Made by a program: the position numbers and the translations under genes
Shown here: in pieces, positions 1 to 64,000 of the stretch
Position numbering within the stretch: the first letter of the stretch is position 1
Layout of the letters: each line of letters opens with the position of its first letter
The notes under the pieces: generated by a model
What the model saw: the letters and a program-made list of their open reading frames with translations, nothing else
Database searches by the model: none
Told to the model about the DNA's origin: nothing
From: Marinibacterium anthonyi
GTDB taxonomy: Bacteria; Pseudomonadota; Alphaproteobacteria; Rhodobacterales; Rhodobacteraceae
Reading direction: 5' to 3'
Length of the DNA: 64,000 bases
Assembly (NCBI GenBank): GCA_003217735.2
Contig: CP031585.1
Span: 1,475,501-1,539,500, forward strand

Positions 1-305
1 TTGTTCAGTTCATCTTCCCCGGCTTCGCCCCGCGTGTATTCGTGCCAGAGCACCCGGATCAGTTCGATCTGTGCGAAGCTCGCCATGCCGGGCCGGTCGC
101 CGTAGTCTGCACCGCGCGCCTGGAGCGGCGTGAAGCCCAGCCATTGCAGGAAGCCCATCATGGCCTCGAAGCCGTCACCGTCCAGTTCCTTCGTGCTGGT
201 AACTCCGGCGATCTGCACGAGGGCGCTACGCCAAGTCGCATCGTCCAGTCCGGTCTTGGACTTCCCCGTCCAGAGGAACTTGAGCTGTTGAGGAGTGATT
301 GTCAT
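1..305 (-). CDS. GemA-like (DUF1018) phage protein, C-terminus cut off
   Basis: This leftward gene runs off the window, leaving 101 visible residues from the ATG at 305. The start (TPQQLKFLWTGKSKTGLDD) and the later MGFLQWLGFTPLQ stretch resemble the DUF1018/GemA (Mu gp16) family, found in the early operons of Mu-like phages and thought to modulate host gene expression. Its ATG overlaps the stop of the preceding gene (ATGA), so it belongs to the transposase operon and is probably translated by coupling. The family call rests on remembered sequence resemblance and position. The missing C-terminus prevents a length check. Confidence 0.7.
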   Translation of the reverse strand, partial: MTITPQQLKFLWTGKSKTGLDDATWRSALVQIAGVTSTKELDGDGFEAMMGFLQWLGFTPLQARGADYGDRPGMASFAQIELIRVLWHEYTRGEAGEDELN

Positions 306-802
306 GAGAGCAACTCCTTTTCTGATGCCTGAGTGGTTGCGCTACGGATGATGGAAGCCAGTCGAGATGCGGCCTTACCTTCGGTCTCAGCCGCACTGCG
401 CATGGCACGTTCGGCGAGTTCCATTACAGCCAGGGGGCCATAGTCATCGGATGCGAAGTAACCCATGCTGATACCAGCATGCAGCAACTCGAATACCGAA
501 GCTGCGGAGTTCAGAAGGTTTTGCAGATCCTCGGTCGAGCTGCATACAGCGTTCGCCTCTGTGCGGGGAAGAGCAAGTGTCACGCAATCGCCTTGATCGT
601 GAGCCTGCCGCAAACGGCGCAGCTCGCCAGTCAGTCGGTGGGCTTCGTCCACGACACCCACGATGTGACCGAACGCTGTATGCTCACACTGACCGATTTC
701 ATCTTGGATCAAGTGAACGGCGGTCAAAAGAGGGTGCTCAAGCCCGGCCAGATGCGCTTCGAACTCCGTGAAAAGGTCGGCCATCGAATGGAGGTCTTTC
801 AT
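302..802 (-). CDS. Hypothetical phage early protein, 166 aa
   Basis: I do not recognise this protein. It has 166 residues, no signal peptide or membrane segment, and is mostly predicted helix. An amphipathic central part (residues about 45-75, rich in E, R, L and H) and an Ala/Glu-rich C-terminal helix suggest an oligomerising cytoplasmic protein. It sits between a 100-aa unknown protein and the GemA-like gene, sharing 4-base overlaps with both, so it belongs to the phage early operon. Early regions of Mu-like phages usually hold several small accessory genes at this place, but no function can be assigned from sequence. Confidence 0.65.
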   Translation of the reverse strand: MKDLHSMADLFTEFEAHLAGLEHPLLTAVHLIQDEIGQCEHTAFGHIVGVVDEAHRLTGELRRLRQAHDQGDCVTLALPRTEANAVCSSTEDLQNLLNSAASVFELLHAGISMGYFASDDYGPLAVMELAERAMRSAAETEGKAASRLASIIRSATTQASEKELLS

Positions 803-1101
803 TGGATCGGCCCCCCTTTGCCATGAGGGTCAGAAATGACCGCGCTAAGGATGACTGGGGCCAGTGCCCGCTTCATCCTTTCGGCGCGCTCCGCGTCTTG
901 CCGAAGGCCCGTCGCCAGTGCCAATAGATCTTGTGACTCGGACGGCCCGATTTGATCTGCATTCAGGATCTCCAAGAACCGTTCCGAATAGTTCCAGGCG
1001 ATGGTCGGAAATTCTGCGAGGGCGGCCGTCATTTCGCGAGCCGGCTCCACCTGAGACGCCTTAAGCGGGAAGAAGACGTTCACGTCACGATCCTCCTTCA
1101 T
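799..1101 (-). CDS. Hypothetical phage early protein, 100 aa
   Basis: A short soluble protein of unknown function, predicted mainly helical, without a recognisable motif. It begins with MKEDRDVNVFFPL and ends in a helical Arg/Ala-rich stretch followed by a Gly-rich tail. The ATG at 1101 overlaps the stop of the MuB-like gene, and its own stop overlaps the next ATG. The three genes are therefore translationally coupled, and conserved spacing rather than similarity is the support for it being real. It could be an accessory of transposition or a host-takeover factor; neither can be shown here. Confidence 0.6.
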   Translation of the reverse strand: MKEDRDVNVFFPLKASQVEPAREMTAALAEFPTIAWNYSERFLEILNADQIGPSESQDLLALATGLRQDAERAERMKRALAPVILSAVISDPHGKGGPIQ

Positions 1102-1877
1102 TTCATGCCCCTCGGTGCAAGCTTCATGTCGATGATCGCCGCTTTGAGATGTTCCAGCGTCGGCGCATCTTCGCCTGCGAACAGCACGGCGATTTGGGTG
1201 ACGTTCACAACATTGCGGAGACCGCCTTTCAGCCTCGCAATCGCATGCAGCGCGTCGATAGCTGCCGGATTGGCGAAGGGAGTGCCCTCAACCAATGCCG
1301 CAACGTCGGCCCTGCTGGAGTGCCGGATCACGACCGGGCGCATCATCCGACTTTGCAGCTGCGGCTTATTCTCAATGGAGCTGGGTAGGTCCAGATCTCC
1401 ACAGAACACTAGGTGAAACCGCCCTGTTTCCGCCGTAGCTCGCAGCCATTCGAAGGCTTCGCCGATTTGACCGGTCTTGCGGTTGCGCTGATTGAGATAC
1501 TGCGCTTCATCAACAATCAGCACGCGGCCTTGACCGATGTATGCGGCGATCTTGTCGCGCGCCTCGGAATGGCAGTTGAATGTTGGCTTCGCATACCCCC
1601 AGAGATTTGCAAGAGCGTGAGCGAAGTTCCACGCCGTACCCTCTCCACATGCCGCCTGAATATAGATCGCGTCTTGCCCTAGCGTCTCGCAGAAGCGCTG
1701 AACAGCGGACGTCTTGCCGGTGCCCGGTGCGCCAGCGATCATTGTGAGGGCTGGGCGATCCGCCGCATTTACCAGGTCGAGCGAACGCCGGATGTCCTTT
1801 GCAGTTTCCGTGTTTGCCCAATCGCCGATCCCGCGTTGGACAATGCCGGGATTGGCAATGCTTAGATGCTGTGCCAT
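1098..1877 (-). CDS. MuB-type AAA+ ATPase, transposition target selector
   Basis: A 259-residue ATPase of the MuB/TniB/ExeA group. Walker A is at residues 49-57 (GAPGTGKTS) and Walker B at about 119-125 (VLIVDEAQ), followed by a sensor-like stretch (FHLVFCGDLDLPSS). In the Mu system the B protein binds DNA with ATP, marks target sites, activates the transposase and gives immunity to self-insertion. The gene lies 67 bp downstream of the transposase stop in the same direction, as in Mu. The N-terminal 30 residues (GIVQRGIGDW) resemble the short N-terminal region of phage homologues. The length is a little under the 312 residues of Mu B. Confidence 0.9.
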   Translation of the reverse strand: MAQHLSIANPGIVQRGIGDWANTETAKDIRRSLDLVNAADRPALTMIAGAPGTGKTSAVQRFCETLGQDAIYIQAACGEGTAWNFAHALANLWGYAKPTFNCHSEARDKIAAYIGQGRVLIVDEAQYLNQRNRKTGQIGEAFEWLRATAETGRFHLVFCGDLDLPSSIENKPQLQSRMMRPVVIRHSSRADVAALVEGTPFANPAAIDALHAIARLKGGLRNVVNVTQIAVLFAGEDAPTLEHLKAAIIDMKLAPRGMK

Positions 1878-1944
1878 TGTTGCCTCCGTTCAATGTGAGG
1901 GCTGACGCCCTCGGTGAATGGCATGGGGGGCGGTGCAACGCCTC

Positions 1945-3903
1945 TCATGCCGACGAACCGCCTCGCGAGCCTTTGGCTGCAAGAGCGGCATCCATGTTCC
2001 GCAGGAACTCTGCGGGAATAGTTTGTTTCTCCTGATTGTCGCGCGGCGCGCGCTCGCGCAGCGGTGTACCGAACCGGCCGCCGACAACTTTTCGGGCCGG
2101 AGGCTTCGGCGTATCCTCGGGCATGGTCGCGGCGTTCAGTGCAGCCAGCGCCTCGCAATAGGATGCGTCATCAAGGTAATTGTTGGCCGCCTCCGCCGCA
2201 GCGACTGCTACACGAGCGGCCTTGCGGTTGCGCGCAGCCTCACGGATGCTGTCAACGCTGCCATAGGCCCCGGGTTTGACCGGCTCGATATCCCGGCAGA
2301 TGAAAACGCCGTCTTCATCATACGCCATGGCAGGCGCGTTGAAATCGTCGGGGTCGCGTCCCAGCAGAATGCGTTTCCCGGTGCCGTGGAACCGCAAAAG
2401 CACGTCTTGCGTTTCCGGCCCACCATAGAGCCAGCCATTCGCCGTCACCCGCCCAAACCGATCAACCGCGACCGGTTTCCAGATCAACCCGGCCAGATAG
2501 AGCTGATGCGCGGTCGGAAGGCGCACCGGGCGTCCGTCCTGCGCGCGCAGATCAAGCCCCTCGCTGAACACCTGATCATAGGACCGCCCGCGTGCGCCCT
2601 GGCTGCGCCGCCCGGTCTCGCTGTTGTGACGGGCAACTTCGCGCGCCAGAACGGCTTTTGCCGCCTCAACCGGAACTGGCACCACGTTTGGCGATGGGCT
2701 CGCGCCAGGCGCATGCCCCGCGTGCGCGTCCCGGAACTCCGGCCCATCGTCCACAGAACGGGACAGCGTTGCAAAGGTCCGCTCGGCAATCTTCGCCTGA
2801 GCGTTCTTCGGAAGGGCGAAATGCAGCTTGATCCCCATCGTCTTGCAAATGCCGATAGGCTGAACACCGTTCGCCTTGCCATTGCGGAACCGATACGCCG
2901 CGCCGCCCGCCACCAAATGCCCGGCAAAGGCGGAACCGTTGTCGGTATAGAGCCGGTCGAAGATACCATGCCGCTCGCAGACCCGCTTGATCAGCCTAAC
3001 CGTGCCCACCGCGTTCTCCGAAGGGCCAAGTTCCCAACCGAGAACCATGTTCGAAGCCACATCCACAAGCGCCAGCATGACAGGCCGAACCGCCTTGCCG
3101 TCCCCCCAGTCCACCCAAAAATCCAGTGTCCGACCGTCGAGCGATACCCATTCCATTGACAGGATAGAGGTCTTGTCGCGATGGGCCGGGATGCTAAGCT
3201 GCTTTGCGGTCTGATCGCGTCCTAGGCGCACAGAACGCCGTTGCGCTTCGCTTAACTCGTTCCAGCGACGATAGAAAGTCGGATAGGATGGCACCGCCCA
3301 ATCCATTGCCGGGCCTGCGTCTCGCACCCTGCGCCAAGCTTCTTTGAGGGGCCAATCCGGGGCTGCATCCCGGATCATGGTCAGAAAGAACCGCCAGGCG
3401 TCATCACTGATCTCGGCACGCTTCACCGTCGCCTTGTAGTCGTCCAGAAGCGCTGGGGCAAAGTTGATCGGATCTACCCCTTGAACCGCCTTTGTAAGTC
3501 GCTTCAAAGACGGGTCTGACGTGCCTTCCAACCCGAACCTCTCACGCACGAGCGCGAAGCGCTGCGCCTCTTTCAACCCCTGCGCACGCAGAGCCGTGAG
3601 CAGTCGAGCGATGGCTGCCCGGCGCTCCGCTCGCGCCCGTCGGGTTGGCGCGACCTCTTCAAGCATGCGGTGTGCGTCAGTGTTGTAGACACCCGGTTCA
3701 AGGTGCAGAAAGTCCATGTCGCGACGGAGGTATGCGATGCGCACTTCACCGGGTAGTGCGGAGAGAGCAACATATTCCGGTGAGCGCCCATCCTTGAAAT
3801 CATGCGCGATCTCGATTCCATTTACCCGGAGCCACCTTGAGGCCGAGGATCGATGTATCGGAATTGGGCCCAAGCCGAGGATGTCACGGACGCGAAGCAT
3901 CAT
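1945..3903 (-). CDS. MuA-type DDE transposase
   Basis: Using the ATG at 3903 this is 652 residues, close to Mu A (663). An N-terminal HTH-type end-binding region (residues about 1-70, MLRVRDILGLGPIPIHRSS) is followed by helical DNA-binding domains. An RNase H-like core begins near residue 245. Probable catalytic acids are D256 (VSLDGRT), D321 (YTDNGSAF) and E374 (AKIAERTF), spaced as in MuA. A beta-barrel and a basic C-terminal region follow. The start was chosen because it overlaps the upstream stop (ATGA) and begins directly with the end-binding domain; a longer frame to 4179 would run through the operator. Catalytic residues appear intact, so the enzyme is probably active. Confidence 0.93.
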   Translation of the reverse strand: MMLRVRDILGLGPIPIHRSSASRWLRVNGIEIAHDFKDGRSPEYVALSALPGEVRIAYLRRDMDFLHLEPGVYNTDAHRMLEEVAPTRRARAERRAAIARLLTALRAQGLKEAQRFALVRERFGLEGTSDPSLKRLTKAVQGVDPINFAPALLDDYKATVKRAEISDDAWRFFLTMIRDAAPDWPLKEAWRRVRDAGPAMDWAVPSYPTFYRRWNELSEAQRRSVRLGRDQTAKQLSIPAHRDKTSILSMEWVSLDGRTLDFWVDWGDGKAVRPVMLALVDVASNMVLGWELGPSENAVGTVRLIKRVCERHGIFDRLYTDNGSAFAGHLVAGGAAYRFRNGKANGVQPIGICKTMGIKLHFALPKNAQAKIAERTFATLSRSVDDGPEFRDAHAGHAPGASPSPNVVPVPVEAAKAVLAREVARHNSETGRRSQGARGRSYDQVFSEGLDLRAQDGRPVRLPTAHQLYLAGLIWKPVAVDRFGRVTANGWLYGGPETQDVLLRFHGTGKRILLGRDPDDFNAPAMAYDEDGVFICRDIEPVKPGAYGSVDSIREAARNRKAARVAVAAAEAANNYLDDASYCEALAALNAATMPEDTPKPPARKVVGGRFGTPLRERAPRDNQEKQTIPAEFLRNMDAALAAKGSRGGSSA

Positions 3904-4088
3904 TGGTCGTTGGCCCCGGAAGCTTTCAGGATGCGAGCAACCAACTCCTTTGCTTTCGGTCCTGTCCAAGTGCCCTTGAGCGCCTTGTTCGCATTTTGCG
4001 GTGCAACTCCATTGGCAAGGCACCACGCGCGCAATGATGTGCCACGCAACACAAACCCCGACCGGATACGGTTCTGGCGATCCTTCAT
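3900..4088 (-). CDS. Small Ner-like DNA-binding protein
   Basis: A 62-residue protein encoded between the operators and the transposase. The central part (TSLRAWCLANGVAPQNANKA) reads as a helix-turn-helix, followed by a basic helix. Position and size match Ner of Mu (75 aa), which represses the early and repressor promoters. The ATG at 4088 was chosen because upstream in-frame starts (ATG 4124, TTG 4160) lie inside the operator palindromes; a gAGGgt stretch lies about 12 bases before it, so the ribosome site is weak. The stop overlaps the transposase ATG. Equivalence to Ner is inferred from position; similarity is only general. Confidence 0.55.
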   Translation of the reverse strand: MKDRQNRIRSGFVLRGTSLRAWCLANGVAPQNANKALKGTWTGPKAKELVARILKASGANDQ

Positions 4089-4098
4089 CTTTTGCGCT

Positions 4099-4155
4099 AC
4101 CCTCGACCATGTGTTTATACCCATTCGAGGGTATATTACACCCGGATATGGGTAA
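4099..4155. promoter_or_regulatory. Tandem palindromic operators between phage repressor and early genes
   Basis: The divergent region contains the perfect 20-bp dyad TATACCC-ATTCGA-GGGTATA (4116-4135), then a second ACCC-N6-GGGT dyad (4140-4153). A degenerate third element starts with ACCC at 4099. Dyad centres lie at about 4105.5, 4125.5 and 4146.5, that is 20-21 bp or two helical turns apart. This is the layout expected for cooperative binding of the HTH repressor or the Ner-like protein to the early promoter. Binding is inferred. Confidence 0.55.
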
Positions 4156-4169
4156 ATCAAGGGGCTGAC

Positions 4170-4700
4170 ATGACGGCACCAGTTTTTTCTGAAAGGCTTC
4201 GAAGCCTGAAGGATGAGAAGAACCTTACGGTTCAGGAAATGGCCGACTTGTGCGGTATTTCGAAGCGAACCCTTGAAAAGTATATGCTAAGGACTGGCGC
4301 GGTCACTCCTGGCGTTGATGCCGTTGTTGCTATTTGCAGTGCCTTCGACGTCTCCGCAGATTGGCTTCTGGGCCTATCCACTGACAGCATCCATTCCCAC
4401 TCGGAGGTCGAGGCGACCGAAGTCGCTGCGAAAGCGGTACTTGAGCAGTTCATCGCTACAGTGAACTATACCCAGCAATGGGCGGAAAGGTCTCAGGCTG
4501 GCTCTCTGTTCGTTGACGGAAAGCTTTTTGGAAACGACCCGGCCGACTTGGCGAGTGACTATGCCTATCGGATCCTGAAACTACGCTCGGAAATCTTGGC
4601 AGGCCATGTAGGCACGAACTTACGGATTGGCCCCGCAACAGACGGTTCACGACCTCTTGTCTTGGACCCGCGCGAACTCTTCAAGATGGACAAGACCTAA
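4170..4700 (+). CDS. Phage c-type repressor, HTH_XRE protein
   Basis: This 176-residue protein is transcribed away from the transposase operon. Residues about 8-62 form an XRE-type helix-turn-helix (LTVQEMADLCGISKRTLEKY), ending in SADWLLGLS, the usual end of a phage CI-type DNA-binding domain. The C-terminal part is helical, with no Ser/Lys peptidase dyad visible, so RecA-stimulated self-cleavage is not indicated. ATG 4170 was chosen for the AAGGGG ribosome site 5 bases upstream and because it starts the HTH domain directly; an upstream in-frame ATG at 4092 lies across the operators. Position and orientation match the Mu c repressor, so it probably maintains lysogeny. Confidence 0.78.
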   Translation: MTAPVFSERLRSLKDEKNLTVQEMADLCGISKRTLEKYMLRTGAVTPGVDAVVAICSAFDVSADWLLGLSTDSIHSHSEVEATEVAAKAVLEQFIATVNYTQQWAERSQAGSLFVDGKLFGNDPADLASDYAYRILKLRSEILAGHVGTNLRIGPATDGSRPLVLDPRELFKMDKT

Positions 4701-4710
4701 GCCATGCGGC

Positions 4711-4728
4711 GTGCGCAGAAATGCGCAC
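4711..4728 (+). terminator. GAAA-tetraloop hairpin after the repressor gene
   Basis: GTGCGCA-GAAA-TGCGCAC is a perfect 7-bp stem closed by a GNRA tetraloop, starting 10 bases after the repressor stop. There is no T-run behind it, so it may be an RNA-stabilising hairpin or a weak terminator rather than a classic intrinsic terminator. Confidence 0.4.
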
Positions 4729-4744
4729 AACTCGCGCAACGCCA

Positions 4745-4910
4745 TGTTGAAAACATTGAATAATTTGCTGCAATAATGCCTGTCAGGCTTGGGTTTCTGG
4801 CGATTTTTGCCCGAAAAGTATCAAACCCCATGAAATCGCCAATCCGCAACCCACTGAAAACATTAAGTTCTGTTTTCTACAGGTATCAAACTGGGTGAAA
4901 CCCGTCATCA
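4745..4910. repeat. Prophage end repeats, putative transposase-binding sites and attachment end
   Basis: Two copies of GTATCAAAC-N4-TGAAA start at 4818 and 4883, 65 bp apart. Two copies of TGAAAACATT start at 4748 and 4855. All four share a CAA...TGAAA skeleton in the same orientation. They lie in noncoding DNA between the repressor stop and the first host gene, where Mu carries its L1-L3 transposase-binding sites. The phage end probably falls at a CA within 4906-4910. The identity of the repeats as transposase sites is inferred. Confidence 0.5.
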
Positions 4911-4972
4911 GCCCCCGATCGCGCCCACCCGCCCACCCCGCGATCGCGGGCTGAACCTTGGGCGCGAGTGGC

Positions 4973-5815
4973 TCAGGACGGCGTCTTGCCCCGGTAGCGC
5001 CAGAAGCGGCGGATCTCGGCGTAGAGGTCGGGGTTCATGACGTGGGGCAGGTGGCCCCGGTCGCGATACCAGGTGACATCGGCGTTCCTGAGGCGCGCGG
5101 CAAAGCGGACGATGGCGGCCGAGGGGCTGACCGGGTCGTGGGTGCCGTGGAAGAAGCGCACGGGTGTGTCGGGCCGGCGGGCCTGGCGGGACGGGGTCCA
5201 GAATGCCGTGCCGATCCCGTGGAAGAACAGCATGCGGAAGGACGGGGTGATCGTCGGCCCGGCGCTGCGACCGCCGGGGTCGGCGGCCAGGGGCGGGCGC
5301 CTGTCGGTGCGTCCGAACAGCAGCAGCTGAAAAACCTCGAACCAGATCACGCGCCAGGGGGCGCCCGGATGGCGGCGGCGGATCTTCAGGATGTCGGTGC
5401 CCATCCAGATCACCGAAGCAAGCAGGTAGGGAAAGGGCGCCGGGGCCGCGATGGCGGCGAAGGTCACGTCCGGGCAGGTCAGGCGGCCGCGGATTTCGAA
5501 ACAGATGGCGGCGCCGGCCGAGATGCCCACCAGGTCGATCCGCTTGGCCGGGCTTTTGTTCAGCCGTGCCGCGATGCGCCGTCCGTTGGCGCGCACCCGC
5601 ACCGGGTGATCCAGCGCGCGGCCATCCAGACCGGGAAAGGCCAGTTCCACCAGCGCCGTGCCCGAGGGCAGGCCATCCGTCAGCGGGGCGAAGGTTTCCA
5701 GCCGGGTCAGCGCGCCGGGGGTCACCACCAGGATGCGCCGGGCCTGGGCCAGGGGCGTGCCGGACAGGCGCAGGCCGTCGCGGTCGAGGGGGCGTATGGG
5801 GTCCGGTGCGTTCAT
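4973..5815 (-). CDS. Alpha/beta hydrolase family protein
   Basis: A 280-residue cytoplasmic protein with an alpha/beta-hydrolase layout: a core strand (RILVVTPGALT), the nucleophile elbow GISAG (Ser as nucleophile), a late acid in HGTHDPVSP and a terminal His in DRGHLPH. A hydrophobic cap with FPYLLASVIWMG and FQLLLFG occupies residues about 145-215. The ATG at 5815 was chosen; an upstream in-frame ATG exists at 5851 but adds unconserved residues. It is the first host gene after the prophage end, and an 8-bp inverted repeat downstream (4916-4946) may be its terminator. The substrate is unknown. Confidence 0.85.
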   Translation of the reverse strand: MNAPDPIRPLDRDGLRLSGTPLAQARRILVVTPGALTRLETFAPLTDGLPSGTALVELAFPGLDGRALDHPVRVRANGRRIAARLNKSPAKRIDLVGISAGAAICFEIRGRLTCPDVTFAAIAAPAPFPYLLASVIWMGTDILKIRRRHPGAPWRVIWFEVFQLLLFGRTDRRPPLAADPGGRSAGPTITPSFRMLFFHGIGTAFWTPSRQARRPDTPVRFFHGTHDPVSPSAAIVRFAARLRNADVTWYRDRGHLPHVMNPDLYAEIRRFWRYRGKTPS

Positions 5816-5948
5816 GGCCCGATGGAGAGCGTCTGAAACGACGCCTGTCAAATGCGCAGGTGGCCGCAGGGCCGATCGCGGTGTGATTAATGGTAGATGT
5901 ATAGCATCCCTATATACGCAATGTCATGAATCTGTTACATCCGGGCGC

Positions 5949-6278
5949 ATGATCCACCGTCTTCTTCCTGCGCTGATCCTGCTGATGCCCGTGACCGGCC
6001 TGGCCAAGGGGTCGCCCCTGGCCGAGGTCATCTGTGACAGCACGGACCGGATGCGCGACCGGCTGGAACACCAGTTCGGCACGCGCCGGCAGGCCATGGG
6101 GCTGCGCGGCCCCGAAGAGGTGATGGAGGTCTGGACCGATGCGCGCGGCGACTGGACCATGGTGGTGACCTATGCGACCGGCACGTCGTGCATCGTGGCG
6201 ATGGGCGAGGATTGGCAGCAGACCGATCAGACGAATGGGCGCTCGGACGTCCCCGAGGGCGATCTTGATCCGGCCTGA
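5949..6278 (+). CDS. Small secreted protein, conserved hypothetical
   Basis: A 109-residue protein with a clear signal peptide (RLLPALILLMPVTGLAKG, cleavage near residue 20), hence periplasmic. The mature part contains two cysteines (VICDS and TSCIV) that could form a disulfide. A W-T-D-A-R-G-D-W-T stretch followed by G-x-S-C-x-V-x-x-x-G-x-x-W recalls a family of small periplasmic proteins common in Rhodobacteraceae whose function is not established. The gene diverges from the hydrolase at 5815, with a 133-bp AT-richer gap that should hold both promoters. No catalytic motif is apparent. Confidence 0.75.
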   Translation: MIHRLLPALILLMPVTGLAKGSPLAEVICDSTDRMRDRLEHQFGTRRQAMGLRGPEEVMEVWTDARGDWTMVVTYATGTSCIVAMGEDWQQTDQTNGRSDVPEGDLDPA

Positions 6279-6402
6279 CGGCAGGGATCGTTGTGAATCG
6301 TGAAACAAATGTGGCGGCAATCCGAAAAAGGGTGGACTTGATCGCCGTCCGGTCGTCTGATGACCGGATCCACCACGTTTTCATTCCTGACCGGGAGCTG
6401 CC

Positions 6403-6702
6403 ATGTTTCTGAAACCGTTTCTTTATGCCTGTGCGGCAACACTTGCCGCCGGGGCGGTGATGGCCAGCGATGCGGCCAATGTCCAGCAATCGTCATCGCA
6501 ATCCCCGCTCGGGATCTATGCAACCGGCAGCCGCGACAATTACTGCCCGGCCGGCTTGCAGCCGGTGACGGTGGACGGCACGACAAGCTGCGGCACGCCG
6601 AACCGGTCGGGCACGTATGACGAGGCCAGGCGCACGCCCTATGGTGGCCATGGCACGGCCCGTTACGACAGCTGCGCACCGGGCATCAAAGGCTGCTATT
6701 GA
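6403..6702 (+). CDS. Small secreted cysteine-containing protein, unknown
   Basis: A 99-residue protein with a signal peptide (residues 1-24, ending AVMASDA). The mature chain has four cysteines (NYCPAG, TSCGT, DSCAPG, KGCY) and is rich in Gly, Ser and Tyr, suggesting a small disulfide-bonded periplasmic or exported protein. I do not recognise a named family. It stands alone, 124 bp after the preceding gene, and is followed by a region of degenerate 21-bp tandem repeats. The signal peptide and even cysteine spacing support it being real. Metal binding or a structural role are both possible. Confidence 0.62.
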   Translation: MFLKPFLYACAATLAAGAVMASDAANVQQSSSQSPLGIYATGSRDNYCPAGLQPVTVDGTTSCGTPNRSGTYDEARRTPYGGHGTARYDSCAPGIKGCY

Positions 6703-6735
6703 GCGGCCTTGGCCCGCGGGCCGCCGTGCGACCTG

Positions 6736-6819
6736 CCCGCGCAGGCATGCTTGTGGCCCGCGCAGGCGCGTTTGTGGCCCCTGCACGCATGCTTGGGAAA
6801 CGCAGGCGCGCCTGGGAAA
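6736..6819. repeat. Degenerate 21-bp tandem repeat
   Basis: Four units start at 6736, 6757, 6778 and 6799, exactly 21 bp apart. The first two begin CCCGCGCAGGC and end TTTGTGG or CTTGTGG; the later two are more diverged but keep the GCAGGC/GCACGC and CTTGGG/CCTGGG blocks. The array lies between the secreted protein gene and the convergent cold shock gene. No gene is supported in 6703-6907. Confidence 0.55.
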
Positions 6820-6907
6820 ATGCGCCCCGGCAAAGCCTGGGCGCAAAGGCTGCTTGGATTTTTCAGCTGATGGGACAGCCTTCAGACCTTGCCGCTTGAG
6901 GCGTCTT

Positions 6908-7114
6908 TCAAAGCGGCTTCAGGTCACCGGCCATGGTTCGACCGTCACGGCCTTCGACCAGTTCATATCCGATTTTCTGATTGTCGGCGAGGCCGGTCAG
7001 ACCGGACCGTTCCACTGCCGAAATATGAACGAACACGTCCTTGCCGCCTTCGTCCGGGGCGATAAAACCGTACCCCTTGGTTGTATTGAACCATTTCACG
7101 GTGCCAGTCGGCAT
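6908..7114 (-). CDS. Cold shock protein (CspA family)
   Basis: A 68-residue single cold shock domain. RNP1 (KGYGFIA) and RNP2 (VFVHIS) are both present, and the start MPTGTVKWFNTTKGYGF is typical. Csp proteins bind single-stranded RNA and DNA and melt RNA structure. ATG 7114 was chosen because it begins at the conserved domain edge; an upstream ATG at 7171 would add unconserved residues. A long leader up to about 7230 is available for post-transcriptional control. An extra stretch after HISAVERSGLTGLADNQ is usual for alphaproteobacterial members. Whether it is cold inducible cannot be told. Confidence 0.95.
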   Translation of the reverse strand: MPTGTVKWFNTTKGYGFIAPDEGGKDVFVHISAVERSGLTGLADNQKIGYELVEGRDGRTMAGDLKPL

Positions 7115-7331
7115 GTCCCGTGTCTCCTTTTGCCTTAGGTCCTGCAGCCCCAAAAGACCGCATTTGCACACGAACCCGCCTTTCAGACCATCGGTCCGGT
7201 TGGCTTAGACCGAAGCTGACATGACGGTTGGCGCCTGTTGAGTTTCGCACGGCGAGACGAAAAATCAAGAAAAACACCTGTGAATTCCAAGGCGTGCCAT
7301 TTATTTGAACTTTTAAGAAAGAGGAATGGTC

Positions 7332-7646
7332 ATGAGAATATACGGATTAAAGACCTGCGATACCTGCAGAAAGGCAATTCGGGCTTTGCCCGGGGCCGAT
7401 TTCAAGGATGTTCGCGCCGATGGCGTGCCAGAAGCGGTGCTTCGCCGAGGGTTTGAAACCTTCGGCGATGCCTTGCTCAATACCCGGTCGACCACCTGGC
7501 GCGGCCTGGACGAGACCGAGCGCGCGCGCCCGCCGCTTGAGCTGCTGGCGGATCATCCGACCCTGATGAAGCGGCCGCTGATCGAGGATGGCGAGGCGAT
7601 GTACCTGGGCTGGACCAGGGACGTGCAGGCGGCGCTGGGCGTCTGA
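7332..7646 (+). CDS. ArsC/Spx-family reductase-like protein
   Basis: A 104-residue thioredoxin-fold protein of the ArsC/Spx/YffB family. The N-terminus MRIYGLKTCDTCRKA carries a CxxC motif, followed by the family's insertion (GFETFGDALLNTRSTTWR) and the HPTLMKRPLIE segment with the conserved Arg-Pro. Members include glutaredoxin-dependent arsenate reductases and uncharacterised YffB-like proteins; no arsenic genes are nearby, so the latter is more likely. ATG 7332 is preferred over ATG 7326 because AGAGGA lies 7 bases upstream. It converges tail-to-tail with the bufferin operon, the two stops being adjacent. Confidence 0.9.
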   Translation: MRIYGLKTCDTCRKAIRALPGADFKDVRADGVPEAVLRRGFETFGDALLNTRSTTWRGLDETERARPPLELLADHPTLMKRPLIEDGEAMYLGWTRDVQAALGV

Positions 7647-8204
7647 TCAGCGCAAGGACAGGGCCCGGCGCAGGAGCGCGTCCAGCGACAGCGCGCCGGC
7701 CCCCTTGAAGACGAGCGTCAGCAACACGAACATCCACAGCGTCCGCTGATCCAGGATCAGGCTGCCCGAGGCGGCATCGAACCAGGCGCCCAGGGTCTGC
7801 GCGTCGGTCGATCCGTGGCCGTAGACATCCGTCAGCGACTGCACGGTGACAAAGCCGATCATGCCAAGGGCGGCCAGCCGGGTGCACAGCCCGATGACGA
7901 TCGCCAGCGGCAGCAGGAATTCCGCCCAGGTGCCGATCACCGCGATCAGCCCGTACAGCGGCGACAGCTGGGTGATGTCGTAGGACGCGGCCTCCATCTG
8001 TTTCGGGAACATCTGGGCGTAGGCGCCGACCGAAGGGTGGAAGACGCCCAGGACGCCATCGCCCAGCTTTGTCAGGGCGGAGCGCCAGAAATAGACCAGC
8101 AGCACGGCGGCAAAGACGAAGCGGGCGAGAAGCGGAAGCAGGGCGTTTCCGGCAGTGTCGAGCCGGCCGAGGACGGCGGTGTGCAGCGTCTGGATGGGGC
8201 TCAT
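7647..8204 (-). CDS. DoxX-family membrane protein of the bufferin operon
   Basis: A 185-residue inner-membrane protein with about four hydrophobic segments (LARFVFAAVLLVYFW, GLIAVIGTWAEFLLPLAIVIG, ALGMIGFVTVQ, WMFVLLTLVFKGAG), matching the DoxX family. DoxX proteins are frequent last members of bufferin/Hvf-type operons (HvfD position) and are thought to act in membrane redox handling. The start ATG overlaps the bufC stop (ATGA), so translation is coupled. The gene ends next to the convergent ArsC-like gene. Its biochemical role in this pathway is not established; linkage here is the main clue. Confidence 0.9.
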   Translation of the reverse strand: MSPIQTLHTAVLGRLDTAGNALLPLLARFVFAAVLLVYFWRSALTKLGDGVLGVFHPSVGAYAQMFPKQMEAASYDITQLSPLYGLIAVIGTWAEFLLPLAIVIGLCTRLAALGMIGFVTVQSLTDVYGHGSTDAQTLGAWFDAASGSLILDQRTLWMFVLLTLVFKGAGALSLDALLRRALSLR

Positions 8205-8950
8205 GCGGGCGGGTCCTTTGGGCTCAGGTCGGTGATGGCGCCGCCTTGCAGCAGCAGCGCGGCGACGGGGCCCGGATCGAAGGCCGGGGTGTCGGCGGCG
8301 GCATGGGCGTCGGCCAGCGTGGCGCCCTGCTGAAGCGCGGTGATGAATGCGGCGCCGCCGGGCGGCAGAAGATGCGGTTCGGGGTCGAAGCCGGGGCGCA
8401 GGATGACCACGTCCTGCGGGCCGGGCACGGGCTTGGGCGCGCCGGGCCGGGTGTTGAAGCGCCAGATGGCGTGGATGGGCCAGTTCGATCGGATAAGCCG
8501 CAGGGCTGGGGCCAGGGTGACGCGGCAGCGCATCAGGTCCTCGGGCGGCAGGTCGGGGGCGCCGATCGGGGTGGCATCGGCGGCATGGTAGCTTTGGCGC
8601 ATGGCCAGGTCGAGCCGGGCGATATCGGGCAGATAGCCCAGGTGGCCCAGGTGCGGCAGGGTGGCGATGAAGCCGGGCAGGTTGGCGCCGTACTGCATCA
8701 GACACGGCGTGTCGGGCGGGTTGCGGCGAATGTACAGCCGGGCGAGGCCGTCCATGTTCCGCTGGCCAAGCAGGGTCGCCACGGTCGGGAAGGCCTTGTG
8801 CAGGGCGTCGGTCAGCGAGACGGCGATGTTGTTGCGATAGACGTCAAAGCGCCGGCCGGCGGGGCGGTTCGCGCCGTCCGACAGGCCCTTGGGCACCGGC
8901 TGCTCCGGGTCGAAGAGGGCGGCGTGAAAGGTTGTCTGGTCGGGGATCAT
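8201..8950 (-). CDS. bufC: BufC-like partner of the MNIO enzyme (DUF2063)
   Basis: A 249-residue protein whose N-terminal 95 residues match the DUF2063 domain (RRFDVYRNNIAVSLTDALHK, then FPTVATLLG), followed by a C-terminal domain typical of BufC/HvfC. In bufferin systems this protein recruits the precursor peptide to the metal-dependent oxidase BufB for cysteine modification. ATG 8950 lies 11 bases past the bufB stop. An earlier GTG at 8992 would overlap bufB and adds unconserved Pro-rich residues, so it was not used. The gene order bufA-bufB-bufC-doxX supports the call strongly. Confidence 0.9.
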   Translation of the reverse strand: MIPDQTTFHAALFDPEQPVPKGLSDGANRPAGRRFDVYRNNIAVSLTDALHKAFPTVATLLGQRNMDGLARLYIRRNPPDTPCLMQYGANLPGFIATLPHLGHLGYLPDIARLDLAMRQSYHAADATPIGAPDLPPEDLMRCRVTLAPALRLIRSNWPIHAIWRFNTRPGAPKPVPGPQDVVILRPGFDPEPHLLPPGGAAFITALQQGATLADAHAAADTPAFDPGPVAALLLQGGAITDLSPKDPPA

Positions 8951-8960
8951 TGGATGGGGA

Positions 8961-9812
8961 TCATCGGATGGGGGCCAGGGCCTGCGCGGCACGGGCGGCT
9001 TCTTTCTTCAGGGTCGGCCAGTCGGGGATGTCGTTGTCCCATTCGATCAGCGTCGGTTTCGGCCCCGACAGGTGCAGCGTGTGATCCAGCAGCGCCCAGA
9101 CCGGATCGGCCACCGGCGCGCCGTGGCTGTCGATCAGCAGGGGGGCGCCGTGGTCGTCGGTGTCGCTGTCGTGGCCACCCAGGTGGATTTCGCCGACCTT
9201 GCCCAGCGGAAAGGCGTCGATATAGCCCTGCGGCGAAAACCCGAGGTTGGTGGCCGAGACGAAAACGTTGTTGATGTCCAGCAGCAGGCCGCAGCCGGTG
9301 CGCCGCGCGATCTCGGCCAGGAAATCGGGTTCGGACCATGTGCTGGCGTCGAACGCCAGGTAGCTGGAGGGGTTTTCCAGCAGCATGGGGCGGCCCAGCG
9401 TCTCCTGCAGCTGGTCGATGTGGTCGGCCACGCGGGCAAGGGTGGCGTCGGTATAGGGCAGGGGCAGCAGGTCGTTCAGGTAGTGGCCATCGTGGGTCGA
9501 CCAGGCCAGGTGTTCGGAAAAGCTGGCGGGGCGGGACCACGCCACGAGGCGTTTGAGCCGGGCCAGGTGGTCGGGGTCCAGCGGGCCTTCGCCGCCGATC
9601 GACAGGCCGACGCCGTGGACCGAGATGGGGAACCGTTCGGACAGCGCGCGCAGCTGGGCGTGGGGGCGGCCGCCGTCGCCCATGTAGTTCTCGGCATGGA
9701 CCTCAAGCCAGCGGATCGGGCCCGGGTCTTGCAGGATCGCCGCGAAGTGCTGCGGCTTGAAGCCGACCCCGGGGGCCGCGGGCAGGGGGCTGTGCGGGCG
9801 TGTGTCGAGCAT
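8961..9812 (-). CDS. bufB: BufB-like multinuclear nonheme iron oxidase (MNIO, DUF692)
   Basis: A 283-residue TIM-barrel enzyme of the MNIO family. Likely metal ligands appear in the expected order: [39 protein letters not shown] and GEIHLGGHD. In bufferin pathways this enzyme oxidises cysteines of the precursor, giving thiooxazole-type groups that bind copper. A GGAGG site 7 bases before ATG 9812 fixes the start. It lies 120 bp downstream of the precursor gene with two hairpins between, and is followed by bufC. All motif blocks look intact, so a working enzyme is expected. Confidence 0.95.
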
Positions 9813-9848
9813 GGCGAACCTCCGGCAGGGTGGCGGGGCGGCGGGGGC

Positions 9849-9908
9849 GGCGGGGCAAACCCCGCCCCGCGCGGACGGGTGTGTAGGATGGGTTCTTTGA
9901 ACCCATCC
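9849..9908 (-). promoter_or_regulatory. Two hairpins between bufA and bufB
   Basis: GGATGGGTTC-TTT-GAACCCATCC (9886-9908) is a perfect 10-bp stem with a 3-base loop. GGCGGGG-CAAA-CCCCGCC (9849-9866) is a perfect 7-bp stem with a 4-base loop. Both sit in the 120-bp gap between the precursor gene and the modification genes. Such hairpins could stabilise the bufA message or attenuate read-through, so that precursor is made in excess over enzymes. That role is inferred. Confidence 0.45.
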
Positions 9909-9932
9909 CTGGACGGTCAGAAGGTCACAAGC

Positions 9933-10235
9933 TCAGGCCGGCAGGTCGCGGTCCAGAGCCTCCAGCGCGCCGTGGCGTTCGGCGCCGTCGTCCTGGGGTG
10001 GCAGGACGATTTCCATACAGGTGCCGGCGTCGACCAGCATCCAGGCGTTGCCCTGGTAGTCGCGTGTCGAGGTGCCGGCGCAGGTGGTGCCGGGGCCGGC
10101 GGCGCAATCGTTTTCGCCCGCCAGCGCCACGCCAAAGCATTTCTCCTTGGCCTGCGCCTCGGCGATGGTGCCCTGCGTGGCAAACGCGGCGGCCAGCGAG
10201 GCGGCCACGGTCATCGTCTTCATGGATTTCGACAT
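9933..10235 (-). CDS. bufA: Bufferin precursor peptide (DUF2282, copper-binding RiPP)
   Basis: A 100-residue precursor with a signal peptide (residues 1-28, [20 protein letters not shown]) and four cysteines at positions 33, 44, 52 and 73 in the contexts [20 protein letters not shown] and GTCMEI. This is the pattern of DUF2282 bufferins, where inner cysteines are modified by BufB/BufC and the exported product sequesters copper. The tail after residue 77 is acidic (PQDDGAERH). AAGGGAG lies about 7 bases before ATG 10235. It is the first gene of a bufA-bufB-bufC-doxX operon. The metal specificity is inferred from the family. Confidence 0.9.
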
Positions 10236-10285
10236 CTCTTATCTCCCTTGACTGGATCGGGTGTCATCATTGGACATCTTCAGCC

Positions 10286-10314
10286 TAGACGGAGAGGCGC
10301 GTTGCGGGAACTCC
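10286..10314 (-). promoter_or_regulatory. Possible ECF-sigma promoter of the bufferin operon
   Basis: On the minus strand GGAGTT (10314-10309) is followed after 17 bp by CGTCTA (10291-10286), a -10-like element seen in ECF-sigma promoters. It lies about 50 bp upstream of the bufA start. The -35 deviates from the usual GGAAC, so this is tentative. Confidence 0.28.
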
Positions 10315-10399
10315 CCAGGCGCAGGCTCACACGCCTGTCAGGGGGCGTGACGCCTGTTCGGCGACAACCCCTTGATAACACGAGGACCTGTAACGAAAC

Positions 10400-10427
10400 C
10401 GGCCGGGCGTCGATGACAACCCGGCCG
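10400..10427 (-). terminator. Hairpin downstream of thrS
   Basis: CGGCCGGG (10400-10407) pairs perfectly with CCCGGCCG (10420-10427) over a 12-base loop, 35 bp past the thrS stop. On the minus strand only a short T-containing tract follows, so it is a candidate rather than a textbook terminator. Confidence 0.4.
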
Positions 10428-10461
10428 ATTTGTTTCACGCGATGTTACGAAAACGCCGCCG

Positions 10462-12441
10462 TCACAGAAGATCCGGCGCCGTCGCTTCGCGGCCAAGGCC
10501 GGCGACCACATCGGCCAGGCTTTCCACCCTGGTCTGCTTCTCGCCCAGGCGACGGACCGACACGGTACGCTCTTCGACTTCACGCGCGCCGACGGCCAGG
10601 ATCACCGGGACCTTGCCGACGGAATGTTCACGGACCTTGTAGTTGATCTTTTCGTTGCGCAGATCGGCCTCGGCCCGGACACCGGCGGCGGACAGCTGGG
10701 CCACGACCTCGGTCACGTAGTCATCCGCCTCGGACGTGATCGAGGCGACGACAACCTGGCGCGGGGCCAGCCAGAAGGGCAGCTTGCCTTCCCAGTTCTC
10801 GATCAGGATGCCGATGAAGCGTTCGAACGATCCCAGGCAGGCGCGGTGCAGCATGTAGGGCCGGTGCTTGTCGCCATCCGCGGCGATATAGCTGGCGCCC
10901 AGCCGTTCCGGCAGGTTCGGGTCGACCTGGAAGGTGCCGCATTGCCAGACCCGGCCGATCGCATCGGTCAGGTAGAAATCAAGCTTGGGCCCGTAGAACG
11001 CCCCGTCGCCCGGTTCCAGCGTATAGTCGCGGCCAACCGCCTTGATGGCGTTTTCCAGCGCGCCTTCGACATAGTCCCAGCTTTCCTCGGTCCCGACGCG
11101 CTTTTCGGGGCGCGTGGCAAATCGGATCTCGAACTTCTCAAACCCAAGCTCTTCATAGACATTCGCCAGGAAATCGATGAAGCGCGCGCATTCCGACTGG
11201 ATCTGGTCTTCGGTGCAGAAGATATGCGCGTCGTCCTGGGTAAAGCCGCGCACCCGCATGATGCCGTGCAGCGCGCCCGAGGGTTCGAATCGCGAACACG
11301 ATCCGAATTCGGCCAGCCGCAGGGGCAGGTCGCGGTAGGACTTGAGCCCCTGGTTGAACACCTGCACGTGGCAGGGGCAGTTCATCGGTTTCAGCGCGTT
11401 GATCCGCGTCTGGTCCTTATTCTTTGCGGACGCATCGTCGTTCTCGCCGTCGCGGCTTTCATCCACTTCGACGATGAACATGTGGTGCTGGTACTTGTCC
11501 CAGTGGCCCGAGGCTTCCCACAGCTTGCGGTCGACGACCTGCGGCGTGTTGATCTCGCGGTAGCCACCGGCGCGCTGCTTGCGCCGCATGTAATCCTGCA
11601 GGGTCGTGTAAATGGTCCAGCCGTTGGGGTGCCAGAACACCTGGCCCGGGGCTTCTTCCTGCATGTGGAACAGGTCCATCTCGCGGCCCAGCTTGCGGTG
11701 GTCGCGCTTGGCGGCCTCCTCCAGCATGTGCAGGTGGGCCTTCAGCTTTTCCTTGCCGGTGAAGGCCACGCCATAGATCCGCTGCAGCATCTGCCGCTTG
11801 CTGTCGCCGCGCCAGTAGGCGCCGGCGATCGACATCAGCTTGAAGGCATCCGCCGGGACCTGGCCGGTGTGCTGCAGGTGGGGCCCACGGCACAGATCCT
11901 GCCAGTGCCCGTGCCAGTACATGCGCAGGGGTTCGTCGCCGGGAATCGCGTCGATCAGCTCCACCTTGTACGGCTCGTTGTTGGCCTCGTAGAACTTGAC
12001 CGCGCGCTCGCGGTCCCAGACCTCGGTGGTCACGGGATCGCGGCGGTTGATGATCTCCTTCATCTTGGCCTCGATCTGGCCAAGGTCTTCCGGAGTAAAC
12101 GGTTCCTTGCGGTCGAAGTCGTAATACCAGCCGTTGTCGATGACGGGGCCGATGGTGACCTTGGTGTCGGGCCAGATCTCCTGCACGGCGCGGGCCATGA
12201 TGTGGGCCAGGTCGTGGCGGATCAGCTCGTTCGCCTGGGCTTCGTCCTTCATCGTGTGGATGGCGATGTCGGCATCCGTGTCGATGGGCCACTGCAGGTC
12301 CCAGTGCTTGCCGTTGACGGTGGCGCTGATCGCCTTCTTGGCAAGCGAGGTGGAGATGTCGGCAGCGACCTGCGCAGGCGTGATGCCGGCGTCGTAGGAA
12401 CGCGAATTGCCATCGGGAAGGGTGAGAGAGATTGGGGCCAT
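10462..12441 (-). CDS. thrS: Threonyl-tRNA synthetase
   Basis: A 659-residue class II tRNA synthetase that charges tRNA-Thr in the cytoplasm. Domains in order are TGS (residues 1-61, [13 protein letters not shown]), the second additional/editing domain with HDLAH near residue 75 and a later [12 protein letters not shown], the catalytic core with NCPCHVQVF holding a zinc-ligand cysteine, and a C-terminal anticodon-binding domain ([16 protein letters not shown] onward). ATG 12441 starts the TGS domain; a longer in-frame ATG at 12540 adds an unconserved segment. It is a single gene with no partner. All class II motifs seem intact and the length fits the family. Confidence 0.97.
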
Positions 12442-12574
12442 GTCGGCTCTCCTCGTCGGTTTGGCGCCCACGGAACGCCCGGTTGCGGGTATGTTGCGGG
12501 GGTTTAAGTGACGGCAGGAGGACACGGAGTCAAGCGGCAAGGGCCGCCTGTGCGGCCCTTGCGATAGCGACGTG

Positions 12575-12976
12575 TCAGGCCGTCAGAAGGACCACCGCAA
12601 AGGTCAGCAGGCAGGCCCAGCCGGCCAGGTGCAGCAGCGGGCGCAGCGGCATCTTGGCGATGCCGGTGATGTAGCCCGCCGCGTGCAGAACGCGGATCCA
12701 GAAGAACGCGCAGGCGGTGGCGGCGGTGACCGGGGTCGACACCCCCATGCCCTGTGCGACCAGGACCAGCACCGCGAACGGCAGGAATTGTTCCAGCAGG
12801 TTCAGGTGCGCCCGCCAGGCGCGTTGCGTCATGTCCGTCATCGCGGTGATCTGCGGGATCCGGTCGAAGGTGGCATAGCGTGCATTGGAACCGGTGGCCG
12901 ACAGCGCCACGAAGGGGATCCAGAGAGAACCGGCCAGGATCGCGGTCAGCACCAGCCAGAACAGTTCGGGCGTCAT
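12575..12976 (-). CDS. MAPEG-family membrane protein
   Basis: A 133-residue integral membrane protein with four hydrophobic helices, matching the MAPEG family (membrane-associated eicosanoid/glutathione metabolism), which in bacteria are mostly uncharacterised. Family marks include an N-terminal [15 protein letters not shown] helix, the Arg/Asn-rich loop [19 protein letters not shown] and a C-terminal helix. Its ATG overlaps the stop of the ArsR-SRPBCC gene (ATGA), so the two are co-transcribed and translationally coupled. A glutathione-linked detoxification role is possible, but nothing in the sequence gives a substrate. Confidence 0.87.
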
Positions 12977-13725
12977 TGGGGCATTTCCGGGAAGAAGCGG
13001 TGCGCCTCGCCGGTTTCCAGGAAGGTCTTGATGCCCGCAAGGAACCGGGTCCAGCCGTCGCCGATGCCCGGCTGGCTGCCCGGAATGTCGTAATGCTCGA
13101 CGGTCAGCTTCATGCCCGATGACGTGGGCTCGACCAGGTAGACGCAGCGCGACTCCGTCGCATCGCCCCCCCAGGAGGGCAGGAACACCATCTCGATCCG
13201 GGTCTTGGGGTCGATGGCGATGACCCGGTTGGTCAGCATCGGGTTTCCGTCGGGAAACAGATAGGCGATTTCGTCGCCGGTGGTTTCCATGTTGCCGCGC
13301 GCGGCCTGGCAGGCGTGGTGATAGCGGGCGATGACGTCGCCGCGGGTCAGCGCGTCCCACAGGGCGTCCTGGGTGCAGTTGATGAAGGTCGACAGGATAA
13401 AGTCCGGTTTTGTCATGGTTCGGTCCTCGAGTTGGGCTTTCAGATCCGCCAGCGCTTGGGCCTGGGGCTTGAGGAAGGGATGGATCCAGCGATCGATCAC
13501 TTCCTGCAGGGGCAGGGCATTCAGGTAGTGGTACTTGAACCGCCCCCGCTTGCGCGTGACGACGAGATGGGCGTCCTCGAGCACCTTGAGATGCTTCATC
13601 ACCCCGAACCGGGTCATGTCCAACTGCTCTTCCAGCTCGGTCAGTGTCTGCCCGTCCTTCGCGCGGAGCGAGTCCAGGAGCGCGCGGCGGGCAGGGTCGT
13701 TGAGGGCCTTGAAGATCGCGTCCAT
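12973..13725 (-). CDS. ArsR-type HTH regulator fused to an SRPBCC (AHSA1) domain
   Basis: A 250-residue fusion. Residues 1-85 form an ArsR-family winged helix (DAIFKALNDPARRALLDSL, then FGVMKHLKVLEDAHLV). Residues about 105-245 form an AHSA1/SRPBCC ligand-binding barrel (TFINCTQDALWDALTRGD, later GMKLTVEHYDIPG and GWTRFLAGIKTFLETGE). The domain order is known in alphaproteobacteria and suggests a one-component sensor for a hydrophobic ligand. No ArsR metal-binding cysteine pair is visible. A 50-bp dyad ending 6 bp upstream of the ATG suggests autoregulation. It is followed by a coupled MAPEG gene and faces a divergent hydrolase gene. Confidence 0.92.
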   Translation of the reverse strand: MDAIFKALNDPARRALLDSLRAKDGQTLTELEEQLDMTRFGVMKHLKVLEDAHLVVTRKRGRFKYHYLNALPLQEVIDRWIHPFLKPQAQALADLKAQLEDRTMTKPDFILSTFINCTQDALWDALTRGDVIARYHHACQAARGNMETTGDEIAYLFPDGNPMLTNRVIAIDPKTRIEMVFLPSWGGDATESRCVYLVEPTSSGMKLTVEHYDIPGSQPGIGDGWTRFLAGIKTFLETGEAHRFFPEMPQ

Positions 13726-13730
13726 GGAAT

Positions 13731-13780
13731 CGCTTATACGTTACTATTGGGTCACGTGACAAGATGGTAACCTATAAGCG
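13731..13780. promoter_or_regulatory. 50-bp concentric dyad, putative operator
   Basis: Three inverted repeats share one centre at 13755.5: outer CGCTTATA/TATAAGCG, middle GTTAC/GTAAC and inner GTCACGTGAC. Over the 25-base half-sites 20 positions match. It lies between the ArsR-SRPBCC gene and the divergent hydrolase gene and overlaps where both promoters should be. Binding of the adjacent ArsR-type regulator, which would bind as a dimer or pair of dimers, is inferred. Confidence 0.62.
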
Positions 13781-13834
13781 GGTGGACCCCGGGACAGGGT
13801 CGTGCATGATCGCGGCGAAAGCCGGAGGCATGTC

Positions 13835-14578
13835 ATGAGCGAACCGAACTACCTGGAAACGCCGCAGGGCCGGCGGCTGGCCTATCACCGCACCGAAGGC
13901 CGGGGGCCGATGGTCGTGTTCCTGGGCGGGCTGAAGTCCGACATGGAGGGCACCAAGGCGGTGGTCCTGGAAGCCTGGGCCAAGGCGGCGGGGCGCGCGT
14001 TCCTGCGGTTCGACTATTCGGGCCACGGCCAGTCGAGCGGCACGTTCGAGCAGGGATCCATCGCCGATTGGCACGAGGATACGCTGGCCGCCATCGAGGC
14101 GCTGACAGAGGGACCGCTGGTGGTGGTGGGGTCGTCCATGGGCGGCTGGCAGGCGCTGCTCCTCGCTCGGGCTTTGCCCTCACGCGTCGCGGGGCTGGTG
14201 ACCGTGGCGGCAGCCCCCGATTTCACCGAAGATGGCTATTGGGCCGGGTTCACCGACGCGCAGAAGGCGCGGATCGAGGCCGGGCAGGCGGTGGAACTGC
14301 CGTCGGATTACATGGAGCCCTACATCGTCACGAAGAAGATGATCGACGACGGGCGCCGCTGCCTTGTGCTGCGCGCGCCGCTGGACCTGCCGTTCCCGGT
14401 GCGGCTGTTGCAGGGCACGGCGGATACGGCCGTGTCGGTCGCCACGGCGGTCGCGCTGCTGGACCACGCGACCAGCCCCGACATGCGGCTGACGATCGTG
14501 AAGGACGCCGATCACCGGTTTTCCGACGACACCTGCCTGGGCCTGATCAAGGCGGCGGTCGAAGAGGTCTCGGGGTGA
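13835..14578 (+). CDS. Alpha/beta hydrolase
   Basis: A 247-residue cytosolic hydrolase with nucleophile elbow GSSMGG (Ser in VVVGSSMGGWQ), an oxyanion-region VVFLGGLKSDMEGTK, acid in GTADTAVSV and catalytic His in DADHRFSD. The early segment RFDYSGHGQSSG is typical of small carboxylesterase/lipase-like proteins. GGAGG lies 6 bases before ATG 13835, so this start is preferred over 13802. It is divergent from the ArsR-SRPBCC gene, shares the dyad at 13731-13780 and overlaps the next gene, starting a rightward cluster of hydrolase-type genes. The substrate is unknown. Confidence 0.9.
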   Translation: MSEPNYLETPQGRRLAYHRTEGRGPMVVFLGGLKSDMEGTKAVVLEAWAKAAGRAFLRFDYSGHGQSSGTFEQGSIADWHEDTLAAIEALTEGPLVVVGSSMGGWQALLLARALPSRVAGLVTVAAAPDFTEDGYWAGFTDAQKARIEAGQAVELPSDYMEPYIVTKKMIDDGRRCLVLRAPLDLPFPVRLLQGTADTAVSVATAVALLDHATSPDMRLTIVKDADHRFSDDTCLGLIKAAVEEVSG

Positions 14579-15165
14579 GCCGGCGGCTGCTGTTCATCAC
14601 CCATGCCGACGTGCGGATCGACCCGGACGTGCCGGTGGACCGCTGGCCGCTGAACGATCGCGGCCGGGCGCGGCACGCGGCATTCTCGGCCAGTGACGCG
14701 GTGGCGGGGGTGACGGCGGTCTATGCCAGTGCCGAGCAGAAGGCGCAGGACGGTGCGGCGATCCTGGCGCAGGCCCGGGGGCTGCGGGTGCAGACCGTCG
14801 CGGCGCTGCATGAAAACGACCGGACGGCGACGGGCTACCTTCCCCGGGAAGACTTCGAGGCGATGGCCGATGCGTTCTTTGCCCGGCCCGAGGTTTCGGT
14901 CCGTGGATGGGAGCGGGCAGCGGACGCGCAGGCGCGGATCTGTGCGGCGGTGAGCGGGATCGCGGCGGCAGACGGCACCGAGGGCGACATTGCCATCGTG
15001 GCCCATGGCGGGGTCGGGGCGCTGCTGCTGTGCGACCGGATGGGCGTGGCGATCAGCCGGGCGCAGGATCAGCCGGCGAACGGCGGGGGGAATGTTCTGG
15101 CGTTCGCCTTGCCGGACTTGAGTTTGATCCACGGCTGGCGCGATATTGCCCCCATGTCCGGTTAG
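14575..15165 (+). CDS. Histidine-phosphatase superfamily protein
   Basis: A 196-residue protein of the histidine phosphatase (phosphoglycerate-mutase-like) superfamily. The catalytic strand reads LLFITHADV, where the usual RHG is replaced by THA but the His is kept. The second conserved His sits in IVAHGGVGALLL, and WPLNDRGRARHAAF is the usual follow-on segment. The GTG start at 14575 overlaps the previous stop by coupling, in the pattern GTGA. The altered first motif may change activity, though variants of this kind occur in the family. Phosphate donor and substrate are not predictable. Confidence 0.82.
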   Translation: MSRRLLFITHADVRIDPDVPVDRWPLNDRGRARHAAFSASDAVAGVTAVYASAEQKAQDGAAILAQARGLRVQTVAALHENDRTATGYLPREDFEAMADAFFARPEVSVRGWERAADAQARICAAVSGIAAADGTEGDIAIVAHGGVGALLLCDRMGVAISRAQDQPANGGGNVLAFALPDLSLIHGWRDIAPMSG

Positions 15166-15174
15166 GGAGAGGCG

Positions 15175-16194
15175 ATGCGCGGGATCGGCAAGGCACTGGG
15201 ACGGATCCTGCTGGGTCTGCTGATTGCAGCCGGTGCCCTTGTCGCTGCCCTTGTCGGTGCCCTGTGGCTGTTCGGCCCGCGCGAACCGGTGGTGCTGAGC
15301 GCGGATTTCGATCCGCGGAAATTCGGCGAAGGCGTGCAGGTCTATTTCGAAAGCATCGAAAGCGCCTTTGACGACATCACGCCCGGGGTCGAGAAGCGGG
15401 TGATCTGGGCCGACGGGTTCAAGGAACGGCGCACGCCGGTGTCGGTGGTCTATATCCACGGCTTCACGGCGACGTCGCAGGAAATCCGTCCGGTGCCCGA
15501 TCGCGTGGCGCAGGCGCTGGGCGCGAACCTGGTTTTCACGCGGCTGGCCGGGCACGGGCGGCCAGGCGATGCGTTGGGCAGGGTGACGGCAATCGACTGG
15601 GTCGAGGATACCGCCGAGGCGCTGGCCGCGGGCCGGGCGGTGGGCGAGAAGGTGGTGGTCATCGCGACCTCGACCGGGGGGACGCTGGCGGCGCTGGCGG
15701 CGCTGGATCCGGCGATGTCCGACCGCGTGGCGGCGATGATCCTGATCAGCCCGAACTTTGGTCCCAACGAGGTCGCGGCGGGGCTGCTGAGCTGGCCCGG
15801 GGCGCGGTGGTGGCTGCCCTGGGTGATCGGCGACCGGCGCAGTTACACGCCGGCGAGCGAGGCGATCGGGCGCTACTGGACGACGGATTATCCCAGCGTG
15901 GCTGTCCTGCCGATGGCGGCGCTGGTGAGCGAGACCGTGGCGCAGGATTTTTCCGGGGCGCGGGTGCCGGCGCTGTTCTGGTTCACCGAGGAAGACCAGG
16001 TGGTGCGCCCCGAGATGACCCACCAGGTGGCCAACGCCTGGGGCGGGCGGGTGTCGATGGAGGTGGTCAGGATGGGGCCGGGCGACGATCCGTCGAGCCA
16101 CGTGATCGCGGGTGACCTGGTGTCGCCGGGCCAGACGGATGCGGCGGTGGCGGGGATGCTGGACTGGCTGCGCTCGGAAGGGATCGGGGGATGA
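15175..16194 (+). CDS. Membrane-anchored alpha/beta hydrolase
   Basis: A 339-residue protein with an N-terminal membrane segment (residues 9-31, ILLGLLIAAGALVAALVGAL) and a hydrolase domain likely exposed to the periplasm. The oxyanion region is VVYIHGFTATSQE, the nucleophile elbow is ATSTGGT with Ser in the unusual A-x-S-x-G form, the acid is in FTEEDQVV and the terminal His in DPSSHVIAGD. It starts 10 bases after the phosphatase gene, so the three genes form one operon. Lipolytic or esterase activity is a reasonable inference; no substrate can be named. Confidence 0.87.
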   Translation: MRGIGKALGRILLGLLIAAGALVAALVGALWLFGPREPVVLSADFDPRKFGEGVQVYFESIESAFDDITPGVEKRVIWADGFKERRTPVSVVYIHGFTATSQEIRPVPDRVAQALGANLVFTRLAGHGRPGDALGRVTAIDWVEDTAEALAAGRAVGEKVVVIATSTGGTLAALAALDPAMSDRVAAMILISPNFGPNEVAAGLLSWPGARWWLPWVIGDRRSYTPASEAIGRYWTTDYPSVAVLPMAALVSETVAQDFSGARVPALFWFTEEDQVVRPEMTHQVANAWGGRVSMEVVRMGPGDDPSSHVIAGDLVSPGQTDAAVAGMLDWLRSEGIGG

Positions 16195-16267
16195 GGCGGA
16201 GCGGCGCGGACCGCGTCCGCAAAGCGCCCGCCCGCCCGCCCCGCTTTCCGGACGCGGTCCGCGCCTG

Positions 16268-16903
16268 ATGCGCCGGCCGGGGAGCATGTGGAGCCTGGAG
16301 ACGCTGGGCCGGGTGCGCCTGTCGCGGCATTTCTACATGCGCGATTTCCTCGGGTCCGAGATCGGCAATTTCCACCGGGTGCAGAACATCCCCGACGATC
16401 CCGACCTGGCCATCGCCTGCGGACGGGAATTATGTGAAACGCTGCTGGATCCGCTGGAGGAAACGTTCGGGCGGATCGCGGTGCGCTCGGGCTATCGGTC
16501 GGCCCGGCTGAACGCCTTTGGCAACGCGCACGGGCTGAACTGCGCGCGCAACGATTATCCGCTGGAATGCCACATCTGGGACCGCGCGCAGGGCGATGCG
16601 CGGATCGCGGGCGCGTCCATCGTGGTGCCGTGGTTCGCCGACCGGTACGCCCAGGGGCGCGACTGGCGCGACCTGGCGTGGTGGATGCATGACCACCTGG
16701 ACTATTCCGAGATCTGGTTCTTCCCCAAGCTCTGCGCCTTCAACATCGCCTGGCGGCCGGTGCCGCAACGACGCATCGACAGCTACATCGCCCCGCGCGG
16801 ATGTTTGCTCAGACCCGGGGCGGCGCCCGGCGAGGACTTGCCGGCGCGGCAGGCGTGCTATCGCGATTTCCCGCCGTTTCGGGGTATATCCTATCCCCGA
16901 TAG
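16268..16903 (+). CDS. Conserved protein of unknown function, M15-peptidase-like
   Basis: A 211-residue cytoplasmic protein. The segments SRHFYMRDFLGSEIGNFHR, RIAVRSGYRSARLNAFG and CHIWDRAQG resemble M15/D-Ala-D-Ala carboxypeptidase-like families, where a GYRS turn precedes the first zinc ligand. The full zinc triad (H, D, H) is not convincingly seen, so the fold may be kept without activity. Cysteines are numerous. The start is uncertain: ATG 16268 and ATG 16286 are both possible and neither has a good ribosome site. It follows the hydrolase cluster after a 73-bp gap. Confidence 0.62.
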   Translation: MRRPGSMWSLETLGRVRLSRHFYMRDFLGSEIGNFHRVQNIPDDPDLAIACGRELCETLLDPLEETFGRIAVRSGYRSARLNAFGNAHGLNCARNDYPLECHIWDRAQGDARIAGASIVVPWFADRYAQGRDWRDLAWWMHDHLDYSEIWFFPKLCAFNIAWRPVPQRRIDSYIAPRGCLLRPGAAPGEDLPARQACYRDFPPFRGISYPR

Positions 16904-16983
16904 CGCTTGCGGGCACCGGCAAAAATCCGCAGAGTCGAGGCCGCAAGGGACGCCACCAAGATCCCGGAACCGAGCAGGTCGCA

Positions 16984-17694
16984 ATGAACCAACCCCTGGT
17001 CCTGATCCCCGGCCTGATGGCCGACGCGCGGGCGTTCTATCCGCTGATCACGGTGCTGTCGCATGAACGCGCCGTGATGGTGGCGCCCCCCGTGAGGGGC
17101 GAGCGGATCGAGGAGATGGCCTCGATCCTGCTGGACCAGATGCCCAACCGTTTCGCGCTGGCCGGCCACGGATTGGGTGGCGTGCTGGCGATGGAGATCC
17201 TGCGCCGGGCGCCCGACCGGGTGATGCGGATCGCGCTGATGAACACCCATCCCCTGGCCGAGACTCCGCAGGAAGCGGCGGAACGCGAGATGCAGATCGT
17301 CAAGGCCAAGGCCGGGCGGCTGGGCGACGTGCTGGAGGCAATTTTTCCGCCCGAGACGCTGGCCCCGGGGACGGGGCGGCGCGACGTGCAGGCGATGATC
17401 CACGAGATGGCGATGGACCTGGGCCCCGAGGTCTTTGTGCGCCAGTCCCGGGCGCTGCAGCGGCGGCGCGATCAGCAGTCGACCCTGCGCAAGTGCCGGG
17501 TGCCGACGTTGGTGATGGGGGGCGCGCATGACCGGCTGACGCCGGTGAAGCGGCAGGAATTCATGGCCGAGCTGATCCACAATGCGGCCTTGGCGGTGAT
17601 CCCCGATGCCGGGCACCTGCCGATGATGGAAGCACCCGGAGAGGTGCTGGACGCGCTGCATGTTTGGTTGTCCGCGCCGATGGTCCTGCGATGA
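16984..17694 (+). CDS. Alpha/beta hydrolase with the serine nucleophile replaced by glycine
   Basis: A 236-residue alpha/beta-hydrolase-like protein. The core and late motifs are kept: VLIPGLMADAR (oxyanion region), GGAHDRLTP (acid) and PDAGHLPMMEAP (catalytic His). The nucleophile elbow reads AGHGLGGVL: the usual G-x-S-x-G serine is a GGA glycine codon, so the normal serine chemistry should be absent. It may be a binding protein, may use other chemistry, or may be decaying, although the frame is intact over the whole length. ATG 16984 was chosen because MNQPLVLIPGL begins at the first core strand. A 17-bp tandem repeat begins in its stop codon. Confidence 0.86.
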   Translation: MNQPLVLIPGLMADARAFYPLITVLSHERAVMVAPPVRGERIEEMASILLDQMPNRFALAGHGLGGVLAMEILRRAPDRVMRIALMNTHPLAETPQEAAEREMQIVKAKAGRLGDVLEAIFPPETLAPGTGRRDVQAMIHEMAMDLGPEVFVRQSRALQRRRDQQSTLRKCRVPTLVMGGAHDRLTPVKRQEFMAELIHNAALAVIPDAGHLPMMEAPGEVLDALHVWLSAPMVLR

Positions 17695-17775
17695 CCCGGA
17701 CCCGACGATGATCCAGGCCCCACGATGACCGGGATCCCGCGATGACCGGGATCAAACGATGATTGGGCGGGCGCG
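17691..17775. repeat. Exact 17-bp tandem repeat starting in a stop codon
   Basis: ATGA recurs at 17691, 17708, 17725, 17742 and 17759, exactly 17 bp apart, and the units end in CG. Units three and four share ATGACCGGGATC; units one, two and five are diverged. The first TGA is the stop of the hydrolase gene. Because 17 is not a multiple of 3, the repeated TGA gives stops in all three rightward frames. The array lies between two convergent genes. Confidence 0.75.
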
Positions 17776-17812
17776 TCCGGCGGCGGGCCGGACGCGTCCG
17801 TGGTCCTTGGCC

Positions 17813-19084
17813 TCAGGCCGCCGCGTTGGAATTCGCGGCCGAGGGTTTCGGCGCCGGGCTGTTGGCGTCGATGAAGCTCAGCACCAGCGGGCGGATGTTG
17901 TTGCGCCAGCTGCGGCCGGCGAAGATGCCGTAATGGCCCGCGCCGGGTTCCAGGTGCGACGCCTTCTTGCTGTCGGGCAGACCGGTGCACAGCGCCAGCG
18001 CCGCGATGCACTGGCCGGGGGCCGAGATGTCATCGTTGGCGCCTTCGACGGTCTTCACGGCGACCGTGGTGATCTTGCCGATGTCGACCGGCTTGCCGTT
18101 CACGGTGAAGACGTTGCGCGCGATCTCGCGGTTCTTGAAGATGCGTTCGACCGTGGACAGGTAGAATTCCGACGTCATGTCCATCACGGCGAGATATTCG
18201 TCGTAGAACCGGTTGTGCGGATCGTGGTCCGACGCCTCGCCCTTGGCGACGCGCTGGATCTGGTCGGTGAAGGCCTTGGAATGGCGTTCGGCGTTCATCG
18301 ACATGAAGGACGCAAGCTGCAGCAGGCCCGGATAGACCGACCGGCCGACGCCCTTGTACTTGAAGCCGACGCGCTGGATCATCGTTTCTTCGAGCTGGCC
18401 CATGGTCACGCGGCGGCCGAAGTCGGTGACTTCGGTCGGCGTGGCGTCGGGGTCGATCGGACCGCCGATCAGGGTCAGCGACCGGGGCTGCGCCGCCGGT
18501 TCTTCCTCGGCCAGGTAGGCGGCGGCGGCCAGCGTCAGGGGCGCGGGCTGGCAGACGGCGATCACGTGGGTGTCGGGGCCGAGGTGGCGCATGAAGTCGA
18601 CGAGGTAGAGCGTATAGTCCTCGACATCGAACTTGCCGCAGCTGACGGGGATGTCGCGGGCATTGTGCCAGTCGGTGACGTAGACTTCGCAATCGGGCAG
18701 CAGCGACAGCACGGTCGAGCGCAAGAGCGTCGCGTAGTGGCCCGACATCGGCGCCACCACCAGCACCTTGCGGCGCGCTTCCTCGCGTCCCGAGACGCGG
18801 AAGTGCAGAAGGTCGCCGAAATCCTTTTCGACCACGATTTCCTTTTCGACGATGTGGTCCTTGCCGTCGTCGCAGGTGATCGAACGGATGCCCCAGCTGG
18901 GTTTGACAACCATGCGGGAGAAGGCGCGTTCGGTCACCTCGCCCCAGGCCGCCGTCCAGCTGAACATCGGGTTGGGGACCATCGCGAAGGCAGGATAGGA
19001 GGCGAACGCCTGCGCGGTGGCACCCAGCCACTGGTTGGTGTTCCGCACCGTCTCCATGACGTCGTACGTCATCATATAGCGCAT
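17813..19084 (-). CDS. phaZ: Intracellular polyhydroxybutyrate depolymerase
   Basis: A 423-residue PhaZ of the intracellular type, which degrades native PHB granules. The nucleophile is a cysteine, C178, in VCQPAP, as in intracellular depolymerases of the PhaZa1 group. The supporting segments VLVVAPMSGHYATLLR, VYVTDWHNARDIP and SHLEPGAGHYGIFAG carry the oxyanion region, a conserved Asp and the catalytic His. The C-terminus ends in a low-complexity Pro/Ala/Asn tail. AAGGAG lies 8 bases before the ATG. It diverges from phaC across a 138-bp region holding a PhaR-type box and a 27-bp palindrome, so depolymerase and synthase are probably co-regulated. Confidence 0.95.
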   Translation of the reverse strand: MRYMMTYDVMETVRNTNQWLGATAQAFASYPAFAMVPNPMFSWTAAWGEVTERAFSRMVVKPSWGIRSITCDDGKDHIVEKEIVVEKDFGDLLHFRVSGREEARRKVLVVAPMSGHYATLLRSTVLSLLPDCEVYVTDWHNARDIPVSCGKFDVEDYTLYLVDFMRHLGPDTHVIAVCQPAPLTLAAAAYLAEEEPAAQPRSLTLIGGPIDPDATPTEVTDFGRRVTMGQLEETMIQRVGFKYKGVGRSVYPGLLQLASFMSMNAERHSKAFTDQIQRVAKGEASDHDPHNRFYDEYLAVMDMTSEFYLSTVERIFKNREIARNVFTVNGKPVDIGKITTVAVKTVEGANDDISAPGQCIAALALCTGLPDSKKASHLEPGAGHYGIFAGRSWRNNIRPLVLSFIDANSPAPKPSAANSNAAA

Positions 19085-19155
19085 AAGGGGACTCCTTTTT
19101 GCCGGTTGGTCGACTAAACTCGACAGGACTCAGTCCTCATAGGAAGGGACCAAAC

Positions 19156-19182
19156 GTCGCTTTGTTCCGGCACCAAAGCGAC
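19156..19182. promoter_or_regulatory. 27-bp palindrome between phaZ and phaC
   Basis: GTCGCTTTG (19156-19164) and CAAAGCGAC (19174-19182) are perfect 9-bp inverted arms around a 9-base spacer. A smaller perfect dyad, AGGACT-C-AGTCCT, lies at 19125-19137. Neither resembles the PhaR box, so another regulator may act at this divergent promoter. Confidence 0.5.
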
Positions 19183-19188
19183 TTTACG

Positions 19189-19199
19189 CTGCATAGCAG
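19189..19199. promoter_or_regulatory. PhaR-type operator upstream of phaC
   Basis: CTGC-ATA-GCAG matches the CTGC-N3-GCAG operator described for PhaR of Paracoccus, with one further paired base on each side. It lies 24 bp before the phaC start and also faces phaZ. A PhaR gene is present at 23910-24464. Confidence 0.65.
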
Positions 19200-19222
19200 C
19201 AAGGTATGGGGGATTTATTAGA

Positions 19223-21064
19223 ATGACAACTGATACTCAAGAATTGGTTACGATGTCCGGAGAGCACCTTGATCGCCTGAAAGAAAACATGCGCCGGGTC
19301 GAAGACCTGTCCTCGCGCCTGATCGACGTTCTGGCCCACCGCAAGCCTCATACACCCGCGCTGGATGCGCCGAATCAGGATCTGTTCGCCAAGGCGGCCG
19401 CGGCCTACTGGGCCGAGGCCCTGCAGGATCCCGCCAAGATCATCGAGCACCAGATCCAGTACTGGTCCAAGTCGGTGATGCATTTCGTCGAGGCCCAGCA
19501 GGCGTTGGCCAAGGGCAAGCTGATGGCGCCCGCGAACCCGGGGCCGAAGGACCGGCGGTTCACCAACCCGCTGTGGGACAGTCACCCCTATTTCAACTTC
19601 ATCAAGCAGCAGTACCTGATCAACGCCGAGGCCATCGAACAGGCCGTGGAGTCCGTCGGGGACCTGGACGAGATCGAGAAGCGGCGCCTGAGCTACTTTG
19701 CCAAGCAGATCATCGACATGATGGCGCCGACCAACTTCCTGGCCACCAACCCGGATGCGCTGGAAAAGGCGCTGGAAACGGACGGGCAGTCGCTGATCGA
19801 CGGGTTGGAAAACCTGATCCGCGACCTGGAAACCAACAACGGCGAACTGGTCGTGCGGCTGGCCGACGAAAGCGCGTTCCGCCTGGGCGAGAACATCGGC
19901 GCGTCCAAGGGCGAGGTGGTCTATCGCAACCGGATGATGGAAATCATCCAGTACGCCCCGACCACCGAGCAGGTCCACGAGGTCCCGCTGCTGCTGTTCC
20001 CGCCCTGGATCAACAAGTTCTACATCCTCGACCTGAAGGCGCAGAACAGCCTGATCAAGTGGGTGACCGACCAGGGCTATACGCTGTTCGTGGTCAGCTG
20101 GGTGAACCCCGATGCCAGCTACCGCGACGTCGGCATGGAGGATTACATCGAGGACGGGTTCCTGGCCGCCATCCGCGAGGTCAAGGCGATCACCGCGCAG
20201 AAGCAGGTCAACGTGGTGGGATACTGCATCGCCGGCACCACGTTGGCGATCACGCTGGCGCTGATGAAGGCGCGCGGCGACAAGTCGGTCAAGTCGGCGA
20301 CCTTCTTCACCGCGCTGACCGATTTCGCCGAGCAGGGGGAATTCACGCCCTTCCTGCAGGACGATTTCGTCGACGGGCTGGAGCTGGAAACCAAGGCGCG
20401 GGGGATCCTGCCGTCCTACATCATGGCGCGCACCTTTTCGTTCCTGCGGTCCAACGACCTGATCTATTCGCCGGCGATCCGGTCCTACATGATGGGCCAG
20501 ACCCCGCCGGCCTTCGATCTGCTCTACTGGAATGGCGACGGGACGAACCTGCCGGCGAAGATGGCGATGCAATACCTGCGCCAGCTGTGCCAGCGCAACG
20601 AATTCGCCAAGGACGGGATCGAGTTCTTCGGCCAGACGCTGAACCTGAAAAGCGTCGACGTGCCGGTCTGCGCCATCGCCTGCGAGACCGATCACATCGC
20701 CGCCTGGCGCGACAGCTATCGCGGCATCCAGCAGATGGGATCGCGGTCCAAGACCTTCATCATGACCCAGTCGGGCCATATCGCCGGGATCGTGAACCCG
20801 CCGTCCAAGAAGAAATACGGCCATTACACGAACAAGGATCTGAAGCTGGATGCACAATCCTGGCTTGAACAGGCCGAGTTCACCGAAGGGTCATGGTGGC
20901 CCCGATGGGAGGCCTGGCTGAAGGGGCGGTCGGGCAAGATGATCCCCGCCCGCACGCCCGGAGACCCGTCTCATCCGCCACTATGTTCGGCGCCGGGCGA
21001 ATATGTCCGCGCGATACCGGCCGGAACGGAGCTGCCGGGCAGGGCCGGGCCGGCCGACCAATAA
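19223..21064 (+). CDS. phaC: Class I polyhydroxyalkanoate synthase
   Basis: A 613-residue class I PHA synthase that polymerises (R)-3-hydroxybutyryl-CoA into PHB at the granule surface. The catalytic cysteine is C335 in VVGYCIAGTT (G-x-C-x-G-type box). The general base and acid appear in CETDHIAAW and QSGHIAGIVNPP. The N-terminal 200 residues include the conserved FTNPLWDSHPYFNFIKQQYL block. ATG 19223 is the only good start, after a gggggat stretch. It is transcribed divergently from phaZ and followed by phaP after 152 bp holding two PhaR boxes. The C-terminal 30 residues are Pro/Gly-rich and unconserved. Confidence 0.97.
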   Translation: MTTDTQELVTMSGEHLDRLKENMRRVEDLSSRLIDVLAHRKPHTPALDAPNQDLFAKAAAAYWAEALQDPAKIIEHQIQYWSKSVMHFVEAQQALAKGKLMAPANPGPKDRRFTNPLWDSHPYFNFIKQQYLINAEAIEQAVESVGDLDEIEKRRLSYFAKQIIDMMAPTNFLATNPDALEKALETDGQSLIDGLENLIRDLETNNGELVVRLADESAFRLGENIGASKGEVVYRNRMMEIIQYAPTTEQVHEVPLLLFPPWINKFYILDLKAQNSLIKWVTDQGYTLFVVSWVNPDASYRDVGMEDYIEDGFLAAIREVKAITAQKQVNVVGYCIAGTTLAITLALMKARGDKSVKSATFFTALTDFAEQGEFTPFLQDDFVDGLELETKARGILPSYIMARTFSFLRSNDLIYSPAIRSYMMGQTPPAFDLLYWNGDGTNLPAKMAMQYLRQLCQRNEFAKDGIEFFGQTLNLKSVDVPVCAIACETDHIAAWRDSYRGIQQMGSRSKTFIMTQSGHIAGIVNPPSKKKYGHYTNKDLKLDAQSWLEQAEFTEGSWWPRWEAWLKGRSGKMIPARTPGDPSHPPLCSAPGEYVRAIPAGTELPGRAGPADQ

Positions 21065-21113
21065 TACGGTCGGCGGAACTTCGCTTTCTGTTCCCTGGGA
21101 GTATGAATTTTTT

Positions 21114-21152
21114 CTGCGGCGCAGCACTTTCTCTTGAAATGCTGCGCCGCAG
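21114..21152. promoter_or_regulatory. Two PhaR-type operators upstream of phaP
   Basis: CTGC-GGC-GCAG (21114-21124) and CTGC-GCC-GCAG (21142-21152) both fit the CTGC-N3-GCAG PhaR site exactly and lie 28 bp apart, 65-103 bp before the phaP start. In known PHB systems PhaR represses phaP until granules titrate it away. Occupancy here is inferred from sequence. Confidence 0.72.
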
Positions 21153-21216
21153 CATATATTGTAAATCAGGAATTGAAGGACGGGGTGGGCCCGGACGGAG
21201 AACCAGGAAGAGTACA

Positions 21217-21660
21217 ATGGCTAACGCACAAGACTTCACCGCAATGATGAAAGACATGATGGGTGCTTTCCCGGTGGACACCACCGCAATGGAAGACGCA
21301 TTCAAAACCAGCGCCACGCTGAACGAAAAGCTGTCGAGCGTTGCGCTGGAAGCCGCAGACAAGACCGCCGAGATCTCGACGGCTTGGACCAAGCAGACCA
21401 TCGAAAAACTCGGCGAATTCGCCAAGGCGAAAGCAGAGCCGGCCGACTATGCCAAGGCACTGACCGATTTCGCTTCGGCTTCGGCTGAAATCTCGGCCGA
21501 GCACATGGCCGCTTTTGCCGAGATCGCCAAGAAGGTTCAGATGGACACCGTCGAACTGATGATGGCTGCCGGCAAGGACATGACCGAAGACGCAACCGCC
21601 GCGATGAAAAAGGCCACCGACGACGTGACCGCTGCCACCAAGAAGGCAACCGCGAAGTAA
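21217..21660 (+). CDS. phaP: Phasin, PHB granule-associated protein
   Basis: A 147-residue phasin. It is almost entirely amphipathic helix, rich in Ala, Lys, Met and Thr and without cysteine. Characteristic stretches include AWTKQTIEKLGEFAKAKAEP and an Ala/Thr/Lys-rich C-terminal repeat (MKKATDDVTAATKKATAK) of the kind used in coiled-coil contacts. Phasins coat PHB granules and control their size and number. A GGAAGAG site precedes ATG 21217. It sits alone behind two PhaR boxes and ends in a strong terminator, consistent with strong separate transcription. Confidence 0.94.
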   Translation: MANAQDFTAMMKDMMGAFPVDTTAMEDAFKTSATLNEKLSSVALEAADKTAEISTAWTKQTIEKLGEFAKAKAEPADYAKALTDFASASAEISAEHMAAFAEIAKKVQMDTVELMMAAGKDMTEDATAAMKKATDDVTAATKKATAK

Positions 21661-21716
21661 TTCGGTCGCCTACGGGCAATTTGCACCATCTCCTCCCCTC
21701 AGGTGCAATCGCAGGA

Positions 21717-21748
21717 GGGGGCAGGCCACACGGTCTGCCCCCTTTTTT
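21717..21748 (+). terminator. Intrinsic terminator of phaP
   Basis: GGGGGCAG (21717-21724) pairs with CTGCCCCC (21735-21742) over a 10-base loop and is followed directly by TTTTTT. An additional upstream stem, TTGCACC/GGTGCAA (21681-21708), lies just before it. Confidence 0.87.
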
Positions 21749-21799
21749 CATGCCCGCTGAAAATTTCCTGAATTGGTGAACAATGACAGGCGGTTGCGG

Positions 21800-22693
21800 T
21801 TACGGCACCGCGTCGGCAAAGACCTGTGTCACCCAGTCCAGGAACACCCGAACCCGCGGCGACAGCTGCCGGTTCTGCGGGGTGAAGGCGGCGACGGGCA
21901 TCGGCAGGGGCAGGAAATCCTCCATCACCTCGACCAGCGCGCCCGAGGCCAGGTCCTCGGCAAAGCGGTACCCCGGCGCCTGGATCAGCCCGTAGCCCAG
22001 CCGCGCCAGCGCATGGGCGGTGTCGGCCTCGTTCACGCTGACGCGGGCGGGCAGGGGGACTTCGATCACGCCCCTGGGCGTCGCAAATTCCAGCGGCATG
22101 GGCCGGCCGGTGCGCGATGACAGGAACCCGATCATCTGGTGCCCGTCCAGATCGCGGGGATCGCGTGGCGTGCCATGGCGGTCCAGGTAGGCGGGGCTGG
22201 CGCAGGTGATCTCGGGCAGGGTGCCAAGGCGGCGCATGATCATGGCGCTGTCGTCGGGCTGACCCACCCTGATCACGCAATCCACCCCCTCGCGCACCAG
22301 ATCCACCAGCCGTTCGCCTTGTCCGATCTGCAGCGACAGGCCGGGGTGAGCGTCCAGGAATTCGGGCAGGCGGGGGAGAATCACCGCCCTGGTCAGCGAC
22401 CCCGGCGCGTCGATCCGCAGGGCACCTTCGGGGCTCGCGCCACGCAGCGCGGCTTCGGCCTCGTCGATTTCGGCGAGAATCGACAGGCATCGGCGATAGT
22501 AGATCTCGCCATCCGGGGTGGGTGCGACGTGGCGCGTGGTGCGTTCCAGCAGGCGCACGGCCAGATCGTTTTCCAGCCGCCGGATCGCTTCGGTCGCGGT
22601 TGACCGGGGGATCCGCCGGTCGGCCGCCGCGGCGGAAAAGCTGCGGCGTTCGATGACCCGGACAAGCAGGCGCATGGCATCAAGACGGTCCAT
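21800..22693 (-). CDS. LysR-family transcriptional regulator
   Basis: A 297-residue LTTR. Residues 1-60 form the winged HTH (LLVRVIERRSFSAAAADRRI, then RSTATEAIRRLENDLAVRLL). The remainder is the periplasmic-binding-protein-like effector domain (LRIDAPGSLTRAVILPRLPEF and onward). It is divergent from the SDR gene at 22789, the usual arrangement for an LTTR and its target. A palindrome with the T-N11-A pattern lies 5 bp upstream of its start codon. It most likely controls the SDR-tautomerase pair. The effector is unknown. Confidence 0.93.
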   Translation of the reverse strand: MDRLDAMRLLVRVIERRSFSAAAADRRIPRSTATEAIRRLENDLAVRLLERTTRHVAPTPDGEIYYRRCLSILAEIDEAEAALRGASPEGALRIDAPGSLTRAVILPRLPEFLDAHPGLSLQIGQGERLVDLVREGVDCVIRVGQPDDSAMIMRRLGTLPEITCASPAYLDRHGTPRDPRDLDGHQMIGFLSSRTGRPMPLEFATPRGVIEVPLPARVSVNEADTAHALARLGYGLIQAPGYRFAEDLASGALVEVMEDFLPLPMPVAAFTPQNRQLSPRVRVFLDWVTQVFADAVP

Positions 22694-22697
22694 GTTG

Positions 22698-22712
22698 TTC
22701 GGATTATCCGAA
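22698..22712. promoter_or_regulatory. LysR-type operator in the regulator/SDR intergenic region
   Basis: TTCGGAT-T-ATCCGAA is a 15-bp inverted repeat with perfect 7-bp arms and contains the LTTR pattern T-N11-A. A related half-site, GGATTATTCGG, follows at 22733-22743, about 33 bp away. The sites lie between the two divergent start codons. Confidence 0.5.
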
Positions 22713-22788
22713 TTGTGTTGCCGGATCTACGGGGATTATTCGGTCCGGCCTCCGGGTCTATCTGCTGTGACATCACAAGGAGATCCCC

Positions 22789-23523
<735 letters not shown>

Positions 23524-23552
23524 ACCTTCACCCCAGCGACAAGGACCCTGAC

Positions 23553-23765
23553 ATGCCATTCGCCAATTTCAAACTGCCCCAGGCCGCGCTGAGCCGCGCG
23601 CAGAAGGAAGAATTGATCCACCGCACCACCGATCTGCTGGCAAGTTACTTCGGCGAGGCCGCGCGCCCGCACACGATGGTCCTGATCGAGGAGATCCCCG
23701 ACGGCGGCTATGGCCGCGCGGACGAGGTCTTTGTGATCCCGGCCGCCTTCCGCGCGCGGGAGTGA
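23553..23765 (+). CDS. 4-oxalocrotonate tautomerase family protein
   Basis: A 70-residue small tautomerase. The initiator Met is followed by Pro, giving the N-terminal catalytic proline of the family (MPFANFKLP), then a helix (RAQKEELIHRTTDLLASYFG) and the strand HTMVLIEEIP. Members tautomerise unsaturated keto acids or related compounds. It lies 29 bp after the SDR gene on the same strand, so the two form a short operon under the LysR regulator. The physiological substrate is unknown and the chain has no Cys or Trp. Confidence 0.87.
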   Translation: MPFANFKLPQAALSRAQKEELIHRTTDLLASYFGEAARPHTMVLIEEIPDGGYGRADEVFVIPAAFRARE

Positions 23766-23909
23766 TCGCCGCGCCGGCCCGCCCCGGTGGCCATGCTGCG
23801 CCGCCGGGGCAATTGTATCGGACAGTGCATTGGAAAAAAACGGGCTCTTCCTTTTCGTTCTGCGCTCGCATAGGCTTTTCTGCAACGCTGCATGACCGGG
23901 GAGGCTACC

Positions 23910-24464
23910 GTGGCCGATACTGATAAACCGCTTCTCATCAAGCGATACGCAAGCCGCCGCCTCTACAACACCGAGACGAGCGACTACGTGACTTTGGAAG
24001 ATATCGCGGGTTTCATTCGCGATGGTCGCGAGGTGAAGATCGTCGACCTGAAATCCGGCGACGACCTGACCCGGCAATACCTTCTGCAGATCATAGCCGA
24101 ACACGAAAGCCGGGGCGAAAACGTCCTGCCGGTGACCGTGCTCAACGACTTGGTCCGCAGCTACATGGTGCCGGGCGGGGGGATGATGCCGCAGTTCCTG
24201 CAGACCTCGTTCGACATGCTGCGCGAAAGCCAGTCGAAGATGCTGGACAACATGTCCGCGATGAACCCGATGGCCAAGATCCCCGGGTTCGAAGCCATGA
24301 AGGCACAGCAGGAAGCGTTCCTCAAGGCGATGACCGGGGGGCTGTCGCCCAACTGGTCCGCGCCGTCGGACGAAGAAGGTGGCGAGGGCGAATCCAAGGA
24401 CGACCTTGACGCGATAAAGAAGCAGCTCGCCGATTTGCAGGAAAAGCTGTCAAAGCTCAGCTGA
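23910..24464 (+). CDS. phaR: PHB synthesis repressor PhaR
   Basis: A 184-residue regulator of phasin and PHB genes. The N-terminal PHB/PHA accumulation regulator DNA-binding domain (LLIKRYASRRLYNTETSDYV) is followed by a PHB-binding middle (GGGMMPQFLQTSFDMLRES) and an acidic tail ending in a coiled coil (DLDAIKKQLADLQEKLSKL). PhaR binds DNA when free and leaves it for PHB granules. The GTG at 23910 is preferred because GGGGAGG lies 5 bases upstream; the in-frame ATG at 23892 has no such site. A near-match to a PhaR box (CTGC-GCTC-GCAT, 23860-23871) upstream suggests autoregulation. Confidence 0.94.
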   Translation: MADTDKPLLIKRYASRRLYNTETSDYVTLEDIAGFIRDGREVKIVDLKSGDDLTRQYLLQIIAEHESRGENVLPVTVLNDLVRSYMVPGGGMMPQFLQTSFDMLRESQSKMLDNMSAMNPMAKIPGFEAMKAQQEAFLKAMTGGLSPNWSAPSDEEGGEGESKDDLDAIKKQLADLQEKLSKLS

Positions 24465-24472
24465 CGCCGGCA

Positions 24473-24496
24473 GACGGGCGGCAACCGCAGCCCGTC
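24473..24496. terminator. Hairpin between convergent phaR and sulfotransferase genes
   Basis: GACGGGC (24473-24479) and GCCCGTC (24490-24496) form a perfect 7-bp stem in the 51-bp gap between the two stops. No clear T-run follows on either strand, so it is only a candidate bidirectional terminator. Confidence 0.42.
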
Positions 24497-24515
24497 CGTC
24501 GTCACGCATCCGTCG

Positions 24516-25643
24516 CTAGCGGCGGCCGTTCTTGCTTTTTGCGTATGCGAACATCGCATCCATGATCGCCAGCGTCGATCTGTCGGCCGGCTTCAGCTTG
24601 AGCCGGTCCACGAACGGCATGAGGAACTTGTCAGCGGCGGAGGCGGCGACATCCAGCAGATGTTCCTCCGAGTGGATGCCGGGTTCGGGCGTGTCCGACG
24701 CATCCGTTTCAGGCGGCATGAGGGACAGGCCGGCGCGCTTTTCCATCCATTCGATGTCGTCCTTCGGGATCTGCGCGCGCACCAGGGACGGGGAAAAACG
24801 GAATTTCTCTGTCTTCGCCTGGGCGGGCGGCCGGCGACGCGCGGTGCCCAGCCCCAGCCTGCGCTTGATCCGCTTCGCGATCCGTTGAATCCGGCGGTTC
24901 TCTTCCTGCATCAGCAGGCGGACCAGCACGATCCTTGCCTGAAACAGTTCGCGCGATCCGGTCAGATCCGGCCGTTCCCGATTGAACAGGAACAGCGCGG
25001 CGGCCGCTTCGACGGACAGGCTTTCGTTGCTGCGCTGTTCATCCAGCCGCGAGACGTCGGCGCCGATATGCGCCGCGAAATCCTGTGTCACGGACCGGTC
25101 CGGAAAACTGGCCGGATCAAAGCGCAGGAAGGTCACGTTTTCGGCGCCGAACACCGTGTCCAGCGTCCCCAGGCGGCGGGTATAGCGCGGCATCGGCACG
25201 TGAAAATTCCGCGTGCCCGACTTCAGCCCCTGCTGGAACGCCGACGAGGCATAGCCCATCGGTTCGCGCACATAGGCCAGCACCCTGACCTTGTCGCGGT
25301 GGCTTAACAGCGTGTCGCGCAGGTCGGCAACCTGATCGGCCTTCAGCGACAGCACGCCTTCGGCCGAAATCAGCAGCCGCTCGCGCGGCCCCTTCAACGC
25401 GGCCGTCAGATCGGCGCGGTGTTTCTCACGCTGCTCCAGGATCCCTTCGCGCCCGATGCCCTGTGCCCGGACCGCGCGGGTCGGTTCTTCGGGGTCGCGG
25501 AACACCATCTGCAACGGCATGGAATGATTGGCCGAAGCAAGCTTGGCATAGGCCAGTGTGCCGTCGTCATACCCTGCGAAACTGTGCTGGATGGAGGAAG
25601 AGCCGGTCTTGTCCATACCGACGTGAAGGAGAACTTCGCTCAT
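24516..25643 (-). CDS. Sulfotransferase-like P-loop protein
   Basis: A 375-residue protein resembling PAPS-dependent sulfotransferases. The 5'-phosphosulfate loop is near the N-terminus (LLHVGMDKTGSSSIQ). The 3'-phosphate-binding stretch VRVLAYVREPMGYASSAFQQ follows, with the conserved Arg and Ser. Residues 245-290 are strongly basic (RRIQRIAKRIKRRLGLGTARRR). Such proteins usually modify capsular or surface glycans or lipids. A DegT aminotransferase gene lies directly upstream but behind a hairpin. The target is unknown; the protein might be a degenerate sulfotransferase, since the middle is poorly conserved. Confidence 0.72.
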   Translation of the reverse strand: MSEVLLHVGMDKTGSSSIQHSFAGYDDGTLAYAKLASANHSMPLQMVFRDPEEPTRAVRAQGIGREGILEQREKHRADLTAALKGPRERLLISAEGVLSLKADQVADLRDTLLSHRDKVRVLAYVREPMGYASSAFQQGLKSGTRNFHVPMPRYTRRLGTLDTVFGAENVTFLRFDPASFPDRSVTQDFAAHIGADVSRLDEQRSNESLSVEAAAALFLFNRERPDLTGSRELFQARIVLVRLLMQEENRRIQRIAKRIKRRLGLGTARRRPPAQAKTEKFRFSPSLVRAQIPKDDIEWMEKRAGLSLMPPETDASDTPEPGIHSEEHLLDVAASAADKFLMPFVDRLKLKPADRSTLAIMDAMFAYAKSKNGRR

Positions 25644-25713
25644 TGTGCCTCGTTGATCTGATTGATCGACGCCATGATAGGGCCGGGGCCGCGATCGGGT
25701 GTGAGGAAATAGA

Positions 25714-25743
25714 CACGCCCCTCACCCGAAGGCAAGGGGCGTG
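25714..25743 (-). terminator. Hairpin after the DegT aminotransferase gene
   Basis: CACGCCCCT (25714-25722) and AGGGGCGTG (25735-25743) form a perfect 9-bp stem with a 12-base loop, 25 bp past the DegT stop and before the sulfotransferase gene. On the minus strand a weak TCTATTTCC tract follows, suggesting partial separation of the two genes. Confidence 0.45.
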
Positions 25744-25767
25744 GTGCCGTGAGCGGGCGGGTCGTCT

Positions 25768-26976
25768 TCAAGTGCCGTAGGCGCGCATCTCTCCCATGAC
25801 GGCGTCGACGGCGGCAAGCAGGATGTCGGTCACGATGTCCAGCTCGTCCCGGGTCAGGCGGACGGGCAGGCGCACATCGCAGGCTTTCATCAGCATGGCG
25901 CGGGTTCGCGGCAGTTCGGGCAGGTCGCCCAGGAACTGCCAGTTCCAGAAGGCGCGGGCATTGTCGGTCGACATGCCAAAGACCTGCACCTTGACGCCGC
26001 GCGCGGCAGCCTCGTTGGAAAACGCGCGGATCTCGTCTGCGGTCATGTTTTCCATGTTGAACTGGATCGAGTCCGGCGCGCGCAGCTCGTGCGCCAGCGG
26101 ATCGGGCACGGTGATGAAGGGCGACTGGTTCAGCCGGGCCGCGACGTAATCGTGGTTGGTGCGGCCATCGGCGACGCGGCGGTCAAGCTCGGGCAGCTGG
26201 GCGCGGCTGACCACGGCCGACAGGTTGTTGAGCCGCAGGTTGTACAGCGGCAACTGGTTCTGCCACCTGGCAAAGGCCGCTTCCAGCTCGCCGTTGCCCT
26301 GGCCGAAGCCGCGGTGCTTTTTCCAGTTGTGTTCGTAGGCGCCAGACATGATGACGGCGCGGGCGATCAGGTCGGCATCGTCGGTGATCATGATGCCACC
26401 TTCGCCCGAGTTCACCATCTTGTAGGACTGGAACGAGAAGCAACCGATCTGGCCGATCGTACCGATCTTCTTGCCGTGCCAGAGAGTGCCCAGCGAATGA
26501 GCCGCGTCCTCGACAACGGGGATATTACGGGCCGCGCACAGCGCCATGATCGCGTCCATGTCCGAGGTGTGGCCGCGCATGTGGCTGATGATGACGGCAT
26601 CCACATCGTCCAGCTTGGCCTCGAAATCACCCATGTCGACGCGGTAATTGTCGCCCACCTCGCACAGCACCGGCACGCAATCGGCATGCACGATCGACGA
26701 CGGCACGGCGGCGAAGGTGAAGGCCGGGATCATGACCCTGGCGCCGGGCTTCAGCCCCAGCGCCTTCAGCGACAGGAACAGCGCCGCCGAACAGGACGAC
26801 ACGGCCAGCGCATAGCGGCTGCCCATCATCGCGGCGAATTCTTCTTCCAGCAAGCTGACGGGGGCATCTTCGGAAGTGTACCGGAACAGGTCTCCGGACT
26901 GGAGCAACGCTTCGATCTGGGCACGTGCGGCATCTGGGATAGGCTCTGCCTCGTGAACATTCGGGACGCTGACCAT
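25768..26976 (-). CDS. DegT/DnrJ/EryC1-type PLP aminotransferase
   Basis: A 402-residue fold-type I aminotransferase. The PLP lysine sits in SFQSYKMVNSGEGG, the cofactor-binding acid in VVEDAAHSLG, and AFTFAAVPSSI is the conserved substrate-side loop. Relatives aminate sugar-nucleotide keto groups for surface polysaccharides or antibiotics. The N-terminus lacks extra domains. AAGGA precedes ATG 26976 by nine bases; an upstream in-frame ATG at 27039 adds unconserved residues. The neighbouring sulfotransferase-like gene suggests a small surface-modification locus, but no sugar-nucleotide enzymes are present in the window. Confidence 0.92.
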   Translation of the reverse strand: MVSVPNVHEAEPIPDAARAQIEALLQSGDLFRYTSEDAPVSLLEEEFAAMMGSRYALAVSSCSAALFLSLKALGLKPGARVMIPAFTFAAVPSSIVHADCVPVLCEVGDNYRVDMGDFEAKLDDVDAVIISHMRGHTSDMDAIMALCAARNIPVVEDAAHSLGTLWHGKKIGTIGQIGCFSFQSYKMVNSGEGGIMITDDADLIARAVIMSGAYEHNWKKHRGFGQGNGELEAAFARWQNQLPLYNLRLNNLSAVVSRAQLPELDRRVADGRTNHDYVAARLNQSPFITVPDPLAHELRAPDSIQFNMENMTADEIRAFSNEAAARGVKVQVFGMSTDNARAFWNWQFLGDLPELPRTRAMLMKACDVRLPVRLTRDELDIVTDILLAAVDAVMGEMRAYGT

Positions 26977-27089
26977 TTTCGTTTTCCTTAATTGAACCTT
27001 TGGGAAATATAAAACAGGACGGCGGGCAAGCCAAGTCAAAACCCGGCATCCTTAAAAATGTCATCGAAATATTAACGTTTGCGCCGGTC

Positions 27090-28394
27090 TCAGATGCCCA
27101 GCCGGTCGCGCATGGCGAACCAGGTCATCGCCAGCGCCAGCAGCGGGCTGCGCAGGGCGGTGCCACCGGGAAAGGCCGGGGTGGGCAGGACAGCGAAGGT
27201 GTCGAACCCTTCGGATTGCCCGCGCACCGCCTCGGCCATCAGCATCCCGGCATGGGTCGCGCTGCCCACCCCGTGGCCCGAATACCCCGAAGCCGACAGG
27301 ATCCGGGGCGTGATCCGCGCCATCCACGGCAGCCGCTTGACGGTGATGCCCAGCGTGCCGCCCCAGGCATGGTCGATCCGCACACCCGTCAGCTGGGGAA
27401 AGATCCGCTCCATCGGCTTGCGCACCGTGGCGGCGATGTCCCGGGGAAAGCGGTAGCCATAGCTTTCGCCGCCGCCGAACAGAAGCCGCCCGTCGGCGGA
27501 CAGGCGGAAGTAGTTGATGACAAAAAGATCATCGGCCACAGCCACGTCCCTGGTCAGCACCTCGGCGGTGCGCGCGCCCAGCGGTTCGGTGGCCACGATG
27601 AAGTTGTTGATCGGCATGACCCGGGCCGCCACCTTCGGTTCCAGCCCGCCCAGGTAGCCGTTGTAGGCCAGGATCACGTGATCGGCGGTAACAGTGCCCT
27701 GCGCGGTCCTTACCCGCACCTGCGCGCCATCCTCGATCCCCGTCACCTCGGTCTTCTCGCAGATCCGCGCGCCCGCGGCTTCCGCCGCCCGCGCCAGACC
27801 CAGCGCCAGCTTCAGCGGATGCAGATGCCCCGCATCCCAGTCCAGGATCCCGCCCTTGTAGATGGGCGAGGGGCACAGCGCATGGCCCGCCTCGGCATCC
27901 AGAACTTCCATCGCGTCATAGTCGTACCGCTTGTTCAGGTGATCGGCGTATTCATGCAGATGCCCGACTTCCGACGCCGAAGACGCCAGCCACGCCACCC
28001 CCGGCCGCAGGTCGCAATCGATCCCATGCCTGGCGATCAGCGCCTTCACCAGGTCCTTCGCGTCTTCGCCCAGGGTCCACAGCGTCCTTGCCACGTCCGC
28101 CCCGTGCCGCGCCTCCAGCACGTCCTGCGTCACCCGCTGTCCGCCGCCCAGCTGCCCGCCGTTGCGCCCCGAGGCGCCAAAGCCCGCCCGGTGCGCTTCC
28201 AGCAGCACCACCGATCGCCCGGCCTCGGCCAGGTGCAGCGCCGCCGACAACCCGGTGTACCCGCCGCCCACGATGCAGACATCCGCCCGCACATCCCCGT
28301 CCAGCGCCGGGCGCTCCGGCATCTCGCCGGTGCTCGCCACGTACCACGACTCCGGATACCGGCCCGGCCGGTCATTGGCATAAAGCAGGTTCAT
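27090..28394 (-). CDS. FAD-dependent amine/amino-acid oxidase (PuuB/OrdL-like)
   Basis: A 434-residue flavoprotein of the DAO family. The FAD-binding GxGxxG is at residues about 42-50 (CIVGGGYTGLSAALHLAE), a GASGRNGGQL segment binds the flavin and a C-terminal ASGYSGHGVG closes the site. It resembles gamma-glutamylputrescine oxidase (PuuB/OrdL) and related enzymes, which oxidise glutamylated amines to aldehydes. It is the last gene of the leftward cluster with two glutamine-synthetase-like ligases, an amidotransferase and an ABC transporter, which supports this reading. The aldehyde dehydrogenase that usually follows is not seen in the window. Confidence 0.9.
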   Translation of the reverse strand: MNLLYANDRPGRYPESWYVASTGEMPERPALDGDVRADVCIVGGGYTGLSAALHLAEAGRSVVLLEAHRAGFGASGRNGGQLGGGQRVTQDVLEARHGADVARTLWTLGEDAKDLVKALIARHGIDCDLRPGVAWLASSASEVGHLHEYADHLNKRYDYDAMEVLDAEAGHALCPSPIYKGGILDWDAGHLHPLKLALGLARAAEAAGARICEKTEVTGIEDGAQVRVRTAQGTVTADHVILAYNGYLGGLEPKVAARVMPINNFIVATEPLGARTAEVLTRDVAVADDLFVINYFRLSADGRLLFGGGESYGYRFPRDIAATVRKPMERIFPQLTGVRIDHAWGGTLGITVKRLPWMARITPRILSASGYSGHGVGSATHAGMLMAEAVRGQSEGFDTFAVLPTPAFPGGTALRSPLLALAMTWFAMRDRLGI

Positions 28395-28444
28395 GCTGTT
28401 TCTTTCTCTTCGAAAATACCCGGCCGGACGTCAGCCCGGGGGCG

Positions 28445-29812
28445 TCAGACGTTCAGAAGAAGGTGCTCCCGTTCCCAGGGCGAAATCACCTGCAGGAATT
28501 CCTCGTATTCCGTCCGCTTCACGATCCCGTAGACCCGCGCGAATTCCGGCCCCAGCACCTCGTGCAGCGCCGCGGCCTCGTCGAACAGATCCAGCGCCGT
28601 GCCCAGAACGCGCGGCACCTCGGTCTCCTCGCTCTCGTTGGCATAGGCGTCGCCCTTGAACTGGGCGTCGGGCCGGCGCTGTTCGATCAGGCCAAGATAC
28701 CCGCACGCCAGCGAGGCCGCGATGCCCAGGTAGGGGTTGCAATCCATCCCCGCCAGCCGGTTTTCCACCCGGCGCGCGTCGGGTTCCGACAGCGGCACGC
28801 GGATGCCGGTGGTGCGGTTGTCGTGCCCCCAGCTCAGGTTGATCGGCGCGGCGTGGTCCTTCACGTAGCGGCGATAGGAATTGACGTAAGGCGCCAGCAC
28901 CGCCACCGCCGCCGGCAGGTGGGTCTGCAGCCCGCCGATGAAGTGATAGAACGTATCCGTGGCTTCGCCGTTCTCGTCCGAAAACAGGTTGCGCCCGGTT
29001 TCCATGTCCAGCACCGAATGGTGGATATGCATGGCCGACCCCGGTTCATGGGCGATGGGCTTGGCCATGAAGGTGGCGAAACACTGGTGGCGCAGGGCGG
29101 CCTCGCGGATCAGCCGCTTGAAATAGAACACCTCGTCCGCCAGCTTGACCGGGTTGCCGTGGCGCAGGTTGATCTCCAGCTGCCCGGCACCGCCTTCCTG
29201 GGTGATGCCGTCGATCTCGAAGCCCTGCGCTTCGGCGAAATCGTAGATGTCGTCGATGACGGGGCCGAATTCGTCCACGGCGGTCATCGAATAGGCCTGG
29301 CGCGCGGCGGCGGGGCGACCCGACCGGCCCATCATCGGCGCGATGTCCTGCGCCGGGTCGATGTTGCGCGCGACCAGGTAGAATTCCATCTCGGGCGCCA
29401 CGATCGGCTTCCAACCCTTGTCATGATACAGCTGCACCACCCGCTTCAGCACGTTGCGCGGGGCCATCGGTATGGGCTCTCCGGCGATGTTGAAGGCGTC
29501 GTGGATCACCTGCAGCGTCCAGTCCCCGGTCCAGGGCGCGGCGGTGGCCGTGGACATGTCGGGCCGCAGCATCATGTCGCGCTCGATGAAGCCGTCGTCG
29601 CCGGCGGCCTCGCTCCAGCTGCCGGTGATGGTCTGGAAAAAGATGCTGTCGGGCAGGTGGAACATCTTCTGGCGGGCGAACTTGCTGGCGGGCACGGCCT
29701 TGCCGCGCGCGATGCCGGGCAGGTCGGCGATGACGCATTCGACCTCGTCCAGCCGGCGGCCTTCAAGGAAATCCGCCGCCGATTGCGGCAGGTCGTTCAT
29801 CCAGTCACTCAT
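28445..29812 (-). CDS. Glutamine-synthetase-like ligase, PuuA-type (downstream copy)
   Basis: A 455-residue type I/III GS-like protein. Metal- and ATP-binding elements of the GS fold are present: APEMEFYLV, ITQEGGAGQLEINL, AMHIHHSVLD, NRTTGIRVP and RVENRLAGMDCNPYLGIAAS. Such GS-like proteins include gamma-glutamylpolyamine synthetases, which join glutamate to an amine. It shares a 4-base overlap with the upstream amidotransferase, indicating coupling, and is followed 50 bp later by the oxidase gene. It resembles the other copy at 30552 only partly. Gamma-glutamylation of an amine is inferred from the neighbours. Confidence 0.93.
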   Translation of the reverse strand: MSDWMNDLPQSAADFLEGRRLDEVECVIADLPGIARGKAVPASKFARQKMFHLPDSIFFQTITGSWSEAAGDDGFIERDMMLRPDMSTATAAPWTGDWTLQVIHDAFNIAGEPIPMAPRNVLKRVVQLYHDKGWKPIVAPEMEFYLVARNIDPAQDIAPMMGRSGRPAAARQAYSMTAVDEFGPVIDDIYDFAEAQGFEIDGITQEGGAGQLEINLRHGNPVKLADEVFYFKRLIREAALRHQCFATFMAKPIAHEPGSAMHIHHSVLDMETGRNLFSDENGEATDTFYHFIGGLQTHLPAAVAVLAPYVNSYRRYVKDHAAPINLSWGHDNRTTGIRVPLSEPDARRVENRLAGMDCNPYLGIAASLACGYLGLIEQRRPDAQFKGDAYANESEETEVPRVLGTALDLFDEAAALHEVLGPEFARVYGIVKRTEYEEFLQVISPWEREHLLLNV

Positions 29813-30492
29813 GCCACGCGCTCCTTGAGGAAGAATTCAGCCATCTCGGCACCGACATCCAGCCGGTCTGTCGGCGTCGCCAGGTCGGCCGTTGCCGTTT
29901 CGATCAGATCCTGCGGCACCACGCCCGGGGCGCGGTGTTCCAGCAGGCCGCCGATTACGTCGGATCCGTATTCGGGATGCGGCTGGCAGGTCCAGATCGT
30001 GTCGCCGTAGCCCAGGATGGCGTGCGGCGCGAAAGCGTTGCCGCCCAGGGTCTTCGCCTCGGGGGGCATCTTGGTGATCTGGTCCTGGTGCCAGGCGTTG
30101 ATCGCCACCTGGCGGCCTCCATAATCATAGACCTGGCGGCCGACGGCCCAGCCGCCCTTGAACTTCTCGACCGTTCCGCCAAGCGCCTGGGCGATGATCT
30201 GGTGGCCGAAACAGACCCCGATCAGGGGCCGGCCGCTGGCCTTTATGTCGCGGATCAGCGCCTCCAGCGGCGCGATCCAGGGATGATCCTCGTAGACCCC
30301 GTGGCGGGACCCGGTGATAAGCCATCCGTCGGCTTCGTCCGCGCGGGGCACGGGCACGCCGTCGACGACGGCCCAGGTCTGGAAAGTAAAGCCGTGACCG
30401 TCGAGCAGCTTTTCGAACAGCAGGTCGTAGTCGCCGGTTACGTCAAGGATCGCGTCGGGCGCATGGCCCGTCTGCAGGATGCCGATTTTCAT
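29809..30492 (-). CDS. Class I glutamine amidotransferase-like hydrolase
   Basis: A 227-residue GATase1-fold protein. The nucleophile elbow is GVCFGHQI (Cys), the catalytic His is in CQPHPEYGSD followed by Glu, and ITGSRHGVYED forms the oxyanion-side loop. No synthetase domain is attached, so it is likely a stand-alone amidase acting on a gamma-glutamyl compound, comparable in role to PuuD, although PuuD belongs to another GATase subgroup. A perfect 16-bp palindrome lies 9 bp upstream of its ATG. It begins a sub-operon with the GS-like and oxidase genes. Confidence 0.9.
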   Translation of the reverse strand: MKIGILQTGHAPDAILDVTGDYDLLFEKLLDGHGFTFQTWAVVDGVPVPRADEADGWLITGSRHGVYEDHPWIAPLEALIRDIKASGRPLIGVCFGHQIIAQALGGTVEKFKGGWAVGRQVYDYGGRQVAINAWHQDQITKMPPEAKTLGGNAFAPHAILGYGDTIWTCQPHPEYGSDVIGGLLEHRAPGVVPQDLIETATADLATPTDRLDVGAEMAEFFLKERVA

Positions 30493-30500
30493 GAAACACC

Positions 30501-30516
30501 GAATTTGATCAAATTC
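30501..30516. promoter_or_regulatory. 16-bp perfect palindrome upstream of the amidotransferase gene
   Basis: GAATTTGATCAAATTC is a perfect dyad in the 59-bp gap between the upstream GS-like stop and the amidotransferase ATG. It is AT-rich in otherwise GC-rich DNA and looks like an operator for an internal promoter of the catabolic half of the cluster. The regulator is not identified; no regulator gene is in the cluster. Confidence 0.52.
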
Positions 30517-30551
30517 AGGATACGCTGACGGCCGGCGCCTTTCAACCCTCC

Positions 30552-31868
30552 TCAGGCGGTCTCGATCAGGGATTCCCAGTGGCGGTCAGGGTCCATGGAC
30601 AGGAACATATCCAGCTCCTGCCGCTTGGTCATCACAAGATAATCGATCAGGTCCGCGGGCAGGATGCGCCGCATCAGAGCGCTTTGCTCGATGGCGTCGA
30701 TGGCGGCTTTCCAGTCGGGGGCCAGCAGCGGCACGCCCTCGATTTCATAGGCATTGCCGGAAATCGGTTCGGGCGGCATCAGCCCGTCCTCGATCCCCAC
30801 CAGCCCCGCGCCCAGCACGGTGGCCAGCAGCAGGTAGGGGTTCACGTCGCCGCCCGCGCTGCGGTGTTCGACGCGCCGCGCGACCGGCGGGCCGCCGGGA
30901 ATGCGGATGGCGGCGGTGCGGTTTTCATAGGCCCAGACGGCGGCGATGGGCGCATGCGCGCCGGGCACCAGCCGGTCGTAGGAATTGCCGAAGGGGGCGA
31001 AGATCAGCGTGCTGTCGGGCATCGCCTGCAGGCAGCCCGCGACCGCGTTCAGCAGCACGTCCGTGCCGCGCGCCCCGCCGTCGGAAAAGATGTTCTTGCC
31101 GTCCCCGTCCAGCACCGAGAAATGCACATGCATCCCGTTGCCGGCATCGTCGGAATAGGGCTTGGCCATGAAGGTCGCGGCCATCTTGTACTTGCGCGCC
31201 AGGCCCTGGGCCAGCGCCTTGAAAAGCCAGGCGTCATCGGCCGCGCGCAGGGCGTTCTGGTGGGTCAGCGTGACTTCGAACTGGCCGACGCCCGCTTCGG
31301 CGATGGTGTTGTCGGCGGGGATCCCCATTTCCTCGCAGCCCGCATACAGATCGGTGAAGAAGGCGTCGAACGCATCCAGTTCCTGGATCGACAGCACCGC
31401 GCCATGGGCCAGGCGGCGGCCCGAATGGGGGTCGATGACGGGAAGCATCTCGCGCCCGCTGTCGTCGACCAGGGTGAATTCCATCTCGGTCGCGGCCATC
31501 ACGTTCCAGCCGCGATCGCCGTAGCGGGCCAGCACACCTTCCAGCGCCGCGCGCGGATCGCCCGCGAAAGGCTTGCCGTTCTCGTGGCGCATGGTCATCG
31601 GCACCAGCGCCGACGGCGTATCCAGCCAGGGCATCGGCACCGGGCCGCGATCGGTGGGCACCAGCACGCCATCGGCATCGCCGGTTTCGAACACCAGCGG
31701 CGAGTTTTCGATGTCGTGCCCCCACAGATCCACGTTCAACGCCGAAAACGGCATCCGCACGCCCTTGTCCAGCGACCCCAGCTGCCGCCCCGGCACACGC
31801 TTGCCGCGCATCCGTCCGTTCAGGTCGCAGGCGGCAATTCGGATCGTGGGATAAGCGGAGGAGGTCAT
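30552..31868 (-). CDS. Glutamine-synthetase-like ligase, PuuA-type (upstream copy)
   Basis: A 438-residue GS-like protein lacking much of the usual N-terminal beta-grasp. GS-fold motifs are present: MAATEMEFTLVDD, EAGVGQFEVTLTH, GMHVHFSVLDGDG, NRTAAIRIP and RVEHRSAGGDVNPYLLLATV. It starts 27 bp after the permease gene, which places it in the transport operon. Two GS-like paralogues in one cluster suggest they act on two substrates or form a mixed complex. The substrate is not predictable; glutamylation of polyamines or related amines is the leading reading. Confidence 0.92.
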   Translation of the reverse strand: MTSSAYPTIRIAACDLNGRMRGKRVPGRQLGSLDKGVRMPFSALNVDLWGHDIENSPLVFETGDADGVLVPTDRGPVPMPWLDTPSALVPMTMRHENGKPFAGDPRAALEGVLARYGDRGWNVMAATEMEFTLVDDSGREMLPVIDPHSGRRLAHGAVLSIQELDAFDAFFTDLYAGCEEMGIPADNTIAEAGVGQFEVTLTHQNALRAADDAWLFKALAQGLARKYKMAATFMAKPYSDDAGNGMHVHFSVLDGDGKNIFSDGGARGTDVLLNAVAGCLQAMPDSTLIFAPFGNSYDRLVPGAHAPIAAVWAYENRTAAIRIPGGPPVARRVEHRSAGGDVNPYLLLATVLGAGLVGIEDGLMPPEPISGNAYEIEGVPLLAPDWKAAIDAIEQSALMRRILPADLIDYLVMTKRQELDMFLSMDPDRHWESLIETA

Positions 31869-31895
31869 CGGGGTACTCGTTGGTTCGGCTGGAAA

Positions 31896-32702
31896 TCAGC
31901 GCAGAAGGTTGGGACGGTATTTCACGCGGGATCGGGTGTTGGACGGCAGATGCCTGTTCAACCGCCGGTTTATAAGCCCGAAGATCCCGACGATGACAAG
32001 GGTGACCACGATGAAATAGCCGGCCAGGATCGGGTAGGCGACGAACGGGTTGAAGGTCTTGTCGGCGAAGTAATTGGCGTAATACAGCGCGTCGCCCTGC
32101 TGTCGCCAGGCCGGAAAACCCGAGAAGAAGACCAGCGTCGTGGCGTGGAACAGAAAGATCGCCTCGTTCGTGTAGGCGGGCCAGGCAAGGCGCAGCATGG
32201 TCGGCCAGATGATCCGCCGGAACCGGGATGCGCCCGACAGGCCATAGGCATCCGCCGCCTCGACATCGCCCTTGGGGATCGACAGCAGCGCGCCATAAAA
32301 GATCTCTCCGGAATAGGCGGCGGTGTTGAAGAACAGCACGATCAGCGCCCCAAGCGCGGCCGAGGTGAAGGGATCGAAGATCGGGCTGACGCCCTTCAGC
32401 GACAGGAACAGGAAGTAGGCAAAGAAGAACTGGATGAACAGCGGCGAGCCCCGGAACACGAAGATGAACCATTCCGCCGGCTTGCGCAGCCACGGGCGCG
32501 GGGACGCCTTGCCAAGGGCCAGCGCGGTGGCCAGGCAGAAACCGGTGACCAGGGCGATGACCCCGAAGTAGATGTTCCAGATCATGCCCGATCCGATCAG
32601 CACGACCTGTTCGCACAGTTCGAAATCGGACCGGGGCAGCAGGCGTTCACCGATCCCCAGCGAGCGCAGGGCATAGGCCTGGAAGGCTTCGGCGCAGGTC
32701 AT
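31896..32702 (-). CDS. ABC transporter permease (HisM-type)
   Basis: A 268-residue inner-membrane permease for polar amino acids or related amines. Hydrophobic helices include WNIYFGVIALVTGFCLATALAL, the EAA-type coupling loop is AADAYGLSGASRFRRIIWP, and the C-terminus is basic. The ATG at 32702 overlaps the stop of the partner permease (ATGA). The frame continues upstream, but those residues are not permease-like. It belongs to the HisM/ArtM/OccM group. With the next permease, the solute-binding protein and the ATPase it makes a full importer. Confidence 0.92.
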   Translation of the reverse strand: MTCAEAFQAYALRSLGIGERLLPRSDFELCEQVVLIGSGMIWNIYFGVIALVTGFCLATALALGKASPRPWLRKPAEWFIFVFRGSPLFIQFFFAYFLFLSLKGVSPIFDPFTSAALGALIVLFFNTAAYSGEIFYGALLSIPKGDVEAADAYGLSGASRFRRIIWPTMLRLAWPAYTNEAIFLFHATTLVFFSGFPAWRQQGDALYYANYFADKTFNPFVAYPILAGYFIVVTLVIVGIFGLINRRLNRHLPSNTRSRVKYRPNLLR

Positions 32703-33583
32703 GCGGCTGCCTTCCGCTGGGCTTCGCCGCCGGCCGTCGCCTGGCCGTGGGTCAGGCGCTTCATCATGCGGTCCAGCGCGATCTCGGAGACCTTGGTGAA
32801 GAGCAGGTAGAAGATCAGCAGCCCCAGGAAATACCAGACCCGCCAGTCGCCGTGGGGGTAATCGGTGAACCGCGCGGTCTTGGCGCCGCCCAGTTCCTTG
32901 GCCCAGTAGACGATATCTTCGACCCCCAGCAGGAACAGCAGCGGCGTCGCCTTGATCAGCACCATCCACAGGTTCGACAGGCCGGGCAGGGCATAGACCC
33001 ACATCTGCGGCACCAGGATCCGCCAGAAGGTCTGGCGCGGGGACATGCCGTAGGCTTCGCCCGTCTCAAGCTGGGCACGGGGCACGGCGCGCATGGCGCC
33101 GAACAGGACGTTGGCCGCGAAGGCGCCGAAGACGATGGAAAACGTCAGCACCGCCAGCGAGAACCCGTAGACCTCGTGCCAGACCTGCGGCGCGGTCGAC
33201 AGCGGCATCTTGGCCGCCGCACAGACGATGAAATCGGACCCTTGGCGGATCGGCTGATCCCAGTCGGGGCACTTGATCTTGTGGCGGACGTATTCGATGC
33301 CCTGGTCCAGGGCGATCACGAAGAACAGAAAGAACACGATGTCGGGCACGCCGCGCACCATCGCGATATAGATCCGGCCCACCCAGCTGAGCGGCGCGAA
33401 CCGCGACCGCGCGGCGGCGGCGCCCCCGAACCCGAAGGCCAGCGCCACGGGCGCGGTGATCGCCAGCAGCAAAAGCACCGTCCCGAAGGAGGCGTAGAAC
33501 AGCATCAGCTTGCCGGTGGTCAGGTAGCAGGCAAACCAGGCCGGGGTCGCAAGAAGCGAGGGATCGGTGCAAAAACCAAACAT
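32699..33583 (-). CDS. ABC transporter permease (HisQ-type)
   Basis: A 294-residue inner-membrane permease, the partner of the HisM-type subunit. It has an N-terminal hydrophobic segment, then [23 protein letters not shown] and several later helices, and a coupling loop [21 protein letters not shown] soluble insertion of about 60 residues ([20 protein letters not shown]) sits in a periplasmic loop and has two cysteines, longer than in the standard HisQ. It starts 44 bp after the solute-binding protein gene, behind a strong hairpin that may reduce its expression relative to that gene. Confidence 0.93.
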
Positions 33584-33592
33584 GGCGCGTGA

Positions 33593-33620
33593 CGGGCGGC
33601 AGGGGAAACCCCGCCGCCCG
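33593..33620 (-). other. Strong hairpin between solute-binding protein and permease genes
   Basis: CGGGCGGC-A-GGGG-AAA-CCCC-GCCGCCCG is a 12-bp stem with one bulge and a 3-base loop, within the 44-bp gap after the binding-protein stop. Such hairpins commonly protect the abundant binding-protein message from decay or cause partial termination; either use is inferred here. Confidence 0.55.
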
Positions 33621-33627
33621 CATCAGC

Positions 33628-34347
33628 TTAGTACGTGTCGGTGCCTTCGCCGAACCACTTGATCAGCATGGTGTTCAGCGTGCCGTCTTCCTTCATCGAG
33701 GTGATGGCCGCGTCGAACTTGTCCTTCAGGTCCGTGTCGCTCTTGCGGATGCCCATGCCGGTGCCGCGGCCAAGCGTGATCGTGTCACCCACGAACATCA
33801 GCTCGCCGCCCGATTCCTCGACGATCGGGGCCAGGTAGTCGGTGTCGAAGAACACCGCGTCGGCCTCGCCGCTTTTCAGCGCGGTGATGATCTCGTCCGC
33901 GGTGGCGAATTCCAGCAGGGTCGCGTCGCTTTCCGAAATGTACTGCGATTGCAGGGTCGATGTCTGCGCCGCGATCACGCCCGACAGGTCGGCATCTTCG
34001 CTAAGCGCGACGTAAGACGATGTGGCGGGCGGGATGTAGTCCTGAGTGAAATCGATCACCTTCTCGCGCTCGTCGTTGATCGACATGCCGGCGATGATCG
34101 TGTCGTAGTTGCCCGACACCAGGTTGGGGATGATCGAATCCCAGTCGTTGGTCACCCATTCGCAGGTCAGTTCGGCGCGCGCGCACAGCTCGTCGCCCAT
34201 TTCGCGTTCGAACCCGTCGACTTCGCCGGCGTCGTTGATGAAATTGTACGGAGGGTACGCGCCCTCGGTGCCCATGCGGACGGTATCGGCCATGGCCAGG
34301 CCGGCGGACAGCGCCAGGATGGCTGTGCTCAGGATCAGAGACTTCAT
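33628..34347 (-). CDS. Periplasmic amino-acid-type solute-binding protein
   Basis: A 239-residue SBP of the polar amino acid family (SBP_bac_3). The signal peptide is residues 1-20 ([17 protein letters not shown]). Mature-chain blocks include [20 protein letters not shown], the Asp-containing [18 protein letters not shown], and [19 protein letters not shown]. Two cysteines (LCAR and LTCEW) may form a disulfide. It delivers its ligand to the two permeases downstream. Basic amino acids, opines or polyamine-like ligands are possible; the amine-catabolic genes in the cluster point to the last group. Confidence 0.95.
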
Positions 34348-34379
34348 GTTGGTTACTCCCGGTTTATTGTTTGTTGGTT

Positions 34380-35165
34380 TTACGCCGCGTGGGACAGGAA
34401 CCCGCGCAGGCGTTCGGATTTGGGCGCGCCGAACAGCTCGTCCGGCGGGCCTTCCTCCTCGATCAGGCCCTGGTGCAGAAACACCACGTGGTCGCTGACA
34501 TCATGGGCCAGTTTCATGTCGTGGGTCACGATGATCATCGTGCGCCCTTCGGCGGCGAGGTCCTTGATGACCTTCACCACCTCCTGTTCCAGTTCCGGAT
34601 CCAGCGCGCTGGTCGGTTCGTCGAACAACAGCGCCTCGGGCTCCATCGCCAGGGCGCGCGCGATGGCCGCGCGCTGCTGCTGGCCGCCCGACAGCTGGGC
34701 GGGCCAGGCATCGCACTTGTCGCCGATGCCGACCTTGTCCAGGTAACCGCGCGCGGCGGTCTCGACCTCGGCGCGCTCGCGCCCCAGCACGGTCAGGGGC
34801 GCTTCCATCACGTTCTGCAGGATGGTCATGTGGGACCACAGGTTGAACTGCTGGAAGACCATCGACAGGTTGGTGCGGATGCGCAGCACCTGCTTGGCGT
34901 CCGCCGGCCGGCGGGTCAGGTCGGTTCCGCGCCAGCTGACCGGTTCGCCCTTGAACAGCACATCGCCCTGCTGGCTGTCCTCAAGCAGGTTGGCACATCG
35001 CAGCAGCGTGGACTTGCCCGACCCCGACGAGCCGATAAGCGACACCACGTCGCCACGGCGCGCGGCGATCGAGACGCCTTTCAGCACCTCAAGAGACCCA
35101 TAGGCTTTGTGGAGGTTCCGGATTTCGATGACGGTCGGGGCGTCAGCAGTCGTTTTATCGGTCAC
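34380..35165 (-). CDS. ABC transporter ATP-binding protein (HisP-type)
   Basis: About 261 residues from the GTG at 35165. Walker A is GSSGSGKST (residues about 45-53), then Q-loop [13 protein letters not shown], signature LSGGQQQR and Walker [15 protein letters not shown], with the switch His in [10 protein letters not shown]. It powers the downstream importer. The start is uncertain: GTG 35213 and GTG 35165 are both in frame with weak ribosome sites, and 35165 ([16 protein letters not shown]) fits the usual length before the first strand. It is the first gene of the whole leftward amine uptake and catabolism cluster. Confidence 0.93.
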
Positions 35166-35287
35166 GCAGGATCCGCGGCAAGGTTGCTTTGCCGAAATAC
35201 TGGGCGGATTCACCTGGGGTTGGCAATCCGCAAAACGCCTATTGCCCTGCGGGAAACGACAGGGTGCCGCTACGACGTGCCCGAATT

Positions 35288-36034
35288 TCAGGCAACCGGT
35301 GCGGTCGGTGCGTCGTTGGGCGGGGCGGGGATGGGTTCGGCGAGATAGGCATCGACCCCATGACGGACGAAGCCCTTCAGGTGAAGCCGGCCGCTCACGT
35401 CGTCGGGCAGCGACGTGATGGCGGCTTCGATCGCGGCGGCGATCGGGTCCGGATCGCGGTCCCTGGACGTGATGTAGGGGGTGCCCAGCGATGGCGGCGT
35501 CAGGTCCACGATTTCCAGCCCCTCGGGCAGCAGGCCCAGTTCCTCGAACATGGTCCAGCTCAGCAGGTCGATCCCGGCCATGTCGGCCCGCCCCTCGGCC
35601 AGCGCCACCACGGAATGGGCATGGGCGCCGGTTTCGACCACCTCGCCCGGCGTGATGCCATGGGCCGTCAGGTAGGCGATGGGATTGCCCCAGCCCGATT
35701 GCGAATGCCGGTCGTTGATCGCCATCCGCGCCCCGCTGCGCAACGCCTCGCCCGTGCGCACCACCATGGCCGACCGGTAATGGCCCGGCGGACAGCCCGG
35801 CAGGCCGAAATCGGGGGTGCCGACAAGGGTCACGTCATTGGCCAGGTGCTGGCGATAGGGCAGGGAACAGGTCTGGGCCAGCAGCAGGTCGGGCGCGCGC
35901 CAGACCGGCCACAGGTCGTCGGGGCGCACCATCCGGTCGGGGCCGTGGCCCAGGTGGCGGCGGATCTCGGACCAGTAGGCATCGTTGGCGTCCCTGACGG
36001 GCGCCATGTCGTAAAAACCCAGGTAGACGGTCAT
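35288..36034 (-). CDS. PhnD-like phosphonate/phosphate-binding fold protein without signal peptide
   Basis: A 248-residue protein of the PhnD-like (periplasmic-binding-type 2) fold. Recognisable blocks are VYLGFYDMAPVRDANDAYW, LLLAQTCSLPYR, MAINDRHSQSGWGNP and AEGRADMAGIDLLSW. No signal peptide is present, so it is likely cytoplasmic. No phosphonate transporter genes are nearby; the two TerB-like genes lie directly upstream, 8 bp away. It may be a cytoplasmic sensor or a remnant of a transport system. The call rests on fold resemblance. Confidence 0.76.
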   Translation of the reverse strand: MTVYLGFYDMAPVRDANDAYWSEIRRHLGHGPDRMVRPDDLWPVWRAPDLLLAQTCSLPYRQHLANDVTLVGTPDFGLPGCPPGHYRSAMVVRTGEALRSGARMAINDRHSQSGWGNPIAYLTAHGITPGEVVETGAHAHSVVALAEGRADMAGIDLLSWTMFEELGLLPEGLEIVDLTPPSLGTPYITSRDRDPDPIAAAIEAAITSLPDDVSGRLHLKGFVRHGVDAYLAEPIPAPPNDAPTAPVA

Positions 36035-36041
36035 CAGACGG

Positions 36042-36488
36042 TCATTCCCCGGCGGCCTTCCTGCGCGCCATGTTGCTGTCCAGGTCGTTGACGCCCAGCA
36101 GGCTGGCAACCAGGCGCAGCAGCGCGTCTTCCTCGGCGTCGCGCTGGCCATCGGCCAGGACGACCTGCCAGAGCGCCTCGATGATGGCCAGGCGTTCCTC
36201 GTAAGGCACGGCGTCCTTGATGGTGCGGGTAAAGCGCACCGTGTCCGGCGCGCCGGCCTCGACCTCTTCGGCGGTGCGGCGCAGGGCCGTCGCCTCGAAC
36301 GGGGACATGCCGTAGCGCGCGGCCAGGATCCTGTCGATCTTTTCGGCTTCGTCGGGGGCGTAATATCCGTCGGTCCGGGCCACGCGGACCAGCAGAGCCG
36401 CCAGCGCGTGGCGCGCATCTTCGTCGGAAAGGCGTTGCGGGGCCGGGTCGGACAGCCGGCGGATCAGGTTCGATAGCATGTCAGCCAT
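36042..36488 (-). CDS. TerB-like tellurite-resistance-family protein (first of two)
   Basis: A 148-residue all-helical TerB-family protein. The two half-repeats are visible, with metal-binding-type acidic residues in TDGYYAPDEAEKIDRIL (residues about 40-57) and VLADGQRDAEEDALL (residues about 109-123). Bacterial TerB proteins associate with metal stress and membrane-linked systems, but stand-alone members like this have no fixed role. It is 28 bp downstream of a close paralogue and 8 bp upstream of the PhnD-like gene. Tellurite resistance itself cannot be claimed. Confidence 0.78.
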   Translation of the reverse strand: MADMLSNLIRRLSDPAPQRLSDEDARHALAALLVRVARTDGYYAPDEAEKIDRILAARYGMSPFEATALRRTAEEVEAGAPDTVRFTRTIKDAVPYEERLAIIEALWQVVLADGQRDAEEDALLRLVASLLGVNDLDSNMARRKAAGE

Positions 36489-36516
36489 ATAGCCCCGCGT
36501 TGTCGTTCAGGCAATC

Positions 36517-36969
36517 TCAGCCAAGCGCCGTCTTGGCCTGGGCGCGCGCCGCGGCATTGTCGGCGACCGACAGACCCAGCGCCAGGCGCGCGGTCTCGAC
36601 GATCGCGGTCTCGTTCTCCTGGACGTCTCCGTCGACCATCACCACCTGCCAGAGCGCAGCCAGCGCCTCGCAGCGGGAGTCGACATCCAGTTCCGCGCGG
36701 ATCAGCGCGGCAAAGGTTTCGGTGTCGGGCGCCGCCGCGTTCAGCTTTTCGCAGGTGGCGCGCATCTTGGCCGCCTCGATGGGGTCAAGGTCGAAGAGCC
36801 GGGCCAATACGCGGTCGATCAGGCTGATCTCCTCGACCTGGTAATTCCGGTCGGACATGGCGATCTGGACCATCAGCGCACCGATGGCCAGCTTGGCATC
36901 GGGGTCGGGCAGGGGGGCCGGTTCCGCCGCGCGGAACCGGTGCAGCATCTGGGACAGGACGGAGGTCAT
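36517..36969 (-). CDS. TerB-like tellurite-resistance-family protein (second of two)
   Basis: A 150-residue helical TerB-family protein, paralogous to the neighbour at 36042. Acidic helices SDRNYQVEEISLIDRVLARL and VMVDGDVQENETAIVETARL correspond to the metal-binding regions. ATG 36969 gives a length matching the paralogue and has GAGG about 8 bases upstream; ATG 36987 or an ATG farther up at 37044 would add unconserved residues. It is the first of a three-gene leftward run ending in the PhnD-like gene. The two TerB copies probably arose by local duplication and diverged considerably. Confidence 0.78.
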   Translation of the reverse strand: MTSVLSQMLHRFRAAEPAPLPDPDAKLAIGALMVQIAMSDRNYQVEEISLIDRVLARLFDLDPIEAAKMRATCEKLNAAAPDTETFAALIRAELDVDSRCEALAALWQVVMVDGDVQENETAIVETARLALGLSVADNAAARAQAKTALG

Positions 36970-37190
36970 CGTTTCCGCCTCAGCCATCAGAAAGGAAATC
37001 GGGGCAAAGCGGGTCGCCGGGGAAAATGGGATAACGGAACGCATCGTCGCTCACCTGTAATCTGGAAAAAAGGACTGTCATTCAAATAGCCAACGTCAAA
37101 ATAGATCATGTGGTTCCTTACGGTTGTCCAGAACGGGGCCTGTGTCCATCACTTTTGCTCGCCTCGTGCGTGAGGCGACCGCCGGAACGA

Positions 37191-37216
37191 CACAAGGCGG
37201 ACCTTGCGGCCCGCCT
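37191..37216 (-). terminator. Hairpin downstream of pyrG
   Basis: CAAGGCGG (37191-37198) and CCGCCTTG (37209-37216) form a perfect 8-bp stem 33 bp past the pyrG stop. A second stem TCGCCTC/GAGGCGA lies at 37157-37176. No T-run follows in the leftward direction, so termination is only suggested. Confidence 0.32.
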
Positions 37217-37248
37217 TGTCAGGTTCGGTTCGGCGCGTCGGGATCCGG

Positions 37249-38892
37249 TCAGACCAGGCGCGAGGTTTCCTTTGCCGCCCGGACGAAACTGTCGAACAGC
37301 GGATGCGGCGCGAAGGGCTTGGATTTCAGTTCCGGGTGGAATTGCACGCCGACGAACCACGGGTGATCCGACCATTCGACGATTTCCGGCAGGCGCCCGT
37401 CCGGCGACATGCCCGAGAACTTCAGCCCGGCCGCTTCAAGCTTGTCGCGATAGCGCAGGTCGACTTCGTACCGGTGGCGGTGACGTTCCTCGATGCAGGT
37501 CTCGCCGTAAATCTCGGCGACCTTCGATCCCTCGGCCAGCATCGCGTCATAGGCGCCAAGGCGCATGGTGCCGCCCTTGTCGTCGTCGACCTTGCGTTCG
37601 ACCTTGTGATTGCCCTGCACCCATTCCTTCAGGTGATAGACCACCGGTTCGAACCGCTTCTTGCCCGCCTCGTGGTCGAATTCCTCGGACCCCGCCTTTT
37701 CGATCCCCGCCGCGTTGCGCGCCGCCTCGATCACCGCCATCTGCATGCCCAGGCAGATGCCCAGGTAGGGCACCTTGTGTTCCCGCGCGAACTGCGCGGC
37801 GCGGATCTTGCCCTCGGTCCCGCGTTCGCCGAAGCCGCCGGGGACAAGGATCGCATCGTAGCCTTCCAGGTAGGTGGCCGGATCCTCACGCTCGAACAGC
37901 TCCGCATCGACCCATTCCACGTTGACCTTCACGCGGTTGGAAATGCCGCCGTGGGTCAGCGCCTCGGCGATGGATTTGTAGGCGTCTTCCAGCTGGGTGT
38001 ACTTGCCCACGATGGCCACGCTGACATCGCCTTCGGGGTGTTCGATCCGGTCGGCCACGTCTTCCCAGATGTCCAGCTTGGGCTTGGGCGCCGGGTGGAT
38101 CTGGAACGCGTCCAGAACCGCCTGGTCCAGGCCTTCGCGGTGATAGACCAGCGGCGCTTCGTAGATGGATTTCAGATCCAGCGCCGCGATCACGCTGTCG
38201 GGGCGCACGTTGCAGAACAGCGCCAGCTTTTCGCGTTCCTTCGCCGGGATCGGCATTTCCGACCGGCAGACCAGGATGTCGGGCGCCAGCCCGATGGACC
38301 GCAATTCCTTGACCGAGTGCTGGGTCGGCTTTGTCTTCAGCTCGCCGGACGCCTTGATGAACGGCAGCAGCGTCAGGTGCATGAACACGCATTGCCCGCG
38401 CGGTTTGTCCTGGCTGAACTGGCGGATCGCTTCGAAGAACGGCAGGCCCTCGATATCGCCGACGGTGCCGCCGATCTCGCACAGCATGAAATCCACCTCG
38501 TCCTCGCCGATCGAGATGAAGTCCTTGATTTCGTTGGTAACGTGCGGGATCACCTGGATCGTCTTGCCCAGGTAGTCGCCCCGGCGTTCCTTTTCCAGCA
38601 CGTTGGAATAGATCCGCCCCGAACTGACCGAGTCGGTCTTGCGCGCGGCGACCCCGGTGAAGCGTTCGTAATGCCCCAGGTCCAGATCGGTTTCGGCCCC
38701 GTCATCGGTGACAAAGACCTCGCCATGTTCGAAAGGCGACATCGTGCCCGGATCGACGTTCAGGTAGGGATCCAGCTTGCGCAGCCGCACCGAATACCCG
38801 CGGGCCTGAAGAAGTGCGCCCAGGGCCGCGGACGCAAGGCCCTTGCCCAATGAGGAAACAACACCGCCGGTAATGAAAATGAAACGCGCCAT
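37249..38892 (-). CDS. pyrG: CTP synthase
   Basis: A 547-residue CTP synthase, making CTP from UTP, ATP and glutamine. The N-terminal synthetase domain starts [20 protein letters not shown] and includes the ATP-site [15 protein letters not shown]. The C-terminal glutamine amidotransferase domain has the nucleophile in [12 protein letters not shown] and a catalytic His/Glu in [10 protein letters not shown]. The ATG at 38892 starts the conserved domain; an upstream ATG at 38982 adds unconserved residues. secG lies directly upstream on the same strand, a gene order often seen in alphaproteobacteria. All catalytic motifs are intact. Confidence 0.98.
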
Positions 38893-39063
38893 CGCTCGGC
38901 TGCCCCCGTGATTAACTGCGTGAATATCTGGTCTCAGATAGCCTTGACGGTGGTCAAACACCGCTTCACCACGGGACTCCATCCTATCAGGATTCGCGCG
39001 GAAAAGGCAAGAAAGCCGCTACATGCTGTTGCGGCTTTTTCGCTTGGGCCAAAGTATTGTGGA

Positions 39064-39429
39064 TTAGTCGGCTTTCGGCACCAGGGGCGCGTCATCGTCC
39101 GACGCCGGCGGCAGCAGATCGTCCGCCGACGGCAACGCGGGCGTGGCCGGCGCTGCCGTTCCATCGGCTGCCGGAACCCCGGCCCGATCGATGACCGACG
39201 TGCCTGCCGCGTTCTGGGCCGCAAGCACCGTCAGGAAGATCGACGTGCAGATGAAGCCGGCCGCCAGGACCCAGGTGACCTTGGACAATGCCGTCGCGGC
39301 GGCCCGTCCCGCCGTGTTGGGCCCCGACGATCCCATGCCAAGACCGCCACCCTCGGAGCGCTGCATCAGCACGACACCGATCAGCGACAGGGCCAGAAGG
39401 AGGTGGATGATGAGAACGACGTTTTCCAT
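39064..39429 (-). CDS. secG: Preprotein translocase subunit SecG
   Basis: A 121-residue SecG, the small membrane subunit that assists SecYEG. Two hydrophobic segments (residues 4-22, VVLIIHLLLALSLIGVVLM, and about 50-72, VTWVLAAGFICTSIFLTVL) flank the conserved loop QRSEGGGLGMGSSG. The C-terminal 50 residues form a Pro/Ala/Asp-rich tail typical of alphaproteobacteria. The ATG at 39429 begins at the first helix; a longer frame upstream has no family resemblance. It is the only gene between pyrG and the divergent nitrile hydratase operon. Confidence 0.94.
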   Translation of the reverse strand: MENVVLIIHLLLALSLIGVVLMQRSEGGGLGMGSSGPNTAGRAAATALSKVTWVLAAGFICTSIFLTVLAAQNAAGTSVIDRAGVPAADGTAAPATPALPSADDLLPPASDDDAPLVPKAD

Positions 39430-39555
39430 GGGGCCCCGTTTGGGTTGGTAGGTCAGGCTTGGATCGGATCGCGCGACATGTAGGCAAAAGCTTTCCGGGG
39501 GGCAAGGGAGGAATCCGGGCTTGTCCGATGCGGTGCGCAGGGTAAGGATGCGCGC

Positions 39556-40167
39556 ATGCCACATGATGATCACGACCACCCCCATGCCCTCCTGCCGCCG
39601 GATCCGGCGCTGCGGGTGAAGGCGCTAGAGACCATCCTGACGCGCAAGGGGCTGATCGACCCCGCGGCGCTGGATGTCATCATCGACACCTACGAGACCA
39701 AGGTGGGCCCCAAGAACGGCGCCGCCGTGGTCGCCCGCGCCTGGACCGATCCCGAGTTTCGCGCCTTCCTTCTGGACGATGGCACGGCCGCGGTGACCGA
39801 GATGGGATTTTTCGGCCGCCAGGGCGAACATATCGTCGCGGTCGAAAATACCCCCCAGGTGCACAACATGGTCGTCTGCACATTGTGCAGCTGTTACCCA
39901 TGGGCGCTTCTGGGCATTCCGCCGGCCTGGTACAAATCCGACGCCTACCGCGCCCGCGCCGTGCGCGAACCGCGCAAGGTGCTGTCGGACTTCGGCGTGA
40001 CGCTGCCCGGGAACATGTCCGTGCGCGTCTGGGATTCGACGGCCGAGGTGCGCTATCTGGTGCTGCCGATGCGTCCCGAGGGGACCGAAGGCATGTCGGC
40101 CGACGAGCTGGCGGCGCTGGTCACCCGGGATTCGATGATCGGCACCGGCGTGGTGGCGGCGCCATGA
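39556..40167 (+). CDS. nthA: Nitrile hydratase alpha subunit, cobalt type
   Basis: A 203-residue alpha subunit that carries the active metal. The claw motif V-C-T-L-C-S-C-Y puts cysteines at 108, 111 and 113 with Thr109, which marks the cobalt-type enzyme; iron enzymes have Ser there. The chain also has the family blocks [36 protein letters not shown] and [16 protein letters not shown] His/Asp-rich N-terminus ([15 protein letters not shown]) could bind metal. The start overlaps no other gene. It forms an operon with the beta subunit and an accessory gene, each overlapping by 4 bases, and hydrates nitriles to amides. Confidence 0.95.
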
Positions 40168-40841
40168 CCCGGGTGCACGACATGGGCGGACGGTTCGGCG
40201 ACGGGCCGGTGGAACCCGAGGCCGAGGACGCGCCGAAATTCGCCGAGGACTGGCACCGGCGCGCCATGGCGGTAACTTTGGCGACCGCGACGCTGGGCAC
40301 CTGGAACATCGACATGTCGCGCCGCGCCCGCGAAAGCGTGGCGCCCAAGGATTACGCGCGGTTCTCTTATTACGAGAAGTGGATGGCCGGCGTCGCCGAC
40401 CTGCTGGTCGAGACCGGGTTGGTGACCCGCGAGGATATGCAAAGCGGCGGGGACGTCGCGCAGCAGCTCTTGCAGGACCGGACCCTGCGGCCGGAAGCGG
40501 TGCCGGGCGTGCTGGCGCGCGGCGGCCCGGCGGATCGGGAAAGCAACGTGGCGGCCCGCTTTGCCGTCGGTGACATGGTGCGCACGCTGCGCCCTTCGGC
40601 CAACCGCCTGGTGGACGGGGGGCATACGCGGCTGCCCCGCTATGCCGCGGGCGCCAGGGGGCGAATCCTGCGCTGTCACGGCACCCATGTTCTGCCCGAC
40701 AGCAACGCCCATGGCCTGGGCGAAGCGCCCGAGCCGCTTTACGCGGTGGTCTTCCCGGCATCCGAGCTTTGGGCCGTGCCCGAGCATCCGAACGACGAGG
40801 TGATCCTGGACCTCTGGCAAAGCTACCTGGAGCCCGCATGA
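40164..40841 (+). CDS. nthB: Nitrile hydratase beta subunit
   Basis: A 225-residue beta subunit. The N-terminal helical part ([16 protein letters not shown], then [19 protein letters not shown]) is followed by an SH3-like C-terminal domain from about residue 125 ([15 protein letters not shown]). Family features include RHARG-like turns replaced here by [14 protein letters not shown] and [20 protein letters not shown]. It overlaps the alpha gene by 4 bases (ATGA) and the accessory gene likewise. Alpha and beta assemble into heterodimers or tetramers. No amidase gene follows in the window. Confidence 0.94.
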
Positions 40842-41152
40842 CCGCCGCCCCCGATCCCGTCTTTGCCGAACCCTGGCACGCGCAGGTCTTTGCGCTGACG
40901 GTTCATCTGCATGAATGCGGCCGGTTCACCTGGCCCGACTGGGCGGCGCGGTTCGGTGCGACGCTGGCCCGGCACGGGGTGTCCAGGGACCTGGATGGTG
41001 GCGAGGATTACTTTGCGGCCTGGCTTGAGACGCTCGAAGCGCTGCTGGCCGAGGAAGGGTCTGCGCGGGGCGACGAGGTGGAGGAGATCCGGTCGGCCTG
41101 GGAAGAGGCGTACCTGTCCACGCCCCACGGCCAGCCGGTGCATTTGCGGTAG
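40838..41152 (+). CDS. Nitrile hydratase accessory protein
   Basis: A 104-residue protein of the nitrile hydratase accessory family, which assists metal insertion or maturation of the alpha subunit in cobalt-type systems. Blocks such as FAEPWHAQVFALTVHLHE and FTWPDWAARFGATLARHG resemble the beta-subunit N-terminus, in line with the known relationship between these proteins. It overlaps the beta gene by 4 bases and ends the operon. A His-containing segment near residues 23-26 could contact metal. The next 364 bp hold repeats and no further gene before purA. Confidence 0.87.
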   Translation: MTAAPDPVFAEPWHAQVFALTVHLHECGRFTWPDWAARFGATLARHGVSRDLDGGEDYFAAWLETLEALLAEEGSARGDEVEEIRSAWEEAYLSTPHGQPVHLR

Positions 41153-41196
41153 GGGGGACGCGCCCCGTCGCAACTCCCACCCACCCACCCCGTCGC

Positions 41197-41296
41197 GCCG
41201 GGGCGCGCAAGCTAAGAGAATGCCGGGGCGCGCAAGCTAAGAGAATGCCGGGGCGCGCCAGCAAAAGAACGCCGGGGCGCGCGCGCCGAAAGGAGT
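41197..41296. repeat. Tandem repeat of about 25 bp between nitrile hydratase and purA genes
   Basis: Units begin with GCCGGGGCGCGC at 41197, 41222, 41247 and 41271, spaced 25, 25 and 24 bp. The first two continue AAGCTAAGAGAAT almost identically; the later two drift. A GTGCCGG echo at about 41295-41320 suggests decayed further units. The 364-bp gap 41153-41516 shows no other supported feature apart from the purA leader. Confidence 0.72.
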
Positions 41297-41516
41297 GCCG
41301 GATAACAGGCGTGCCGGTGCGCGCGGGCCAACGGAAACCGGCGTTTGATAATCCTGAACGTCCAACGTGCGCGGCGCCCGAACACGCTCCCCTGCATGCC
41401 GGCTATGTCCCGATACGCACCCACCTGCGGCATCCTCGCCCGAGAATCCGGTTTCACTACGCCAACGCTGTCGCTATAGGGGCGAGGTTCGAAGCGACCG
41501 TCTCGGGAGAGATATC

Positions 41517-42809
41517 ATGGCAAACGTCGTCGTCGTCGGCGCCCAGTGGGGTGACGAGGGAAAAGGCAAGATCGTTGACTGGCTGAGCGAACGCGCGGAT
41601 GTGATCGCGCGTTTCCAGGGTGGTCACAACGCCGGCCACACGCTGGTCATCGATGGCGAGGTGTTCAAGCTGCATGCGCTGCCGTCGGGCGTGGTGCGCG
41701 GCGGCAAGCTGTCGGTCATCGGCAACGGCGTGGTGCTGGACCCCTGGCACCTGATGAAAGAGATCGCCACCATCGCCGAACAAGGCGTGCAGGTGACCCC
41801 CGAAACCCTGATGATCGCCGAAAACACCCCGCTGATCCTGCCGATCCACGGAGAGCTGGACCGCGCGCGGGAATCGCAGAATTCGGTCGCCAAGATCGGC
41901 ACCACCGGCCGGGGCATCGGCCCCGCCTACGAAGACAAGGTCGGCCGCCGGTCGATCCGTGTCGCCGACCTGGCCGACAAGGCCACGCTGGAACTGCGCG
42001 TCGACCGCGCGCTGGTGCACCATGACGCGCTGCGGTCCGGTCTGGGGCTGGAACCTGTCGACCGCGCCGGGCTGATCGCGTCGCTGGAAGAGATCGCCAA
42101 GCACATCCTGCCCTTCGCCGCACCGGTCTGGAAGGTGATGCAGGAACGGCGCCGCGCCGGCCAGCGGATCCTGTTCGAAGGCGCGCAGGGGTCCCTGCTG
42201 GACATCGATTTCGGCACCTATCCCTATGTCACATCGTCCAACGTGATCGCGGGCCAGGCGGCCACCGGCACCGGCATCGGCCCCGGGTCGATCGACTTTG
42301 TCCTGGGCATCGTCAAGGCCTACACCACGCGCGTCGGCGAAGGCCCGTTCCCGACCGAACTGACCGACGAGGTCGGCGAACGCCTGGGCGAGCGCGGGCA
42401 TGAATTCGGCGTCACCACGGGGCGCAAGCGCCGCTGCGGCTGGTTCGATGCTGTCCTGGTGCGCCAGACCTGTGCCCTGTCGGGGATCAACGGCATCGCG
42501 CTGACCAAGCTGGATGTGCTGGACGGGTTCGAGACGCTGAAGATCTGCACCGGCTACGAACTGGACGGCAAGGTCATCGACTATCTGCCGACCGCCGCCG
42601 ATCACCAGGCCCGTGTCGTGCCGATCTACGAGGAAATGCCGGGCTGGTCGGAATCGACCGAGGGCGCGCGCAGCTGGGCCGATCTGCCGGCCAACGCGAT
42701 CAAGTACGTGCGCCGGGTCGAGGAACTGATCGGCTGCACCGTCGCGATGCTGTCGACCTCGCCGGAACGCGAAGACACGATCCTCGTCACCGATCCCTTC
42801 GCGGACTGA
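41517..42809 (+). CDS. purA: Adenylosuccinate synthetase
   Basis: A 430-residue GTP-dependent enzyme of AMP synthesis, joining IMP and aspartate. The P-loop GDEGKGKI is at residues 12-19 after the start [12 protein letters not shown], the IMP-binding GGHNAGHT is near residue 40, and the signature [14 protein letters not shown] is present. Further blocks are [11 protein letters not shown] and [14 protein letters not shown]. The ATG at 41517 begins the conserved core and has GGGAGAG upstream; a long frame upstream of it is repetitive noncoding DNA. A DUF2842 gene follows 20 bp later, a common neighbour in Rhodobacteraceae. Confidence 0.98.
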
Positions 42810-42829
42810 CGGCCGGACAGGGGGGGCTG

Positions 42830-43069
42830 ATGGGGGACAAGCCAGGGTTAAGCTACAAGGCGCGCCGCCGCTGGTCGCTGGTGATCCTGCTGATCGGCCT
42901 GCCGCTTTACGCGGTGGTGGCCGTCAGCGTGATGAACTGGCTCGGGCGGCCGCCGATCTGGCTTGAACTGATCGTCTACGTGGTGCTGGGCCTGCTTTGG
43001 GCGGTGCCGTTCAAGTTCGTCTTCAAGGGGGTCGGCAAGCCCGACCCGGACGCGCCGGCGGACGAATAA
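42830..43069 (+). CDS. DUF2842 small membrane protein
   Basis: A 79-residue inner-membrane protein with two hydrophobic helices (SLVILLIGLPLYAVVAVSVM and WLELIVYVVLGLLWAVPFKFV), an N-terminal basic stretch (YKARRRW) and an acidic Pro-rich tail. This is the DUF2842 family, whose function is not known. It is linked to purA at 20 bp and ends in an intrinsic terminator, so the two probably form one transcript. No catalytic residues are evident. Confidence 0.9.
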   Translation: MGDKPGLSYKARRRWSLVILLIGLPLYAVVAVSVMNWLGRPPIWLELIVYVVLGLLWAVPFKFVFKGVGKPDPDAPADE

Positions 43070-43090
43070 GTCCCATCCATAAAACGAAAA

Positions 43091-43116
43091 AACCGCGCCC
43101 TGGCGCGGTTTTTCTT
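43091..43116 (+). terminator. Intrinsic terminator after purA-DUF2842
   Basis: AACCGCGCC (43091-43099) pairs with GGCGCGGTT (43102-43110) over a very short loop, followed by TTTCTTT. A preceding A-run (43082-43090) makes it usable also for the convergent gene at 43134-45095. Confidence 0.82.
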
Positions 43117-43133
43117 TGGGTCGGTCGGTGGTC

Positions 43134-45095
43134 TCAGCCTGCGGCCTTGTGCGTCGGGCGAAAGCCGATCTGCTCTGAGGCGGTGAAGCGGCCCCCGGCG
43201 GTCTTCTGGATCTTGCCCTCGCGCAGGAGGCGGCCGAAGGTGCGCAGCCCGTCCTCGCGGTTGAAACCCGATTTCTCGACCTGCTTGACGCGGTTCATCA
43301 GCTGCGGGCGCGAAAATTGCTCCCAGCCCTCGACGAAGGACATGTAGGCGGCGGCGGCTTCCAGCAATTCGTGCAGCTCGCGCGCGCCGACCTCCTGGGC
43401 GAAGGTGACAAAGCCGGTGGGCTGCTCGTCGTCCTGTTCGGTTTCGGCCGCCACGCGGCGGGGGCGGACCGGGGCGCTTTCGGGCTGGGTCGTTTCGGCA
43501 TCGACGCGCTGTTCGGCCACCAGCTTCAGCGGCGCGGGTCGGCTGTCGCCGGGACGGCGCGGACGCGATGCGTCGCCCGACGCTTCGGGGCGGCGGGGGC
43601 GCACGACGCTGGCCAGATCCTCGCGATAGGCGGCATCGGCCAGGGCGATCTTGCGGGTCTCGGGCGACAGCGTTTCTTCGGCCTCGGCGGCGGCCACGGC
43701 GGCGCGCAGGTGGGTATAGGCTTCGCGGCGCGAGGAATTTTCCGCCTCGCCCATCTTGCTGTCGGCCTCGGCCATCAGGCGCGAGACATCCGGTTCACGT
43801 TCCGCGATCGGCTCGCGCGGGCGGTCGGCGGCGGCGGGCGCCTCGTCGGGCGGGTTCAGCGCGGCCTGCGCCTCGGCCAGTTCGGCGGCGACGGCGTCAA
43901 GCTCGGCCTGCAGGTCGGCCTCGTCCTGGGCGGACAGCGAGGAGGCGGTTTGCGCGCGCGCTTCGGTGGGTGCGGCGGCGGGTGTCTCGGACGCGACTTC
44001 CTCGAACGACCCGGCGGCGATGGCCTGTTCCAGGTCGGCGCGCTTGACCTTGATCACGCGGGTCACCGGGCCGTTGGCCTGCGCCTGGATGGCCGCTTCG
44101 GAACGGGGACCGAGATCGCTGAGGATATTGCGGATCGCGTCGCTGTCGGCTTCGTCGTCCTCGTCGTCGGTGTCCCAGTCGATCGAGCTGAACAGATTGG
44201 CATCGTCCTTGGTCGCATCGTCCCTGGCCACGTCGTCCCTGGCCACGTCTTCCCTGGCCTTGGCGGTGGTGTCTTTGCTGACCTCCACGACCACGGGGGC
44301 GTCTGCGGGCGCGTCTTCGGTGACGATCACCGCGTCGGTCGCGGCGCGCAGGTCCTCGGGGGCGGGCTGCAGGTCGGGTGCGGTGCTTTCGGCCGGCGCG
44401 TCCGGCTGGGCCAGCGCGGCATTGACGGCGGCCAGCGTGTCTTCCTCGGGGTCGATAGCCTCGGCGGCGGCGCCGAACATCGCCTCGTCCTGCGCATCCT
44501 CGGCCAGATCCACCGCCTCTTCAGGCAGATCGGCGCCCAGGTCATGGGCCGAAAGCGCTTGGGCGTCATCGGCCTCGTTGCGGTCGACCACGGCGCGGAT
44601 CCGGGCAAGCTTGTCGGCCAGCGTATCCTTGAACGGCGTCAGGACGGGCGTTTCCACATCCTCGGCCACCAACACCTCCGGGTCGTCCCTGGCCACATCT
44701 TCCTGAACGGGGGCTTCGTCCGCTGGCGCGGCTTGGGTCACGGCAGGGGCGGCTTCAGCCACGGGCCCGGTCGCGGGGGGCTGGGCCATCGGCGCTTCCG
44801 GCGTTGCATCGACAGGGGCGTCCACCGGGGCTTCGGCCGGCGCCTGGGCGCGCAGCAGGATCCCGGTTCCGTCGGCATGGGCGTCCACCCGGCGCGAGAT
44901 CTCGCGTTGGGCGATGCGGGCCAGCATGTCGGCATCGGGCTGCGGAGGTTCGGCGCCGAAATACCTGTCATCGGCGGCAAGATCCCGGAAGTATTCGGCA
45001 ATCGCCTTCATCGTGCCAAAGGAATCGTCGAACCCTTCGAGCGTGCAGGAGAATGTGCCGTAAGAGACGGTCAGGATCTTGTTTGACTGAACCAT
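43134..45095 (-). CDS. Large acidic protein, conserved ends around a disordered linker, unknown function
   Basis: A 653-residue protein I do not recognise. Residues 1-75 form a compact domain (ILTVSYGTFSCTLEGFDDSF, then TMKAIAEYFRDLAADDRYFG). Residues about 80-540 are low-complexity Ala/Glu/Asp/Pro with repeats, including a 15-bp DNA repeat giving DVARD units, and one acidic block DWDTDDEDDEADSDA. The last 110 residues are ordered again, with FAQEVGARELHELLEAAAAY and NREDGLRTFGRLLREGKIQK, a possible winged-helix-like region. There is no signal peptide. Long disordered middles with conserved ends suggest a scaffold or regulator tethering two partners. It is a single gene divergent from thiN. 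Confidence 0.86.
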   Translation of the reverse strand: MVQSNKILTVSYGTFSCTLEGFDDSFGTMKAIAEYFRDLAADDRYFGAEPPQPDADMLARIAQREISRRVDAHADGTGILLRAQAPAEAPVDAPVDATPEAPMAQPPATGPVAEAAPAVTQAAPADEAPVQEDVARDDPEVLVAEDVETPVLTPFKDTLADKLARIRAVVDRNEADDAQALSAHDLGADLPEEAVDLAEDAQDEAMFGAAAEAIDPEEDTLAAVNAALAQPDAPAESTAPDLQPAPEDLRAATDAVIVTEDAPADAPVVVEVSKDTTAKAREDVARDDVARDDATKDDANLFSSIDWDTDDEDDEADSDAIRNILSDLGPRSEAAIQAQANGPVTRVIKVKRADLEQAIAAGSFEEVASETPAAAPTEARAQTASSLSAQDEADLQAELDAVAAELAEAQAALNPPDEAPAAADRPREPIAEREPDVSRLMAEADSKMGEAENSSRREAYTHLRAAVAAAEAEETLSPETRKIALADAAYREDLASVVRPRRPEASGDASRPRRPGDSRPAPLKLVAEQRVDAETTQPESAPVRPRRVAAETEQDDEQPTGFVTFAQEVGARELHELLEAAAAYMSFVEGWEQFSRPQLMNRVKQVEKSGFNREDGLRTFGRLLREGKIQKTAGGRFTASEQIGFRPTHKAAG

Positions 45096-45227
45096 GTGCT
45101 CGTCCTCATGTTTCTGGAGAGCTGTTTACCAATACCCTCGCGGCAAGAGAGGATCGAATCTGTGCCCAAACCAGTATCATTTCATGGCCAGATTGTGGTC
45201 GGTTTCCAAAACCTGCATTAAGACACC

Positions 45228-45935
45228 ATGAACGCAAAAATTGTCGCCACGTCGGAGCGGGTCACCCTGGTGGGCGGCGGAGAAATCTCTGCCGGTGACC
45301 TTGAGCTTGCTCTTGCCCATGCGCCGGTTCTGGTTGCAGCCGATAGTGGCGCGGATGTGGCCCTGACGCAAGGGCATGTTCCGCAAGCGGTAATCGGGGA
45401 TTTCGATTCGCTGTCGGATGCCACCCGCCGGCGTATTCCGCCCCGCCAGCTGCACCATATCGCCGAACAGGACAGCACCGATTTCGACAAGGCCCTGCGC
45501 AGCATCGACGCGCCGCTGGTGATCGCCGTGGGGTTCCTGGGCGCGCGGGTCGATCACCAGCTGGCGGTCTTCAACGTCCTGGTGCGCCGGGCGGGGTCGC
45601 CCTGCGTCCTGCTGGGCGCGGAAGAGGTGATCTTTGCCGCGCCGCGCCAAGTCGCGCTGCCGACGCAGGACGGGGATACCGTGTCGCTGTTCCCGATGCG
45701 CGAGGCGACGGGGCGGTCGACGGGGCTGGCCTGGCCCATCGACGGGCTGCACATGTCGCCCTGGGGCCGGGTGGGCACGTCGAACCGGGCGACGGGACCG
45801 GTGACGCTGGACTTCGACGGCGCAGTCGAGGCGCCTTTCGGTGAGCCGGGAGAGCCGGGCATGCTGGTGATCCTGCCGCGCAGGCGGCTGGAGGGCGTGC
45901 TTACGGCGCTGACTTGCCCGCCACCCGGGCCATAG
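45228..45935 (+). CDS. thiN: Thiamine pyrophosphokinase
   Basis: A 235-residue thiamine diphosphokinase (TPK/ThiN). It converts thiamine to thiamine pyrophosphate with ATP. Diagnostic blocks are AADSGADVAL, VIGDFDSLSDATR, DSTDFDKALRSI, FLGARVDHQLAVFNVL and the C-terminal thiamine-binding segment TGPVTLDFD. The protein is cytoplasmic. The gene stands alone 132 bp after a divergent acidic-protein gene, with no obvious TPP riboswitch visible. It runs into the convergent EamA gene, their coding ends overlapping by 35 bp, so the two transcripts have complementary 3' ends. Confidence 0.92.
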   Translation: MNAKIVATSERVTLVGGGEISAGDLELALAHAPVLVAADSGADVALTQGHVPQAVIGDFDSLSDATRRRIPPRQLHHIAEQDSTDFDKALRSIDAPLVIAVGFLGARVDHQLAVFNVLVRRAGSPCVLLGAEEVIFAAPRQVALPTQDGDTVSLFPMREATGRSTGLAWPIDGLHMSPWGRVGTSNRATGPVTLDFDGAVEAPFGEPGEPGMLVILPRRRLEGVLTALTCPPPGP

Positions 45936-46839
45936 CGACCCGGCGCTGGCGCTGCAGCATCTGTTCGCGCATCAGCACGTAAAGACCCGCGCCCATGGTG
46001 ATGGCGATGCCGATGGTGGCCAGCCCGTTGGGCAGATCCCGGAACACCAGGAACCCCACCAGCGTCGCCATCGGGATCTCGAGGTACTGCATCGGCGCCA
46101 GGGTCGAGGCCGGCGCGAAGCGCAGCGACCATGTCATCAAGAGGTGCGCGCCGGTGCCCAGCACGCCGATGCCCAGCAACAGCAGGCCCGTCCCCGGCGG
46201 CAGGGCCGCGAATTCCGACGGAACCACCAGCCCGGTCCAGTTGCCCGCCAGCAGCAGCGGCGCCATGATCGCGGTGCCCATCGCCCCGTTGACCGCCTGC
46301 AGCCCGATCGGATCGGTGTCGCGGGCGATCTTGCGGGTCACCAGCATGAACAGTGAAAACGTCACCGCGACCCCAAGCGGCAGCAGGGCATGGACCCCGA
46401 CTTCGGCAAAGCTGGGCTGGATCACCAGCAGCGTACCGGCGAAGCCCACGGCACAGGCGCTCAGGCGGCGGGGGCCGACGTCCTCGCCCAGGAACCAGCG
46501 GCCCAGCAGCAGCATGATGAAGGGCATCACGAAGGCAATGGCCACCGCATCGGCCAGCGGCATGAACCGCAGGGCCATGAACATCATGCCGATGCCCACC
46601 ATGTGCAGCACCGTCCGCAGCCAGGCCAGGCGCAGGATCCGCCCCGACATCCGCCAGGCCCGTCCGGTCGCCAGCACCAGCGGCACGAGGATGACGCCCT
46701 GCACGACGAACCGCACCAACAGCAGCTCGCCGATCCCCACCCGCGTGCCCAGCAGCTTGGCGATGGCGTCGCCCATCGGCGCCGCCACGCAAAATCCCAG
46801 CATGAGAAAGATGCCCAGCACGGGCCGATCCTGTGACAT
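45901..46839 (-). CDS. EamA/DMT-family membrane transporter
   Basis: A 312-residue inner-membrane protein with about ten hydrophobic helices in two similar halves (EamA domains), typical of drug/metabolite transporters. Segments such as VLGIFLMLGFCVAAPMGDAI, LHMVGIGMMFMALRFMPLAD and YLEIPMATLVGFLVFRDLPN match the family. ATG 46839 was chosen; the earlier ATG at 46875 adds an unconserved extension. It overlaps the thiN 3' end by 35 bp and faces it tail to tail. The substrate is not predictable: related proteins export amino acids, sugars or nucleobases. Confidence 0.92.
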   Translation of the reverse strand: MSQDRPVLGIFLMLGFCVAAPMGDAIAKLLGTRVGIGELLLVRFVVQGVILVPLVLATGRAWRMSGRILRLAWLRTVLHMVGIGMMFMALRFMPLADAVAIAFVMPFIMLLLGRWFLGEDVGPRRLSACAVGFAGTLLVIQPSFAEVGVHALLPLGVAVTFSLFMLVTRKIARDTDPIGLQAVNGAMGTAIMAPLLLAGNWTGLVVPSEFAALPPGTGLLLLGIGVLGTGAHLLMTWSLRFAPASTLAPMQYLEIPMATLVGFLVFRDLPNGLATIGIAITMGAGLYVLMREQMLQRQRRVAMARVAGKSAP

Positions 46840-46887
46840 GGCGGCGACGCTAGGGGCTGCGCCGGGCCAGCGCAAGCGCCCGCGCGC

Positions 46888-48261
46888 TCAGCAATTCGGC
46901 ACGTTCACCGCCAGCCCGCCCAGCGATGTCTCCTTGTACTTCTCGTGCATGTCATGGCCGGTCTGACGCATCGTCTCGATGCAGGCGTCCAGCGGCACCA
47001 TGTGCTGGCCATCGCCCCTCAGCGCCAGGCTGGCGGCCGACACCGCCTTGATCGCGCCCAGCCCGTTGCGTTCGATGCAGGGCACCTGCACCAGGCCCTT
47101 CACCGGGTCGCAGGTCATGCCCAGGTGATGTTCCAGCGCGATCTCGGCGGCGTTTTCCACCTGTTCCGGCGTGCCTCCCATCACGGCGCACAGCCCGGCG
47201 GCGGCCATGGCGGCGGCGCTGCCCACCTCGGCCTGGCACCCGGCCTCGGCGCCGCTGATCGAGGCGTTGTATTTCACCAGCCCGCCGATGGCGGCGGCGG
47301 TCAGCAGGAAATCACCCACCTTCGACGCGGTCGCGCCCGGCACATGATCCAGCCAATAGCGGATGACGGCAGGCACCACCCCTGCCGCCCCGTTGGTGGG
47401 CGCGGTGACCACCTGGCCGCCGGCGGCGTTTTCCTCGTTCACCGCCATCGCATAGACCGACATCCAGTCGTTGATCGTATGCGGCGGCGCCAGGTTCATG
47501 CCGCGTTCGGCCAGCAGCGCATCGTGGATCTTCTTGGCGCGCCTGCGCACCTGCAACCCCCCCGGCAGGATCCCGTCGGTCTCCAGCCCCCGGTCGATGC
47601 AGCCGTTCATCACGTCCCAGATCCGCGCCACGCCCCTGTCGATCTGTTCCACCGGACGGCGCGACCGTTCATTGGCCCGCTTCAGATCGGCCACGGAACG
47701 CCCGGTCTCCCGGCACATCGTCAGCATTTCGGCGGCGGATCGGAACGGGTAGGGCACCGGCCGGCCCTCGTCGGTGTCCTTGCCGGCGGCCAGTTCGGCC
47801 TCGGTCAGGACAAAGCCGCCCCCGACGGAATAATAGGTCTCCTGCAGGATCACGTCGCCCTGCGCATCGTGCGCCATCAGGATCATCCCGTTGGCATGGC
47901 CCGGCAGCGGCCGATCGTAATCGAAGATCAGGTCGGTCGCGGGCGCGAAGGCCAGCGGCCCCAGCCCCTCCGGCGTCACCCGGCCCGAAGCCTCGATCTC
48001 GGCCAGCACCGCTTCGGCGGCCTCGGCCTCGTAACTTTCGGGGGCGAACCCGGCCAGCCCCAGGATCACCGCCCGGTCGGTGGCATGACCCACCCCGGTA
48101 AATGCCAGCGACCCGTGCAGCGACGCGCGCAGACCATGGAAATGGAACGGCGACGCGCGCATCAGGTCCAGGAACCGCGCGGCGGCGACCATCGGGCCCA
48201 TCGTGTGCGAGGATGACGGGCCGACGCCCACCTTGAACATGTCGAAGACAGAGAGAAACAT
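46888..48261 (-). CDS. sdaA: L-serine dehydratase, iron-sulfur type
   Basis: A 457-residue single-chain L-serine deaminase that converts serine to pyruvate and ammonia with a 4Fe-4S cluster. The N-terminal part begins [22 protein letters not shown], and the C-terminal catalytic domain has cluster cysteines in [11 protein letters not shown] and [18 protein letters not shown]. The ATG at 48261 overlaps the stop of the upstream GST gene by one base (TGATG), so translation is coupled. The long frame upstream of 48261 is not SdaA-like and was not used. Both ends match the one-chain bacterial form. Confidence 0.97.
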
Positions 48262-48956
48262 CAGGTGGCGGTACCTTCCGGTGGGGTCGGGGCCTGGGGC
48301 GCGGTGAAGGGATGGGCGGACATGCCCTCGGCGGCGCTCAGCGCGGCGCAGCTTGGCCGCGCCTCCAGCCGGGTGCACATGTCCATCATGGCGGGATAGG
48401 CGGCCAGGTCCAGCGTGCCGGGTTCGGCCCCGCCGTAAAGCCCCAGCCAGCGCAGGATCGCGGCGACATAAAGGTCCAGCGCCGATGGCACATCGCCACA
48501 GAACCAGCCGCCACAGCGGGTCACCGCCTCGGTTTCCAGAACGGCCAGGTGCCCCAGGACCCGCTCGCGCAGCGCCGCGCGCATGGCGGGCCAGGCGTCC
48601 TGCGGGCCATAGCGATGCACATAGAAGGACTGGATCGTCTCGGGATGCAGCGTATTGGCGATGAAGAAAAGCCAGTTCAGCACGGCCCCCCGCTGCGGCA
48701 TTCCCGCACCGGGCAACAGCCCGCCATGGTTTTCGGCCAGCACCATCAGGATCGCCCCGGTCTCGGAAATCGGCCCCTGCGGTGTTTCCAGCGTGGGGAT
48801 TCGCCCCGCCGGGTTCAGCGCCAGGTAGGCCGCGCTGCGCTGCCCCTTCGCGCGCCGGTCCACCAGCATGGTTCGATACGGCACGCCCAGCTCCTCCAGC
48901 GCCAGCCGGATGATCAGGGATGCGTTGTCGGGCGCATAATGCAGAACATAGCTCAT
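48261..48956 (-). CDS. Glutathione S-transferase family protein
   Basis: A 231-residue GST. The N-terminal thioredoxin-like domain (residues 1-80) contains YAPDNASLIIRLALEELGVP and LNPAGRIPTLETPQGPISET, with the glutathione-binding Pro and acidic residues; the C-terminal helical domain holds SALDLYVAAILRWLGLYG. The catalytic residue is likely Ser at the N-terminus. It is co-transcribed with sdaA (one-base overlap). Pairing with serine metabolism gives no clear function; an oxidative or xenobiotic role is possible. The last 25 residues are a Pro-rich unconserved tail. Confidence 0.9.
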   Translation of the reverse strand: MSYVLHYAPDNASLIIRLALEELGVPYRTMLVDRRAKGQRSAAYLALNPAGRIPTLETPQGPISETGAILMVLAENHGGLLPGAGMPQRGAVLNWLFFIANTLHPETIQSFYVHRYGPQDAWPAMRAALRERVLGHLAVLETEAVTRCGGWFCGDVPSALDLYVAAILRWLGLYGGAEPGTLDLAAYPAMMDMCTRLEARPSCAALSAAEGMSAHPFTAPQAPTPPEGTAT

Positions 48957-49100
48957 GGTCTTCTCCTAGCGAAACCGCCAGCCTCCGCCCGTCCAGAAAC
49001 GACCAGCCGGCCGCCAAATTCGCAAGCCCCCATCGGCGTCATGTCTTTCCCCTGTCAGTTCCCCTGTCGGTTCCCCGTCAATTCGCCCCATCATTCCCCG

Positions 49101-49123
49101 TCTTCACCTTTGTCCAAATACTC
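49101..49123 (-). repeat. Dispersed intergenic motif (GAGTATTTGGAC type)
   Basis: On the minus strand GAGTATTTGGACAAAGGTGAAGA matches the core of the repeats at 63323-63416 (GTATTT...CCAAGAAGAAG). It lies in the gap between the GST and rpiA genes, where no other feature is seen apart from the rpiA leader. Its role is unknown. Confidence 0.45.
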
Positions 49124-49242
49124 GGCCCGACGCTGCCGTCGCGTTGCCGGTGCCAAATGACGCGCCCCGGCTGGCCGCTTCCCCTCGCGCCCGGCGGCAG
49201 AGTACCTTATAACGGGTGAAACCCTGCGCGAGGACCATGCCA

Positions 49243-50031
49243 ATGACCGGAGATCTCTCCCCCATCGACAAGGCCAAGTTCGTGGCGGCCCGCCGTGCGG
49301 CCGACCTCGTGGAGGACGGCATGCGGGTCGGTCTGGGGACGGGATCCACCGCCGCCTGGCTGGTGCGCTGCCTGGGCGAAATGGTGCGCGAGGACGGGCT
49401 GAAGTTCCGCGGCGTGCCCACGTCGACCCGCACGGCGGACCTGGCGCGTTCGGTGGGCATCGACGTGGTGTCGCTGGAAGACGCGCGGTGGCTGGACCTG
49501 ACCATCGACGGCGCCGACGAATTCGACCACGACCTGAACCTAATCAAGGGCGGCGGCGGCGCGCTTCTGCAGGAAAAGATCGTGGCCACCGCATCCGATC
49601 ACATGGTCGTTATCGCCGATGCCGCCAAGGGGGTCGACGCGCTTGGCGCCTTTCCCCTTCCGGTCGAGGTCATCCCCTTCGGCTGGCAGACCACCCAGGC
49701 CCTGATCGAGGAGACGCTTGTGTCGATGGACGTGATGGGCCGGGCCGCGACGCTGCGCATGAACGGGCACCTTCCGTACCTGACGGACGAGGGCAATCGC
49801 ATCCTCGATCTGCACCTGGGGCGCATCGGCAATCCGCGCCAGGTGGCGATGGTGCTGAACCAGATCCCCGGCGTGGTTGAAAATGGCCTGTTTATAGATA
49901 TTTGTGACACGGTCGTCATCGGGTACGGCGACGGTCGCGTCGAAACGCGCGACATCAATCAGGGCACAGTAGAACATGACCGGCTGGACTTCGTGGAGAC
50001 AGAGAACCTCTTCACGGATCTGGCCGACTGA
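49243..50031 (+). CDS. rpiA: Ribose-5-phosphate isomerase A
   Basis: A 262-residue RpiA of the pentose phosphate pathway, interconverting ribose 5-phosphate and ribulose 5-phosphate. Conserved blocks are VGLGTGSTAAWLVRCLGE (phosphate binding), DLTIDGADEFD (catalytic acids), LIKGGGGALLQEKIVA and GNRILDLHLGRI. ATG 49243 is preferred because GAGGA lies 8 bases upstream; ATG 49237 would be only 2 bases from it. The gene is followed 11 bp later by gor, so the two NADPH-related genes form an operon. Confidence 0.97.
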   Translation: MTGDLSPIDKAKFVAARRAADLVEDGMRVGLGTGSTAAWLVRCLGEMVREDGLKFRGVPTSTRTADLARSVGIDVVSLEDARWLDLTIDGADEFDHDLNLIKGGGGALLQEKIVATASDHMVVIADAAKGVDALGAFPLPVEVIPFGWQTTQALIEETLVSMDVMGRAATLRMNGHLPYLTDEGNRILDLHLGRIGNPRQVAMVLNQIPGVVENGLFIDICDTVVIGYGDGRVETRDINQGTVEHDRLDFVETENLFTDLAD

Positions 50032-50042
50032 AGGGATCATCC

Positions 50043-51497
50043 ATGAGTTTTGACTTCGATCTGTTCGTCATCGGCGGCGGTTCCGGTGGCGTCCGCGCGG
50101 CACGGGTGGCGGCCGGGGACACCGGCGCCAGGGTCGGCCTGGCCGAGATGGACCGCTATGGCGGCACCTGCGTGATCCGGGGCTGCGTGCCCAAGAAGCT
50201 CATGGTCTTCGCCTCGGCCTATGCGCCCATGGTCGAAGAGGCCCGCGCCTACGGCTGGACCGGCATGGAGACCGGCGATTTCAGCTGGCCCACATTCCAT
50301 GGCAAGCTGGAAGAGGAACTGAACCGGCTGGAAGGCATCTATCGCCGCCTGCTGGACAATTCCGGCGTGCAGAAATTCGACGCCCGCGCGGTGATCAAGG
50401 ATGCGCATACCGTGGAACTGTCCACCGGCGAGACGGTGACCGCCAAGCACATCCTGGTCGCCACGGGCGGGCGCCCGGTGCGCCCCGACATCCCCAATGC
50501 CGACCTGGGCATCGTGTCCGACGACATCTTCCACCTGCGGGAATTGCCCAAGCGGATCCTGATCGTCGGCGGCGGCTACATCGCCTGCGAATTCGCCTGC
50601 CTTCTGAACAACCTGGGCGTCGACGTGACGCAATTCTACCGGGGCGCGCAGATCCTGCGCGGCTTCGATGACGAGGCGCGCGGGCTGATCGCGGAACAGA
50701 TGCGGGGGGCGGGCATCAACCTGCACGTGGGCACCAACGTGCTGGAAATGCGCCACGCCACGGCGGACGAGATCTCCGGCAAGGTCTCCGAGGGGATGGG
50801 AAACCCGATGGGGTCCATGGAATCTCCCGACACCGCCGGCAACGGCGGGGGAGAGGGCCCGATCTGGGTGAAATGCACCAACGGCACCGAAGCGGTCTAC
50901 GACGTGGTCTTCTTTGCCACCGGCCGCACGCCCAACACCCGCGGCATCGGCCTGGAAGAGGCCGGCGTGAAGCTGGCGCGGGGCGGCGCCGTCGAGGTCG
51001 ATGAATACAGCCAGACCGCCGTGCCGTCGATCTACGCCATCGGCGACGCGACCGACCGGGTCAACCTGACCCCGGTCGCCATCCGCGAGGGCATGGCCTT
51101 CGTGGAAACCGTGTTCAAGGGCAACCCGACGCCGGTGGATCACGACCTGATCCCCAGCGCCGTCTTCACCCAGCCCGAGATGGGCACCATCGGCCTGACC
51201 GAAGAACAGGCCCGCGACCAGGAGCCGATCGAGGTCTACTCGACCTCCTTCAAGCCGATGCAAAGCTCCTTTGCGGGACGGCCGGATCGTGTGATGATGA
51301 AGCTGATCGTGTCCAGGGAGACACGGAAGGTGCTGGGATGTCATATCGTCGCCCCCGATGCGGGCGAGATGATCCAGCTGGCCGGCGTGGCCGTAAAGAT
51401 GGGAGCCACGAAGGAAGATTTCGACCGAACGGTCGCAGTTCACCCCACGATGTCGGAAGAGATCGTGACGATGAAAAGCCCGACCCGGACCGCTTGA
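50043..51497 (+). CDS. gor: Glutathione-disulfide reductase
   Basis: A 484-residue flavoprotein reducing oxidised glutathione with NADPH. FAD site VIGGGSGGVRAARVAA is at residues about 8-24, redox-active cysteines C43 and C48 lie in GGTCVIRGCVPKK, the NADPH site is ILIVGGGYIACEFA, and the C-terminal His-Pro pair is in VAVHPTMSEEIV. About 30 residues more than usual are found near residues 245-280 (a Gly/Ser/Asn-rich insertion). It directly follows rpiA, which supplies the pentose phosphate side of NADPH supply. A plant- or cyanobacterial-type trypanothione-like variant is less likely. Confidence 0.93.
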   Translation: MSFDFDLFVIGGGSGGVRAARVAAGDTGARVGLAEMDRYGGTCVIRGCVPKKLMVFASAYAPMVEEARAYGWTGMETGDFSWPTFHGKLEEELNRLEGIYRRLLDNSGVQKFDARAVIKDAHTVELSTGETVTAKHILVATGGRPVRPDIPNADLGIVSDDIFHLRELPKRILIVGGGYIACEFACLLNNLGVDVTQFYRGAQILRGFDDEARGLIAEQMRGAGINLHVGTNVLEMRHATADEISGKVSEGMGNPMGSMESPDTAGNGGGEGPIWVKCTNGTEAVYDVVFFATGRTPNTRGIGLEEAGVKLARGGAVEVDEYSQTAVPSIYAIGDATDRVNLTPVAIREGMAFVETVFKGNPTPVDHDLIPSAVFTQPEMGTIGLTEEQARDQEPIEVYSTSFKPMQSSFAGRPDRVMMKLIVSRETRKVLGCHIVAPDAGEMIQLAGVAVKMGATKEDFDRTVAVHPTMSEEIVTMKSPTRTA

Positions 51498-51562
51498 ACT
51501 TCCTGTATTTTTGAACAGGATCAAACGGGACCGATTGAGGGCGCGAGAGGGAAAAACGACGC

Positions 51563-52741
51563 ATGGCAGGAAACAACGGCGGCCCATGGGGGGGCGGGGG
51601 CGGCTCTTCCGGGGGTGGCAATCGCGGTAACAATGGAAACAACGACGGGAACAAGGGCACCCCCGGTGGCCCCCGGCGTCCCGGCGAAGGTGGAGGTACG
51701 CAGATCCCCGAGATCGACGATCTGATGAAGAAGGGGCAGGAACACCTGCGCGTTCTCATGGGCGGTCGCGGTGGCGGCAACCGTGGCACCGGATCCGGCG
51801 GGTCCGGCGGCGGTGGCGGCCCGGCCTTCACCCGTGGCACGCTGATCATCGGCGGCATCGCGGCCGTCGTGCTGTGGGGGCTGGCCAGCTTCTACACGGT
51901 GCGCCCCGACGAACAGTCGGTCGAACTGTTCCTGGGCCGGTTCTCCAAGATCGGACAGCCGGGCCTGAACTTTGCGCCCTGGCCGTTCGTCACGGCCGAG
52001 GTCATCCCGGTGACCCGCGAACGCACCGAGGAAATCGGTGTCGGCGCGCGTGGCAACGAGGCCGGCCTGACGCTGACCGGCGACGCCAACATCGTGGACA
52101 TCGACTTCCAGGTGGTCTGGAACATCTCGGACCCGGCGAAATTCCTGTTCAACCTGCGCGATCCGAACCAGACGATCGATGCGGTGTCGGAATCGGCCAT
52201 GCGCGAGATCATCGCGCAATCCGAACTGGCGCCGATCCTGAACCGGGACCGCGGCATCATCGCCGAACGCCTGAAGGACCTGATCCAGTCGACGCTGGAC
52301 AGCTACGAAAGCGGCATGAACGTGATCCGGGTCAACCTTGACAAGGCCGATCCGCCGGCGCCCGTCATCGACGCCTTCCGCGACGTGCAGGCCGCCGAAC
52401 AGGAACGCGACCGGCTGCAGAACGTGGCCGACGCCTATGCCAACAAGGTCCTGGCGGAAGCCCGCGGCGAAGCCGCCCAGCTTCTGGAAGAGGCCGAAGG
52501 CTATCGCGCCCGCGTGATCAACGAAGCCGAAGGTGAGGCCAGCCGCTTCAAGGCCGTGCTCGAGGAATACCGCAAGGCGCCCGAAGTGACGCGCAAGCGT
52601 CTGTACCTGGAGACGATGGAACAGGTGCTGGGTGACGTCGACAAGGTCATCCTGAGCGACCAGAACGGATCGGGCCAGGGCGTCGTGCCCTACCTGCCGC
52701 TGAACGAACTGCGCCGCCAGCAAGGCGGGGAGGGCAACTGA
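51563..52741 (+). CDS. hflK: HflK, modulator of FtsH protease
   Basis: A 392-residue membrane protein of the SPFH family. A Gly/Asn-rich N-terminal stretch (residues 1-90) precedes one membrane helix (TLIIGGIAAVVLWGLASFY) and a periplasmic SPFH/band-7 domain (RPDEQSVELFLGRFSKIGQP onward), ending in a coiled coil. HflK pairs with HflC to form a cage around FtsH and limit its access to substrates. The stop overlaps the hflC ATG by one base, so the two are coupled. The gene lies 65 bp after gor, behind a stretch with a dispersed motif-like TGTATTTTTGAACAGG. Confidence 0.96.
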   Translation: MAGNNGGPWGGGGGSSGGGNRGNNGNNDGNKGTPGGPRRPGEGGGTQIPEIDDLMKKGQEHLRVLMGGRGGGNRGTGSGGSGGGGGPAFTRGTLIIGGIAAVVLWGLASFYTVRPDEQSVELFLGRFSKIGQPGLNFAPWPFVTAEVIPVTRERTEEIGVGARGNEAGLTLTGDANIVDIDFQVVWNISDPAKFLFNLRDPNQTIDAVSESAMREIIAQSELAPILNRDRGIIAERLKDLIQSTLDSYESGMNVIRVNLDKADPPAPVIDAFRDVQAAEQERDRLQNVADAYANKVLAEARGEAAQLLEEAEGYRARVINEAEGEASRFKAVLEEYRKAPEVTRKRLYLETMEQVLGDVDKVILSDQNGSGQGVVPYLPLNELRRQQGGEGN

Positions 52742-53808
52742 TGCGCAAGACCACATTCATCCTGCCCGCCATCGTCGTCGTGATCGTGGTGTTCCTGTCG
52801 TCGATCTTCATCGTGGACGAACGCGAAAAGGCGCTTGTCCTGCAATTCGGCCGGGTCGTGAAGGTCAAGGAAGACCCCGGTCTGGCCTTCAAGATCCCGC
52901 TGATCCAGGAAGTCGCCCGCTATGACGGCCGGATCCTGTCGCTGGATGTCGATCCGCTGGAAATCACGCCGCTGGACGACCGCCGCCTGGTGGTCGATGC
53001 CTTTGCCCGTTACCGGATCGCCGATCTGAACCAGTTCCGCGAAGCCACCGGCGCCTCGGGCGACGTGGCGGTGCGCATGGCCTCGGCACGGCTGGATTCG
53101 ATCCTGCGCGCACAGACCCGCCAGGTGCTGGGTTCGGTGTCGTCCGACGACATCCTCAGCTCGGACCGGGCGGCGCTGATGGTGCGGATTCGCGACCGGG
53201 CCTATGACCAGGCGCAGGCGCTTGGGCTGGAAGTCATCGACGTGCGTCTCAAGCGCACCGACCTGCCCAGCCAGAACCTGGAAGCCACCTTCGAACGGAT
53301 GCGCGCGGAACGGGAACGCGAAGCCACCGACGAACGCGCCCGCGGCAACGAAGCCGCGCAAAGGGTGCGGGCGCAGGCCGACCGGACCGTGGTGGAACTG
53401 ACCTCGGAAGCCAGCCGCGAGGCCGAGATCATCCGAGGCGAGGCCGACGCCCAGCGGAACGCCGTCTTTGCCGAAGCCTTCGGCCAGGACGAGGAGTTCT
53501 TCGAATTCTACCGCTCTCTGACCGCCTATACCCGGGCGCTGCAGGGCAAGAATTCGACCATGGTCCTGTCGCCCGACAGCGAGTTCTTCAACTACATGCG
53601 CTCGCCCACGGGCGGGGCCACGCCCAACCCGTCGGCGCCGCGCCCCGAGGCGGACGTGAAGGCCGAGGAAGATGCCGAGCTGAAGGCGGCGCAGGACGCG
53701 CTCCAGCAGACCGAGCAGGCGACCGAGTCGCAGGAAGAGGATGACACCGGCACCGACAACGAGAAGGTGGATGAAATCGACGACGCCCAGGAGGGCGTGA
53801 GCGATTGA
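52741..53808 (+). CDS. hflC: HflC, modulator of FtsH protease
   Basis: A 355-residue partner of HflK. An N-terminal membrane helix (ILPAIVVVIVVFLSSIFIV) is followed by the SPFH/band-7 domain (DEREKALVLQFGRVVKVKED) and a long coiled coil (ERMRAEREREATDERARGNE). The C-terminal tail is unusually long and acidic (EEDAELKAAQDALQQTEQ, then DDTGTDNEKVDE), about 60 residues beyond the usual HflC end. It overlaps hflK and the DUF2065 gene. Together with degP this block handles envelope protein quality control. Confidence 0.95.
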   Translation: MRKTTFILPAIVVVIVVFLSSIFIVDEREKALVLQFGRVVKVKEDPGLAFKIPLIQEVARYDGRILSLDVDPLEITPLDDRRLVVDAFARYRIADLNQFREATGASGDVAVRMASARLDSILRAQTRQVLGSVSSDDILSSDRAALMVRIRDRAYDQAQALGLEVIDVRLKRTDLPSQNLEATFERMRAEREREATDERARGNEAAQRVRAQADRTVVELTSEASREAEIIRGEADAQRNAVFAEAFGQDEEFFEFYRSLTAYTRALQGKNSTMVLSPDSEFFNYMRSPTGGATPNPSAPRPEADVKAEEDAELKAAQDALQQTEQATESQEEDDTGTDNEKVDEIDDAQEGVSD

Positions 53809-54029
53809 TCGCAACAACCCTTCTCGCATTGGGATTGGTACTTGTAACGGAGGGGCTGGCCTGGTGGCTGGCCCCTTCGCTTGTGGAACGCATGCTTGAG
53901 ATGCTGCGCACCCTGCCGATGCCGGCGCGCCGGCAGGTCGGGCTTCTGGCGGTCGTGTCGGGGCTGATCCTGCTGTGGCTGGCCCACCAGTTCGGCGCGC
54001 AACTGCTTGGAGAAGGGGCAACGTTGTGA
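53805..54029 (+). CDS. DUF2065 small membrane protein
   Basis: A 74-residue membrane protein of the DUF2065 family, with two hydrophobic helices (ATTLLALGLVLVTEGLAWWL and VGLLAVVSGLILLWLAHQFG). The TTG start at 53805 overlaps the hflC stop by four bases (TTGA), the only in-frame start that avoids a long overlap. This family is typically found just after hflC and before degP-like genes in proteobacteria, as here. Its function is unknown; close association suggests a role with FtsH or the envelope proteases. Confidence 0.87.
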   Translation: MIATTLLALGLVLVTEGLAWWLAPSLVERMLEMLRTLPMPARRQVGLLAVVSGLILLWLAHQFGAQLLGEGATL

Positions 54030-54172
54030 CATAACTGTCACGTGCAAGTGAAGGTTTGCGCGCGGCCGTGGTCTTTCGGTCAGCGACACTTCGGGGATAC
54101 TTGGTCATGGACATGCAGCCGGACCGAGAGCAGCAGACCCGGTCCGTCTATTCACAAAGGAGACTTCAGAGG

Positions 54173-55648
54173 ATGCAGCAACCGACAGCCAATCTGTCAC
54201 GCTGGACCCCGACACGGGCGTTCAACACGCTTGGGCTCTGGGCCATCGCCCTGGCCCTGGTCGTGGCCCAGACGGTCGCGGCCCAGGCAAAACCCGAAAG
54301 CCTGGCCCCCCTGGCCGAAAAGATCAGCCCCGCGGTGGTGAACATCACCACCTCGACGGTGATCGAAGGCCGCACCGGCCCGCAAGGGATCGTGCCCGAA
54401 GGGTCGCCCTTCGAGGATTTCTTCCGCGAATTCCAGGACCGCAACAACAACAACGGCGAACAATCCCGCCCGCGCCGCTCGCAGGCGCTGGGATCGGGCT
54501 TCGTCATTTCCGAAGACGGCTATGTCGTCACCAACAACCACGTCATCGACGGCGCCGATCAGATCGAGATCGAATTCTTCGACGGCGAGACCCACGAAGC
54601 CAAGGTGGTCGGCACCGACCCGAACACCGACATCGCGCTTCTGAAGGTCGATGCGGACGAACCGCTGCCCTACGTCAAGTTCGGCGACAGCGATGCCGCC
54701 AAGGTCGGCGACTGGGTTCTGGCCATGGGCAACCCGCTGGGCCAGGGCTTCTCGCTTTCGGTCGGCATCGTCTCGGCCCGCAACCGGGCCCTGTCGGGCA
54801 GCTATGACGACTACATCCAGACCGACGCCGCCATCAACCGCGGCAACTCGGGCGGTCCGCTGTTCAACATGGACGGCGACGTGGTCGGCGTGAACACCGC
54901 GATCCTGTCGCCCAACGGCGGCTCGATCGGTATCGGGTTCTCGATGGCGTCCAACGTGGTGTCCAACGTCGTGCACCAGCTGCAGGAATACGGTGAAACC
55001 CGCCGCGGCTGGCTGGGTGTGCGCATCCAGGACGTCACCGACGAGATCGCCGAAGCCATGGGTCTGGAAACCGCGGCAGGTGCGCTGATCACCGACGTGC
55101 CGGACGGCCCGGCCAAGGACGCCGGTCTTCTGTCGGGTGACGTGATCACCGCCTTCGACGGCGTCGACGTCAAGGACACCCGTGCCCTGGTCCGCCAGGT
55201 CGGCAACACCGAAGTCGGCAAATCGGTCCGCGTCGTGGTGTTCCGCGATGGCACCTCCAAGACGATCCTGGTGACCCTGGGCCGCCGCGAGGAAGCCGAG
55301 AACGCCGTGCCCGCCGCCATGGAGCAGGCACAGCCAGAGGAAGCGACCCGCGAGATCCTGGGCCTGACGCTCAGCGCGCTGACGGATGACTTCCGGTCGG
55401 AACTGGGCATTCCCGAAGGCCAGACCGGCCTGGTGGTCACCGATGTCGACGAGACCTCGGAAGCCTACGAGAAAGGCCTGCGCGCCGGTGACCTGATCAC
55501 CGAGGCCGGCCAGCAAAAGGTCGATACCCTGGCCGCATTCGACGAACGCATCGCCGATGCCAAGGACGCCGGGCGCAAGTCGCTCCTGCTTCTGGTGCGC
55601 CGCGGTGGCGACCCCCGCTTCGTCGCGCTAAGCCTCGACGAAGGCTGA
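54173..55648 (+). CDS. degP: Periplasmic serine protease of the Do/DegP family
   Basis: A 491-residue HtrA-type protease. A signal peptide (residues about 16-39, FNTLGLWAIALALVVAQTVA) is followed by a trypsin-like domain with H123 (NNHVID), D153 (TDIALLKVD) and S226 (NRGNSGGPLF), then two PDZ domains (GWLGVRIQDVTDEIAEAMG and LGLTLSALTDDFRSELGI). It degrades or refolds damaged envelope proteins. ATG 54173 gives the normal signal peptide with AAGGAG 10 bases before; ATG 54107 is in frame but adds an unlikely hydrophilic lead. It follows hflKC-DUF2065 and ends in strong hairpins. Confidence 0.96.
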   Translation: MQQPTANLSRWTPTRAFNTLGLWAIALALVVAQTVAAQAKPESLAPLAEKISPAVVNITTSTVIEGRTGPQGIVPEGSPFEDFFREFQDRNNNNGEQSRPRRSQALGSGFVISEDGYVVTNNHVIDGADQIEIEFFDGETHEAKVVGTDPNTDIALLKVDADEPLPYVKFGDSDAAKVGDWVLAMGNPLGQGFSLSVGIVSARNRALSGSYDDYIQTDAAINRGNSGGPLFNMDGDVVGVNTAILSPNGGSIGIGFSMASNVVSNVVHQLQEYGETRRGWLGVRIQDVTDEIAEAMGLETAAGALITDVPDGPAKDAGLLSGDVITAFDGVDVKDTRALVRQVGNTEVGKSVRVVVFRDGTSKTILVTLGRREEAENAVPAAMEQAQPEEATREILGLTLSALTDDFRSELGIPEGQTGLVVTDVDETSEAYEKGLRAGDLITEAGQQKVDTLAAFDERIADAKDAGRKSLLLLVRRGGDPRFVALSLDEG

Positions 55649-55662
55649 TCGCCGAAGGATCG

Positions 55663-55747
55663 CGCGCGCCCCGGGTTCCGGCCCGGGGCGCGCGACATGC
55701 CACCAAAAAAGAGAGCCATGTGCCGCGAGGCGCATGGCTCTTTCAGT
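55663..55747 (+). terminator. Two strong hairpins after degP
   Basis: A perfect 13-bp stem, CGCGCGCCCCGGG/CCCGGGGCGCGCG (55663-55694), is followed by a second stem AGAGCCATGTGCC/GGCGCATGGCTCT (55712-55741). The second has one wobble pair, an A-run before it and TTTC after it, so it could terminate in both directions. Confidence 0.65.
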
Positions 55748-55983
55748 CTGGGGACAGGGAGGCAGTGAGTGCGACACGTGCCCGAAGATCGGGATCGGAC
55801 CCCGGAGACGTCGAACCGCGCGGGGGACAGCGCATTGCCGGCGGAAATAACATCGGCGTTGCAGGCGGTTCGGTCATCGACAGAATAGTCGCTCCGGGAT
55901 GGGCATGTGTCGCGGTGTAAATGAATTCGATAAACGTCCTTGGTGGTTGAAAGTGCCGGGGTGTTCTGGACTGTTCCGGCGTA

Positions 55984-56024
55984 TTCCGGGCGCCCGCCGG
56001 GAGGATCGCGGGCGTGACCCGGAA
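55984..56024. other. Stable hairpin in a 515-bp gene-free region
   Basis: TTCCGGG + CGCCCGC pairs with GCGGGCG + (TGA) + CCCGGAA: 14 bp with one 3-base bulge and a 10-base loop. The region 55742-56256 lies between the degP terminator and the convergent Crp/Fnr gene. It holds only short frames (for example 56100-56264, 54 aa) without family resemblance. A small RNA or a further terminator are possible; no promoter was identified. Confidence 0.38.
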
Positions 56025-56256
56025 CGAGTGGGTCAGAAGCCGTCCTGCCTGTAATCCGGGGTGGGCCCGGGGACTTTCGCTTCTGTCTTGGGGGTCGTCA
56101 TGTCGTTCATCCTGATTTTTTCAAACATCGTGTCCGATCTTGCAGGGACAGAATGCACCGGCGGCGGGGACCGGTCTGTGAACGACATCACACGTGGCGA
56201 AAAATTTGGGTGGGGAATTCCTTATCTTCTGCGATCAGAAGGCAATCCGAAGGCCA

Positions 56257-56928
56257 TCAGATGAATTCGGGTTCCGCGATCAGTTCCAGCGCCGGGCGGT
56301 CCAGCACCTGCAGACCGCCGCGCGTGGCTTCGATCACGCCGTCCTTCTTCCAGCTCGACAGGGTCTTTGACACCGCCTCGCGCGTGGCGCCGACGAATTC
56401 GGCCAGTTCCGACTGCGACAGCTTCAGCCGCACTTCGCGGATTTCGTCCGACCCGGCATTCTGCGTCAGGTACAGGATCTTGCGCGCCAGCCGCAGCGGC
56501 ACGGGCAGGAACACCTGTTCGTTCAGCTGCCGGTTCATGTAGCGCATCCGCTGGCCGGCCAGGTGGATCAGGTCGATGGCCAGGTCCGGGCTTTTGGATA
56601 TCTCCGACAGCACGTCGGAATGGCGCACCCGGCGCAGCAGCGACGGTTCCAGCGCCGTGGCCGTGGCGGTGCGCGGGCCGGGATCGAACAGCGTGATCTC
56701 GCCCAGCACGGCGCCCGGTCGCATGATGTCCAGCGACAGCTTGCGCCCGTCCTCGGAATAGACCGAGATTTCAAGCGCGCCTTCCTCCACGGCGAACAGG
56801 GCATCGCCAAGGTCGCCGGCCTCGAAGAGGATCTGGCCCTTGGCAAGCTTGTGATCTGTGGCAAGCCCTTCCAGCATGTCGGTCAGGGCCGCGGAAGCGG
56901 TCGAAAGGAATCCGTAAGCGGTTCGCAT
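56257..56928 (-). CDS. Crp/Fnr-family transcriptional regulator
   Basis: A 223-residue one-component regulator. The cyclic-nucleotide-type beta-barrel occupies residues 20-125 (KGQILFEAGDLGDALFAVEEG, then PGAVLGEITLFDPGPRTATA), the dimer helix follows and the C-terminal winged HTH is LSQSELAEFVGATREAVSKT. There is no cysteine in the chain, so it is not an FNR-type iron-sulfur sensor; the effector may be a nucleotide or nothing. It is a single gene, leftward, with no regulated neighbour evident. Confidence 0.9.
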   Translation of the reverse strand: MRTAYGFLSTASAALTDMLEGLATDHKLAKGQILFEAGDLGDALFAVEEGALEISVYSEDGRKLSLDIMRPGAVLGEITLFDPGPRTATATALEPSLLRRVRHSDVLSEISKSPDLAIDLIHLAGQRMRYMNRQLNEQVFLPVPLRLARKILYLTQNAGSDEIREVRLKLSQSELAEFVGATREAVSKTLSSWKKDGVIEATRGGLQVLDRPALELIAEPEFI

Positions 56929-56991
56929 GAAATACGTCTTAAACTCGTGTGTCCCGACGTAAGCTTACCATCGCGCGGCGGCAGGCACAGC

Positions 56992-57510
56992 CTATTCTTG
57001 GGGCATCACCTCGATAAGGCCGAAACCGCGCGCGGTTTCCAGCGCAAGTGTCTCGGATTCAAGCCCCTGCTGCCTCTGGTAGGTCAGAACGGCGGCGCGG
57101 GTGGGGCCATCCAGCTTTCCGGTGATCGGCCCGTCATACAGGCCCCGCACCTGCAGCGCCCGCTGGAGCGACGACACGAAGTCGGGCGTCAGCACATCGG
57201 GGCAGGGGATCTCGAACCAGGTTTCGGTGCGGTCCTGCACGATCTGCTGGCGCGTCTCGGTTCGGTACGACGCCGGCTGCAGCACGGTGCCGTCATCGGC
57301 CAGTTCGGCGGCATGGACCAGCACGTGCAGCGTGACCGTTTCGACGATGGCCGGGGTTGTGATCCTGTCCCAGCAGGTGCCCGGCGGCGCGCCGTGGGGC
57401 GCGATGCGGGTAAAGCTGAACGGGCCCTGCAGGTCCATTTCGCCGCCCGGGCCGCAGGCGGCCAGCATCCAGAGGCCCAGAAGGGCGGCGGTGGGTCGGA
57501 TCGGGATCAT
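56992..57510 (-). CDS. Lipoprotein with a peptidoglycan-binding domain
   Basis: A 172-residue lipoprotein. The signal ends in the lipobox LAAC with lipid-modified C19. A mature region with two more cysteines (GTCWDR, IPCPD) is followed by a C-terminal peptidoglycan-binding_1-type domain (SSLQRALQVRGLYDGPITGK, then TRAAVLTYQRQQGLESE). It is likely anchored in the outer membrane facing the cell wall. It lies between the Crp/Fnr gene and the OB-fold gene, all leftward but 63 and 96 bp apart, so it probably has its own promoter. The function is unknown. Confidence 0.8.
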   Translation of the reverse strand: MIPIRPTAALLGLWMLAACGPGGEMDLQGPFSFTRIAPHGAPPGTCWDRITTPAIVETVTLHVLVHAAELADDGTVLQPASYRTETRQQIVQDRTETWFEIPCPDVLTPDFVSSLQRALQVRGLYDGPITGKLDGPTRAAVLTYQRQQGLESETLALETARGFGLIEVMPQE

Positions 57511-57606
57511 GCTCGGGCCTTCGGGGGCGTTCGGGCGTTCAGACTAGCCGAAGTCCGGGCGGGTACAAGTCACGGGGCCAAGTCGCGGGGCCAAGCTCCG
57601 GAGACG

Positions 57607-57990
57607 TCAAGTCTGGTCCGGGCTGACCGGCAGGTCGCCCGATACCAGCAGGTCAAGCATGTGGGACATGTCCTCGATCTGTTCGGCCAGGATATGGGTC
57701 ACCGAATGGGCGCGCTGCAGCCGGCCCGTGACCCGCAGCAGCCGCCCGGCGATCACCGCGCGGCGGAATTGTTCGTAGATCTTGCGCCAGACGATGACAT
57801 TGACCACGCCGGTCTCGTCCTCGAGCGTGATGAATATCACGCCCTTGGCGGTCCCCGGCCGCTGCCGCAGGATGACAAGGCCCGCCACCGCGACCAACGC
57901 GCCTTCGGGCGGCAGGTCAAGCTGGCTGGCGGTCAGGCAGGACGGCGGGCGGGGCCACGGGGGGCCTTCGGGAACGGGCGTGATGAACAT
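57607..57990 (-). CDS. Orphan DnaE2-type OB-fold domain protein behind an SOS box
   Basis: A 127-residue protein matching the C-terminal OB-fold of DnaE2/ImuC error-prone polymerases: AVAGLVILRQRPGTAKGVIF, TLEDETGVVNVIVW, then AGRLLRVTGRLQRAH. The polymerase, PHP and finger domains are absent; upstream of ATG 57990 the frame is not DnaE2-like, so this is either a remnant or an independent small gene. A GTTC-N7-GTTC SOS box (58007-57993) ends 2 bp before the ATG, and no ribosome site is seen. An intact frame with an intact regulatory site argues it is kept. It is divergent from the ferredoxin gene at 58115. Confidence 0.74.
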   Translation of the reverse strand: MFITPVPEGPPWPRPPSCLTASQLDLPPEGALVAVAGLVILRQRPGTAKGVIFITLEDETGVVNVIVWRKIYEQFRRAVIAGRLLRVTGRLQRAHSVTHILAEQIEDMSHMLDLLVSGDLPVSPDQT

Positions 57991-57992
57991 AT

Positions 57993-58007
57993 GAACAAAA
58001 ATAGAAC
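57993..58007 (-). promoter_or_regulatory. SOS (LexA) box, alphaproteobacterial GTTC-N7-GTTC type
   Basis: On the minus strand GTTC-TATTTTT-GTTC fits the direct-repeat LexA operator of alphaproteobacteria exactly. A further GTTC follows after 4 bases. It lies just upstream of the DnaE2-domain gene start and about 108 bp from the ferredoxin start. LexA binding is inferred. Confidence 0.7.
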
Positions 58008-58093
58008 AAAGGCGCGCGCACGGCAAGTCCGCAGCGGCAGAGCGGACAATTGGGTCTGGCCCCGTCCGGCGCGCTTGTCTAGAGAAGATCTGA

Positions 58094-58438
<345 letters not shown>

Positions 58439-58446
58439 CACCCGCG

Positions 58447-59238
58447 GTGGCGCGGCGCCCTCCGCCCCGCACGTGGCCCCACTTGTGGCCCCGCACGTGG
58501 CCCCGCACGTGGCCCCGCACGTGGCGTCGTCAGGCTCGCCGCGCGCTGACAGGTCTGGGCCTGTGGCTGGCCGGCGCCTGTGGCGGCGGCGCGCAAGAGG
58601 TGGTGTCGGCCCGCTACGTGGATCCGGTGACCCGCTACGACCACGGCGTGCTGGGCGATGCGGTGGAATACGGCGCGCTGCGGATCGATGTCGCGGGGCA
58701 GGGGGCGGTGACCTTCCGCCTGCCGCAATCGCATGTGTTCGAGGATCTTTTCCCGCGCCTGGTCGACCTGGACCTGGACGGCCGCAATGACGCGGTCATG
58801 GTGGTCGAGACGGACATGGGCCTGGGCGCGGCACTGGCGCTTTACGGGCCCACCGGCAAGATCGCCGAGACTCCGCATATCGGCCGCACCCACCGCTGGC
58901 TGGCGCCCCTTGGCGCCGCGGACCTGGACGGCGACGGGCGGGTCGAGCTGGCCTATGTCGACCGTCCCCACCTGGCAAAGACCCTGCGGATCTGGCGCTA
59001 TGCCAATGGCATGCTGATGCCGGTTGCCGAGCGTTCCGGCCTGACCGTCCACCGCATCGGCGAAGACGTGATCTCCGGCGGCATCCGCGATTGCGGTGCG
59101 GGGCCCGAGGTCATCACCGCCGATGCCGATTGGCGCCGGATCATGGCCTCCCGTCTGACAGGGATCACCATAACCCCGCGTGACCTCGGCCCGATCACCG
59201 GACCCGGGTCGATCCGGTCGGCCCTGTCCTGCCAATAG
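58447..59238 (+). CDS. Secreted VCBS/FG-GAP-type protein with repeat-encoded N-terminus
   Basis: A 263-residue protein, starting at the GTG at 58447. A TWPR-repeat lead (residues about 8-27) from a 12-bp tandem repeat is followed by a signal-peptide-like segment (RRALTGLGLWLAGACGGGA). The body has FG-GAP/VCBS-type calcium-binding strands, DLDLDGRNDAV and DLDGDGRVELA, in a beta-propeller arrangement. No ribosome site stands before the GTG, so the true start is uncertain; translation may be coupled to the ferredoxin gene, whose stop is 8 bp upstream. The role is unknown, likely periplasmic or cell-surface. Confidence 0.7.
   Translation: MARRPPPRTWPHLWPRTWPRTWPRTWRRQARRALTGLGLWLAGACGGGAQEVVSARYVDPVTRYDHGVLGDAVEYGALRIDVAGQGAVTFRLPQSHVFEDLFPRLVDLDLDGRNDAVMVVETDMGLGAALALYGPTGKIAETPHIGRTHRWLAPLGAADLDGDGRVELAYVDRPHLAKTLRIWRYANGMLMPVAERSGLTVHRIGEDVISGGIRDCGAGPEVITADADWRRIMASRLTGITITPRDLGPITGPGSIRSALSCQ
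58469..58528. repeat. Five-unit 12-bp minisatellite at the VCBS gene start
   Basis: Units of GCACGTGGCCCC begin at 58469, 58481 (as ACTTGTGGCCCC), 58493, 58505 and 58517 (ending GTC). The exact 12-bp period keeps the reading frame and encodes the TWPR repeats. Copy number could change by slippage without disturbing the frame. Confidence 0.85.
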
Positions 59239-59354
59239 CCATTCCGGGCGCATCGTCTGTCCGGGGTCCGGTGGCTGGGGGGCCGGCTGGGGGATACGGG
59301 GGGCGGCAGGCCCCCCGAATTCCACTCGCCGCGACGCGCGCGGCGAAACCTCTC

Positions 59355-60617
59355 TTACAGCGCCCGCCAGCCGATATCGCGACGAAAGAACCCCTCGGGC
59401 CAGTCCACCGACTCGGCCAGCGCATAGGCCCGGTCGCGCGCCTCGGCCAGGGTCGCGCCCCGTCCGGTTGCGTTCAGCACCCGGCCCCCCGCGGCCAGGA
59501 CCTTGCCGTCCTCGCGCGTGGTCCCGGCGTGAAAGCACATCTGGAACGCCGTCTCGGGCAGCGCGTCCAGCCCGCCGATCTCGGTCCCCTTCACGTAGGC
59601 CCCGGGATACCCCTGGGCCGCCAGAACCACCGTCATCGCGTGATCGTCGGCCCAGTTCACCCGCGCCTCCGCCAGCCGCCCTTCGGCCGCCGCGTGCAGC
59701 AGGTCCAGCGCCTGCGCGCCCAGCCGCAGCATCAGCACCTGGCATTCCGGATCGCCGAAGCGCACGTTGTATTCCACCAGCCGGGGCTGACCGTCCTTGA
59801 TCATCAGCCCGACATACAGGACCCCCTGGTAGGGCGTGCCGCGCCTGGCCATTTCGGCCACGCAGGGCTTCACGATCTCTTCCAGCGTCTTCTGCGTGAT
59901 CTCGTCCGTCATGATCGGCGCCGGGGAATAGGCCCCCATGCCGCCGGTGTTCGGCCCCGTATCACCTTCGCCGACCCGCTTGTGGTCCTGCGCCGTCCCC
60001 ATGGGCAGCACGGTTTCGCCATCGCAGAGCACGAAGAACGACGCTTCCTCGCCCTCCATGAACTCCTCGATCACCACCTCGGCGCCCGCGCCGCCGAAGG
60101 CGCCGGCGAACATGTCGTCGATGGCGGCAATCGCCGTGTCTTCGTCCATCGCCACGATCACGCCCTTGCCCGCGGCCAGCCCGTCGGCCTTGACCACGAT
60201 CGGCGCGCCCTGGGCACGGATGTACGCCCGCGCGGGTTCGGCCTCGGTAAAGCTCGCGTAAGCCGCCGTCGGCGCGCCCGCGGCCGCACAGACCTCCTTG
60301 GTGAACCGCTTGGATGCCTCCAGCCGCGCCGCCGCCGCCGAAGGCCCGAAGACCAGCACACCTTCCTCGCGCAACCGGTCGGCGATACCGGCGGCCAGCG
60401 GCGCTTCGGGACCCACGATCACGAAGTCGATGGCGTGTTCATCGACGAACCCGGCCACCGCGCCTGCCTCTTCGATATCGAGGGCCGCGCAGGTGGCGAT
60501 CTGCGCGATCCCGGCATTGCCCGGCGCCACGATCAGCTTGTCGCACTTGGGGTTCTGCAAGGCCGCCCAGGCCAGAGCATGTTCGCGCCCGCCGCTGCCG
60601 AGGATGAGGATGTTCAT
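59355..60617 (-). CDS. purD: Phosphoribosylamine-glycine ligase
   Basis: A 420-residue GAR synthetase of purine synthesis. The N-terminal domain starts NILILGSGGREHALAW and the ATP-grasp core has VVKADGLAAGKGV, EEFMEGEEASFFVL and VEYNVRFGDPECQ. It joins glycine to phosphoribosylamine with ATP. ATG 60617 begins at the conserved strand; a long in-frame extension upstream to 60728 is not family-like. It is a single gene divergent from the small gene at 60727. No purine riboswitch is seen before it. Confidence 0.97.
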   Translation of the reverse strand: MNILILGSGGREHALAWAALQNPKCDKLIVAPGNAGIAQIATCAALDIEEAGAVAGFVDEHAIDFVIVGPEAPLAAGIADRLREEGVLVFGPSAAAARLEASKRFTKEVCAAAGAPTAAYASFTEAEPARAYIRAQGAPIVVKADGLAAGKGVIVAMDEDTAIAAIDDMFAGAFGGAGAEVVIEEFMEGEEASFFVLCDGETVLPMGTAQDHKRVGEGDTGPNTGGMGAYSPAPIMTDEITQKTLEEIVKPCVAEMARRGTPYQGVLYVGLMIKDGQPRLVEYNVRFGDPECQVLMLRLGAQALDLLHAAAEGRLAEARVNWADDHAMTVVLAAQGYPGAYVKGTEIGGLDALPETAFQMCFHAGTTREDGKVLAAGGRVLNATGRGATLAEARDRAYALAESVDWPEGFFRRDIGWRAL

Positions 60618-60726
60618 GGCCCGCCCTTTCATGGATACGCGCCGCTCATAGCCCAGCCTGCCCCGCGGGAACAAGCCGCCCCGGCCCGCGTTCCGCCCTT
60701 GGAGACACCAGCCAAGGATCCCCGGC

Positions 60727-60981
60727 ATGCCCCATCATCGCCTTCCCCCCGAACTGCCCCGCCTGAAATCCTACGCGGTGACCGCCCACGCCGGCCCCGG
60801 CGGCCACCATTTCCTGCATGCCACCGATTGCCGCGTGCTGCCGGCGGAAACCCTGGTCCAGCTTGGGGCCTTCCCCGACATCGCCCCGGCGATGGAGGCG
60901 GCGCACCGGCGCTACGGCGATGTCGAACCTTGCGGCCTCTGCGCCCGCACCGGGCGCGCTGCGGGGAAATCCGCCGCCTGA
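60727..60981 (+). CDS. Small Cys/His-rich protein, possible zinc ribbon
   Basis: An 84-residue protein of unknown function. His and Cys occur in GGHHFLHATDCRVLP and DVEPCGLCARTG, an H-x5-C...C-x2-C layout similar to Ada-type zinc-binding domains. No signal peptide or membrane segment is present. ATG 60727 lies in the divergent region with purD (109 bp), which should hold both promoters. The frame is short but the residue pattern supports a real gene. A nucleic-acid or metal-binding role is possible. Confidence 0.62.
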   Translation: MPHHRLPPELPRLKSYAVTAHAGPGGHHFLHATDCRVLPAETLVQLGAFPDIAPAMEAAHRRYGDVEPCGLCARTGRAAGKSAA

Positions 60982-61071
60982 CCGGCCGGGGCAGGCGGCG
61001 TCACCCGGGATCTTTGGAACATCCGCCCGCCGGGGTCGTTGACTCCCCGAACAGCGAAAGGAGAATTTCTC

Positions 61072-61632
61072 ATGTCCCATCTCGACGGTAAGAAAATCGC
61101 CATCCTCGCGACCCACGGGTTCGAGCAATCTGAACTGGAAACGCCCCGCGACCGGCTGAGAGAGGCCGGCGCCACCGTGCACGTGATCGCGCCCGAAGCG
61201 GGCGAGATCCGCGGCTGGAAAGGCGACGACTGGGGCCGCCCGGTGCCTGTCGACCGCGTGCTTTCGGATGTCTCGGCGGACGATTACAACGCGCTGGTCC
61301 TGCCGGGCGGACAGATCAACCCCGACCTGCTGCGCGTGAACGAGGACGCGCTGGACTTCATCAAGGCGATCTTCAATGCGGGCAAGCCGCTGGGGGCCAT
61401 CTGTCATGCGCCCTGGCTGCTGATCGAGACCGGCATCGCCAAGGACCGCGCGATCACGTCCTACACGTCCATCGCCACCGACGTGAAGAACGCCGGCGGC
61501 AAATGGGAAGACAGCGCCGTAGTCTGCGACCGCGCCCTGGTGACCAGCCGCAATCCGAACGACCTTCCGGCGTTCTGCGACAAGATGATCGAGGAAATCG
61601 TCGAAGGCCGCCACGCGCGCAAAGCTGCCTGA
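61072..61632 (+). CDS. DJ-1/PfpI family protein
   Basis: A 186-residue class I glutamine-amidotransferase-like protein. The nucleophile elbow is GAICHAPWLL with C111, with a supporting Glu in THGFEQSELETP and a His next to the Cys. Family members act as proteases, glyoxalases or deglycases; this one is closest in layout to YhbO/YfkM-type stress proteins. AAAGGAG precedes ATG 61072 by about 7 bases. It lies on the same strand as xseA, 74 bp upstream of it. The substrate is undefined. Confidence 0.91.
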   Translation: MSHLDGKKIAILATHGFEQSELETPRDRLREAGATVHVIAPEAGEIRGWKGDDWGRPVPVDRVLSDVSADDYNALVLPGGQINPDLLRVNEDALDFIKAIFNAGKPLGAICHAPWLLIETGIAKDRAITSYTSIATDVKNAGGKWEDSAVVCDRALVTSRNPNDLPAFCDKMIEEIVEGRHARKAA

Positions 61633-61706
61633 GGGTAGTCTGAGAGCCGCCTGAGGGTGTGCTCAAACCCTTCCCCTCGGGCGCGGGATCGGGCATGGTC
61701 ATCCCC

Positions 61707-63311
61707 ATGTCCGATCTCTTCGAAGACCCCGCCGGCGACGACGCCGGCAAAGCCCCAGGATTCGGCGACGACGCCGGCAATGCCCCCGAATTCACCGTCT
61801 CCGAGCTTTCGGGGGCGGTCAAACGCGCCATCGAGGGCGAATTCGGCCATGTCCGCGTGCGCGGCGAAGTCGGCCGCGTCAGCCGGCCCCGGTCCGGCCA
61901 TGTCTACCTCGATCTCAAGGACGACCGCTCCGTCATCGCCGGGATCATGTGGAAAGGCGTGGCATCGCGCCTGACCACCCAGCCCGAAGAAGGGATGGAG
62001 GTCATCGCCACCGGCCGCCTGACCACCTTCCCGGGCCAGTCCAAGTACCAGATCGTCATCGAAGACATCCGCCCGGCGGGCGTCGGCGCGCTGATGGCAA
62101 TGCTGGAAAAACGCAAGGCGGCGCTGGCGGCCGAAGGGCTGTTCGACGCCGCCCGCAAACGCCCGCTTCCTTTCCTTCCCGAGGTGATCGGCGTGATTAC
62201 ATCGCCCTCGGGCGCGGTGATCCGCGACATCCTCCACCGCCTACGCGACCGGTTTCCGCGCAAGGTGCTGCTGTGGCCGGTGGTGGTGCAGGGCGACAGA
62301 TGCGCGCCCGACGTGGTCCGCGCCATCGAAGGGTTCAACAGCCTGACCCCCGGCGGCGCGCTGCCCCGGCCCGACCTGCTGATCGTCGCCCGCGGCGGCG
62401 GCTCGGTCGAAGACCTGTGGGGGTTCAACGAGGAAAGCGTCGTGCGCGCGGCGGCGGCCTCGCAGATCCCCCTGATCTCGGCGGTGGGGCACGAAACCGA
62501 TACGACGCTGATCGATTATGCGTCAGACAAGCGCGCCCCGACGCCCACGGCTGCGGCGGAACTTGCGGTCCCGGTGCGGCTGGAACTCGTGGCCTGGACC
62601 GATGATCAGGGCGCCCGGCTGACCCGCGCGCTTGGCACGGCCATCACCCAGCGCCGCCAGCGCCTCACCGATCTCTCCCGCGCCCTGCCACGCCCCGATG
62701 CGCTGCTGGACGCCCCGCGCCAGCGACTCGACATCCTGTCAGACAAGCTCCCCTACGCCCTGAAAGCCGGCATCCAGCGCCGCCGCCTCGCACTCAGCGA
62801 CACATCGGGCAGCCTCCGCCCGGCCGCCCTGCGCCGGCTCATCGCCGGCCAACGCGACACGCTCGACCGCCTGTCGGCCCGCCTGCTGCCCGCGCTCGAC
62901 CGCGCCACCCGCCAGCGCCGGGCCGACTTCGACCACCGCGCCGCCCGCCTGCAACCCCGCCGGCTCAAATCCGAACACGAAGCCGCCGCCCGAGACTTCC
63001 GGCGCTTCTCCGACCGCCTTTCCGCCGCGGCCCTGTCCCAGATCGCCGACTGGCGCCGCCGCATCGACACCGCCGACCGCCTGCGCGAAACGCTCGGCTA
63101 CCGCGCCACGCTCGCACGCGGCTACGCGGTGGTGCGTTCGGGTGACGGGATCGTCACCACGACCCAAGCCGCCGCCCGCGCGTCCTCGCTCGAGATCGAA
63201 TTCGCCGATGGCCGTTTCACGCCCGGTTTCGCGACAGCGCCCAAGCCCGCCGCGAAACCAGCCCCGAAATCGAAAACGTCTGAGCCCTCAGACCAGGGAT
63301 CGCTGTTCTGA
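61707..63311 (+). CDS. xseA: Exodeoxyribonuclease VII large subunit
   Basis: A 534-residue XseA, which with XseB forms the exonuclease VII that degrades single-stranded DNA. An N-terminal OB-fold (FTVSELSGAVKRAIEGEFG) precedes the catalytic core with GVITSPSGAVIRDILHRL, VARGGGSVEDLWGFNEE and SAVGHETDTTLIDYASD, then a long coiled coil (LRETLGYRATLARGYAVVR near the end). An 11-residue acidic near-repeat (GDDAGKAPGF, GDDAGNAPEF) lies before the OB-fold. ATG 61707 is preferred over 61695 as the usual MSDLFED start; both have weak ribosome sites. No xseB is in the window. Confidence 0.96.
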   Translation: MSDLFEDPAGDDAGKAPGFGDDAGNAPEFTVSELSGAVKRAIEGEFGHVRVRGEVGRVSRPRSGHVYLDLKDDRSVIAGIMWKGVASRLTTQPEEGMEVIATGRLTTFPGQSKYQIVIEDIRPAGVGALMAMLEKRKAALAAEGLFDAARKRPLPFLPEVIGVITSPSGAVIRDILHRLRDRFPRKVLLWPVVVQGDRCAPDVVRAIEGFNSLTPGGALPRPDLLIVARGGGSVEDLWGFNEESVVRAAAASQIPLISAVGHETDTTLIDYASDKRAPTPTAAAELAVPVRLELVAWTDDQGARLTRALGTAITQRRQRLTDLSRALPRPDALLDAPRQRLDILSDKLPYALKAGIQRRRLALSDTSGSLRPAALRRLIAGQRDTLDRLSARLLPALDRATRQRRADFDHRAARLQPRRLKSEHEAAARDFRRFSDRLSAAALSQIADWRRRIDTADRLRETLGYRATLARGYAVVRSGDGIVTTTQAAARASSLEIEFADGRFTPGFATAPKPAAKPAPKSKTSEPSDQGSLF

Positions 63312-63322
63312 AACCGCCCGCA

Positions 63323-63416
63323 GAGGTATTTATCTCCAAGAAGAAGCAGGACACGCCCATGTCTTCTTCTTGCGTGTCTTCTTCTTGCGTGTCTTCTTCT
63401 TGGTCCAAATACCCTC
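63323..63416. repeat. Inverted pair of a dispersed motif with a 15-bp tandem repeat between
   Basis: GAGGTATTT...CCAAGAAGAAG (63323-63346, plus strand) faces the same motif on the minus strand (63416-63393). Between them TGTCTTCTTCTTGCG is repeated about three times with a 15-bp period. The paired ends can form a long imperfect hairpin and may terminate xseA. The gap 63312-63475 holds no gene. Confidence 0.58.
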
Positions 63417-63475
63417 GGGGGTGAATTGGCCTTCAGGCCAAGAGGGGGCAGCGCCCCCATGCTGTCCCGATGAAC

Positions 63476-63871
63476 TCAGACGCCGATCTCGGGCCCGTAG
63501 CACAGCATGTCCTCACCGATGTCCTGCGCTTCGTAAAGCTCGCGCGTCTGCGGATCGTTCTCGAACCGTGCGATCAGGCCATTGGGGCCTTCGTAGAAGG
63601 TCCAGCACTGCGGGTCGGGCCGGTCATCGTAGAGGAAACAGATCTGGTCGCCTTCCTGGTACCACGTCCCGTCCTGGCACTTGCCGTCCAGGAACGACCA
63701 TATGACCCGGCGGTTGTCCAGGTAGCGTTCGACGCCGTAGGCCGCGCCGTCCGCGCCATAGAACAGGGTCTTGCCCCGGGTATACCTGTCGAAGGCCTCG
63801 GCCCCCATCGGGGTTTCGGCCGCCGCAGGCGCGGTCGCCAGAAGGCACAGAATCATCAGAGCGCGTATCAT
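63476..63871 (-). CDS. Small secreted protein, conserved hypothetical
   Basis: A 131-residue protein with a signal peptide (residues 1-19, ALMILCLLATAPAAAET). The mature chain has KTLFYGADGAAYGVERYLDN, two cysteine-bearing strands (GKCQDGTWYQEGDQICFLYDD) and a final cysteine. Cysteine and aromatic positions suggest a compact, disulfide-bonded periplasmic domain of a type common in Rhodobacteraceae but without a named function. ATG 63871 starts the signal peptide; an upstream in-frame ATG at 63907 adds polar residues. The last 129 bases of the window hold no supported gene. Confidence 0.75.
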   Translation of the reverse strand: MIRALMILCLLATAPAAAETPMGAEAFDRYTRGKTLFYGADGAAYGVERYLDNRRVIWSFLDGKCQDGTWYQEGDQICFLYDDRPDPQCWTFYEGPNGLIARFENDPQTRELYEAQDIGEDMLCYGPEIGV

Positions 63872-64000
63872 GGCGCGACTCTGGCAGAACCGTTGACCGG
63901 CTTCCACCGCTGCCGGGCTCGGGCACGCCGGATCCGCGCCATCCTGCCGCCGATCCGCACATCATCCATGCCGCAGGACTTTCGTTGGGGTCGTTTTTGA

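Follow-up and report, generated by a model that had tools for sequence, protein, structure and literature searches.

According to the accessible parts of the published reports, Rv2034 of Mycobacterium tuberculosis is a dimeric ArsR-like autorepressor (PMC3338718) that lies in an operon with Rv2035, a COG3832 protein (PMC3968373). Its footprint covers a 20-bp palindrome near its own start codon, CCGTAAGT-CTAA-ACTTACGG, which can be written as GTAAG-N6-CTTAC; a half-site was enough for binding in vitro, and the authors favoured a signal other than metal ions (PMC3338718). In the available text of Makarova, Wolf and Koonin (2009), two-gene ArsR-COG3832 modules lack metal motifs and were proposed to be toxin-antitoxin-like or, alternatively, to serve in stress or drug response (PMC2701414). 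A Stenotrophomonas pair of this kind showed no toxicity in the sections of its report that could be consulted (PMC7650669), and AHA1-related domains in ArsR-family proteins had been noted before, as excerpts of an earlier paper indicate (PMC2577659). The available text on ArsR/SmtB repressors places their sites over the promoter (PMC4486848), as in the locus described here. ArsR-SRPBCC regulators are widespread, and their roles as toxin-antitoxin or drug-response modules have been guessed. The literature that we searched, which left out most subscription journals, contained no study of a fused regulator or of a doubled site, and for GTCACGTGAC, the centre of the dyad, it gave mainly eukaryotic contexts.

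In the window (the whole 64,000-nucleotide stretch of Marinibacterium anthonyi DNA that was analysed), the two domains are joined in one ArsR-SRPBCC protein of 250 aa, encoded on the minus strand at 12973-13725 and identified by Pfam, alignment and a structural model. The HTH_20 profile (PF12840) matched residues 10-57 with 41.2 bits against a cut-off of 27, which places the protein in the ArsR/SmtB family, and AHSA1 (PF08327) matched residues 117-237, so that an ArsR HTH is coupled to an AHSA1/SRPBCC domain. NF033788 gave 59.4 (cut-off 55), PF01022 gave 21.9, just below its cut-off of 22, and the SdpR autorepressor profile NF033789 gave 55.7 bits, below its cut-off of 100. In the model (pLDDT 85.8, pTM 0.56) a long linker helix joins an ArsR winged helix to an AHSA1 fold, with a low-confidence hinge at residues 71-110. 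In a Foldseek structure search, which covered pdb_via, residues 104-244 superposed on AHSA1-type structures with Z up to 17.2, and the CadC chain 1u2w_B matched the model with Z 13.4 and rmsd 1.1 over 70 aligned residues.

The winged-helix fold is common to the window protein and the metalloregulators CzrA, SmtB and CadC. Unlike these, the window protein has no Cys in its DNA-binding domain, which leaves no Cys-based alpha3 metal site, carries a C-terminal SRPBCC domain and is associated with a doubled site. Its Cys residues (117, 139 and 194) are all in the SRPBCC part. Of 42 aligned proteins, 39 have Cys117 and 39 have His136. Both residues are possibly in or near the pocket, and a reaction with electrophiles there is conceivable and would suit the MAPEG partner described below. 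As far as the accessible text allows the comparison, the protein has the same two domains as the ArsR-COG3832 modules and likewise no metal motifs, whereas such a module is made of two separate adjacent genes. It also resembles the Rv2034 system in pairing an ArsR with an AHSA1/SRPBCC protein and in the 20-bp site geometry within its own promoter. The available text on Rv2034 describes two separate proteins, one site and another half-site, whereas the window has one chain and two abutting sites; Besides repressing itself, Rv2034 activates dosR and phoP; by contrast, the site of the window occurs only once in its genome. In several genomes (G831, G855, G1040, G1048, G1052, G1061, G1103, G1125, G1139, G1150, G230, G058 and G286) a second SRPBCC match, 41-49% identical over residues of about 100-245, adjoins the fusion gene. 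It is probably a domain duplication, except perhaps in G230, where the match may be to the second half of the fusion itself.

The dyad lies between the fusion gene and a divergent alpha/beta hydrolase gene (13835-14578, plus strand; Pfam), which has GGAGG ahead of its start. It ends 5 nt from the start codon of the fusion gene (13725, minus strand) and 54 nt from that of the hydrolase gene (13835, plus strand). Its arms, 13731-13755 and 13756-13780, meet without a gap at an axis of 13755.5, and 20 of the 25 pairs are complementary. Three repeats are nested on this axis: GTCAC/GTGAC at 13751-13760, GTTAC/GTAAC at 13740-13744 and 13767-13771, and CGCTTATA/TATAAGCG at 13731-13738 and 13773-13780. 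A recount thus reproduced exactly the concentric repeats described in the sequence-only reading. Among gapless palindromes with 25-bp arms it ranks first in the window, the runner-up having 17 of 25 pairs, and the chance expectation of such a palindrome is 5.7e-4 at the local composition. When loops of 5-11 nt were allowed, places near 16228 and 21129 in the window reached 20-22 of 25 pairs. The long inverted repeats at 16203-16263 and about 21105-21160 are possibly terminators, and the former sits after a second hydrolase gene.

The dyad had also been taken as an unusually long operator. The 50-bp dyad is real in the window, but its outermost arms were not conserved among 113 loci aligned on the axis (L093, L111, L165, L059 and L060 were left out of this set). 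Conserved symmetry was found in the GTNAC boxes and the adjoining outer A/T and T/A, to about 19 bp on either side of the axis; at positions 8-12 and 20-25 from the axis, pairing was about what column composition predicts. Because the conserved symmetry ends there, the 50-bp extent is a trait of the window's genome and not of the family. The window's symmetry score of 20 over 25 bp was the highest, the other loci scoring 11-19. No covariation between symmetric positions was detected beyond column composition. The sixth pair shows a conserved asymmetry, which comes from the TTG of a -35 element, and the symmetry around the central axis could be due in part to overlapping promoter elements. From centre to centre, the four GTNAC boxes are spaced by 11, 5 and 11 bp, and the dyad, as read from the aligned sequences, is two abutting 16-bp palindromes of the form GTNAC-N6-GTNAC and not one giant operator. 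Candidate site 1, proximal to the fusion gene, is GTTAC-N6-GTCAC at 13740-13755; candidate site 2, distal and abutting it, is GTGAC-N6-GTAAC at 13756-13771.

We compared 118 distinct fusion loci. Orthologues were drawn from one genome set, which gave 80 loci, and from 295 family genomes, of which 38 have the protein at E 1e-30 or better. The family orthologues are about 50-78% identical to the window's fusion. Site 1 matched at least seven of the eight specified bases in 112 of the 118 loci, site 2 did so exactly 16 bp upstream of site 1 in 110, and both units in 106. The putative double operator is almost unchanged beside the fusion gene in many marine bacteria, and the conservation beside orthologues that had been named as a check was borne out. 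For comparison, unit matches at this threshold occurred 33 times in 200,000 background positions. From 110 upstream regions, 96 of them distinct, 94 were aligned without gaps (L093 and L111 were left out). Read towards the fusion gene, their consensus is tTAnGT(T/G)AC(C/T)ATATTGTCACGTGACTAttTA(G/A)T(C/A)ACcTATAag, followed by 5-8 nt and, in nearly all, the ATG. Conservation is most uniform over the central ten bases, and almost no column is conserved in the flanks further from the dyad.

A third unit, 32 bp upstream of site 1 and again with at least seven of eight bases, was present in four rows of the 118 loci (L016, L063, L059 and L060), against about 0.05 expected in the 16-bp register; the four represent about three independent lineages. 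L016 and L063 have three consecutive units. L059 and L060 have two intact units with an eroded unit between them, so that the left one is shifted by 16 bp and the central palindrome is lost. Elsewhere between -80 and -1 there were only four matches at -27 and one isolated match at -58. The four, which are weak and lie 27 bp from site 1, have a box in common with site 2; they were rejected as being at the chance level, about six being expected by our estimate.

The site is tied to the fusion gene, as had been supposed. The window's own genome has one copy of the 38-bp pattern, and the next matches have three mismatches, like those of a reversed control. When no more than one mismatch was allowed, a set of 290 family genomes had the pattern in 29 of the 37 that carry the fusion and in none of the 253 that do not (Fisher 6e-33, although the genomes are not independent). 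Among the remaining eight carriers, G207 and G058 have a single site, and the two sites of the other six (G063, G065, G080, G184, G154 and G230) are weaker. In G020 (L093) a DUF899 gene stands between the fusion gene and the pattern, which is therefore some 750 bp upstream; the end of the DUF899 gene overlaps the start of the fusion's frame. Such an insertion, at 794-1498 in L093 and 770-1480 in L111, makes the fusion gene the second gene of the operon. Since the double operator of L093 is still at the promoter, the operator follows the promoter. As in an autoregulatory ArsR operator, the palindrome overlaps the regulator's own promoter and is conserved with its gene.

The putative promoter of the fusion gene consists of a -35 element, TTGTCA (13757-13762, minus strand), strongly conserved in the 94 loci, and a -10 element, TATAAG (13733-13738, minus strand; T99 A100 T95 A83 in the 94 loci). 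The architecture across the loci is TTGTCA or TTGACA, 18 bp, and TATAAG. A strict-consensus promoter scan found no promoter, and the assignment of these elements therefore rests on their conservation. Site 1 lies in the spacer of this promoter and site 2 overlaps the -35. Of 116 loci, 115 have 5-8 nt between the -10 and the start codon, and only 14 have a loose Shine-Dalgarno match ahead of the fusion gene (L093 and L111 were left out of both counts). These two results suggest that the fusion transcript is leaderless. The transcript may instead have a leader and give a longer product, as upstream in-frame alternative start codons exist in 60 of the 116. In L093, where the DUF899 gene comes first, the interval between the -10 and the DUF899 ATG is about 37 nt long and contains AAGGA. 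A literature search for leaderless ArsR genes in Rhodobacter gave no relevant account.

We consider it probable that the dyad is an autoregulatory double operator of the ArsR-SRPBCC fusion, on which two dimers would sit side by side, and most likely the fusion regulator shuts off its own gene. Binding, repression, cooperativity and the leaderless start are the parts of this explanation that we infer. Each 16-bp unit, or with its flanks each 20-bp site A-N-GTNAC-N6-GTNAC-N-T, would bind one dimer through the recognition helix MTRFGVMKHL (residues 37-46). As the abutting units share the central ACGT, the two dimers would be offset by 16 bp, or about 1.5 turns, which would place them on roughly opposite sides of the DNA. 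Site 1 would fill the spacer between -35 and -10 and site 2 would cover the -35, so that occupancy would block RNA polymerase. The fusion transcript probably begins at or beside the ATG. Release of the repressor, presumably by a ligand in the SRPBCC pocket or by an altered protein level, would switch on the fusion gene and the MAPEG gene, and perhaps the divergent hydrolase gene. That two regulator dimers may be involved had been suggested from the single sequence, and we favour it as the best reading because two abutting GTNAC-N6-GTNAC units are conserved. The number of boxes need not equal the number of dimers, since a half-site sufficed for Rv2034 in vitro.

The same suggestion was that the length of the dyad may serve to shut both directions together. 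This could mean that two mirror-image promoter-operators are each closed by a dimer, site 2 serving the hydrolase, a reading that we regard as possible but not probable. In its favor, the hydrolase gene is the commonest neighbour and, in 67 of the 96 distinct loci, lies divergently right beside the operator; in addition, the outer arms of the window's dyad are identical TATAAG elements, that at 13773-13778 (plus strand) being a candidate mirror-image -10 of the hydrolase. Where another gene lies between operator and hydrolase, namely an MFS-length ORF (14 loci) or a creatininase-length gene (2 loci), it points in the hydrolase direction. We assigned these groups manually on the basis of ORF length, with Pfam tests of a few loci (L014 for the MFS loci, L013 for the creatininase loci). 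However, the candidate -10 is weak and poorly conserved in relatives. In the 67 hydrolase-adjacent loci, the leftward, hydrolase-directed -10 had a mean match of 3.1 of 6 to TATAAT vs. 4.9 for the rightward one, and the -35 match was 3.8 vs. 5.1. Both sites are also kept in L018/L090, L063/L103 and L105, where the upstream gene is co-oriented; from the translations, we take these genes to be dxs, valS and rplS, respectively. Conversely, G058 has a divergent hydrolase, 59% identical, yet a single site. Eight loci were classed as having no divergent gene, firmly for dxs, valS and rplS and with less certainty for L011, L065, L070, L059 and L060. We therefore rejected the idea that the second site is tied to the divergent hydrolase, and the proposed role of the dyad's length is not supported. 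Because site 2 is independent of the hydrolase and covers the fusion's own -35, it is better explained as strengthening repression of that promoter. Operator control of the hydrolase is still plausible.

Three target genes had been named, of which two are conserved neighbours. A hydrolase homologue was found in at least 99 of 110 loci and a MAPEG homologue in at least 90, whereas the phosphatase was found in at least 4; all of these are lower bounds as the flanks are short in some loci. In the window, the MAPEG gene (12575-12976, minus strand; Pfam) has a start that overlaps the stop of the fusion gene and is its probable operon partner. The histidine-phosphatase gene (14575-15165, plus strand; Pfam) adjoins the hydrolase gene and is sporadic. 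A thrS gene is near the fusion gene in at least 83 of the 110 loci; that of the window (10462-12540) follows the MAPEG gene and has the same orientation.

Outside the family we read 34 homologous loci. Most of these homologues consist of an ArsR domain alone and are about 100 residues long, the matches mostly covering only about residues 1-102. A gap-6 palindrome search of 110 upstream bases, with no motif supplied, gave a single site at the corresponding place in the promoter, with a half-site that varied with the recognition helix. All 22 proteins with an RQAV helix have (A)(T/G)GCAAC-N6-GTTGC, and the one RIGV protein has GTAAC-N6-GTTAC. Of nine RQS loci, five have ATGCAGG-N6-CCTGCAT within 110 nt; in the other four (L178, L180, L181 and L183) GCAGG-N6-CCTGC was found 537-978 nt upstream, with the expected pattern in hand. 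A GCAGG-type site 0.5-1 kb upstream of these four ArsR genes suggests an operon that begins with another gene. The RFGV helix goes with GTGAC: 116 of 116 family fusions carry it, and in L147 and L165, which are fusions from other families and have the helix RFGVMKHL, the sites are GTGAC-N6-GTCAC. The relatives' sites share the 16-bp geometry of the window's units, and in the readable promoters the site lies between TTGACA-like and TAT-like hexamers, matching site 1 of the window. The half-site appears to follow the helix as direct recognition predicts. Because the helix classes track clades, this match represents a few independent changes and not 34. The sites, their spacing, the exclusive gene link and the helix/half-site match are all results of sequence comparison.

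A wider proposal builds on these results. Dimers of the fusion would line up side by side around the DNA on an array of one to three 16-bp units in fixed register, with contacts between SRPBCC domains, and a hydrophobic ligand would set the cooperativity and hence how steep the autoregulation is. A helix code (RFGV-GTGAC, RIGV-GTAAC, RQAV-GCAAC and RQS-GCAGG) would hold for the whole ArsR-SRPBCC group. We think this combination unlikely as a whole. Its predicted code would allow sites of other ArsR-SRPBCC members to be predicted, and the locus supplies a precise, testable operator together with natural one-, two- and three-site variants.

It is very improbable that one dimer binds the central GTCACGTGAC while the outer boxes are promoter sequence or spacers. 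The uniform conservation of the central ten bases would fit such binding. However, the relatives' single site, with arms 11 bp apart, corresponds to half of the dyad rather than to its centre, in L059 and L060 two intact units persist without the central palindrome, and the footprinted Rv2034 site, in the accessible text, has the 11-bp geometry. The least probable reading is that the site belongs to another regulator, which the comparative nature of the fusion-site link would allow, or forms an RNA hairpin or terminator; against it, the pattern is absent from 253 of 253 non-carrier genomes, the half-site follows the fusion's own recognition helix, the dyad is upstream of the likely transcript start, and a terminator-like site was looked for there and not found.

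The two-site operator of the fusion may have a single-site origin, as judged by a tree of the first 104 residues, in which the RFGV/RIGV group forms one side of a branch with 99/99 support. The single-site L165 and L159 are outside, followed by L147, with one intact and one degenerate site, and then by the two-site family. This order is tentative because the root was placed by midpoint and L159 is a long branch. Within the family, L111 and G058 are one-site members, which indicates either loss of a site or an older one-site state. Two single-domain relatives, L157 and L184, have two separate palindromes about 30 bp apart, suggesting that doubling with another spacing occurred elsewhere in the ArsR group.

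Follow-up and report, generated by a model that had tools for sequence, protein, structure and literature searches.

A stand-alone OB-domain gene in Rhodobacteraceae that probably encodes a trans-acting subunit of a split DnaE2

A short gene in the DNA analysed here, a stretch of 64,000 nucleotides referred to as the window, encodes nothing of the damage-induced, error-prone polymerase DnaE2 (ImuC) except its OB domain. Probably DnaE2 is split here and the gene supplies its OB domain in trans, as the fourth subunit of the mutasome. Homology, complementary truncation of the polymerase, co-occurrence, LexA-type boxes, purifying selection, genomic location and comparison with fused relatives form the observed basis of this reading.

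In a large lineage of Rhodobacteraceae, the imuA-imuB-dnaE2 cassette would have been broken into single genes, each carrying a LexA-type box, and dnaE2 would have been cut within the linker between polymerase core and OB domain. DNA damage should then release LexA from four promoters, such that ImuA, ImuB, the core (961 aa) and the OB protein (127 aa) are produced together. We infer that the OB protein joins the core non-covalently, perhaps by means of a conserved WPRPP tail from the old linker, and that it makes up for the core's loss of ssDNA binding. Its transcript is probably leaderless, with LexA covering the -10 element and transcription starting at the ATG.

If true, this arrangement adds an architecture (ImuA, ImuB, DnaE2 core and OB in trans) to those in the pertinent sections of a 2026 survey of mutasomes (PMC12926913). 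It would be present in about 108 of the 246 family genomes sampled, almost all of which belong to different genera, and would constitute a natural domain-separation experiment on the role of the OB domain in a C-family polymerase. The separate LexA-type box of each gene suggests that neither an operon nor covalent linkage is needed for such genes to stay together.

The stand-alone OB gene

The open reading frame is intact (Table 1). Its product matches the DnaE2 model NF004225 (1047 columns) only in columns 942-1037 (E 3.5e-31), as expected from the initial annotation, which had described the C-terminal OB domain of DnaE2/ImuC and nothing more. The next-best model is DnaE (E 5.9e-8), so the OB region of DnaE2 is preferred over other OB families. 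Pfam OB domain PF01336 is also matched (E 1.6e-12). An AlphaFold2 model consists of an OB barrel and a C-terminal helix (mean pLDDT 80). Foldseek relates this model to generic nucleic-acid OB folds (Stn1, RPA, AspRS), which is consistent with the assignment and not specific to it, and a sequence search returned no solved structure. The host genome contains no second copy of the protein.

Table 1. Features of the OB locus in window coordinates
Feature	Position	Strand	Remarks
Stand-alone DnaE2 OB-domain gene	57607..57990	-	Encodes 127 aa; putative OB subunit of split DnaE2
WPRPP tail codons	57943..57957	-	Residues 12-16 of the OB protein; derived from the ancestral core-OB linker
LexA-type box GTTCTATTTTTGTTC	57993-58007	-	Separated from the ATG by AT (2 bp)
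Predicted -10 element TATTTT	57998..58003	-	Within the LexA-type box; predicted from conserved columns
Predicted -35 element TTGCCG	58021..58026	-	17 bp from the -10 element; predicted
[2Fe-2S] ferredoxin-type gene	58115..58438	+	Divergent; positional marker, not part of the system

Homologues in 79 of 80 relatives have the same stand-alone form. They are under strong purifying selection, with a median dN/dS of 0.068 across 349 pairs. This bears on the suggestion that the gene is a decayed leftover of a full dnaE2 that once occupied the locus, a view prompted by its shortness and by the lack of a polymerase portion nearby. Conservation and the dN/dS median of 0.07 rule out a pseudogene, and the gene is present in about 110 of the 246 family genomes. 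A fused dnaE2 at the OB locus was looked for in relatives and not found among 80 loci; relatives instead retain the same short gene, its box and its ferredoxin-type neighbour. The probability of decay is accordingly close to nil.

Two short motifs distinguish the stand-alone proteins. The WPRPP tail is highly conserved among them (W 99%, P 96%, R 88%, P 97%, P 100%) and is missing from most fused DnaE2 proteins; the linker of a fused Albimonas DnaE2 has APWPRPPACL. Conversely, the C-terminal motif SRDF[H/R], reported for about 77% of DnaE2 proteins and thought to mediate protein interactions in the part of Timinskas et al. 2013 that treats it (PMC3919608), occurs neither in the window protein nor in any of the 77 solo OB proteins read. 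It was also not found in the split cores read. The missing SRDF tail of the stand-alone OB proteins counts against the split-DnaE2 reading.

The LexA-type box and promoter

The OB gene is preceded by a perfect copy of GTTC-N7-GTTC, the motif reported for alphaproteobacterial LexA (PMC8565304), which confirms the exact operator 2 bp before the ATG that had been noticed initially. This motif occurs three times in the window where 1.94 copies are expected, and a single box alone is therefore not improbable. Its significance derives from the conservation of both position and sequence across homologues. An exact motif lies just upstream of 77 of the 79 stand-alone homologues from other genomes, and 59 of these 77 boxes sit precisely 2 bp before the ATG. 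The stand-alone loci without a box are L025 and L079. These conserved short homologues support the earlier proposal of an OB module under LexA-type control, where LexA would be expected to bind the box directly.

The conserved columns also outline a putative promoter. The spacer of the box usually starts with TAT[TAC]TT among the 77 boxed loci, and T[TG]G is present 17-19 bp upstream of the box in 72 of them. The corresponding layout in the window is TTGCCG-N17-TATTTT. With the predicted -10 element inside the operator, transcription would begin at the ATG or immediately beside it. The initial annotation had correctly noted that a ribosome site is missing and had proposed leaderless translation as one explanation. 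The promoter layout accounts for the missing site. It suggests a leaderless OB mRNA that is repressed when LexA occupies the -10 element.

The truncated DnaE2 core

The host genome (6.8 Mb) encodes exactly one DnaE2, in a separate gene about 4 Mb from the OB gene. This protein of 961 aa covers model columns 3-939, ends in LSLKAHPMTLLRAGFTLAGGAIPR and lacks an OB domain. The core stops at column 939 and the OB protein starts at column 942, such that one ends exactly where the other begins. Judged by their alignments, core and OB protein are complementary pieces of one polymerase that was cut before the OB domain. The OB gene had been termed an orphan; this description does not hold, since another locus of the genome encodes its polymerase half, behind a LexA-type box of its own.

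All 27 truncated cores read have an upstream box, mostly of the form GAAC-N7-GAAT, which is one mismatch from the consensus. The truncation spares the PHP and (HhH)2 regions, according to sequence coverage. Published models map the contacts between DnaE2 and ImuB to these regions in the sections of the 2026 survey devoted to them (PMC12926913), and ImuB could thus still recruit the core.

A passage of Timinskas et al. 2013 (PMC3919608) notes several DnaE2 proteins without OB, and OB-less DnaE2 and DnaE3 proteins with no known separate OB exist elsewhere. The core may therefore not strictly need its OB domain, a point against the split-DnaE2 reading.

Distribution across genomes

We searched 246 Rhodobacteraceae genomes with the DnaE2 model and the OB protein, and 80 genomes were re-run individually. 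A core ending near column 940 is found in 111 genomes, and in 108 of these a short frame encodes a stand-alone OB. By comparison, full-length DnaE2 is the only form in 105 genomes, none of which has a stand-alone OB. Neither DnaE2 nor stand-alone OB is found in 19 genomes, and nine were left outside these classes.

This tracking bears on a rival explanation, in which the freed OB serves as an SOS-induced factor in its own right, ssDNA-binding or accessory, that acts with ImuA, ImuB, DnaE1, RecA or SSB while the core functions OB-free. Its generic nucleic-acid OB fold would suit such a role, and OB-less polymerases are known (PMC3919608). In addition, one genome (G044) has an OB with a LexA-type box and no core. 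An independent factor has no need to accompany truncated cores, so the 108 of 111 versus 0 of 105 distribution leaves this explanation unlikely.

The OB gene of G044 (L241, C4:2082500-2084900) is intact, the genome is nearly complete and it contains imuA and imuB, with no DnaE2 core found. This case counts against the split-DnaE2 reading, as do three genomes with a core and no solo OB found (G037, G130 and G146). The latter assemblies consist of about 100-350 contigs, and gaps could possibly hide the OB gene.

Three genomes (G028, G189 and G241) have a solo OB plus a full-length DnaE2. Such coexistence would be needed if the OB fragment were a regulatory decoy that competes with DnaE2 to limit mutagenesis, as had been suggested at the outset. 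This idea fits poorly and is very improbable, because no full-length DnaE2 was detected in 107 of the 110 genomes with a solo OB.

A sample of the class (389 genomes, nearly all from other families) provided no recognisable solo OB among the matches listed, most of which lie in long frames. Two short frames were read (in G465 and G566), out of a set that also includes G413 and G457; in both, the end of the core still precedes the OB, and the G566 frame sits at a contig end. The G465 frame (L242, C1:3788500-3794500) encodes 183 aa comprising a DnaE2 core end, OB and SRDFH in a different family, and is by its sequence a frameshifted or broken DnaE2.

ImuA, ImuB and the scattered cassette

The initial annotation was right that imuA, imuB and the polymerase portion are all absent from the window, and all three are located elsewhere in the same genome. 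ImuB and ImuA occupy two further loci, which brings the mutasome genes to four loci in all, and every locus has a LexA-type box of its own. In 13 split genomes the four genes lie on one contig, and they are scattered in all 13 with no contiguous cassette; the core and imuB are 3-30 kb apart in four of these. Exact LexA-type boxes precede imuB in 30 of 31 cases and imuA in 29 of 31. In fused relatives, including the plasmid pDSHI03, imuA, imuB and dnaE2 usually adjoin, and no such box is found directly upstream of operon-type full-length dnaE2 genes.

Both imuA and imuB are present in 30 of 30 split genomes tested and both are absent from 16 of 16 tested genomes without DnaE2.

The ImuB protein of the host genome (L120:12871-14526) has 551 aa, compared to about 500 aa in fused relatives, and its residues ~160-205 cannot be aligned with theirs. 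In the split lineage, ImuB may have changed in concert with DnaE2.

History of the split

A ferredoxin-type gene lies at most 3 kb upstream of the OB homologue in 78 of 80 loci, and the distance falls in the same bin in 76. As this shared neighbour indicates, the main clade probably inherited the location from its ancestor. Just past this gene, window positions 58480-58525 contain a short GC-rich unit, gcacgtggcccc, repeated several times in tandem.

In a tree of cores, the main split clade is supported at 100/98 and fused relatives branch outside it. G158 also falls outside, and a fused paralogue from G241 falls inside. A single clade of all split cores is rejected (p-AU 6.8e-5), which counts against the split-DnaE2 reading. 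This topology requires either repeated fission or a re-fusion.

Two loci suggest how the gene may have been cut. Albimonas (L069) is the sole fused case among the 80 loci and lies at a different locus. Its dnaE2 has no imuB immediately upstream, is preceded by a box of the split-core type (GAACAAAAGGGGAAT) and ends in SRDFH. In G158 (L248, C12:4000-12500) the DnaE2 core (1627-4857) and the OB (5813-6370) are encoded by separate genes on the same strand. About 1 kb divides them, an opposite-strand ORF lies in this interval, and each of the two genes has a LexA-type box of its own. The G158 OB retains the SRDFH ending. This locus captures either fission at an early stage or a fission of independent origin. 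A plausible order of events is that the cassette was scattered, the linker was cut, the OB moved beside the ferredoxin gene and SRDFH was lost.

Two further loci deserve mention. In L261 (G072:C42:83000-84900) the solo OB reaches 372 aa, and a LexA-type box lies 5 bp before its ATG. A long insertion of low complexity follows WPRPPACVT, and HPRDQSKLLF persists as a relic of the DnaE2 tail; the stretch read contains no ferredoxin-type gene nearby. L153 (G241:C88) encodes the fused DnaE2 placed inside the split clade; this gene has a LexA-type box of its own, and the tail of its product is degenerate (GRNFR). Besides this paralogue, G241 contains a solo OB as well as a truncated core that lies at a contig end.

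Relation to known systems

The arrangement resembles the ImuA-ImuB-DnaE2 (ImuC) cassette in its three components, in its LexA-type control and in having an OB homologous to the C-terminal domain of DnaE2. It differs in occupying four loci, in dividing DnaE2 into a core and a separate OB, and in losing the SRDFH tail in the main clade. The OB-less DnaE2 proteins of PMC3919608 are likewise truncated past the (HhH)2 region; unlike here, the passage on them does not mention a separately encoded OB. The survey by Timinskas et al. 2026 distinguishes 11 kinds of multisubunit complexes, and a split DnaE2 appears neither in its pertinent sections nor in a word search of the text (PMC12926913). A comparable case in those sections is DnaE2X, where iPolY and a separate ImuB-C likewise form a mutasome subunit in two pieces. 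There the two pieces are the equivalent of ImuB, and their separation may be ancestral, whereas here it is DnaE2 that is split, and its fused relatives branch outside the main split clade.

Cyanobacterial DnaE is also a C-family polymerase made from two distant genes, with the cut inside the core there and in the linker before the OB here. A split intein reunites the cyanobacterial halves covalently. This precedent (cited in PMC3919608) raises the idea that the DnaE2 halves are spliced in the same way. The N-terminal tails of the OB proteins and the C-terminal tails of the cores are mostly short and unconserved, with no room for intein halves, and the OB protein has no intein match, the core having been judged by inspection. 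Covalent rejoining is thus exceedingly improbable, and a non-covalent split DnaE2 is preferred.

A more speculative extension of the split-DnaE2 reading, which we consider possible but unlikely, is that the OB is a dissociable, separately dosed subunit that gates the mutasome. Its leaderless, LexA-covered promoter would then time or tune the core's stay on ssDNA, and the supply of a single small protein would control error-prone synthesis. The OB of G044-like lineages may serve another polymerase or ImuB directly.

No description of the split arrangement was found in the open-access text searched, and an earlier description may exist. The papers searched on Dinoroseobacter shibae, a laboratory organism, describe LexA sites and the plasmid cassette, and yielded neither the solo OB nor data on its induction. 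G028 (L154) is very probably this species, as its fused DnaE2 on C4 is identical to that of D. shibae pDSHI03 (L115). A split DnaE2 is encoded on C1 of the same genome, so that the two forms coexist in it.
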